The position numbers were made by a program, and so were the translations under genes. This document shows positions 1 to 34,176 of a stretch of 34,176 bases of DNA, piece by piece. How positions within the stretch are numbered: position 1 is the first letter of the stretch; each line of letters begins with the position of its first letter. Source of the DNA: Candidatus Omnitrophota bacterium (GTDB lineage: Bacteria; Omnitrophota; Gorgyraeia; Gygaellales; Profunditerraquicolaceae). The DNA lies in assembly GCA_026387455.1 (NCBI GenBank), contig JAPLLR010000035.1, forward strand, positions 1-34,176. The letters run 5' to 3'. The notes under the pieces were generated by a model that had not been told where the DNA came from, searched no databases, and saw nothing but the letters and a program-made list of their open reading frames with translations.

Positions 1-246
1 TCCCACCGCCTTAAATGCAGATTTCTTATCCAAGAGCGACCACCCGCACCACGGCAAACTGATCTAAACCATCCTAAACGCGCACTTGACTTTTCGCGCA
101 ATTTTCTTCGCAGCTTCAATTTCCCGAAGATGCCGCTGGCCGTAATCAAAAATTAAACAGTGGCAACGATAGCCTTCATTAAGCGCCAGATACAACGCCG
201 TAGCTGAATCCAGCCCACCCGACAAAAGAACAATAGCCTTTTTCAT
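1..246 (-). pseudogene. queC: 7-cyano-7-deazaguanine synthase QueC, partial, with in-frame amber codon
   Basis: QueC converts 7-carboxy-7-deazaguanine to preQ0 in queuosine synthesis, using ATP and ammonia. The N-terminal PP-loop SGGLDS is at residues 9-14, followed by the family segment FDYGQRH. A TAG codon (rc of 64-66) interrupts the frame after residue 60. The same frame then continues with SLPWCGWSLLDKK up to the window edge, which is clearly still QueC. A single base change from a lysine codon (AAG to TAG) would explain it. The C-terminal zinc cysteines lie outside the window. The start at 246 overlaps the queD stop, so the two are translationally coupled. TAG ends other genes here (smpB, lptF), so recoding is unlikely. 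It may be a real nonsense mutation, suppression, or a sequencing or assembly error. Identity is sure; functional state is not. Confidence 0.85.
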
Positions 247-602
247 TACTCTCGATATGTCGCTGAAGAATTATGAGATTCCCAGACCGTAATCGACTTA
301 AGGCCGGAAGCCTTTCGCTTCAGAATATCATAAATATATCTGGAGATATTCTCGGACGTGGGATTAACTTTCTTGAAATAAGGAACAGAATTAAGATATT
401 TATGGTCGAGCTTATCCAAGATAGCCCTTAAGTGGTTTTTTAAGTCATGAAAATCCATGACCATACCCAGCTTATTTAGCTTCCCGCTCTCTGCGACAGC
501 CACGATCTTCCAGTTGTGGCCGTGTAAAGACTCGCACTTTCCTTTATAGCCGCGCAGTTTATGCGCTGAGCTAAAATGCAACTCCACTTTCACGCTATAC
601 AT
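246..602 (-). CDS. queD: 6-carboxy-5,6,7,8-tetrahydropterin synthase QueD
   Basis: This cytoplasmic zinc enzyme of the 6-pyruvoyl-tetrahydropterin synthase family turns dihydroneopterin triphosphate into 6-carboxytetrahydropterin, the first committed queuosine step. The 118 residues match the family length. The zinc histidines are H14, H27 and H29 (SSAH and LHGH), the likely catalytic cysteine is C23, DHKYLN lies near residue 66, and the substrate-binding glutamate is E108 in VWES. It overlaps murI upstream by 8 bases and queC downstream by one base, so the three form one translation unit. No preQ1-type aptamer is seen ahead of it, as it has no leader of its own. Confidence 0.93.
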
Positions 603-1386
603 TATTTACCTTCCTGACATCCTTAAGCGGCCGGCCTAAGAAACTTTTCGCAAGTCCCGAGAACCATTCCGGATTATCGCTGACAAAAAACTGCTGCCTG
701 CCTCGACGGCCCTTATTCAATTCTCCCTCGGCAGCCAAGATCTTTTTTACTTCCATCGCAACCTGCTGGGCAGAATCTATCAAAGTAACATTCTTGCCCA
801 TCACTTCCCTAATCACTTGCTTAAGCAAAGGATAATGCGTGCACCCCAAGATCAGCGTATCCACTCCGGCGTCTTTAAGGGGCTTTAGGTATTGTTTAGC
901 TACCGTAGTCACTACGTCACCCCGGATCCACCCCTCTTCAGCAAAGGGCACAAATAAAGGACAGGCCACCGCGGTCACTTTCGCTACCGGATCAAGCTGC
1001 TTGATCTCGATTTCGTAAGCCCGGCTCTTGATCGTACCCTTGGTGCCGATAACGCCGATTCTCTTATTTTGCGTAGCATATACTGCCTCCCGCACACCCG
1101 GGCTCAACACACCCACGATAGGAACGCGAAAATAATTCTTGATCACCGGGAGAGCAAAACTCGAAACTGTATTACAAGCAACACAGATAAGCTTTACCTC
1201 ATGCTTTAATAAAAATAAAATATTCTCAATAGAGAAACGGATGACCGTCTCTCTGGACTTTATACCATATGGAACGCGTGCAGTATCACCGAAGTATACG
1301 ATATTCTCCGCGGGAAGTTGACGCAAGAGCTCCTTGACTACCGTCAACCCGCCCACGCCGGAATCAAATACACCTATTGATTTCAT
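595..1386 (-). CDS. murI: Glutamate racemase
   Basis: MurI interconverts L- and D-glutamate in the cytoplasm and supplies D-glutamate for the peptidoglycan stem peptide. The 263 residues are typical. The N-terminal FDSGVGGL motif holds the substrate-binding Asp8-Ser9. The two catalytic cysteines are visible as C71 (VACNTVSS) and C182 (LGCTHYPLL). The start overlaps the stop of the upstream amidase by four bases, and the end overlaps queD, so it is coupled to both. Pairing with a cell-wall amidase fits a wall-remodelling role. Confidence 0.97.
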   Translation of the reverse strand: MKSIGVFDSGVGGLTVVKELLRQLPAENIVYFGDTARVPYGIKSRETVIRFSIENILFLLKHEVKLICVACNTVSSFALPVIKNYFRVPIVGVLSPGVREAVYATQNKRIGVIGTKGTIKSRAYEIEIKQLDPVAKVTAVACPLFVPFAEEGWIRGDVVTTVAKQYLKPLKDAGVDTLILGCTHYPLLKQVIREVMGKNVTLIDSAQQVAMEVKKILAAEGELNKGRRGRQQFFVSDNPEWFSGLAKSFLGRPLKDVRKVNNV

Positions 1387-2468
1387 CTCTGAGCAACCTC
1401 CATTGTTGAAGAAACTTGAGCAAAATCTAAGATGCCTTTGGCAATTATTTCCGCAACCTTTTGGCGGTAAATACTGTTTCTCAGCAGCTTCTCCTCTTCC
1501 CGGTTAGAGACAAACCCTGTCTCAACCAGCACTGCCGGCATGCGCGCGCCCTTAAGCACCGCAAAACGAGCACCCTTGATCCCGATAATGCGCGAATCGG
1601 AATTATCATCCATCACCCGGCAGATCTTGCGCGCCAGAGACACGGATTCAGCCTGATTGGAAACATGTATCATGTCCCAGATTATGGCTTTTAAATCCAT
1701 GGAGCTGCTTGCCAATTCAAAATGCTCGATGCTTATCGGCACAGAGCGCGCTGAACTATACGCGCGCTTAGAATCATTGACGCTAGGAGCTACGTAATAA
1801 ACTTCAAAACCATTCAGGCTCCTGGTGCGGCTGGCATTAGAATGAATGCTCACAAAAAGATCAGCGTTAGCATTATTGGCGATTGAAATCCTGCCCGGTA
1901 AAGATATAAAACGGTCGGTGGAACGGGTCAAAACTACCTCCAACCCATCCTCACGCAAAATCGCTGCGAGTTTCTTAGCAATATCTAAATTAACATCTTT
2001 CTCACGCAAACCGGTCCTGCCTAAAGCTCCGGGATCTTCTCCGCCGTGCCCTGCATCAATGACTATTTTCTTAAGACTTAATGCCATGGGATAGCTTCTG
2101 CCCGGCAAGACATATTCTCTAAATACTCCTTCGATCACCTGGTCTTTAAAGCCATACGGTACTACCACCATCCCCTGATACATATCCACGGGATAGCTTA
2201 AATACTGGGCCGAGCCGTCAACCAGAATAAGGGAATCTCCCACCATAAAAGACACATTATGCGTTCCCCTACTGAGACTTATCACCCGGGCAAAGATATC
2301 ATAATCCCAGGTTATGCCCTTAGCGTTGCACAAATTAGTCAGCGAGAGATAACTTACCCCATTAACGTTGTAAGTAGCAAAAGATTCACTGGTAGGCGTG
2401 GTGGAGCAGCCGGAAAAAACTAGCGCTGATAATATTAAAATAAGAAATTCTTTTTGAAGTTTTTTCAT
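1383..2468 (-). CDS. N-acetylmuramoyl-L-alanine amidase, lipoprotein (Amidase_3)
   Basis: This zinc amidase cleaves the bond between MurNAc and L-alanine in peptidoglycan. I start it at ATG 2468, giving 361 residues, because that start gives an N-terminus KKLQKEFLILILSALVFSGC ending in a lipobox, so it is probably lipid-anchored in the envelope. Residues of roughly 35-120 resemble a copper-amine-oxidase-N-like domain (LSLTNLCNAKGITWDYD). The Amidase_3 catalytic part follows, with IDAGHGGEDPGA (first zinc His), SIHSNAS (zinc His) and VLVETGFVSN (catalytic Glu). The ribosome site is weak. A longer frame runs upstream to 2576 but would remove the signal peptide from the N-terminus and is rejected. 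It is coupled to murI by a four-base overlap. Confidence 0.9.
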   Translation of the reverse strand: MKKLQKEFLILILSALVFSGCSTTPTSESFATYNVNGVSYLSLTNLCNAKGITWDYDIFARVISLSRGTHNVSFMVGDSLILVDGSAQYLSYPVDMYQGMVVVPYGFKDQVIEGVFREYVLPGRSYPMALSLKKIVIDAGHGGEDPGALGRTGLREKDVNLDIAKKLAAILREDGLEVVLTRSTDRFISLPGRISIANNANADLFVSIHSNASRTRSLNGFEVYYVAPSVNDSKRAYSSARSVPISIEHFELASSSMDLKAIIWDMIHVSNQAESVSLARKICRVMDDNSDSRIIGIKGARFAVLKGARMPAVLVETGFVSNREEEKLLRNSIYRQKVAEIIAKGILDFAQVSSTMEVAQR

Positions 2469-2497
2469 AAGTTTTATAATTGGGGGCACTACGCTCG

Positions 2498-2580
2498 CTA
2501 ATGGTGTCCCTCGTCTAAACGCCCCAGAAATCTCTTCGATATTTCTGGGGCAGACTTCGGCACAGATTTCCTGCAACTAA
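2498..2580 (-). repeat. Palindromic element P1, downstream of tmRNA
   Basis: A perfect 11-bp hairpin (GCCCCAGAAAT at 2521-2531 with 2541-2551) encloses a 9-base loop that reads ATCGAAGAG on the minus strand when the adjoining base is included. An outer 4-bp helix pairs 2513-2516 with 2552-2555. The left flank (TGCCGAAG) and right flank (TAGACGAGG) match those of element P2 after tRNA-Leu, while the stem bases differ in a compensating way. There is no clear T-run after the stem, so it is a poor intrinsic terminator. Confidence 0.6.
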
Positions 2581-2594
2581 AACTATGGAAATCT

Positions 2595-2996
2595 TGGAGG
2601 TGGGGGGAATTGAACCCCCGTCCCTAAGCAGACCGATAAAAGCCGCTACATGTTTAGTCTATCTATTTCGCTTATTCCTGAGCACTCCGCTAGACAGGAT
2701 TGCGCAGGCCGCAGCCTTTTTTAGTCTTATCCGGGCCCCAAAGGCAAATTTACCCGAACCAGCCTGTTAGCGGCTCTCGATCAGACCACAGGCTGCCTGA
2801 AGAGAGGTTCGCTTCTTAGTGAAGCGAAACTAAACAACCGGCTGGCACAAAACCCATTACTGGGTTCACAGCCAAGCGGTTAACCATTGTTATTGGTTTT
2901 GCGTTTATATTGTGCAAGGATTGTTAACGCGGCTCACCTTACATCCGCGACATGCTGCTCTTACCCGACATACCTAAGTCGAGCCCTTTCACCCCC
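2595..2996 (-). ncRNA. ssrA: tmRNA (transfer-messenger RNA)
   Basis: tmRNA rescues stalled ribosomes together with SmpB, encoded just upstream. The 5' end GGGGGUGAAAGGGCUCGAC and the 3' end with a T-arm (GGGGG-TTCAATT-CCCCC) pair through a 7-bp acceptor stem, GGGGGUG with CACCUCC. The discriminator A lies at 2595, and CCA is not encoded. The sequence AAGACTAAACATGTAG-like tract before the T-arm is usual for this family. The 402-base length is normal. The tag reading frame is not obvious: from the GCA at the expected resume region the frame stays open for 28 codons to a TAA in a hairpin loop, and no short tag ending in LAA is seen. Confidence 0.93.
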
Positions 2997-2997
2997 T

Positions 2998-3089
2998 GAA
3001 GTTTCGATAATTTTCCTTCAGTAAACTTCGTCCCGCCGAGTGCGGCAAAATTATTGAAAAGAATTTTGCCGCATGTTATAAGGCGGGAC
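2998..3089 (+). repeat. Nested hairpin P3 between smpB and tmRNA
   Basis: An outer 8-bp stem (GTCCCGCC 3030-3037 with GGCGGGAC 3082-3089) encloses a 12-bp stem (TGCGGCAAAATT 3041-3052 with 3062-3073) and a 9-base loop ATTGAAAAG. A weaker stem GAAGTTT/AAACTTC lies at 2998-3029. The loop resembles the ATCGAAGAG loop of P1 and P2. It separates the smpB stop from the tmRNA 5' end and could be a processing or attenuation site. The strand is uncertain because the structure is nearly symmetric. Confidence 0.5.
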
Positions 3090-3099
3090 CTACTTAATT

Positions 3100-3543
3100 C
3101 TACTTCCTCCTCATCGCCCGGCGCATATCAAGATCAGTCTCGCGCTTCTTGATATCCGCGCGCCGGTCGTAGAGTTTTTTACCTTTACAAAGAGCTAATT
3201 CAATTTTTACGAATCCCCGGGAATTGAAATACGCCTTAAGAGGGATCAGCGTTAAGCTTTTTTGCGACAGCTGACTGGCAAGCTTAATGATCTGCTTCTT
3301 ATGCAGTAGCAACTTGCGAAAACGCACCGGGTCGACATTTAAGTAACTTGCCTGCGCATAAGGACTTACGTGCGCGTTATATAAGACTACTTCACCCTTA
3401 TCCACCCGGGCAAAACTATCGTTGAGATTGATATTACCTTCGCGCAAAGACTTTACTTCACTGCCCTTGAGCTCTATACCACACTCAACGGTCTCCAGAA
3501 CTTCGTAGTCTCTGTGCGCCTTACGATTAGTGGCAATATTCAT
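3100..3543 (-). CDS. smpB: SsrA-binding protein SmpB
   Basis: SmpB binds tmRNA and delivers it to stalled ribosomes for trans-translation. The 147 residues match the family. Near the N-terminus are the core segments NRKAHRDYEV and GIELKGSEVKSLREG, followed by NDSFARV and, further on, LIPLKAYFNSRGFVKIELAL. The C-terminal tail is basic (DMRRAMRRK), which is the part that enters the mRNA channel. It starts one base after the stop of the permease gene and is followed by tmRNA 103 bases downstream, the classic smpB-ssrA pairing. It ends in TAG, which shows that this codon acts as a stop here. Confidence 0.97.
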   Translation of the reverse strand: MNIATNRKAHRDYEVLETVECGIELKGSEVKSLREGNINLNDSFARVDKGEVVLYNAHVSPYAQASYLNVDPVRFRKLLLHKKQIIKLASQLSQKSLTLIPLKAYFNSRGFVKIELALCKGKKLYDRRADIKKRETDLDMRRAMRRK

Positions 3544-3544
3544 G

Positions 3545-4501
3545 TTATTGTAGCATAAAGTACCTGAAATATATAATCAAAAATGCCGGTATAGTAATGA
3601 TACTGACCAGGTGGCTAAAGAATATCCCCTGGCTGATCAAAAGGTCTTCCTTTTTATAGTGCCTGACCAGCACCGAAAGGGTTGTGGCGCTTGGCATAGC
3701 CAGCTGAATCAGGATCAACAGGCTGATTAAACGCGGCATATTAAAAATAAAGATAACCGTAAGGCCAATTAAAGGAAGGATCACCATCTTAGCTAAGATT
3801 ACCAGAAATAAGCTCTTTTTATCAATGCTCTCCAAGCGTATTTGCGCAAGGTTACCCCCCACTACGAACATAGCCAAAGGTAGGGTGCAATCTCCGATCA
3901 TGCGTAAAGGTTTGTAAAGCGCTTCCGGAACGAATTTCTGCAGCCCGAAAAAAATAAACAAGAGACTGAATATCACCGCTATCACTGGAGGGCTAAACAG
4001 GCTCGCCAGTTCAAACTGTTTACGTTTATAGCAGCAGATCGTGTGCGCCCCGACGGAGAACATGAGAAGATTAAAACCGAGCAGAAACAAAAATAAATAA
4101 ATGAACATCTCTCCTGCGAGAGCCGCAGGCAAAAGCGCTGCTATTAAAGCAAGGGGCAGGTATCCGGAATTCTGAAAAGCGATCAAATTCAAGAACTGCA
4201 GTCTTTTCTCCTCACCCGAGATGAGTTTAAGAAACGGCAGGCCTACCAACCAACCTAACAAAGTAATGGCGATACTTAACAGCGGAAAAATCCACCAGTT
4301 AGGATACAGCTGGAATCGGAAATCCTTAACCAACTGGCAGAACATCAGAATAGGTAGGGTGATATCAATGGTCAGGCGACTCAAGGCCTTAAGGCCTTCG
4401 TTTCCCAGAAATTCTTTTTTGACCAGTAAATACCCAATACCGCCAAGCAGGAATATCTGAAAAACCGCGCTGGCAGTGATCTTAAATGAGTCTAATAGCA
4501 T
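3545..4501 (-). CDS. AEC-family permease (auxin efflux carrier / malonate transporter type)
   Basis: This is an integral inner-membrane protein of 318 residues with about ten hydrophobic segments in a five-plus-five pattern. Family features include the N-terminal FLLGGIGYLLVKKEFL and TIDITLPILMFCQL, and in the second half GDCTLPLAMFVVGGNLA and QLAMPSATTLSVL. Family members export or import small carboxylates or similar solutes; the substrate cannot be read from the sequence. A strong ribosome site (AAGGAG, 6 bases before ATG) and a good promoter precede it. It lies one base ahead of smpB, so the promoter likely also serves smpB and tmRNA. Confidence 0.88.
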   Translation of the reverse strand: MLLDSFKITASAVFQIFLLGGIGYLLVKKEFLGNEGLKALSRLTIDITLPILMFCQLVKDFRFQLYPNWWIFPLLSIAITLLGWLVGLPFLKLISGEEKRLQFLNLIAFQNSGYLPLALIAALLPAALAGEMFIYLFLFLLGFNLLMFSVGAHTICCYKRKQFELASLFSPPVIAVIFSLLFIFFGLQKFVPEALYKPLRMIGDCTLPLAMFVVGGNLAQIRLESIDKKSLFLVILAKMVILPLIGLTVIFIFNMPRLISLLILIQLAMPSATTLSVLVRHYKKEDLLISQGIFFSHLVSIITIPAFLIIYFRYFMLQ

Positions 4502-4527
4502 GGATTCTCCTTACAATTTAGTTTATT

Positions 4528-4556
4528 ATTATAGCAGTGTTTTACAGACGGGGCAA
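4528..4556 (-). promoter_or_regulatory. Sigma-70-type promoter for the permease-smpB unit
   Basis: Read on the minus strand, TTGCCC (rc of 4551-4556) is followed after exactly 17 bases by TATAAT (rc of 4528-4533). The start codon of the permease lies 27 bases beyond the -10 box, with an AAGGAG ribosome site between. It is back to back with the tRNA-Leu promoter. Confidence 0.75.
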
Positions 4557-4567
4557 TCTTTTAATGT

Positions 4568-4596
4568 TTGACAGGCATGGCGAGCTGGGCTATACT
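4568..4596 (+). promoter_or_regulatory. Sigma-70-type promoter for tRNA-Leu
   Basis: TTGACA (4568-4573) and TATACT (4591-4596) are separated by exactly 17 bases. The mature tRNA begins 15 bases after the -10 box, which leaves a short 5' leader for RNase P to remove. Confidence 0.82.
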
Positions 4597-4610
4597 TATG
4601 GAGCATTTAC

Positions 4611-4691
4611 GCGGAAGTGGCGGAATGGCATACGCGCATGTCTCAGAAGCATGTGGAGAAATCCTTGAGGGTTCAACTCCATCCTTCCGCA
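4611..4691 (+). tRNA. tRNA-Leu (anticodon CAG)
   Basis: The acceptor stem GCGGAAG pairs with CTTCCGC and is followed by discriminator A at 4691; CCA is not encoded. The anticodon stem CATGT/GCATG holds the loop CTCAGAA, with anticodon CAG that reads CUG. A variable arm is present, though short for a class II tRNA. The T-arm has the loop TTCAACT. One T-stem pair (third from the loop side) appears to be G-A. It has its own promoter and stands alone on the plus strand. Confidence 0.93.
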
Positions 4692-4711
4692 TAAGATTTT
4701 CCCTCAATAAC

Positions 4712-4800
4712 TTCTGGAAAATCCATGCCGAAGCCTATCCCGAAAATACGAAGTCCTCGAAGAGGATCGAAGAGATTTTCGGGATGATTAGGCGAGGCAA
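4712..4800 (+). repeat. Palindromic element P2, downstream of tRNA-Leu
   Basis: The outer helix GCCTA (4733-4737) pairs with TAGGC (4789-4793). The middle helix TCCCGAAAAT (4738-4747) pairs with ATTTTCGGGA (4775-4784), with TGAT bulged on the 3' side. An extra inner hairpin TCCTC-GAA-GAGGA is at 4754-4766. The flanks ATGCCGAAG on the left and TAGGCGAGG on the right match element P1 after tmRNA, while the helices differ by paired changes. A roughly 20-base direct repeat ACTTCTGGAAA(A)T lies on either side (near 4710 and 4815). There is no T-run. The rest of the gap to 4843 shows nothing else. Confidence 0.6.
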
Positions 4801-4843
4801 CATACGTCCCCAATACTACTTCTGGAAATTCATCCCACCTTAT

Positions 4844-5461
4844 TTATCCCGCAATGTACCGCTCAATCTCACCCAGATTCTGTATATTTTTCTTCTTCAG
4901 GTAAAACCGCGTACCAGACTTCTTTATAATTATAGAAATCCTTTCCCCGTCTGGTTTTATGGTGTTTGCATCCCCAATAAGCTCTAAATCTTTCCCTTTA
5001 AAATTTCTATATTCTATAGTAACCAGGATCTCTTTTCGTTGTGACTCTAATTGCGCCTCGATCTGAGAATTTACGCAACCCTCCACCTCACTTAGATTCT
5101 TTATAAAACGCTTCTTAAAGGATATCCTCTTTCCGGTAGGTACGGCCTGCGCTGAAACATATTCGCTTTTAGCGATCAAGGTAGTTTTATCTACCTCGTA
5201 CGACCTATCAACTCCGAGATAATTACGATATTTGATAGTCAAAGAATTGAACCCGGGATGAAAATCTCGTCCAATAAACCCACTTTTTCTATGATACTCC
5301 TCTTTTGGATTGCTTAACACTTCCACTGGCGGCACAAGCTGAGAATCGTACTTTTTACAGCTCATATTCGGGCACTTGACTTGCCCCATGAATACCTTTG
5401 CTCCCCGCTGACGGCATTCCGGACACAATCCCCATTTACCGAACAAACCGGCTAACCCCAT
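4844..5461 (-). CDS. Zinc-ribbon protein with two WYL-like repeats (hypothetical)
   Basis: I start this at ATG 5461 (205 residues), eight bases after a strong GGAGG; a longer frame to 5530 would run through the hairpin leader. Residues 12-35 form a zinc ribbon with CPEC and a second CPNMSC pair. Then come two copies of a domain of about 50 residues: LTIKYRNYLGVDRSYEVD ... KRISFKKRFIKNLSEVE and VTIEYRNFKGKD ... TRFYLKKKNIQNLGEIE. Each resembles the strand pattern of WYL domains, which sense ligands or bind nucleic acid in some regulators. That match is by eye. There is no helix-turn-helix. It is the last gene of the RT-containing unit and carries leader-motif copy C. Function is unknown; a regulatory or nucleic-acid-binding role beside the RT is only a guess. 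Confidence 0.75.
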   Translation of the reverse strand: MGLAGLFGKWGLCPECRQRGAKVFMGQVKCPNMSCKKYDSQLVPPVEVLSNPKEEYHRKSGFIGRDFHPGFNSLTIKYRNYLGVDRSYEVDKTTLIAKSEYVSAQAVPTGKRISFKKRFIKNLSEVEGCVNSQIEAQLESQRKEILVTIEYRNFKGKDLELIGDANTIKPDGERISIIIKKSGTRFYLKKKNIQNLGEIERYIAG

Positions 5462-5471
5462 GTGTGACCCT

Positions 5472-5518
5472 CCTTCCACAGAAAGTGGAACACCAACCTT
5501 TCCTATAAGGTTGGGTGT
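5472..5518 (-). promoter_or_regulatory. Two-hairpin leader motif, copy C
   Basis: On the minus strand, stem 1 is CCAACCUU-(AUAGGA)-AAGGUUGG (8 bp; plus positions 5493-5514), flanked by ACA and UGU that can also pair around a bulged C. Stem 2 is UUCCAC-(UUUCU)-GUGGAA (6 bp; 5474-5490). GGAGG follows at once, then ATG 5461. The loops are identical to copy A, while both stems differ by compensating changes. Confidence 0.75.
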
Positions 5519-5526
5519 AGCAAGTA

Positions 5527-5698
5527 GCACAAAGGAACGGCTCGAAAACGCACGATTCCTTCAGGAATCGTACTTCAATAACGCCCATCTACAGACAGCA
5601 CCTCTCTCTCACGAGGATTCACTACTGCTGCTCCTGGGAGCGGAGAAAAAGCGCCCTTGTCAATACTGACAGGGCACCTAACAGCCGTTCCTTTGTGC
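5527..5698 (-). ncRNA. Candidate structured RNA overlapping the 3' end of the RT gene
   Basis: A perfect 16-bp inverted repeat (GCACAAAGGAACGGCT at 5527-5542, its complement at 5683-5698) closes a 172-base element. Reading the minus strand, it contains an 11-bp hairpin with one bulge (5651-5677, loop GUAU), a small GCTC-CCAG-GAGC hairpin, a region where CAGCA can pair with TGCTG around CCTC/GAGG, and an 8-bp hairpin ACGATTCC-TGAA-GGAATCGT near 5551-5571. The RT stop at 5575 lies inside it, so the last 40 or so codons double as RNA structure. No transcript end or DNA product can be read from the sequence. A terminator-like role is possible but there is no T-run. Confidence 0.5.
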
Positions 5699-7035
5699 GC
5701 TTTTAAAACTTGATAATTCTTCCATACAAAGAAAGAAGATTCCATATGACCATGAAGAATCAACTTCCTGCGATGAGCTAATGACGGAAGCCCTCTCTCT
5801 CTTAACTTTTTAAAACTAATTTTCCTAAAACTTCCTTTTTTGTGTCCGTTATCCAGGACCACCGAGAGCGTTTCCTCAGCCAGCCAACGATCGATCAATC
5901 TGATCTGCGCCTCATCGCTGACATGCCTTAAATAATAATCAATAATGGCAATATTCCTGATTCCATTATCTAGAACCCTGTTGATTATCTCTATGGCCGC
6001 ATCGATCCTCTTATCGATATCTTTTGCCTTCCTGACTTTACCGATCTTACGCCTAAGCGCATATCGAAAAATATTGCGGATCTTTCTTGCCTTATCCCGG
6101 GACAACCCTGTCAACCCATCAGCTTTAAACTCCAATCCCAAGTGCTTAAATTTAGTTACCGATTTAAAATATTCATCGGCTGTATTTTCCTGCGAAAATA
6201 CAAAGTTAAATCTCTGAGCCTCTTTGTCATTAAGCCGAAGCGCGCTAATAAATGATTCGAATCTCTCCAGGGCCAAAAGGCTTATTTCTCTATCGCTTGA
6301 AAAAAAGATAAAATCATCCGAATATCTAAAATAGGAAAGGCCGGGGATCCGGTCAAGACAACGGTCCAGCTCAGTTAAATAAGTATTTGCGAAAACGCAA
6401 GCGATCGCCGTCCCAAAAGGGATCCCTTTTTGCGCGACAGTCAAATTATCCTGCTTATAATAACTAAACGATATCCTCTGCTTCATGAGGCTAAAAAGAT
6501 AATCGTTTTCAACAACGAGAGCGGACAATTTCCTGCTTAGTATATCATGGTCGACCGAATTAAAATAATTAGAAATATCCCTTTTAATTATGTAAACCGG
6601 CTTCTGTTTTATTTTAAGGCATAATTCTATTCTTCTCTGGCAGGTATCGATACCCGGCCCCTTCAGGCGGTAGGCATAGGAGTTTCTTGAAAACCATTTA
6701 TCAAGTGCCTGGTTAAGGATCCTATAAAGCAGCAGATCGACCAGACGCTCCTCCCAAGGATAGACGTAAACCGTCCGGTGTTTACCGTTAAAATTAAAGT
6801 CTATGGAAATTCCCGGTCGGAAACTAAAGATGCGCTTCTGAAGTTTTTCATGTATTTCATTCAGCTTACTAAGCCCGTGGCGGGCAAAATCATAGAAATT
6901 TCTTTTATCAAATGATTCACCCAGGGCCTTACGCCAATTGAATACAGGCGTGGTATAAAGCCTTACCGCAGCCTTGTAAAGCTGGGCTTCATCATAGACT
7001 TCGGACCACTTTATTTTATTAGTTAATTCTTCCAT
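5575..7035 (-). CDS. Reverse transcriptase (RNA-directed DNA polymerase), unassigned lineage
   Basis: This 486-residue protein carries the core RT motifs in order: a fingers region with KHRTVYVYPWEERLVDLLLY (about 85-104), motif A KRDISNYFNSVDH with Asp153, motif B GIPFGTAIACVFANTYL (204-220), motif C FRYSDDFIFFSS with the catalytic Asp240-Asp241, then FKHLGLEF (about 297-303). A helical thumb-like part follows, with RDKARKIRNIFR. The SQ motif of DGR enzymes and the retron NAxxH and VTG motifs are not seen, nor are a maturase X domain or an endonuclease, so I leave its class open (possibly an uncharacterised or defence-type group). It starts by overlapping the glycoside hydrolase stop by 13 bases. 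Its last 40 or so residues (from HKGTA) are encoded inside a 16-bp inverted repeat structure. Polymerase identity is firm; role is not. Confidence 0.9.
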   Translation of the reverse strand: MEELTNKIKWSEVYDEAQLYKAAVRLYTTPVFNWRKALGESFDKRNFYDFARHGLSKLNEIHEKLQKRIFSFRPGISIDFNFNGKHRTVYVYPWEERLVDLLLYRILNQALDKWFSRNSYAYRLKGPGIDTCQRRIELCLKIKQKPVYIIKRDISNYFNSVDHDILSRKLSALVVENDYLFSLMKQRISFSYYKQDNLTVAQKGIPFGTAIACVFANTYLTELDRCLDRIPGLSYFRYSDDFIFFSSDREISLLALERFESFISALRLNDKEAQRFNFVFSQENTADEYFKSVTKFKHLGLEFKADGLTGLSRDKARKIRNIFRYALRRKIGKVRKAKDIDKRIDAAIEIINRVLDNGIRNIAIIDYYLRHVSDEAQIRLIDRWLAEETLSVVLDNGHKKGSFRKISFKKLRERGLPSLAHRRKLILHGHMESSFFVWKNYQVLKAHKGTAVRCPVSIDKGAFSPLPGAAVVNPREREVLSVDGRY

Positions 7036-8108
7036 TCATCAACACATTTCCTGTAAGTTTCAAACGACGGCTTCTTAGAAAAATCCCAGCGGATAAGGCC
7101 AAAATGATCCACGCCATTATCCCAATGCTTATCGCAATCGCGGAAAAATGCCCAAAAGACTTTTTCCACGTTCTTATCTTTAAGCAGCTCTGTGTAAACT
7201 TCAGTCACCCAACCTGCCTGCTCTTCTTCCGTCGGGTTATCGCCTAGCCACCACTTATCTTTCTTGATCCCAGCCCTTACTCCAGGACAGCCGATCTCCG
7301 TGACCCAGATCTTCTTTGCCCCATCTTGATTCCTGGACATGATCTTATAGGTCAGACTCAGCTGGTTTAAAGCTCCCTTGATGGCATTTGCATCTACGGG
7401 ATTGAAAAATATGTGGATATTCATAATATCAAAATAGTCCTTTGCTCCGTTATCATAAAGCTGATTGATACTGGATATCCCCTCAGCGAACCCGCCGTTA
7501 AGGATCTTACATTCAGGATCAGCTTTTTTAGCCGCGACATAAACATCTTTTAAAAGCGAGCAATATCCCTTCAGGCCATCTTGTGCAGACCAATACACCG
7601 CGGAATCCGGTTCATTCCATATTTCCCAGAACTTTATCTTATCCTTATACCGGTTGATCACCGCCACCGCATAATTGACGAAAAACTTATTTTCCTTCGG
7701 AGGACAATTCCATTTTCCGCAGGCCGTAGCCCAACCGGAATTATAATTAAAAAGCCCCAGCATATTAATGCCGTTTTCATAAACGATTTTCACTATCCTG
7801 TCATATTTTGCAAAATCAAACTGCCCCTCCTGCGGCTCGATATCCTGCCAGAGAAAATCCATCCTTACCCAACCTACTCCAGCTTCTTTCATTAAGCCCA
7901 CGGATTTCTTAATATCTTCTTCGCTGGCATATTTATAATTTGCCCACTGAAAATCCCAGTGCAGGAATTCCAGAACCCCAAAAGGACTCTGCAAGTTGGA
8001 CTCCTTTCCCTTTAAAAAACAGCCAAAACAAAAAACCAAACCCACAATCAAGCCTGACTTTATGAACTTACTAATGCGATTTCTGTTCGATGTTGATATA
8101 ATCGTCAA
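7023..8108 (-). CDS. Clan GH-A glycoside hydrolase (GH39-like), probable lipoprotein
   Basis: This 361-residue protein has a hydrophobic N-terminus (SGLIVGLVFCFGC) that looks like a lipoprotein or secretion signal with a non-standard lipobox, so it probably acts in the envelope or outside the cell. The rest is a TIM-barrel glycosidase of clan GH-A. WVRMDFLWQDIEPQEGQFDF is a typical strand-2 region, WEIWNEPD carries the acid/base Glu, and IWVTEIGCPG carries the nucleophile Glu. The pattern recalls GH39 xylosidases, but the substrate is not readable. The start is a TTG at 8108 with GAGGGG seven bases upstream, overlapping the M48 gene end; no ATG gives the signal peptide. Its stop overlaps the RT start, so the two are translated in series. 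Confidence 0.85.
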   Translation of the reverse strand: MTIISTSNRNRISKFIKSGLIVGLVFCFGCFLKGKESNLQSPFGVLEFLHWDFQWANYKYASEEDIKKSVGLMKEAGVGWVRMDFLWQDIEPQEGQFDFAKYDRIVKIVYENGINMLGLFNYNSGWATACGKWNCPPKENKFFVNYAVAVINRYKDKIKFWEIWNEPDSAVYWSAQDGLKGYCSLLKDVYVAAKKADPECKILNGGFAEGISSINQLYDNGAKDYFDIMNIHIFFNPVDANAIKGALNQLSLTYKIMSRNQDGAKKIWVTEIGCPGVRAGIKKDKWWLGDNPTEEEQAGWVTEVYTELLKDKNVEKVFWAFFRDCDKHWDNGVDHFGLIRWDFSKKPSFETYRKCVDEWKN

Positions 8109-9423
8109 ACCCTATCCCCTCTCCCAGCTCCTGCTTGATCACCCTGATTCTGTCCGGTACATAGGGGTGAGTTTTATAATAGGTCCTTGGCTGAAGCGGC
8201 TTATGCCGCTGGATCTCCTGCAGTTTATTCATAAACTTGATCATGCCGTGCGGATCGTATCCGGCCAGCTTCGAATAACGCGCGCCCAGCTGATCCGCCA
8301 ACAGTTCATCCTCGCGCGAATACCCAAGCAACAATTCGGTAAAAGCCGCATCTGCGGCAGCGCCCATTCCCCCTGTCGTCCCGGGCGCCTGAGACACCAG
8401 TAAGCGTAGCAGGGAGTATGCCTGATCAGCCTGCAACCTCTTAATGCTATGCCTGGCAACAATATGGCCCACCTCATGAGCTACAACCCCAGCTAACTCA
8501 TCGTCGCTTGAGACTTTATCCACCAACCCTTTAAAAATATAGACGTAGCCTCCGGGCAAAGATACGGCATTAACCTCATCCTCATCCAGCACATAGAAAT
8601 GGTAATCGATATCCTTCCTGTCGCAAACCACAGCGATCTTCTTCCCAATTTTCTCCACGCGTTCCTCGACCAAAGGATCATTCACCAGCTTATATTCCTG
8701 AGCTACCGCATCGGCAATAGACTTACCCATAGCTACTTCCCGGTCAGTAGAGTATATGTAACTTTCCTGCTCATTAGTGACGATATTGTATTCGGTGGAA
8801 CATCCGGACAAAACCGAGCAAAACATAAAACTTACAGTACAAAACATAAAGATTTTCACATCCAAATCTTTAAGCATTAAATATAGCCTTCTTAAAGGCA
8901 AACCCACCACATTGTAAAAACAACCCTCGATCCTGCGAATAAAAAAAGCTCCCTTACCCTGAATATCAAAACTGCCTGCTTTATCCAAAGGCGAAACCTG
9001 ACGAAAATAACTATCGATTTCGGCGTCAGTAAGCTTATCCATATAAATCTTAGTCTTCTCGCAAGCAGTCAGCGTCCTGGACTTATCCTTATCTATTACG
9101 GCAATACCCGTATAAAGCCACTGCGGCTTGCTGGTCAGGCGCTTAAGCATCTTTTTAGCGTCAAACAGATCTTTGGGCTTGCCGAAGATCCGGCCGTTCT
9201 GCACCACAATAGTATCCGCGGCAATAATAATGCCGTCTTTTACCCTACCTGCTACATCCAAAGCCTTATTAACCGCATTCGCTTTTACCAGCTCAGCGTA
9301 AGTCGACCTACCGCGGCTTTTTAATTCATTTACCTTACTAGGCAAAACTTTGAATTCTAAACCAAGGATATTCAGCAATTGTTTGCGCGCCTTAGAATCA
9401 GATGCTAAGTATATTTTTCTCAT
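8071..9423 (-). CDS. Maf-type nucleotide pyrophosphatase fused in frame to M48 lipoprotein metalloprotease
   Basis: From ATG 9423 the frame encodes 450 residues; a GTG at 9441 is an alternative start. The first 185 or so are a Maf/YhdE-type nucleoside triphosphate pyrophosphatase: KIYLASDSKARKQLL at the start, AADTIVV with the catalytic Asp, KPQWLYTGIAV and GSFDIQGKGAFFI. Directly after comes a lipoprotein signal (IFMFCTVSFMFCSVLSGC) and then a Zn peptidase of family M48, with VVAHEVGHIVARH and the third ligand Glu in SREDELLADQLGARY, similar to BepA/YfgC. No stop separates the two. An internal ATG at 8877, with AAGAAGG nine bases ahead, could start the M48 part separately, which would restore a normal N-terminal signal. 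Either a real fusion or two overlapping in-frame products. Confidence 0.88.
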   Translation of the reverse strand: MRKIYLASDSKARKQLLNILGLEFKVLPSKVNELKSRGRSTYAELVKANAVNKALDVAGRVKDGIIIAADTIVVQNGRIFGKPKDLFDAKKMLKRLTSKPQWLYTGIAVIDKDKSRTLTACEKTKIYMDKLTDAEIDSYFRQVSPLDKAGSFDIQGKGAFFIRRIEGCFYNVVGLPLRRLYLMLKDLDVKIFMFCTVSFMFCSVLSGCSTEYNIVTNEQESYIYSTDREVAMGKSIADAVAQEYKLVNDPLVEERVEKIGKKIAVVCDRKDIDYHFYVLDEDEVNAVSLPGGYVYIFKGLVDKVSSDDELAGVVAHEVGHIVARHSIKRLQADQAYSLLRLLVSQAPGTTGGMGAAADAAFTELLLGYSREDELLADQLGARYSKLAGYDPHGMIKFMNKLQEIQRHKPLQPRTYYKTHPYVPDRIRVIKQELGEGIGFDDYINIEQKSH

Positions 9424-9424
9424 A

Positions 9425-10669
9425 TTAACAAAGTGCCGCACTTTCTCCGGCGAGATATCCGGTAGAAAACGCTGCCTGCAGATTGAATCCGCCGGTATCG
9501 GCGTCGATATCGATCAGCTCGCCGCACAAATACAACCCCCTTACCTTACGCGACTCCATAGTGCGGGGGTCTATTTCTTTTAAAGAAACTCCCCCGCGAG
9601 TAACCATTGCCTCCTCCAGCGCAAGCGAGCCTGAGATATCTAAACGGAAACCTTTCAAAAGGATAACCATGATTTCGCGCTCCTGACGGGTTACCTGAGC
9701 TGCCTGCTTATCCGGATTTATTTTAGCAAGTCTTAAGAAACAATCAACCAACCTTAGGGGCAACAATTCTTTTAAAACATTGCGGATGCTCTTTCGAGAA
9801 GTGGCGGAAAACTCGCGCAAAAGCCTGGCATCTAGCTGCTGGCCGCTTAAAGCCGGCTTTAGATCTATTTCCACGCCCACAGACTTTTTCTCACCCAGCC
9901 AATCCACGATCTTACCACTCAAAGTCAGGACCAACGGCCCGGAAATACCAAATCCGGTAAACATCAACTCTCCGGTTTCAGAAACTATTTCTTTCTTTCC
10001 GTCGGTAAATGTCAAACGGATATTGCGCAGATTCAGACCTTCCAAATCTTTGACCCACTCCTGCGCTGTTTTAAGGGGAACCAGCCCAGGCCGCAAAGAT
10101 GTAACTTTGTGCCCCAAACCCTCAACTATTTTTAATCCTTCCCCGCTTGAGCCGGTGAAAGCGTAAGATACACCTCCGGTAGCCAGGATAACTTTATCCG
10201 CGGGAAGCAGCTTACCTCCCAAAAGCTCAACCCCTTTCACTGCCCCAGCCCCTAACGCTATTGCCCTTACCTGCGCCATATAAATTACATTTACCTTATT
10301 TCTCTCTAGCTCCTTTTTCAAAACCTCCAAGATGCTGGCTGAACAATCAGAAACAGGGAAAACCCGCTCTTGCCTTTCGACTTTTAGCCTCAACCCGCGC
10401 GACTCAAAAAAATCCATCAGCTCGCGGTTAAAAAACTTTTTAAAAGCATCGCGTAAAAAAGCGCCGTTATGAGAGAAACGTTTTAGGAATTGGTCAAGGT
10501 CACAGGCATTGGTAAGATTACAGCGGCCTTTGCCGCTTAAGAGGAGCTTATTTGCGAGAGTAGACTTCTTCTCGAGGAGAGTTACATCCTGATGCAGCGC
10601 GGCAGCCCGAATCGCCGCCATCATCCCGGCAGGACCGCCTCCAATGACAATTATTCTTAAAGCGCTCAC
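9425..10669 (-). CDS. BaiN/HI0933-family FAD-dependent oxidoreductase
   Basis: This is a 414-residue flavoprotein. The FAD-binding Rossmann motif is IVIGGGPAGMMAA (about 6-18), followed by GKGRCNLTN (about 47-55). A second family signature lies near the middle (VILATGGVSYAFTGSSGEG). The C-terminal FAD motif is LYLCGELIDIDADTGGFNLQAAFSTGYLAG. Members of this family (HI0933, YhiN, BaiN) are found in many bacteria, and most have no assigned substrate, so the true reaction is unknown. It shares one base with the pyrE stop and is followed two bases later by the Maf gene. Confidence 0.9.
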   Translation of the reverse strand: MSALRIIVIGGGPAGMMAAIRAAALHQDVTLLEKKSTLANKLLLSGKGRCNLTNACDLDQFLKRFSHNGAFLRDAFKKFFNRELMDFFESRGLRLKVERQERVFPVSDCSASILEVLKKELERNKVNVIYMAQVRAIALGAGAVKGVELLGGKLLPADKVILATGGVSYAFTGSSGEGLKIVEGLGHKVTSLRPGLVPLKTAQEWVKDLEGLNLRNIRLTFTDGKKEIVSETGELMFTGFGISGPLVLTLSGKIVDWLGEKKSVGVEIDLKPALSGQQLDARLLREFSATSRKSIRNVLKELLPLRLVDCFLRLAKINPDKQAAQVTRQEREIMVILLKGFRLDISGSLALEEAMVTRGGVSLKEIDPRTMESRKVRGLYLCGELIDIDADTGGFNLQAAFSTGYLAGESAALC

Positions 10670-11226
10670 TAAAGGCCGAAATCCTTAATGGAAAAAATCG
10701 ATTCTAACTTCAAACCGACTTTAGCCAAATTATCCGCGGCGCCTTCTTTTCTATCTACAATCACTATTGCGGTTTCCGCGATTACGCCTATCTTATCTAA
10801 AGCCTCTTTTGCTTCAATTAGCGCCTTACCGGTTGTGGCCACATCATCGACGAGGATCACCTTACTTCCCGCGGCAAGCGCCGGGCCTTCCACCTGCTTG
10901 GCCATCCCGTGCTCTTTGGCAGCCTTACGCACGATAAAAGTCTTAACCGGAATATCCCTCTGATAAGCAAGGCAGGCCACAGCACCCACGATCGGGTCAG
11001 CACCCAAAGTCGGTCCGCCGATGGCGTTGACGCCTTTACCCTTAGACATCTCAAGGATGATGTTACCCACCAAATACGCGCCTTCCGGTGTCATGGTAAT
11101 CACCCGGCCGTCCAGATAATAGTTGCTCTTTTTACCGCTTGAGAGAGTAAAATCCCCACGCCTGAGCGCTTCTTTCTCCAGTAACTTATGCAAGTCTTTT
11201 TTCAGATCATCAATAATAGATTCCAT
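10669..11226 (-). CDS. pyrE: Orotate phosphoribosyltransferase
   Basis: PyrE joins orotate to PRPP to give orotidine monophosphate in pyrimidine synthesis. The 185 residues match the family. Seen features are the N-terminal helix region with FTLSSGKKSNYYLDGR, the GGPTLGADPI loop, KEHGMAKQVEG and the PRPP-binding motif VILVDDVATTGKALIEA. It heads the minus-strand unit. A promoter (11300-11328) and leader-motif copy A lie ahead, so expression is likely set through this leader. Whether the leader senses a pyrimidine is not known, as the same motif also precedes unrelated genes. Confidence 0.95.
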   Translation of the reverse strand: MESIIDDLKKDLHKLLEKEALRRGDFTLSSGKKSNYYLDGRVITMTPEGAYLVGNIILEMSKGKGVNAIGGPTLGADPIVGAVACLAYQRDIPVKTFIVRKAAKEHGMAKQVEGPALAAGSKVILVDDVATTGKALIEAKEALDKIGVIAETAIVIVDRKEGAADNLAKVGLKLESIFSIKDFGL

Positions 11227-11235
11227 TTGCTTATG

Positions 11236-11287
11236 CCTCCTTCAGCAGAAAGCGGAACACTGGCTTTTCCTATAAAGCCAGGTGTAA
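11236..11287 (-). promoter_or_regulatory. Two-hairpin leader motif, copy A (pyrE leader)
   Basis: On the minus strand, stem 1 is CUGGCUUU-(AUAGGA)-AAAGCCAG (8 bp; 11260-11281), flanked by ACA and UGU that can pair around a bulged C. Stem 2 is UUCCGC-(UUUCU)-GCUGAA with one mismatch (11241-11257). GGAGG then follows directly, and ATG 11226 is nine bases further. The motif starts about 10 bases after the predicted transcription start. Confidence 0.75.
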
Positions 11288-11299
11288 ATTGATCTAATT

Positions 11300-11328
11300 A
11301 TCTTATTATGCCTAAGACGATTTGTCAA
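11300..11328 (-). promoter_or_regulatory. Promoter for pyrE
   Basis: On the minus strand TTGACA (rc of 11323-11328) is followed after 17 bases by TAAGAT (rc of 11300-11305). The predicted start near 11293 lies just ahead of the leader motif. Confidence 0.65.
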
Positions 11329-11382
11329 TGAAGAGTAGGCAGGACTGACGTAAATCTTGGTTTATAGCTACTTGCATGATTG

Positions 11383-11579
11383 TTTAGCGGGTCCTGCCTT
11401 GGCTTGTCCTGCGCGCGGCTTTTGCCGTGCTCGGATCAAGCCAAGTCACCCGGTAAACTTACCAGTTATTCCAAAGCCGCTAAGTGCATTTTATCAGCAA
11501 GCTTGTTGTTAGCGGCTGACTTGGACTGATTTCGAGCGGGGCGTCCGAGGAACCGAGCGGGCATGGATCACCCGCTAAA
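11383..11579. repeat. Intergenic element E1 with terminal inverted repeats
   Basis: This 197-bp element fills much of the 513-bp gap between the divergent pyrE and comF genes. Its ends are a perfect 10-bp inverted repeat, TTTAGCGGGT (11383-11392) and ACCCGCTAAA (11570-11579). Inside are a 9-bp stem CTTGGCTTG/CAAGCCAAG (11398-11406 with 11437-11445) enclosing a 7-bp hairpin with loop TTTT, and a further repeat unit at 11509. A 50-base segment at the right end resembles 25429-25478. No reading frame is convincing and no target-site duplication is seen. Confidence 0.55.
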
Positions 11580-11644
11580 TAGATACTAGGTGAGAGCGAG
11601 GTCCGCAGGCCGAGCGAAGTTTTGCCTCGCAGGGGCAAAACGAG

Positions 11645-11680
11645 CGCCCCCGCGAGAAACAGTACAAGGCAGACGCTAAC
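11645..11680 (-). repeat. TTAGCGGGT-type repeat unit, right of E1
   Basis: On the minus strand this reads GTTAGCGTCTGCCTTGTAC followed by TGTTTCTCGCGGGGGC. It matches the unit at 25276-25310 in the other element, where the corresponding text is GTTAGCGGGTCCTGACTTGG then ACTGTTTCTCGCGGG. The stretch 11580-11700 around it holds other GC-rich short repeats (GAGAGCGAGG, GGCCGAGCG) and no gene. Confidence 0.45.
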
Positions 11681-11703
11681 CCTAGCCCCTCAATGAATAA
11701 ATT

Positions 11704-11732
11704 TTGACAAAGGTATAAAAGGTTGTTAATAT
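11704..11732 (+). promoter_or_regulatory. Promoter for comF-lptF-lptG
   Basis: TTGACA (11704-11709), a 17-base spacer and TAATAT (11727-11732) form a good sigma-70-type promoter. The comF ATG lies only seven bases after the -10 box, so the predicted transcript would start at or very near the start codon and be leaderless. Confidence 0.7.
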
Positions 11733-11739
11733 AAAGGTT

Positions 11740-12465
11740 ATGATTGGTAGGCTGATACACGGTTTAAGGGCAATTGTGTATCCGAAGACCTGCCTTTCCT
11801 GCCGGAAAAAACTGGCAGAGAAGGCAGATGACGGGTTTCTTTGCAGCCAGTGCCGGGGAAAAATCAAAAAAAATCTTCCTCCCTTTTGCGTATCCTGCGG
11901 CAGGCAGCTGGACAAACGCTGGCTTGCCAAAAATATCTGCCCAGCCTGTCAGAAAAATAATTTAAGCTTTGACCGCGCCTATAGCCCATGCACCTATGAA
12001 GGCGTGATCAAAGAACTGATCCATAAGTTCAAATATAACGACAGAGAGCATCTGGGTGAGCCGCTAAGCAGGCTGATGTCGGAGTTTATTAGGGAATACA
12101 GTTTGCCCATAGATTACATCGACTGCATAATCCCCATCCCCCTACATAAAACAAGACTAAGGGAAAGGGAATTCAATCAGTCCGAAGTTTTAAGTAAATA
12201 TTTGGCGCAAGAGTTCAATAAAGAGCTAGTTAGCAACGCCATAGAGCGCTTCCGCCACACTAGAACTCAAACGGAGTTGGTTACACACCAACGCGCAAGT
12301 AACGTAAAAAACAGTTTCCGGGTAACTGATCCGCAAGCGATAAAAAATAAAAATATTTTGCTTATTGACGATGTCCTGACTACAGGAGCGACATCATCAG
12401 AAGCAGCGGCAGCATTAAAAAGCGCCGGAGCGAATATTGTCTTTGTTTTAACCATAGCGAATTAA
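11740..12465 (+). CDS. ComF-family phosphoribosyltransferase-like protein
   Basis: This 241-residue protein has the ComF layout: an N-terminal four-cysteine zinc region with CLSCRKKL and CSQC, a second pair CVSCGR and CPACQ, then a PRTase fold with the PRPP loop ILLIDDVLTTGATSSEAA near residue 205-225. ComF proteins take part in DNA uptake in competent bacteria and are widespread with unclear function elsewhere. The segment FNQSEVLSKYLAQEF is typical. It is first in a plus-strand unit with lptF, sharing a TAATG overlap. A promoter is only seven bases ahead. Confidence 0.9.
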   Translation: MIGRLIHGLRAIVYPKTCLSCRKKLAEKADDGFLCSQCRGKIKKNLPPFCVSCGRQLDKRWLAKNICPACQKNNLSFDRAYSPCTYEGVIKELIHKFKYNDREHLGEPLSRLMSEFIREYSLPIDYIDCIIPIPLHKTRLREREFNQSEVLSKYLAQEFNKELVSNAIERFRHTRTQTELVTHQRASNVKNSFRVTDPQAIKNKNILLIDDVLTTGATSSEAAAALKSAGANIVFVLTIAN

Positions 12466-13571
12466 TGAAAATCTTACGCAACTACTTCCTTAAAGAATTT
12501 CTCGGCCCACTGATCATGGTCATGTGCGTCCTGGGATTTGTCATGACTTTGGTCGGCACGGTCAAGGACATCGCAAATCAGGTTATAAACCGAGGGGTGG
12601 ATATCTTGAGTATCCTGAAGATATTAGTCCTTATGACCCCCTATATGTTCACTTATGCCTTACCGATCGCCCTGCTGGTGGCTACGCTCCTGTCTTTTGG
12701 CAGGCTCTCCAGCGACAACGAGATCATCGCTATCCGGGCAAACGGGATAAACCTTTTTCAGCTGGTTGCCCCACTCCTGGTGCTCGGGCTGATATTAAGC
12801 TTGGTGCTAGTGATCTTCAATAACCAGATCTCCTCCTACGCTCATTTTGCCTACCGTAAAACTATTATCGATGTCGGGGTTAAAAATCCTACCGCCGCTT
12901 TTGAAGAAGGGGTATTTATCAACTCTTTCCAAAAATATATAATTTTTATATACGGGGTAGACCACAAAAATAACCGTCTGAACAACGTGCGTATCTACGA
13001 GCCTCAGGGCGAAGGAAAACCCACCCGCACTATCGTGGCAAAAGCCGGAGAATTTGTCACTGACCAGGCAACACACTCTGTAAAGCTCAGGCTTATCGAC
13101 GGGACAAGCGATGAGCCTGACCCGGAAAGCCCGACCAATTTTTATAAACTTAATTTTAAGACTTACTTCATGAATCTAAACCTGATGAAGAATAAAGACA
13201 GGAAAAAGCTGGAAAAAAAGCCTAAAGAAATGACTATTTCTGAACTGCGCCAGGAGATGAAAAAGCTCTCCAAAGAAGGCATTCCTATGGGACCGTTTAT
13301 CACCAAGATAACCGAGAAGATCACCCTGGCCTTCTCCTGCCTGGTCTTCATATTGCTGGGTATACCTTTGGCTATCATCACCCGCCGCAGGGAAAAATCC
13401 GTGAACCTGGGATTGGCAGTAGTGATCATGGCGGTATATTACCCGCTTCTTATCGGCTGCGAAGCCCTCGGGATCGAAGGAGTGATCAACCCCGGATTTG
13501 CCCTGTGGATACCCAATATCCTACTGGGCACGATCGGAATATACCTGACCACTAAACTATGCGTATCCTAG
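12465..13571 (+). CDS. lptF: LPS export ABC transporter permease LptF
   Basis: LptF and LptG form the inner-membrane permease of the LptB2FG machine that extracts LPS and passes it to LptC. This 368-residue protein has the YjgP/YjgQ fold: a transmembrane segment at the N-terminus, two more before residue 115, a periplasmic domain, then three C-terminal segments. Family segments are ALPIALLVATLLSFGRLSSD and NEIIAIRANGINLFQ near the coupling helix, and SCLVFILLGIPLAI at the end. It overlaps lptG by 13 bases. The presence of both genes shows an outer membrane with LPS or a similar lipid. lptF and lptG can be swapped by name, but gene order supports this call. Confidence 0.88.
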   Translation: MKILRNYFLKEFLGPLIMVMCVLGFVMTLVGTVKDIANQVINRGVDILSILKILVLMTPYMFTYALPIALLVATLLSFGRLSSDNEIIAIRANGINLFQLVAPLLVLGLILSLVLVIFNNQISSYAHFAYRKTIIDVGVKNPTAAFEEGVFINSFQKYIIFIYGVDHKNNRLNNVRIYEPQGEGKPTRTIVAKAGEFVTDQATHSVKLRLIDGTSDEPDPESPTNFYKLNFKTYFMNLNLMKNKDRKKLEKKPKEMTISELRQEMKKLSKEGIPMGPFITKITEKITLAFSCLVFILLGIPLAIITRRREKSVNLGLAVVIMAVYYPLLIGCEALGIEGVINPGFALWIPNILLGTIGIYLTTKLCVS

Positions 13572-14656
13572 ACCGCTATATACTGCGTTCAGTGGTTCTG
13601 CTGTTTCTCTCCTGCGTCTTCACCTTTGTCTTCCTCTATGTGATCATCGACGTGCTTTCGCACATGGAAACAATACTTAAGCAAAGCGTGCCCCAGGCGC
13701 TCTTGATCCAGTATTACCTGGCGAATCTGCCAATAATGTTCGTGCAAGTCGCTCCTTTCGCCTGCCTGCTATCCACCATTTACACTTTCAGCAGGCTTAA
13801 CCACGATAACGAGATCATTGCCATGCGCGCTTGCGGCCTGAGCGTGTTCAGGGTCACCAAAACCGTGATCATCTGCGGAATGATCATCAGCCTGTTTATA
13901 TTCTGGATCTCAGACCGCTTTGTACCTAAAGCTCTATCACTGGTTGAGAAAATCAAGATACAGATGGATGAAGGAAAAAAAGTGCAGGATAAAAAACAAG
14001 AGACTATTATAAACCTGGCCCTTTACGGAATGAAAAACAGGCTGTTTTTCATCAACAAATTCTCACCCGATACCCGCAACATGGAGGGTATCACTATCCT
14101 TGAGCATGACCAGAAACAGAATATCGTCAGGAAAATTGTGGCGAATAAGGGCACGTACAGCGACAACCTCTGGCGCTTCTCCCAGTGCATAACCTATAAC
14201 TTCGATAAAAACGGCCAGATCATCAACGAGCCGCAATACCTTGAAGAAGAAATAATGGCAATACCTGAGACGCCATACGACTTCATGACCCAAAAACAGC
14301 AACCCAACTTCATGACCATTGCCCAGCTGGATGATTATATCTGGAAGCTATCAAAAAGCGGAGCAAACTCGGTCATCAGAAATCTTAAGGTTGACCTTTA
14401 CCAACGATTTACCGCTCCACTTACCAGCCTGATGATCATACTCCTTGGCATTCCCTTCGCTTTGCTAACAAGAAAACGCGGCAGCGGACTCTCATCAATA
14501 GGTATAGCCATCATGATGGCCTTCCTCTACTATATCTTAGACGCCGTATTCATCGCCTTTGGTCGCGGAGGTTGGCTGCCACCATTCTTAGCCGCTTCCT
14601 TAAGCCACATCGCGGCACTCGTAACAAGCGTTTACTTTATCGCCAAACTTCCTTAA
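13559..14656 (+). CDS. lptG: LPS export ABC transporter permease LptG
   Basis: This is the second YjgP/YjgQ permease of the LPS exporter, 365 residues with the same layout as LptF: MRILDRYILRSVVLLFLSCV at the N-terminus, FACLLSTIYTFSRLNHD and NEIIAMRACGLSVFR at the coupling region, a periplasmic domain, then LTSLMIILLGIPFALLTRKRG and further membrane segments. Its start lies inside the end of lptF. The gene ends 64 bases before the convergent alr, with a hairpin between them. Confidence 0.88.
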   Translation: MRILDRYILRSVVLLFLSCVFTFVFLYVIIDVLSHMETILKQSVPQALLIQYYLANLPIMFVQVAPFACLLSTIYTFSRLNHDNEIIAMRACGLSVFRVTKTVIICGMIISLFIFWISDRFVPKALSLVEKIKIQMDEGKKVQDKKQETIINLALYGMKNRLFFINKFSPDTRNMEGITILEHDQKQNIVRKIVANKGTYSDNLWRFSQCITYNFDKNGQIINEPQYLEEEIMAIPETPYDFMTQKQQPNFMTIAQLDDYIWKLSKSGANSVIRNLKVDLYQRFTAPLTSLMIILLGIPFALLTRKRGSGLSSIGIAIMMAFLYYILDAVFIAFGRGGWLPPFLAASLSHIAALVTSVYFIAKLP

Positions 14657-14688
14657 ACCCAAATTTTGAGCCGTTTAACGGGGAATCC

Positions 14689-14712
14689 CAGATTTTTCAA
14701 TAGAAAAATCTG
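14689..14712. terminator. Hairpin between convergent lptG and alr, likely bidirectional terminator
   Basis: CAGATTTTTC (14689-14698) pairs with GAAAAATCTG (14703-14712) around the loop AATA. The A/T-rich stem sides provide U-rich tracts in both directions. The position between two convergent gene ends fits termination. Confidence 0.65.
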
Positions 14713-14720
14713 CAAAAATA

Positions 14721-15851
14721 TTATTTTGTGTAGACCCGGGGGATGCGACTGCCTAAACCACAGACAATCTCATAGGGGATAGTGCCACAAAGTACGGCTA
14801 ATTCTTCTGTAGTAATGCGCTGTCTGCCTTGAGCGCCGACGAGCACAGCCTCATCGCCGACTTTGATATTCGCATCATGCACATCACACATCATCTGGTC
14901 CATGCACACCCTTCCGCTGATGCGGAATATCCTACCTTTGATCAGAACCGGCCCCTGATTGGAAAGATTGCGCGGATAGCCGTCGCCGTAACCGATAGGC
15001 AGAATCACGATCCTGGTAGACTTTCTGGTAATATACTCATGACCATAGCTGATGCCGTAACTCTGAGGGACCTTCTTAGCATAAATGACTTTTGTCTTAA
15101 GGCTTAAGACCGGCTTTAAATGTATGGATAGATTCTCCTTTGGATACAGGCCATAGATGGCCAAACCCGGACGGATCATATTAAAATGACTTTTACTGTA
15201 ACCGATAGCGCCCATGCTGTTGGCCGCATGAATTAAAGGTATACGGATCCCTTTTTTATGTAACTGAGTGACCAGCGCGTTAAAAGCATCTATCTGATAG
15301 TGCGTAAAATCCTCGTTCATGTCCGCCAGTGCCAAGTGAGTAAAAATTCCCTCTATGCGCACGCCCTTGAGCAGACGGACTTTCTCAACCAGACGTATTG
15401 CCTCATGGTGCAGAACTCCCAACCGGCCCATCCCGGTATCCACCTTGATATGCACATTCACCGACTTATTCAAAGAGCGAGCCTTTTTCCCTAAAGCAAG
15501 CGCTAGTTCCAGCGTTGAAACCGTCTGCGTAAGTCTATATTCGAATATCGGCGCGATATCTTTTTCCAATACATGGCCCAAGACAAGTACGGGCTTTGTT
15601 AAGCCAGCCTTGCGCAGCTTGATCCCTTCATCAATAGAAGCCACTCCCAAATAATCCACCCCGCAGGAAACCAGCTTCTTAGAAACCGGTATCAGACCGT
15701 GGCCATAGGCATCAGCTTTTACCGTGACCATGACTAATACTCTCGACGAGGCAAGCCTTTTTATGGAGTAAAAATTATGCGCGAGGTTACTAAGATCTAC
15801 CTCAGCCCACGTTGGGCGATAACCGATATTATTTATTTTTTTATCTGGCAT
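14721..15851 (-). CDS. alr: Alanine racemase
   Basis: Alr makes D-alanine for peptidoglycan using PLP. The 376 residues fit. The PLP lysine motif is VTVKADAYGHG near residues 42-52, and the second conserved region is ILPIGYGDGYPR. Other family parts are VDTGMGRLGV and the AANSMGA/NMIRPGLAIYGLYP block, and the C-terminal GRVCMDQMMCDV. The start overlaps tsaB by 19 bases. It is the last gene of the long minus-strand run. Confidence 0.96.
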   Translation of the reverse strand: MPDKKINNIGYRPTWAEVDLSNLAHNFYSIKRLASSRVLVMVTVKADAYGHGLIPVSKKLVSCGVDYLGVASIDEGIKLRKAGLTKPVLVLGHVLEKDIAPIFEYRLTQTVSTLELALALGKKARSLNKSVNVHIKVDTGMGRLGVLHHEAIRLVEKVRLLKGVRIEGIFTHLALADMNEDFTHYQIDAFNALVTQLHKKGIRIPLIHAANSMGAIGYSKSHFNMIRPGLAIYGLYPKENLSIHLKPVLSLKTKVIYAKKVPQSYGISYGHEYITRKSTRIVILPIGYGDGYPRNLSNQGPVLIKGRIFRISGRVCMDQMMCDVHDANIKVGDEAVLVGAQGRQRITTEELAVLCGTIPYEIVCGLGSRIPRVYTK

Positions 15852-16504
15852 TCTTTTGGATATAGATAGATGGGTTTTATCTTAAAGACATTGCTAATTT
15901 TTTTATTCTTTATCTGTTCAAGAACAAGCGCGATCAGATTTTCAGGCTTAGGATACCAGCTATCTTTCTCTATTAATTGAGCGCCTAATATGCCTTTAAT
16001 CATCTGGGCGCGGTAAATCCCGCAGGCATCTCCTATAATAACGCTGCCAGGTCTTACGTTTCTACAAAATTCATCCGGAGATCTCAGCATATAGGGACTG
16101 GACCTTTTTATACGGCCGGCCTTCTTTTGATACATCGCGCAGTAAATAAGACTTCTTTTGGCATCCACAGCCACAGCTATATCTTCTTCTATTTCTAAAG
16201 CATTTTCAGCTAACAGATCAAGCGTAGGCACGCCGACAACCGGCTTCTTCAAGGCCCAAGCTAATCCCTTTATCGCCGAGACGCCCACGCGTATACCGGT
16301 AAATGAACCGGGTCCAAGGCCACAGGCCAAATAATCTAGATCCTGTGCCTTCCAGCCCAGGCTATCCAGAATACGCTTTAAATGCAACGCCAGTAATGTT
16401 GAAAGCTTGTGCCCGGTCTCTATAATGTACTCGTATGACTTGCCGTTATCGTAGACGCCGATACACATGAATCTGGTGGTAGTATCAATGCCTAATATCT
16501 TCAT
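15833..16504 (-). CDS. tsaB: tRNA threonylcarbamoyladenosine biosynthesis protein TsaB
   Basis: TsaB works with TsaD and TsaE to form t6A37 in tRNAs reading ANN codons. The 223 residues have the ASKHA-fold start ILGIDTTTRFMCIGV and the signature LACGLGPGSFTGIRVGVSA near residues 80-100. Its partner tsaE lies just upstream and overlaps it by 20 bases. TsaD is not in the window. Confidence 0.94.
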   Translation of the reverse strand: MKILGIDTTTRFMCIGVYDNGKSYEYIIETGHKLSTLLALHLKRILDSLGWKAQDLDYLACGLGPGSFTGIRVGVSAIKGLAWALKKPVVGVPTLDLLAENALEIEEDIAVAVDAKRSLIYCAMYQKKAGRIKRSSPYMLRSPDEFCRNVRPGSVIIGDACGIYRAQMIKGILGAQLIEKDSWYPKPENLIALVLEQIKNKKISNVFKIKPIYLYPKECQIKK

Positions 16505-16955
16505 GCACCCTCTCCATTAATTCATTGTAGCGCCTGCCTACCGGGATAAATTTCAACATCCGCTGCGATTCATCCTTGAAAGTTAGTTCTACTTTTAAAA
16601 ATTCTTTTGGTAAAAGATGTTCCAGTTTGTCTGCCCATTCAATAACCGCCACCCCTTCATTATAAAGGTACTCCTCGTATCCTAAGGCCAGGATATCTTG
16701 CGGCTGGTTCAGGCGATAAAGATCAAAGTGATACAACGGCAGGACCCCTTGAGTATGCTGGCGGATCAAAACAAATGATGAGCTGATCACCTTTTCCCGA
16801 TCTATCCCCAACCCCTCGGCAATACCCTTAGTCAGAACAGTCTTTCCAGCCACCAGATTGCCACATAAGCAGATAATATCTACCTGGCATAGATGCCGGC
16901 CTATTCTTTTACCTATATTAAGAGTGTCTTTTACAGAGTGTGATTGAATGACCAT
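16485..16955 (-). CDS. tsaE: tRNA threonylcarbamoyladenosine biosynthesis ATPase TsaE
   Basis: TsaE is the small ATPase of the t6A complex. The 156 residues contain a P-loop GNLVAGKTVLTKGIA (the family usually has LGAGKT, so the residue after Leu is changed to Val), then SSSFVLI where the family usually has SPTF, and the Walker B-like region YHFDLYRL followed by VAVIEWADK. It shares one base with the thiL stop and overlaps tsaB. Confidence 0.93.
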   Translation of the reverse strand: MVIQSHSVKDTLNIGKRIGRHLCQVDIICLCGNLVAGKTVLTKGIAEGLGIDREKVISSSFVLIRQHTQGVLPLYHFDLYRLNQPQDILALGYEEYLYNEGVAVIEWADKLEHLLPKEFLKVELTFKDESQRMLKFIPVGRRYNELMERVHEDIRH

Positions 16956-17851
16956 CAGAAATGCCTGAACCCCTTAGGCTTTAGCGGCTTAACCCAACCC
17001 TTATTATCTACTGACTTAAGGCCGTACTTTTTCTCAACTACCTCGCCTATTGCCGTAAACTCCCGCGGCTTGATCTTTAACAACTTTGCCGCGTCTTTCG
17101 TAGATACCGTAAACAATAGCTCAAAATCCTCACCCGAATAAAGAGCATCCTCAATATTGGCGCAATCCTTACTCATCGGGATCCTTCCCTGATAAATTCT
17201 TGCTCCCACCCCGCTTTCCTTGGCGATATGCCCTAAGTCCTGAGCGAGTCCGTCAGAGATATCGATCATGGCATGCACAGAGAATTTACTGACCAGATAC
17301 CGCGCCTCTTTTAACCTCGGAGTAAAACGCAAATGTTTCCCGTGTATTGAACCGCCAAGTGAACCAGTAACCAAAATGATATCCCCTGGCTTTGCACCGC
17401 TACGTAAAACCAGATGCTTAGCCTCAACCAGGCCAAGTATAGAAACATCCAAAATTAACTTTTGCGTTCGGCTTAAGTCTCCTCCTACGATATTAACCTT
17501 GTAGAGCCTTGCGATATCCAGCATCCCCTTAAAGAGCCGGTCGATAAATTTAACACCCGTGCTTTTGGGCATCCCTAAAGAGATAACGCAATGACGAGGT
17601 GTACCCCCGCAACTGGCGATATCGCTTAAAGAAATAGCAATGGCTTTTCTGCCGATCAAATACGGATCGTCCTTGCGGGTAAAATCCACGCCCTCAATGA
17701 TCATATCACAGGTGTAAAGCTGGTGATGCAACTTATCAAACTTCAACACCGCGCAATCATCGCCGCTGCCTTTAATGACCGTAGAGTCAGTCTTAATCTG
17801 CTTTTTGAACCTCTCGATCAATCCGAATTCTCCAAAGCTACTGATCAGCAT
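16955..17851 (-). CDS. thiL: Thiamine-monophosphate kinase ThiL
   Basis: ThiL phosphorylates thiamine phosphate to thiamine diphosphate. The 298 residues fit a short member of the family. Near the N-terminus is FGEFGLIERFKK, then GSGDDCAVL with Mg-binding Asp, and further on ALSLSDIASCGG-type text, VGGDLSRTQK and AMIDISDGLAQDLGHIAKESG. It starts within the mtnA end (7-base overlap). No thiamine riboswitch is seen, which is expected as it lies inside a run of overlapping genes. Confidence 0.94.
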   Translation of the reverse strand: MLISSFGEFGLIERFKKQIKTDSTVIKGSGDDCAVLKFDKLHHQLYTCDMIIEGVDFTRKDDPYLIGRKAIAISLSDIASCGGTPRHCVISLGMPKSTGVKFIDRLFKGMLDIARLYKVNIVGGDLSRTQKLILDVSILGLVEAKHLVLRSGAKPGDIILVTGSLGGSIHGKHLRFTPRLKEARYLVSKFSVHAMIDISDGLAQDLGHIAKESGVGARIYQGRIPMSKDCANIEDALYSGEDFELLFTVSTKDAAKLLKIKPREFTAIGEVVEKKYGLKSVDNKGWVKPLKPKGFRHF

Positions 17852-18894
17852 ATGACTTTCTTAATATTCTTCAAATACGACGGCCTGATCACGCCTTTAT
17901 CCGAGATAATCGCGGTGATCAGATTATGCGGGGTGACATCAAACGCCGGGTTAAAAACCTTGATATCCTTATGCGACATCCTGTCCTTAAAAAACAGCTC
18001 CGTGACTTCCTCAGCCTTACGCTGCTCAATAGGAATATCTTTTCCGGTCCTGATTTTTAAATCAAAGGTGGAAGCGGGAGCCGCGATATAAAAGGGTATT
18101 TTATGATGCTGCGCCAGGACCGCGAGGCTATAGGTGCCGATCTTATTGGCGGTGTCTCCATTTGCAGCGATGCGATCAGCTCCGGCAATCACCTTGTCGA
18201 TCTTGCCTTGAGCCATTAATGTTGCCGCCATGTTATCGCAGTTCAAGGTCACATCTACTCCATTCTTCATCAATTCCCATACAGTAAGCCGCGCGCCCTG
18301 CAAAAGCGGCCGGGTCTCGCAGGCATACACCTTGACATCCTTGCCTTTTTCCTGAGCCCGATAAATCACTCCCAATGCTGTCCCATAATCTATAGTCGCT
18401 AGGATCCCAGCATTACAAACTGTCAAAATAGTATCTTTTTTCGCGATCAGTCGGGAACCGTATTCGCCGATTTTACGGCAGGCGACCCTATCTTCTTCGA
18501 TAATGCTTTGCGCTTCAACAAATAATAGCTTCTTTATAGCCACGATCGGCCGGGATTTATTTTTTAAGGCTACAAAACGCATCCTTTCAAGTCCCCAGAA
18601 AAGATTTCTCGCCGTCGGCCGAGATGAACCCAGATAATCTATCACCTTGCCTAGCTGTACGTTAAACCCGGCAAAATCAGGCGCCCTTACGTCTTTAATG
18701 CCTAAATACACGCCAAGAGCCGCTGCCGCACCCAATGCCGGAGCTCCACGCACCTTTAACACTTTTATCGCCTGCCAAAGCGTCTTTATATCCTTGATAT
18801 CCAGATATTCCAACTTTGCCGGAAGCTTTGTCTGATCGATTATCCTGATAGAATCATTCTTCCATTCAATACTGCGGATGTCCATTCTTCTCAT
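17845..18894 (-). CDS. mtnA: S-methyl-5-thioribose-1-phosphate isomerase MtnA
   Basis: MtnA isomerises methylthioribose 1-phosphate to methylthioribulose 1-phosphate in methionine salvage. I start it at ATG 18894 (349 residues), with GGAGAAGG nine bases upstream; a longer frame to 18918 lacks this. The catalytic Cys is in TVCNAGILATIDYGTALGV, and the catalytic Asp in VIAGADRIAANGDTANKIG. The family start is RSIEWKNDSIRIIDQTKLP. No other methionine salvage gene is next to it, so the rest of the pathway is elsewhere or the enzyme acts alone. It could be the closely related ribose-1,5-bisphosphate isomerase, but the motifs favour MtnA. Confidence 0.92.
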   Translation of the reverse strand: MRRMDIRSIEWKNDSIRIIDQTKLPAKLEYLDIKDIKTLWQAIKVLKVRGAPALGAAAALGVYLGIKDVRAPDFAGFNVQLGKVIDYLGSSRPTARNLFWGLERMRFVALKNKSRPIVAIKKLLFVEAQSIIEEDRVACRKIGEYGSRLIAKKDTILTVCNAGILATIDYGTALGVIYRAQEKGKDVKVYACETRPLLQGARLTVWELMKNGVDVTLNCDNMAATLMAQGKIDKVIAGADRIAANGDTANKIGTYSLAVLAQHHKIPFYIAAPASTFDLKIRTGKDIPIEQRKAEEVTELFFKDRMSHKDIKVFNPAFDVTPHNLITAIISDKGVIRPSYLKNIKKVIC

Positions 18895-18895
18895 A

Positions 18896-19495
18896 TTATA
18901 ATTCCTTCTCCAAAGCACGGATCTTTTTCTGAATCTCTCTTCTGATCCCCGGACAGCGCCCCGCCTTTAACAGCTTGATCACCAACTTGTACGCTTCACA
19001 AGCCCCTCTATAATCTCCCAGATTATACAAAGCATCGGCAAGATTATCGTAGGTCACTGCCCTCTTAGGCTCAAGCTCCAGCGCCTTTTTAAAATAAATT
19101 ATCGCTTCAGTGGGCCTACCGATATTATTCAAGAGCCACCCTTTATTATGATAGATGGTGGCGTAATCCGGCTCAACCTCAATCCCTTTATCAAAATATT
19201 GCATCGCCTCATCGATAATCCCCAACTCCACCATACACAGCGCCCGGTCATTATAAGCCGCTCCGTCTAAGGGATTAAGCTTTATCGCCCGATCAAAATG
19301 CTCGATTGCGCTGGCGAAATTCTCTTTGATCAGCTCAACCTGGCCCAAAAAATACTCCACTTCCGCAGGTAGTTTCTTATTCAAAGCCTCCCTGAGGTAT
19401 TTCTTGGCCAGGCTTAACGCTTGGGAGCGTGACCCATAAGTGATCGCTTCATCCAGTTTAAGGCGCAGCTCTACAAGTTCACTATGTTTACCCAT
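18896..19495 (-). CDS. TPR-repeat protein
   Basis: This 199-residue protein consists of about four or five tetratricopeptide repeats, such as FASAIEHFDRAIKLNPLDGAAYNDRA, DEAMQYFDKGIEVEPDYATIYHNKG and TEAIIYFKKALELEPKRAVTYDNLA. It has no signal peptide or membrane segment, so it is probably a cytoplasmic scaffold. Partners cannot be read. It lies two bases after the DUF362 gene stop and just ahead of mtnA. Confidence 0.85.
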   Translation of the reverse strand: MGKHSELVELRLKLDEAITYGSRSQALSLAKKYLREALNKKLPAEVEYFLGQVELIKENFASAIEHFDRAIKLNPLDGAAYNDRALCMVELGIIDEAMQYFDKGIEVEPDYATIYHNKGWLLNNIGRPTEAIIYFKKALELEPKRAVTYDNLADALYNLGDYRGACEAYKLVIKLLKAGRCPGIRREIQKKIRALEKEL

Positions 19496-19497
19496 AC

Positions 19498-20619
19498 TTA
19501 AAGGCCGATCAATTTTGCCAGAAAACTCTTTTTTACTTTAATCGCGTGAGCCGGGCAGGACTCCTGACAACAGAAACAAGCGATACATTTGTTATAATCG
19601 ACTATGATCCCTTTTTCGTCCATACTTATGCATTTAGTGGGGCAGGCCTGGATGCAGGCATTACAACGTATACAATTTTGCCGCATGGGAGTTGGATAAT
19701 ACTTGATCAACTTTCTTGCCGCCTTGATCACCGGCTGAGGCAGACCCTTTCTTACTATTGAAGTAGTCGGCAATATAAAAGGCTCGCCAATCACGCTCTT
19801 TAGTTCTTCTCCCACAATATCTATATAGCGGGCATCCGGTATGCCCAAGCCACGATGCGCCGCTTCTTTTGTGGTCAATACATCATAGGGCTTCACCCCC
19901 ATGATCAGGGCTAAAATACTATCCAAGGCAACGCAATCATAAGAAGCCAAAAGCAGTCTGGTATTCCTTAGTTTTCCCGCCGTTGCCGGGCCATCGCCTT
20001 CCATGGCTGTGATGCCGTCGACAATGGTCAAGGCGGGTTTGGCTTCCTGAAAAATATCCACGATAATATCACAGAACTCCTCAATATCAAAATAATTCTT
20101 GTGCAATTCGGTCTTAAATGTCCCGCAGACCAGGCCAAAAAGATTCTTTATCGCGCCGCTTAAGAGCGTCAACTCGTGAGTCTTGAATCTGGGCAGATTT
20201 ATCAGGTAATCGCAATTATCCAGCCATGTGGTCAGTGGAAATTTCTCCCTCATGCGGCGCTTGTCAAACATTACCAATTCCGCGCCCTCTTCAGCGCAAA
20301 CCTTCTTCATCCCGGTGCGCTCATATACCTGACCCACATTTTCAATATACCTGCCCCATACACTAGGGCTATCGCCAAGATAAACCGCACAGTTGATTTC
20401 CTTGAGTATCCGGATCACCGCGCGCACCACTTCCGGATGCGTGGTAATGCCTAACGCCGGCTCTTTAGCCATTAAAAGGTTGGGTTTTAACAACACCCTG
20501 CTGCCGGGCTTGATAAAAACGCTGATCCCGCCCAATAAATCTAGAGCCTTACGCACCCGCTCTTCTACAAGGCGAGGATCATAACTTGCGCAATTAACAA
20601 TAGAGACAGTCGGGTTCAT
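19498..20619 (-). CDS. DUF362 domain protein with two [4Fe-4S] ferredoxin motifs
   Basis: This 373-residue protein starts with a DUF362 domain: VRKALDLLGG, SRVLLKPNLLMAKEPALGIT, CDYLINLPRFKTHELTLLSGAIKNLFG and VDGITAMEGDGPATAG. The C-terminal 55 or so residues carry two CxxCxxCxxxCP clusters, CIRCNACIQACP and CIACFCCQESCP. Such proteins are common in anaerobes and are thought to be iron-sulfur redox proteins; the exact reaction is not known. Presence of it suggests low-oxygen life, as inference. Confidence 0.88.
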   Translation of the reverse strand: MNPTVSIVNCASYDPRLVEERVRKALDLLGGISVFIKPGSRVLLKPNLLMAKEPALGITTHPEVVRAVIRILKEINCAVYLGDSPSVWGRYIENVGQVYERTGMKKVCAEEGAELVMFDKRRMREKFPLTTWLDNCDYLINLPRFKTHELTLLSGAIKNLFGLVCGTFKTELHKNYFDIEEFCDIIVDIFQEAKPALTIVDGITAMEGDGPATAGKLRNTRLLLASYDCVALDSILALIMGVKPYDVLTTKEAAHRGLGIPDARYIDIVGEELKSVIGEPFILPTTSIVRKGLPQPVIKAARKLIKYYPTPMRQNCIRCNACIQACPTKCISMDEKGIIVDYNKCIACFCCQESCPAHAIKVKKSFLAKLIGL

Positions 20620-21377
20620 ATCAAATTAAAAAACTTCATTGCGTTATCTGTAGTCGCATCCTCTATTTCCTTAACACTACAACCCCTGATCCTGGCGATC
20701 TCAGCAGCCAAGAGCTGCACCTGCGCCGGCTCATTTCTTTTACCCCGGAACCCCTCAGGAGATAAATACGGCGCATCAGTCTCTAAAAGCAGTTTGTTCA
20801 TGGGCGCGACCTTTACCAGGTCGCGCAGGTTCTGTGCTTTTTTATAGGTAATGTTACAGGTAAATGAAATATAAAATCCCATATCCAGACAGGAGCGCAT
20901 AAAATGCTCATCGCCCGAGAAACAATGCACCAGCGCCCTGATCGGCATAGCCGCCTTTAAATACTCTAGCGTCTCTACCTCAGCCTGACGCGAATGAATC
21001 ACTACCGGCAAAAACATCTCTTTAGCCAGGCCAAGCAGCCTCTCAAACATCGGCCTCTGGTCTTCGGGCTTTGAAAAATTCCTGTAAAAATCAAGGCCAA
21101 TCTCGCCTATCGCCACTACCTTCTTGCGCTTTGCTAGCTGGCGGATGGCATCTTCAGACTCCGCGCTAAAAGTATGCGCGTCATGCGGATGAATCCCCAC
21201 CGCGGCATACACGCAATCGTATTTGTTAGCCAGGGCTACTGAATCATGTGAACCCTTAAGGCTTGATCCGACATTGATGATACGGGCAATGCCCTGCTCA
21301 AAGGCGCGCTTAATGACTTCATCCCTGTCAGCGTCGTATTCCGGAAAATCGAGATGGCAATGAGTGTCTATCAGCAT
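20616..21377 (-). CDS. tatD: TatD-family metal-dependent hydrolase
   Basis: TatD-type proteins are metal-dependent nucleases of the amidohydrolase superfamily, linked to DNA repair and RNA processing. The 253 residues carry all the metal ligands: DTHCHLD near residue 4, GEIGLDFYR, VIHSRQAE, LVHCFSGD and LLETDAPYLSP. It ends with overlap into the DUF362 start and follows metG after 19 bases. The metG-tatD order is also known in Bacillus (metS-yabD). Confidence 0.93.
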   Translation of the reverse strand: MLIDTHCHLDFPEYDADRDEVIKRAFEQGIARIINVGSSLKGSHDSVALANKYDCVYAAVGIHPHDAHTFSAESEDAIRQLAKRKKVVAIGEIGLDFYRNFSKPEDQRPMFERLLGLAKEMFLPVVIHSRQAEVETLEYLKAAMPIRALVHCFSGDEHFMRSCLDMGFYISFTCNITYKKAQNLRDLVKVAPMNKLLLETDAPYLSPEGFRGKRNEPAQVQLLAAEIARIRGCSVKEIEDATTDNAMKFFNLI

Positions 21378-21396
21378 GCTAAGAATCTGGATATAT

Positions 21397-22899
21397 TCAG
21401 CTCTTAGGTCTAGTTTCGATACGCGGAAACAAGGGGCTGCCCTTTTTTATTTCATGGTCGCCTACCTGCTCTTTGATTAAAGTCGCGGTCTGCGGCATAA
21501 ACGGCATCAACGCCTCATCCACAGCGCTGATCACCTCGACCAAAACCCGGATAAACTGCTTAAGCTCATCAATTTTATTCTCTTTGGCCAGATTCCAGGG
21601 CTTGGTCTCCTCGACGTATTTATTGGCCAGGCCAATCAGCTTCCAGATGCATTCTAAGGCAGCGCTGAAATTCGGCTCGTCTAAAGACTTGGCGACACAT
21701 TTATCAAGGTTGCCGATACTCTCAACTATCGCTTTTATCTGATCATTATCAACACCAATTTTTACATCCGGAATCTGGCCCTGAAAATACTTCTCGACCA
21801 TGGTAAGCGTGCGGTACACGAGGTTCCCCAAATCATTCGCCAGGTCGCTGTTAAAACGCTTGATAATGGCGGCCTCTGAGAAATTCCCATCCAGGCCAAA
21901 AGGCACGTCGCGCAAAAGAAAATACCGGTACACATCAATTCCAAATTTCTCCACCATCTCCAAAGGATTGACCACATTGCCATTAGACTTGGACATCTTG
22001 TCCTCGTTGATCATCCACCAGCCGTGGGCGAAAACGCATTTGGGAAGTGCGATGTCGAGGGCGCGCAGCATGATCGGCCAGTAAACCGCATGCTGACGCA
22101 GAATATCCTTACCTATTAAATGCAGGTCAGCCGGCCACCACTTGGATTGATACCTGCCGCTTTCATCAAAACTGCCTACCGCGCTTATATAATTTATCAG
22201 GGCGTCAAACCAGACATAGGTCACATGATTCGGACTAAACGGCAATGGGATGCCCCAGTTTAAACGTTCTATAGGCCGGGAAATACACAGGTCATTAAGC
22301 GCATTAAGCTCTAAAAATCTGGACACTTCTTCACAACGGCTATCCGGCCGGATAAAATTCCGATTCTGCCGGATATGCTCCATGAGCCAGGATTGATATT
22401 TTGAAAGTCTGAAGAAATAATTGGTCTCAGATATCTTTTCCACCTTGCGCTTGCAATCAGGACAGGCCCCTTCGATCAGCTGAGACTCTATCCAAAAAGT
22501 CTCGCAGGGAGTGCAATACCAGCCCTCGTACCTATCCTCGTAGATATCCCCCTTTTTGTACAATATCTCAAGGACTCGCTGCACGGTTTGCACGTGGCGA
22601 GGCTCGGTAGTACGGATAAAATCATCGTAAGAAATATTCAGCGACTTCCAGAGCTCTTTGAACTTCCCTACCATACCATCGGAAAACTCTAGAGGCGTTA
22701 GCTTTATGGCTTCTGCCGCGCGCTGGATCTTCTGGCCGTGCTCGTCGGTGCCGGTCAGGAACCAGACATTATCTTTACCTAAGCTTTTACGCATAGAACG
22801 GGCCAGGGTGTCTGCCGCGATATTAGTATAAGAGTGGCCTATATGCGGAGAGGCGTTGACATAGTAAAGCGGAGTGGTTATATAGAATTTCTTGATCAT
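21397..22899 (-). CDS. metG: Methionyl-tRNA synthetase
   Basis: This class I synthetase charges tRNA-Met. The 500 residues include the HIGH-type motif YYVNASPHIGHSYT, zinc knuckles CTPCETF and CPDCKR, and KMSKS in DKMSKSNGN. It lacks the C-terminal tRNA-binding (EMAP-like) domain of longer forms. Its start overlaps the ricT stop by 4 bases. Confidence 0.97.
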   Translation of the reverse strand: MIKKFYITTPLYYVNASPHIGHSYTNIAADTLARSMRKSLGKDNVWFLTGTDEHGQKIQRAAEAIKLTPLEFSDGMVGKFKELWKSLNISYDDFIRTTEPRHVQTVQRVLEILYKKGDIYEDRYEGWYCTPCETFWIESQLIEGACPDCKRKVEKISETNYFFRLSKYQSWLMEHIRQNRNFIRPDSRCEEVSRFLELNALNDLCISRPIERLNWGIPLPFSPNHVTYVWFDALINYISAVGSFDESGRYQSKWWPADLHLIGKDILRQHAVYWPIMLRALDIALPKCVFAHGWWMINEDKMSKSNGNVVNPLEMVEKFGIDVYRYFLLRDVPFGLDGNFSEAAIIKRFNSDLANDLGNLVYRTLTMVEKYFQGQIPDVKIGVDNDQIKAIVESIGNLDKCVAKSLDEPNFSAALECIWKLIGLANKYVEETKPWNLAKENKIDELKQFIRVLVEVISAVDEALMPFMPQTATLIKEQVGDHEIKKGSPLFPRIETRPKS

Positions 22900-23714
22900 T
22901 TTTCCGGCGGCTTTGGCCCGTGATCTTTTTCCGCGTAACTGACCTTGATCTGAGCGCCATCTTCCGTTTCTACCGTCACCAGGCGTTCAAAGACATTTAC
23001 GCTAACAACTTTACCTTTTCCCTGAGGAGTATGCACCCGCTCTCCCTCTTTAGGTAGGCCCTTTGATAAGATTTTGTAAGTCTCGTACTCAAAAGAAAGG
23101 CAGCACATCAGGCGGCCGCAAAGCCCTGAGATCTTAAGCGGGTTCAAAGGCAAGCCTTCTTCTTTAGCCATCTTCATGGTCACCGGCTCAAAATCCTTTA
23201 AAAAACTGGCACAGCACAACTCTCTGCCGCAAGGGCCGAACCCGCCAAAAAGCTTGGCCTCATCGCGCACCCCTATCTGGCGCAGCTCAATGCGCGCCTT
23301 AAAGACCTTAGCTAGGTCCTTTACCAGATTGCGAAAGTCTATCCTTCCGTCGGCAGTAAAATAAAAGATGATCTTTGAGGTGTCAAAAGAATACTCCGCC
23401 TTCACCAGCTTCATATCCAGCTTATGCTCGGAGATCTTTTTCGCGCAAGCTGAGAACGCCTCTTTGGCTTTATTACGGTTAAGGTCAATCTGTTTGCGGT
23501 CGGCTTCGGTTGCGATACGCAGGATCTTCTTGGGAGCCTCCTTAGAATTCGCGGCCTCGCACCGCGCCTCATGAGGAGAAACGATCTGGCCGTAATCCTG
23601 GCCACGGTCATGTTCGATGATCACGTAATCGCCTTCCTTGACCTGTAAAATACCTAAATCATACGGAAAAATTTGCCCGGAATCTCTTAATCTTACAAGA
23701 ATTATCCCTTCCAT
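22896..23714 (-). CDS. PSP1-domain protein RicT-like (YaaT)
   Basis: This 272-residue protein has the PSP1 C-terminal domain: KIIFYFTADGRIDFRNLVKDLAKVF, then GGFGPCGRELCCASFL and ISGLCGRLMCCLSFEYETY, which contain the conserved cysteines. In Bacillus YaaT/RicT is part of an Fe-S-bearing complex that helps RNA processing by RNase Y, and biofilm and sporulation signals; whether this holds here is inference. The holB-ricT-metG-tatD order is the same as in Bacillus. It overlaps holB by 13 bases. Confidence 0.88.
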   Translation of the reverse strand: MEGIILVRLRDSGQIFPYDLGILQVKEGDYVIIEHDRGQDYGQIVSPHEARCEAANSKEAPKKILRIATEADRKQIDLNRNKAKEAFSACAKKISEHKLDMKLVKAEYSFDTSKIIFYFTADGRIDFRNLVKDLAKVFKARIELRQIGVRDEAKLFGGFGPCGRELCCASFLKDFEPVTMKMAKEEGLPLNPLKISGLCGRLMCCLSFEYETYKILSKGLPKEGERVHTPQGKGKVVSVNVFERLVTVETEDGAQIKVSYAEKDHGPKPPEK

Positions 23715-24661
23715 AGTTGCGCTCCTATCGTTTGCATCACTAGTTTTGAGTTTATGTTCTGATCCAAATACAGCACGGCGTCAGTTACAGACTGCATAAT
23801 ATCGTCTATCTCGCCGAAGGTAAATTTGGGCATAGAACGTAACAGCTCATCCTTACGGTCAAGATTAATTAGCTCCTGATGCGGCATACCAATCTTTAAG
23901 AGATACATATCCCGGAACCAGGAGGCAATTATGCCGAGCTTCTGCTTTAGCTCCTGGCGCTCCTGTTTAGAGCTACGCTCTAATAATCCGGAATCGGAAA
24001 GAATAAATTTATCGATACATTCATTTTTCTTTTGCACAATGCCGGTGTCCTTAAGACGTAGTGCCGAGCCGAGTCTCCCCTCGGAAAAATAAGCCAAAAA
24101 ATGGCTCATCCCGGCATCCAGCCCATGGCTTGCGCTCAAAACTTCCTCCAGCGACTTCCGCGGCATAGAAGAAAACTTCACCGTCTTACAACGGGAAACT
24201 ATGGTGCGAATCAACAGCGCCGGCCTGTCGCTGATCAGAATAACCAGGCTCTGCTTTGGGGGCTCTTCAATAATCTTTAACAGGCAATTAGCGGCATCGG
24301 CAGTCAGCTTATGGGCATTATCGATAAGAAAGACTTTGACCTTGCCTTCATACGGCCTGAAGCTAATATCCCTTTGCAGCTGGCGGATAGACTCAATTTT
24401 AATCTCATCATCCCCGGTTGCGATCAGATGCACGTCCGGGTGATCTAACCTATCGATCTTGCCGCAAGAAACACAGGTATCACAGGAGTCAAATTTCCCC
24501 TTGGAACAATTCACGGCCTTAGCCAAAGTCAAGGCAATAAGCTTCTTGCCTATACCCTCGGGGCCGGTAAATAAATATCCGCCGCTTAAGCGGGAATCCT
24601 CAAGATACCGCTTCAATATTCCTACAGATTGGGCGTGGCCCTGGATATTCTTAAATGACAT
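23702..24661 (-). CDS. holB: DNA polymerase III subunit delta' HolB
   Basis: This is part of the clamp loader. The 319 residues start with an AAA+ region: GGYLFTGPEGIGKKLIALTLA (P-loop-like), zinc-binding cysteines in CDTCVSCGKI, KVFLIDNAHKLT and CLLKIIEEPPKQSLVILISD, and the sensor-type VSRCKTVKF. It overlaps tmk by 11 bases, in the usual tmk-holB order. Confidence 0.92.
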   Translation of the reverse strand: MSFKNIQGHAQSVGILKRYLEDSRLSGGYLFTGPEGIGKKLIALTLAKAVNCSKGKFDSCDTCVSCGKIDRLDHPDVHLIATGDDEIKIESIRQLQRDISFRPYEGKVKVFLIDNAHKLTADAANCLLKIIEEPPKQSLVILISDRPALLIRTIVSRCKTVKFSSMPRKSLEEVLSASHGLDAGMSHFLAYFSEGRLGSALRLKDTGIVQKKNECIDKFILSDSGLLERSSKQERQELKQKLGIIASWFRDMYLLKIGMPHQELINLDRKDELLRSMPKFTFGEIDDIMQSVTDAVLYLDQNINSKLVMQTIGAQLWKG

Positions 24662-25262
24662 ATCTATCGATCAACGCGCGGATATTGGCTTGCGTTACCT
24701 CTATGTTATCGTCAACTCTTACAATCTTGATACGCCCTGTCTCCTGCCTTGCCAGCTTCAGATAACCATTTCTTACTTTCTCATGGTAAACCAATGAGCG
24801 CTTTTCAATGCGGTCCTTAGAAGTTGCCCTGTGCTTTAAGCCATTTTTTACCGGCAGGTCCAGAAATATTGTCAGACCAGGCTGGATCCCCTCAGAAGCA
24901 AACCAACCTACGCCCTTGATGAAATCAATGTCTACCCCTAAGCCATACCCCTGATAAGCGATGGTCGAATCCAGAAAACGGTCGCAGATGACAATTTTGC
25001 CCTTAAATAATGCCGGCTTGATCAGCTCAGTGACTATCTGGGCCCGGGCAGCCATGTAAAGCAACGTTTCGCAAGCCGGGTTCATCTGGCTCTTGGGAGA
25101 CAAAAGAATCTCACGGATCTTCTCGCTGATCATTGTCCCGCCAGGCTCTCGCAAATACAGCACTGAACGGCCTTTTTTCTTCAAATACTCGCACAAGAGC
25201 CTCGACTGCGTGCTCTTACCGCAGCCTTCCGAACCTTCAAATGTAATAAACTTACCTTTCAT
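24651..25262 (-). CDS. tmk: Thymidylate kinase
   Basis: Tmk phosphorylates dTMP to dTDP. The 203 residues contain the P-loop FEGSEGCGKSTQSRLL, LREPGGT, the DR motif in VICDRFLDSTIAYQGYG and a LID region. A GAAAGG ribosome site lies 7 bases ahead of ATG 25262. It is the first gene downstream of the intergenic element E2; no clear promoter is seen in that gap. Confidence 0.96.
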   Translation of the reverse strand: MKGKFITFEGSEGCGKSTQSRLLCEYLKKKGRSVLYLREPGGTMISEKIREILLSPKSQMNPACETLLYMAARAQIVTELIKPALFKGKIVICDRFLDSTIAYQGYGLGVDIDFIKGVGWFASEGIQPGLTIFLDLPVKNGLKHRATSKDRIEKRSLVYHEKVRNGYLKLARQETGRIKIVRVDDNIEVTQANIRALIDRYVI

Positions 25263-25275
25263 TATGATACCTTTC

Positions 25276-25489
25276 GTTAGCGGGTCCTGACTTGGACTGT
25301 TTCTCGCGGGCTAGGGTTAGCGGGTCCTGTCGAGGCATATTTCTCGCAGGGACGCTTGGTGCGGCCCAGCGTGCCGCACCTGCGCTCCACTCCAGCCCCT
25401 CGCTCTCGCCTGTATGTGTATAGCGGACGAACCATGCCCGCTCGGGGCTTCCGAGGCCCTGCTCAAAACATGCCTCGCCACCCGCTAAC
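25276..25489. repeat. Intergenic element E2 with terminal inverted repeats
   Basis: This 214-bp element fills most of the 255-bp gap between cysS and tmk. It is bounded by a perfect 10-bp inverted repeat, GTTAGCGGGT (25276-25285) and ACCCGCTAAC (25480-25489). A second copy, TTAGCGGGTCCTG, starts at 25317. The segment 25429-25478, with ACCATGCCCGCTCGG, is a relative of the right end of E1 in opposite orientation. No gene and no target-site duplication is seen. Confidence 0.55.
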
Positions 25490-25517
25490 TATCGATCCAA
25501 GTCATCCAATAAAATAC

Positions 25518-26933
25518 CTAGATTTTCCTGCGCCAGGTAGTTTTACCTTCTTTGTTATCTTCTAAAATAACACCTTGCTCTTCTAAATCTCTTCGAATTT
25601 TGTCTGCTTCAGAATATTTCTTTTCTTTCTTAAGTTGCTCTCTCAGCGCTATTGCGACCGTAACTTTTGCATCAGTTATTTCATCTAAAACCCTGTTAAA
25701 GAAACTTAACCCAAGAATTTCTACCATTTCTTCTATTATATCCATGGCATAATGCAATTGTAATCTATTAAAGTCTACTTTCTCCAATTCTTTATTACAG
25801 GCATTCACTAAATCAAATAAAACTGATAATGCACGCGGAGTATTAAAATCATCATCCATATATTCTAGAAATTTATCTCTGAATTGCCTAAACTCACCAG
25901 TGCCGCCAGTTACTACTTGCTCGATATTCCTAGTTCCGAATTCTCTCTCTAATTTCCTCATAAGAATATCTATACGCTCACACGCCTTTTTCGCTTCTTC
26001 GATTTTTTCCGCATTGTAATCAATAGGCGATGAATAGTGCGCGGACAGGAAAAACAGCTTCAAAAGATCGGCGTTTTTATATTTCGTCATGAAGTCTTTG
26101 ATGGTCACGAAGTTACCCAAAGACTTGGACATTTTCTGCGAATTAATAGTCAGGAGGCCGTGATGAATCCAATATTTGGCAAAAAGCTTGCCAGTGAGCG
26201 CCTGCGCTTGCGCCACCTCATTCTCATGATGCGGAAAAATAAGGTCCCTTCCTCCGGCATGGATATCCAGGGTTTCGACTTTAAGAAACTTCTGCGACAT
26301 CACAGAACATTCGATGTGCCAGCCAGGCCTTCCTTTACCCCACGGACTATCCCAAAAAGGCTCTCCTTCTTTTGAATTCTTCCAGAGGGCAAAATCCAGG
26401 GGATCATCCTTATTCTCGCTGGAGTCTTTACGCACCCCTGTCTCCATAGCATCAATGCTTTGTCCGGAGAGTTTCCCGTAATCAGCAAACTTTCTTACCG
26501 CAAAATACACATCGCCGCCTGACTCGTAGGCATAGCCCTTTTCAATCAACGCCCCGATATAACGGATCATTTCCGGAATATTCTCGGTGGCCCGTGGCTC
26601 GCTATCTGCCTTGCCTATCCCCAAAGACTCCAGGTCCTCGTAATATCTGGCGATATATTTAGCTACCAGCTCAATCCAGTCGACTTTCAACTCATTAGCC
26701 CTATTGATGATCTTATCGTCGATATCGGTGATATTGCGGACGAAAGTGACAACAAAACCACGATATAAAAGATACCTTCTGATGACATCAAAGATATAAA
26801 GGCTGCGCGCATGACCTATGTGGCTTTCATCATAAACCGTGACGCCGCAGGTGTAGATCTTAAGCGCTGGGGGATTTAGCGGAACAAGTTCTTCTTTCTT
26901 GCGGGTGAGAGAGTTGTAGATCTGAATTGCCAT
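25518..26933 (-). CDS. cysS: Cysteinyl-tRNA synthetase
   Basis: This class I enzyme charges tRNA-Cys. The 471 residues match the family. The N-terminal region has YTCGVTVYDESHIGHAR with the zinc Cys and the HIGH motif, then the zinc-binding WHIECSVMS and HHENE, and KMSKSLGN. It follows cysE by 3 bases, so serine acetyltransferase and cysteine tRNA charging are linked. Confidence 0.97.
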   Translation of the reverse strand: MAIQIYNSLTRKKEELVPLNPPALKIYTCGVTVYDESHIGHARSLYIFDVIRRYLLYRGFVVTFVRNITDIDDKIINRANELKVDWIELVAKYIARYYEDLESLGIGKADSEPRATENIPEMIRYIGALIEKGYAYESGGDVYFAVRKFADYGKLSGQSIDAMETGVRKDSSENKDDPLDFALWKNSKEGEPFWDSPWGKGRPGWHIECSVMSQKFLKVETLDIHAGGRDLIFPHHENEVAQAQALTGKLFAKYWIHHGLLTINSQKMSKSLGNFVTIKDFMTKYKNADLLKLFFLSAHYSSPIDYNAEKIEEAKKACERIDILMRKLEREFGTRNIEQVVTGGTGEFRQFRDKFLEYMDDDFNTPRALSVLFDLVNACNKELEKVDFNRLQLHYAMDIIEEMVEILGLSFFNRVLDEITDAKVTVAIALREQLKKEKKYSEADKIRRDLEEQGVILEDNKEGKTTWRRKI

Positions 26934-26936
26934 CGA

Positions 26937-27617
26937 TTATTTCTTCTCTAGATTATCTATGCGTTTCTGCAGCTCTTCGATAGATTGCATGATGGGGTCA
27001 AGTATATGTATATGGTCTAAGCTAAAATCCATCTTTTTACCGTCCTGTTTAGTAATTCTACCCGGGACACCCACAACAGTGGAGTTAGGCGGGACATCCT
27101 TAATCACCACGGCATTGGCTCCAATATAAGAATTGTCTCCGATAGTGATATTGCCTAAGACTTTTGCTCCGGTGCCGATGACCACATTGTTTCCTACAGT
27201 CGGATGGCGTTTACCCTGCTCGATACCGGTACCACCCAAAGTCACCCCCTGATACAAGAGCACGTCATCCCCGATGATTGCGGTCTCTCCAACCACCACA
27301 CCCATTCCGTGATCAATAAAAAATCTCTTACCGATCTTGGCTCCGGGATGGATCTCTATCCCAGTAACCCACCGGGCCATCTGAGATAACCAACGTGCCA
27401 GAAAGAACAGGTGCATCTTATAAAAAGCATGGCCAATACGATAGGCCACTAACGCATGCAGGCCCTGATACAATAAAAGCACCTCAATAAAACTCTTTGC
27501 CGCGGGATCGCGCTTCTGTGCCGCCCGGATATCGCTATAGAAAAATATGGCGATCAGTGTTTGCTTAATGACAAAAAGCGCCAGAAGTATATAGAGTATA
27601 TTTACAAAGCAAGTCAT
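26937..27617 (-). CDS. cysE: Serine O-acetyltransferase
   Basis: CysE acetylates L-serine as the first step of cysteine synthesis. The 226 residues show a hydrophobic N-terminal segment ([20 protein letters not shown]), a helical region, and a left-handed beta-helix of hexapeptide repeats ([43 protein letters not shown]). The conserved catalytic His lies in IHPGAKIG and FIDHGMG. It is longer at the N-terminus than the core. The C-terminal tail has a coiled stretch. It follows ispF by one base. Confidence 0.93.
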
Positions 27618-27618
27618 A

Positions 27619-28101
27619 TTAAATCTCCTTAGTTAGCAATGCAACAGCATAGCTGGCTATAGCCTCTTTTTTACCCGTTGCACATATCCCTTCATTGGTC
27701 TTAGCTTTTACCCCCACGCAATTATCACTTATGCCCATAACGCTGGCCAAATTATTTTGAATCTGTTTCTTAAAAGCTGACAGATTAGGTTCCTCGGCGA
27801 TTAAAACCGTATCCACATTGGAAATTATATACCCCTTAGCCTTAACTTCTGCAACAACTTTCTTTAATAGCTCTATGCTAGAAATATCCTGATACTCGGG
27901 ATCAGTATCAGGAAAATTCTCCCCGATATCATTACCGCCGATAGCTCCCAGCAAGGCGTCGCACACCGCATGAATCAGCACATCGGCATCCGAATGCCCA
28001 AACAATCCTTTAATATAAGGAATATCAACTCCGCCAAGCAATAATGCCCGGCCTTCTACCAAACGGTGGATATCATAACCTATGCCTATACGGTTTTCCA
28101 T
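27619..28101 (-). CDS. ispF: 2-C-methyl-D-erythritol 2,4-cyclodiphosphate synthase IspF
   Basis: IspF closes the cyclodiphosphate ring in the MEP isoprenoid pathway. The 160 residues have the metal site GYDIHRL near the N-terminus with its Asp-x-His, the [18 protein letters not shown] motif, [10 protein letters not shown] and the C-terminal [20 protein letters not shown]. It starts within the ispD end (16-base overlap). Confidence 0.97.
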
Positions 28102-28772
28102 TTTTTGGCTATCGCCTCCGCGATGATCAGGTCTTCAGGTGTTGTGACTTTAATATTGGTGTAAGAGCCAAAAACCACCCGCGGCTTCACTCCCATGCGC
28201 TCGACCAGCATAGCGTCATCCGTAACATCGGTTTTTCCGAAACGCTCATATGCCTGCTGTATCAGGTTTCTTTTAAATATCTGCGGGGTCTGTATCTCCC
28301 AAAGAGAACTTCTCTCTAATGTCTTCCTTACGTAATCGCCGCTAACTTCCTTGATCGTGGCTTTGACCGGAACCGCAGCGATGGCCGCGCCCGCTTCAAA
28401 AGCCTCGCGCATAGTCCTATCGATCATCTCATTGGTAATAAAAGGCCGCGCTCCGTCGTGGATGATCACCAGCTCCGCCTTGGCATCCAGGGCTTTCAAA
28501 CCGTTGCTGACGGAATCCTGCCGCCGCTTTCCGCCCAAAATGATCTTTTTGATCTTTGCCGGACGGAAATTCTTTAGCATTGCCGAAACCGCCCTGGCAT
28601 TAGATTGATTGACTACTACGATGATCTCATGCACCCGCGGGTTCTGTGCAAAAGCTTTCAAAGAATAAGCCAAAAGCGGCTTAGTCCCCACCTTTACAAG
28701 CGGTTTTGAGACACGCGATTTAAGCCGCTGGCCCTTGCCCGCGGCAAGCACTATTGCACTAGCAAATTTCAT
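28086..28772 (-). CDS. ispD: 2-C-methyl-D-erythritol 4-phosphate cytidylyltransferase IspD
   Basis: IspD forms CDP-methylerythritol in the MEP pathway. The 228 residues contain the nucleotide-binding start [36 protein letters not shown] and ETPQ-type text ([10 protein letters not shown]), then [11 protein letters not shown]. It overlaps ispF and shares 4 bases with the PIN/TRAM gene. Confidence 0.96.
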
Positions 28773-29752
28773 TTCTCAAGTTTTGTGAAAATCATCCGGC
28801 CTGCCTGAGTCTGCAAAACTGAGGTGACCGTCACTTTTACTTCCTGGCCCAATAGCCTGCGCGCGTCCTCAACCACCACCATAGTCCCGTCTTCAAGGTA
28901 GCCCACCGCCTGGTTATGCTCCTTGCCTTCTTTTAAGAGCTTGATCTGCATCTGCTCGCCGGGAAATACCACCGGCTTAAGAGCGTTGGCCAACTCATTG
29001 ATATTCAAGACCTTTATCCCCTGAAAACTGGCTACTCGATTAAGGTTAAAATCCACGGTCATTATCTTTGCCTCAATTAATTTGGCTAATTTCACTAGCT
29101 TAGCATCCACCTCATAAGTCTCAGGAAAATCTTCCTCGTTTATAGTGAGATTCTGCCCGGCTTCTTTCTGAATAGTATGTAACACTTCAAGGCCGCGCCT
29201 TCCCCTCTGACGCTTTACGGGATCAGTAGAATCAGCGACCTGCTGCAGCTCTTTTAAGACAAAGCGTGGGATGATCACCTTGCCTTCGAGAAACTTGGTC
29301 TTAAAAATATCCTGGATGCGGCCGTCAATTATAACGCTGGTATCCAAAATAGTCATTTCTTCTGCCTGATCCTGGCGTCGCAGACGTACATAAGGGATGA
29401 TGATATTGAACTCATCCTTACCACGCAGGCCGATAAGCATACCCAGATAACAGAAAATAAGCATCAGCGTGACTTTGATTAAAGCTATATACTCTTGCGA
29501 CAAAGCAGAGGTACTGACAGCATCTGCTACCAACTTCCACATGATCAGCCCAAGTAAAAGCCCGAATACGGCACTCGATAGACCGCGCACCGAGACCTTA
29601 CGCATACCCATCTCAACTAGAATAATCAGCAACGCCCCGATGGCTCCGGCCATTGCTCCGATCATTCCCATTTTATTCACATCCACTAAAGCCTGATAGC
29701 CGACCAAAGAGCTTCCCAGCACAAAAAATATTCTTACAAATAATAAAATCAT
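28769..29752 (-). CDS. PIN/TRAM-domain membrane protein (YacL family)
   Basis: This 327-residue protein has four hydrophobic segments in the first 110 residues, so it is anchored in the membrane. A PIN nuclease domain follows, with [16 protein letters not shown] and further acidic residues near [13 protein letters not shown], and then a C-terminal TRAM domain with [24 protein letters not shown] that could bind RNA. Bacillus has the same gene order radA-disA-yacL-ispD-ispF, but disA is absent here. Copy B of the leader motif precedes it, with AGGAGG ahead of ATG 29752. Confidence 0.92.
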
Positions 29753-29759
29753 AGTACAC

Positions 29760-29808
29760 CCTCCTTGCGCAGAAAGCGCACCCTGACTTTACCTATAAAG
29801 CCAGGGGT
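29760..29808 (-). promoter_or_regulatory. Two-hairpin leader motif, copy B (PIN/TRAM leader)
   Basis: On the minus strand stem 1 is CCCUGGCUUU-like: CCUGGCUUU-(AUAGGU)-AAAGUCAGG (9-10 bp, one G-U; 29781-29806). Stem 2 is UGCGC-(UUUCU)-GCGCA (5 bp; 29766-29780). AGGAGG follows directly and ATG 29752 is eight bases further. Its stem 2 differs from those of copies A and C at all or most pairs while loop UUUCU is unchanged. Confidence 0.75.
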
Positions 29809-29826
29809 ATAATATAAAAACGGTTA

Positions 29827-31200
29827 TTACTTATTAAAAACTAACCCCAGGGCTTCCTGAAGACTAGCGACCGGGATCAACTCAATACCAGCTTTCTTCA
29901 ATTGCGGATCGCGGCAATTATTCTTAGGCAATATGCAGTGCTTAAACCCGAGCTTCTGAGCCTCGTTTATGCGTAATACCGGTTGAGATACGCTGCGGAT
30001 CTCACCTGCCAGGCCCACTTCGCCGAGGATCACTGTATGAGACATCACCAATTGCTCTTTAAACGCTGAAGCCACGCTTACCGCAACCGCCAGATCCGCA
30101 GCCGGATCCTCTATCTTTATACCGCCTGCGACATTAATGAATACATCTTCTGCTTCCAAATGCAAACCGATCCTTTTTTCTAAGACCGCGACCAGAAGGC
30201 TCAAGCGGTTAAAATCAAATCCCTGCGCCCGGCGCAAAGCATATCCAAAACTAGATTTAGAGACCAAAGACTGTATCTCAACTAACAGCGGCCGGGTTCC
30301 TTCCATAACCGGGACCACAACCGAACCGGAAACATTTTCCGGCCTTTCCGATAAAAATATTTCAGAGGGATTCTTTACCTCAATTAAGCCCTCAGACCCC
30401 ATCTCAAATACGCCGATCTCATTGGTGGAACCAAATCTATTCTTTACTGCCCGTAAAATACGGTAGGTAGAAAACCTGTCTCCCTCAAAGTAAAGCACGG
30501 TATCCACGATGTGCTCAAGCACCCGCGGCCCGGCAAGCGAACCTTCCTTGGTCACATGCCCGATGATGAATATGGAAGTCCCAGTAGTCTTGGCGATTTG
30601 AGTCAGAATTCCCGCGCTCTCGCGCACCTGGCTGACGCTTCCTGCCGCTGAGCTTATCCCAGGGTCAAAGATCACCTGTATGGAATCAATAAAAACTGCG
30701 TTCGGCTTAAGCTTCTTTATGTATTCTGTGATCAGGGAAAGATCAGTCTGGTTGACGATATAAAGCTCTTCTGACTCAGGCGCGCCCAATCTTTTCGCCC
30801 GCAACTTGGTTTGAGTTACCGACTCTTCTCCGCTTACGTAAAGAACAGTCTTACCCTGCTTGGTCAACTCATTTGAGATCTGCAAGGAAATAGTAGATTT
30901 ACCTATTCCGGGATCTCCGCCGATAAGGATCACTGAGCCAGGGACCACCCCGCCGCCAAGCACCCGGTCAAGCTCGGCAATATTAGTCCCGATGCGGCTT
31001 GAATCCTTTAACTGCACATCTTTAAGTAAAACCGGTCCGTCCTTATACAGGGCTACTTTCTCCCTGTTGCCCTTGACAATAGGCTCGGAATAATCCTCTT
31101 CCACTAAAGTATTCCAGCTGTTGCAGTCAGGGCATTTACCCAGCCACTTAGGCGACTGGTACCCGCAACTCTGGCAGCTGAATATTGTCTTTGTTTTCAT
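29827..31200 (-). CDS. radA: DNA repair protein RadA
   Basis: RadA is a RecA-like helicase-type protein that helps branch migration and recombination. The 457 residues start with a zinc finger (CQSCGYQSPKWLGKCPDC), then the P-loop GGDPGIGKST, the RadA motif KNRFGSTNEIG near residue 250, and a C-terminal Lon-protease-like domain with VAGGIKIEDPAADLA. It shares one base with the mlaD stop. The next gene, PIN/TRAM, follows after 74 bases. Confidence 0.97.
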   Translation of the reverse strand: MKTKTIFSCQSCGYQSPKWLGKCPDCNSWNTLVEEDYSEPIVKGNREKVALYKDGPVLLKDVQLKDSSRIGTNIAELDRVLGGGVVPGSVILIGGDPGIGKSTISLQISNELTKQGKTVLYVSGEESVTQTKLRAKRLGAPESEELYIVNQTDLSLITEYIKKLKPNAVFIDSIQVIFDPGISSAAGSVSQVRESAGILTQIAKTTGTSIFIIGHVTKEGSLAGPRVLEHIVDTVLYFEGDRFSTYRILRAVKNRFGSTNEIGVFEMGSEGLIEVKNPSEIFLSERPENVSGSVVVPVMEGTRPLLVEIQSLVSKSSFGYALRRAQGFDFNRLSLLVAVLEKRIGLHLEAEDVFINVAGGIKIEDPAADLAVAVSVASAFKEQLVMSHTVILGEVGLAGEIRSVSQPVLRINEAQKLGFKHCILPKNNCRDPQLKKAGIELIPVASLQEALGLVFNK

Positions 31201-31814
31201 TACTTCTTTTCTTTTGTCTTAAAAAACAACTTCCAGGGATTCTTTCTTAAATCCTGCACTAAGGCCTCTAAATCATTATAAATCTGGTCATCAAAAAGCA
31301 GCTTCCCTACAGTCCCCTCTTTATTTTTTATCTTAACGATGATATCATCCAAATTAGTGGCAATTTTCTTAGCCAGCTCCGTCACTTCCTGCATCGGTAT
31401 AGGATCCACTCCTGCTATCTCCTGATTAGCAGTAAGCAGGCTAGCATAATCTTTACCCGGAATGATTTCAATATACTTTTCACCCAAAAGCCCAAGCGTA
31501 TTCACCCAGACGCTTGAATCCATAGGGATCAAAATGTCATTCTTAATCCAGCAGTTTATTTTGACCACGGATTTAGACCCCTCTGGCAGATACATGCACT
31601 TGATATCCTTGACCTCACCCACATCCACCCCGGCAAAACGCACCGGTGCTCCAAACTTGACACCATTGACAAAGTTAAAAGTAAAATTCACCTTATACCC
31701 GGCGCTCCATGTTTCATATTTGCCGATAAAAAAGACGAACATAACCAGGATCATCAGACCGCCGAAAACAAAAACTCCAACTCTTAATTCCAATTTACTT
31801 TTTCCGAAAACCAT
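31200..31814 (-). CDS. mlaD: MCE-family lipid-binding protein MlaD-like
   Basis: This is the periplasmic substrate-binding part of an Mla-type lipid transporter. I start it at ATG 31814 (204 residues), with AAAGGA nine bases ahead, because the N-terminus then reads KSKLELRVGVFVFGGLMILVMFVFFIG, a membrane anchor. A longer frame to 31868 adds residues unlike the family. The MCE domain follows: FVNGVKFGAPVRFAGVDVGEV and LGLLGEKYIEIIPG. It has a short C-terminal tail ending KNPWKLFFKTK. With mlaE and mlaF upstream it forms a transporter that probably moves phospholipids between membranes. Confidence 0.92.
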   Translation of the reverse strand: MVFGKSKLELRVGVFVFGGLMILVMFVFFIGKYETWSAGYKVNFTFNFVNGVKFGAPVRFAGVDVGEVKDIKCMYLPEGSKSVVKINCWIKNDILIPMDSSVWVNTLGLLGEKYIEIIPGKDYASLLTANQEIAGVDPIPMQEVTELAKKIATNLDDIIVKIKNKEGTVGKLLFDDQIYNDLEALVQDLRKNPWKLFFKTKEKK

Positions 31815-31847
31815 GTGTGTTTGTCCTTTCAGGCAGCTAGCCTGCAC

Positions 31848-31893
31848 TTCGTCGCAGAAGCGGCGCACTTGCCACCAAATATGGCAAGGTGTG
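31848..31893 (-). promoter_or_regulatory. Divergent copy D of the two-hairpin motif (mlaD upstream)
   Basis: On the minus strand a 7-bp stem CUUGCCA-(UAUUUGG)-UGGCAAG (31868-31888) is followed by a stem of about 5 bp with one mismatch around the loop UUCU (31850-31865). The order of stems and the text around them (ACACC ahead, GUGCGC between) follow copies A-C, but the loops differ by one or more bases and the ribosome site lies some 25 bases further away. It is a weaker match. Confidence 0.45.
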
Positions 31894-31931
31894 CCATCCT
31901 ATAGGCAAAGGTGCACCTAGCATTAATTGAT

Positions 31932-32693
31932 TTAACCGGAATTGCCAATCGTCTCTGTAATCGGCCCCTTGCTCAGGCCGTTAATAAACTGGTGCACTAC
32001 CGGATCCTCTGAGGCCTGGATCTCATCAGGCGTACCCTCGGCAATGATCTTTCCCTGATACATCATCGCAATACGATCAGCCACCATATAAGCGCTCTTC
32101 ATGTCATGGGTGACCACCACCGAAGTAACTTTTAGTTTATCGTGCAGGCTACGGATCAGCTCATTAATAGCATCCGCGGTGATAGGGTCGACTCCGGTTG
32201 TAGGCTCATCATAAAGGATTATCTCGGGTTTCACACAAATCGCCCGCGCCAAAGCCACGCGCTTTTTCATCCCACCGCTCAATTCCGAAGGCATGAGATT
32301 TTGTATGCCAGCTAAACCCACCAGGCATAAAGACTCTTCTACCCGCTGAAGTACTTCCTGGGAGTCGATCTTTAAATGCTCGGTCAAGCCAAAGCCCACA
32401 TTCTCACCCACGCTCATAGAATCAAAAAGTGCGCCTCCCTGAAATACCAACGCGATCTTAAGACGTAAAACATCCATGGCCTGATCACTTAGGATAGACA
32501 GATCCTTACCCCCGACAATAACCTGTCCTGAATCAGGTTTAAGTATGCCTACGACATGTTTTAAGAATACGCTCTTGCCGCACCCTGAACGACCAATGAT
32601 CACGCAGGTAGTGCCAGTTGCTACTTTAAAACTTAAACCATCAAGCACCTTATGCGCGCCGAAAGATTTATGGATATTATAAGCTTCTATCAT
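31932..32693 (-). CDS. mlaF: ABC transporter ATP-binding protein MlaF-like
   Basis: This is the ATPase of the Mla-type lipid transporter. The 253 residues carry Walker A GRSGCGKS near residue 34-41, the Q-loop VFQGGALFDSMSV, the signature LSGGMKKRVALARA, Walker B IILYDEPTTGVDP and the switch His in VVTHDM. It lies 3 bases after mlaE. The mlaD gene starts 118 bases beyond its stop, leaving a gap with the motif copy D. Confidence 0.95.
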   Translation of the reverse strand: MIEAYNIHKSFGAHKVLDGLSFKVATGTTCVIIGRSGCGKSVFLKHVVGILKPDSGQVIVGGKDLSILSDQAMDVLRLKIALVFQGGALFDSMSVGENVGFGLTEHLKIDSQEVLQRVEESLCLVGLAGIQNLMPSELSGGMKKRVALARAICVKPEIILYDEPTTGVDPITADAINELIRSLHDKLKVTSVVVTHDMKSAYMVADRIAMMYQGKIIAEGTPDEIQASEDPVVHQFINGLSKGPITETIGNSG

Positions 32694-32696
32694 AGG

Positions 32697-33479
32697 TTAA
32701 GGAAATATAAAATAAAACAACGCGGTAATAAAACAGTCTGCCATTATGATCAGGATAAACGATGCCACTACCGCATGCGTTGTAGCTTTGCCCACGCCCT
32801 CAGCTCCGCCCTCAACATTAAAACCCTCAAAACAGCAGACAAAGGCAATGATCATCCCAAAGATCACGGTCTTAAATAATCCGCTAAAAAGATCTTTGAA
32901 TACAAGCGAATCAAAAGTCAAGGTGAAATACATGCTGGCAGATACCCCTAGCTTCATCACGCAGATCAGATATCCTCCAACGATCCCGATGATGTTGGCA
33001 TATAGAGTCAAAAGTGGAAGCATGAGGCTAAGTGCTAGAAAACGCGGTACTACCAAATATTTGATCGGATTAGTCGCCAGCGTCTCAAGAGCATCGATCT
33101 GCTCAGTCACCTGCATCGACCCAATCTCGGCAGCTATAGCTGCACCCACGCGGCCGGCGACAACCAGTGCCGTGATCACTGGGCCAAGCTCGCGCACCAG
33201 AGAAAGCGCGACGAGACTAGCAATATACATCTCTGAACCAAGACGCTGCAGCTGATAAGCCGACTGCAAAGCCAGGATAATACCAATAAAAAGAGAGACC
33301 AGTGTCACAATCGGAAGACTCTCTACTCCGGCTTTCTTTGCCTCTTCCAGGAACCGCTGCCACTTAAAAGGCGGCAGGAAAGTCCAGTAAACAGTCCGGG
33401 CTGATAGATTAGCTAGTCCGCCCAGAAAGTAGAGAAAAGATATAGTGGAACTCCCAATATCGCTTAAAAATTTACGCAT
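32697..33479 (-). CDS. mlaE: ABC transporter permease MlaE-like
   Basis: This is the inner-membrane permease (MlaE/YrbE family) of the lipid transporter. The 260 residues contain about five hydrophobic segments and the family text [49 protein letters not shown]-like region and [23 protein letters not shown]. It overlaps the clpC stop by 8 bases. Confidence 0.95.
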
Positions 33480-34176
33480 TCTCGAAAATCAGCTCTTCGT
33501 TTTTGCGCATCACCTTGATGCGCGAACCCTCGGTGAACTTCTTAGAAATAATCTCCTGAGCCAGCGAATCCTCTAAGAAGCGCTGGATAGTCCTTTTTAA
33601 TGGACGGGCGCCGAATACCGGGTCAAATCCCTTATCAATAAGAAGATCTTTGGCCTCCTGCGTCACTTCAAGGTTGATATTCTGCTCGCGCAGGCGCGCG
33701 GCAACATAACCGATTTCTATATCAATGATGCTGACTAAGTCGCCTTTGACCAGCGGCCTGAATACAATAATATCATCAATACGGTTTAAGAATTCCGGCT
33801 TAAAGGTCTTCTTAACCTCCTCAAGCAAGCGCTCCTTCATCTCCTGATAGGTGATCTCTTCTTTCTGCGCCTTAAACCCGAGAGAGCTGGTCTTGCGTAT
33901 CGTCTCCGCCCCCACATTAGAAGTCATAATGATCACGGTGTTACGAAAATCCACTTTTCGGGCGAAGCTATCTGTTAAGCGACCCTCTTCAAATACCTGC
34001 AGCAATAGATTAGAAACATCAGGATGGGCTTTTTCAATTTCATCAAGCAATATGACCGAGTAAGGCCTGCGCCTCACCTTTTCCGTCAGCTGTCCTCCCT
34101 CTTCATATCCCACATATCCCGGAGGAGCTCCAATTAGACGAGAGACATTGAATTTCTCCATATACTCTGACATATC
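33472..34176 (-). CDS. clpC: ATP-dependent Clp protease ATP-binding subunit ClpC, C-terminal part
   Basis: Only the last 235 or so residues are in the window; the start lies beyond the right edge. They hold the second AAA+ domain: [22 protein letters not shown], Walker [15 protein letters not shown], sensor 1 IIMTSNVGA, the [10 protein letters not shown] block and the sensor-2 motif [20 protein letters not shown]. It could be ClpB by family, but the short C-terminal end and the neighbouring radA favour ClpC; ClpC with ClpP unfolds and degrades proteins. The stop overlaps the mlaE start. Confidence 0.88.

Follow-up and report, generated by a model that had tools for sequence, protein, structure and literature searches.

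Tiny non-coding intergenic repeats include the small dispersed repeats of cyanobacteria as well as repeats of the BOX/RUP/ERIC type which are unlike the element described here in sequence, anatomy and lineage and which we mention as a lead. Double-hairpin elements (DHE), also referred to as repetitive hairpin-forming elements, are described for mitochondria of fungi and sponges (Paquin et al. 2000, as cited in PMC2800124), those of sponge mitochondria differing by complementary substitutions (PMC2800124). REP and REPIN elements with their RAYT transposases are treated in PMC3116915, PMC2817692 and PMC3733652, the first of which also names SDR (small dispersed repeats); GT pairing is "often observed" in GTAG families (PMC3733652).

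The repeat which we report from Omnitrophota resembles DHE in its two adjacent hairpins (98% of alignment cells paired), its length of some tens of bases, its numerous copies between genes, presence or absence between close species (mobility is indicated by three exact 44-nt filled/empty pairs) and the lack of a known enzyme. It differs from them in being bacterial, in its bias towards Shine-Dalgarno (SD) sequences on the sense strand, in its conserved loops GGA and UUUCU and in its self-nesting. We regard this resemblance as an analogy of form and do not claim homology. With REP/REPIN elements it has in common that it is small, abundant (103 copies of a short intergenic stem-loop structure), palindromic, thought to be mobile and split into sub-families with alternative complementary stem residues. 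Unlike these, it possesses neither a GTAG/CGTC tag nor an association with a Y1 transposase, consists of two different hairpins arranged head-to-tail and contains few G-U pairs. Translational riboswitches and leader RNAs likewise place hairpins directly upstream of the SD, but the present element is mobile, defines no regulon, is not conserved at orthologous genes and has no Rfam match. Its nearest kind is that of miniature palindromic mobile repeats, its unusual feature the ribosome-site bias. We consider it very probable that it constitutes a new phylum-specific family of non-autonomous 44-bp double-hairpin mobile repeats for which the 5' edge of ribosome sites is the favoured or best tolerated location. 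It is present in high copy number and spread throughout the phylum, occupies sites which are precisely filled or empty, nests in its own kind and is enriched 5' of same-strand SD sequences. For a poorly known uncultivated phylum this adds a mobile repeat of high copy number whose boundaries are precise, which is seen in filled and empty states and which prefers the ribosome-site edge.

Anatomy and pairing of the double hairpin

The window, i.e. the whole analysed stretch of 34,176 nucleotides, contains the copies listed in Table 1. Those upstream of pyrE, the PIN/TRAM gene and the zinc-ribbon gene had been recognised in an earlier note on this DNA and were confirmed at their places, all on the minus strand and each ending at GGAGG followed by a start codon. 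They are clearly beyond chance, the covariance models giving them per-genome E-values between roughly 1e-11 and 1e-20. A fourth copy (D), located before an MCE/mlaD-like gene and split by a nested one, had been overlooked. Its outer stem GCAC-C-TTTGCC / GGCAAAGTGC is followed by AGGC-TAGCT-GCCT and then by AAAGGA and an ATG (31812-31814); by eye, both hairpins re-form once the outer parts are put together.

Table 1. Copies of the double-hairpin element in the window, abutting ribosome sites and genes behind them
Feature	Position	Strand	Score or basis
Copy A, double-hairpin core before pyrE	11241..11284	(-)	R3 66.5 bits
GGAGG (SD) abutting copy A	11236..11240	(-)	read from sequence
pyrE-like phosphoribosyltransferase gene behind copy A	10669..11226	(-)	Pfam PF00156
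Copy B, double-hairpin core before PIN/TRAM gene	29765..29807	(-)	R3 45.9 bits
GGAGG abutting copy B	29760..29764	(-)	read from sequence
PIN/TRAM gene behind copy B	28769..29752	(-)	Pfam PF01850, PF01938
Copy C, double-hairpin core before zinc-ribbon gene	5474..5517	(-)	R3 69.6 bits
GGAGG abutting copy C	5469..5473	(-)	read from sequence
Zinc-ribbon gene behind copy C, start MGLAGLFGKWGLCPEC	4844..5461	(-)	ORF
Copy D (outer), before MCE/mlaD-like gene, split by inserted copy E	31831..31914	(-)	sequence
Copy E, nested in 3' arm of copy D stem 1	31850..31891	(-)	R3 32.9 bits

Searches of Pfam and PADLOC with the zinc-ribbon gene yielded no match. Directly upstream of copy C lies a reverse transcriptase gene (PF00078; 5575-7035, minus strand) whose closest PADLOC match, RT_UG26, makes it a candidate defence reverse transcriptase. 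The window also harbours a tmRNA gene (2594-2996, minus strand) for which ARAGORN reports an unusually long tag of 28 residues that may be a mis-call, and imperfect intergenic direct repeats (GTTAGCGGGTCCTG...) at 11383-11417, 25276-25310 and 25316-25350, one of them near pyrE.

The element measures 44 bp and consists of two hairpins side by side. Stem 1 comprises 9-10 bp including a bulged C and encloses a loop which holds GGA, while stem 2 measures 5-6 bp and carries the loop UUUCU or a similar one. The unit can be written as CAC-C-NNNCCT / loop / AGGNNNGTG, directly followed by stem 2. Loops and stems had been given correctly in the earlier note, except that its 8-10 bp for stem 1 has to be replaced by 9-10 bp with the bulged C (CAC-C-NGGCC...GGCCNGTG) and that stem 2 of copy A, which otherwise pairs as described, contains one C-U mismatch.

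As the two alignments we evaluated were built from model hits they lean towards structure, with slid and shuffled controls falling far below them: in the first (29 rows) 98% of the cells are paired and 14 of the 15 pairs have changed on both sides, and the second, made of copies from other genomes, gives the same result with 98% paired in both helices. The changes lead almost wholly from one Watson-Crick pair to another. About 200 distinct copies contain 2784 Watson-Crick pairs, 47 G-U pairs (1.7%) and 94 mismatched ones, which amounts to a G-U to mismatch ratio of 0.50 (0.46 in the SD copies alone). This value falls within the range of 0.20 to 0.50 predicted for unselected single mutations at a transition bias of 1 to 4. 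Selection at the RNA level should favour G-U over a mismatch; since G-U is only half as common, the covariation, strong as it is, is no evidence of a selected RNA structure, for which the paired stem changes had been taken as the mark. We infer that the complementarity of the stems is kept at the DNA level, where copying or arm-to-arm correction may maintain it. Compensatory stem changes among the copies of a mobile palindrome can, as a caution, mimic the signature of a riboswitch.

Abundance, filled and empty sites, and nesting

A covariance model of five copies with the SD included (R2) produced 91 hits at E<=10 in the genome, about 75 of these at E<0.01. With a second model (R3), restricted to the core, leaving out the SD and built from 29 diverse copies, we obtained 97 hits at E<=0.1 in the genome (1.68 Mb) and 103 distinct copies at E<0.01 in the genome stretches examined. 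The midpoint of 79 of these 103 is situated outside long open reading frames, compared to 25% of the examined sequence. The search of relatives which had been proposed revealed copies in 79 of 285 sampled Omnitrophota genomes, with 22 candidates scored per genome and the copy counts per genome hence being lower bounds. A scan of 84,980 species genomes with an exact degenerate pattern for hairpin 1 retrieved 30 stretches, all of them from Omnitrophota/Omnitrophica or from MAGs labelled plainly "bacterium". As to viral carriers, the hairpin pattern had no match in IMG/VR. Neither the gathering nor the E-value scan of Rfam 15 assigned the element to a family, in line with the original impression that it is not recognisable as preQ1, GEMM, SAM or ykkC, and in the literature searched we found no mention of such repeats for Omnitrophota.

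Two genomes of a single genus (G129 and G109), about 85% identical in synteny and belonging to a genus different from that of the window genome, allow the comparison of filled and empty sites. Three orthologous sites, compared with flanks of 2-2.5 kb, differ by exactly the 44-nt unit. In L183 the unit (9871-9914) separates CTGGATG from CCCGTCC, while the empty counterpart in L358 reads CTGGTTGCCCGTCC; L172:15924-15967 is filled versus L344, and L196:14663-14706 is filled versus L181 with one junction base changed. All three clean empty sites are non-SD places. The three pairs show no target duplication. Because flanking direct repeats are absent, the direction of the change is probably insertion, not deletion. 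The unit would enter intergenic DNA and hairpins of its own kind precisely and without target duplication. As a rule, the SD does not belong to the mobile unit, since it is precisely the 44-nt core that is missing at the empty sites; pyrE is a possible exception.

Nesting takes several forms. Copies are inserted into the loop of stem 1 (L203, L149, L082, L037 and others; by eye, L037:1329-1450 of genome G025 shows three levels), into the 3' arm of stem 1 (copy D of the window and several in G129/G109) as well as into stem 2 (L074, L081, L095, L097); in addition, head-to-tail arrays are present in L072 and in G025. Nested-looking copies, i.e. those whose joined flanks are complementary over at least 6 bp, account for 20 of 273 (7.3%), as compared with 2.1% for 44-nt gaps placed at random; part of the 20 are insertions into other palindromes. 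Larger compound palindromic islands (AACTCCGC...GGAGGCCTACCCTTTCTGGGTTAACTCC...), in which the elements form inner layers, occur in L163, L172, L187 and other stretches of G129/G109.

The unit presumably moves, or is copied, as a DNA hairpin with the aid of a trans-acting enzyme. Size, intergenic placement, high copy number, palindromic stems with alternative complementary residues and the presence of one Y1 protein in the genome would suit REP/REPIN elements moved by RAYT (Y1 tyrosine) transposases, an explanation which we nevertheless judge very unlikely. The flank composition of 88 copies contains no unpaired GTAG or CGTC tag at an end of the palindrome, and the arrays are mostly head-to-tail instead of forming inverted doublets. 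A survey of 40 genomes for PF01797 found no Y1 protein in the element-rich G020 and G003 and no element hits in the Y1-rich G039 (11 proteins). The reverse transcriptase beside copy C had suggested a further candidate, but reverse transcriptases occur in 7 of the 40 genomes and in none of the element-rich G020, G003 and G013. That neither Y1/RAYT-type transposases nor reverse transcriptases track the copy number also counts against our own explanation as a mobile repeat.

Placement at ribosome sites and its possible meaning

In the window genome 47 of the 103 copies are followed within a few bases by a same-strand SD, a start codon and an open frame. On the antisense side the same test is passed by one of 103, and by 1.8% of random positions outside long open reading frames, corresponding to a 25-fold enrichment at the SD edge. 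The concentration just before start codons which the earlier note had anticipated is thus no random placement. Copies abutting an A-run form a second class (19 in the pooled set); the A-run, by eye, is part of the terminator of an opposite-strand gene. The pooled flanks of 88 copies are weakly TA on the left and GGA- or GRA-like on the right. Judged by reading of their N-termini, the genes behind SD-type copies comprise rpoA, rpsK, rpsG, nusA, yebC, smc, parA, carB, purB, pyrE, dapB and many more; this is a set of unrelated housekeeping genes which lacks functional coherence and forms no regulon.

Among the 30 genomes examined for each gene, the element precedes pyrE in the window genome alone and the PIN/TRAM gene in about four, most orthologues of the latter having a plain leader with SD. 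In many relatives (L283-L311) pyrE appears leaderless, with a -10-like box about 10-20 bases from the ATG and no SD; the SD of pyrE would therefore have come with or after the element. Where orthologous genes do carry copies, these resemble each other no more closely than copies picked at random from the same genome. Convincing homologues in the window genome's set of 52 were found for 8 of the 56 SD-type genes of relatives versus about 1.8 expected (P ~5e-4; one lysine-rich and one spurious pair discounted), an excess between genera that may reflect copies being kept for a function. The genera thus share some preference or retention, yet this does not amount to a conserved regulatory element.

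A genuine cis-regulatory RNA, either riboswitch-like or protein-bound, which controls translation with a regulon-like spread over the genome, had been the natural guess from the sequence. The exact abutment of 47 copies to a sense SD with start codon as opposed to a single antisense one, the more intact stems of SD copies and the partial sharing of genes between genera speak for it, as do predicted folds in which loop 2 sequesters the SD in two of five copies. More than half of the copies, however, lie elsewhere, including those at A-runs; the genes lack coherence, the element is rare at orthologous genes where it may be present or absent, copies nest in one another, Rfam offers no match and G-U pairs are deficient. 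A switch in which the UUUCU loop pairs with the ribosome site, as had been envisaged, has to be discarded as this loop is equally common in copies with and without SD behind them. We therefore deem a regulatory RNA highly improbable. Binding of CsrA/RsmA, to which the GGA of loop 1, its best conserved part, and the further GGA contributed by the SD might point, is of practically negligible probability: no CsrA scores above the family cut-off in the window genome or the rest of the 22 genomes searched, control genomes being positive, and CGGA or UGGA frequently takes the place of ANGGA in loop 1. Some SD-adjacent copies of a mobile repeat may have been co-opted, their hairpin insulating or tuning ribosome binding and being kept by selection. 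This option, compatible with the reading as a mobile repeat, appears possible but rather doubtful to us. The enrichment at the SD edge, the excess gene sharing and the position of copies in front of genes likely to be strongly expressed, rpoA and rpsK among them, agree with it. The best hint is the excess of perfect stems, found in 72% of SD-adjacent copies versus 49% of the others (Fisher p=0.001), a comparison biased towards the former as many of them were found with the SD-containing model. Yet the lack of particular likeness between orthologous copies argues against it, and an insertion preference for GGA-like sites can give the same bias, the unit also being inserted into its own stem 1 at the GG(A) loop. 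If SD-adjacent copies do affect translation, mobile DNA would be rewiring the start of translation for core genes throughout a phylum.

For the family of mobile repeats which we favour, the ribosome-site bias would result from target preference and from insertions being tolerated there. Against this family weigh, besides the enzyme surveys, the excess of perfect stems and of shared genes among SD-type copies, the SD of pyrE, and the clean empty sites being confined to one other genus and to non-SD places. Leaders of the type TA(A)^GGAGG and the TA^GGA of the element's own loop may represent one kind of target, with which the empty sites of G129/G109 agree loosely. A stronger version, according to which a module homes to ribosome-binding sites via a TA^GGA-like target which is at once its own loop and the SD, and serves dozens of housekeeping genes phylum-wide as a portable translation-initiation element, seems unlikely. 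A riboregulator is superfluous to the favoured reading; local effects on translation are possible and would be side effects instead of the expression of a regulon.

A different palindrome of about 20 bp (GCCTGCCTGCCGGCAGGCAG) is located directly before GGAGG in the PIN/TRAM leader of G016 (L263) and recurs in L364 of G129. Its presence or absence varies between G109 and G129, and it would represent a further family of palindromes sharing this preference for ribosome sites.
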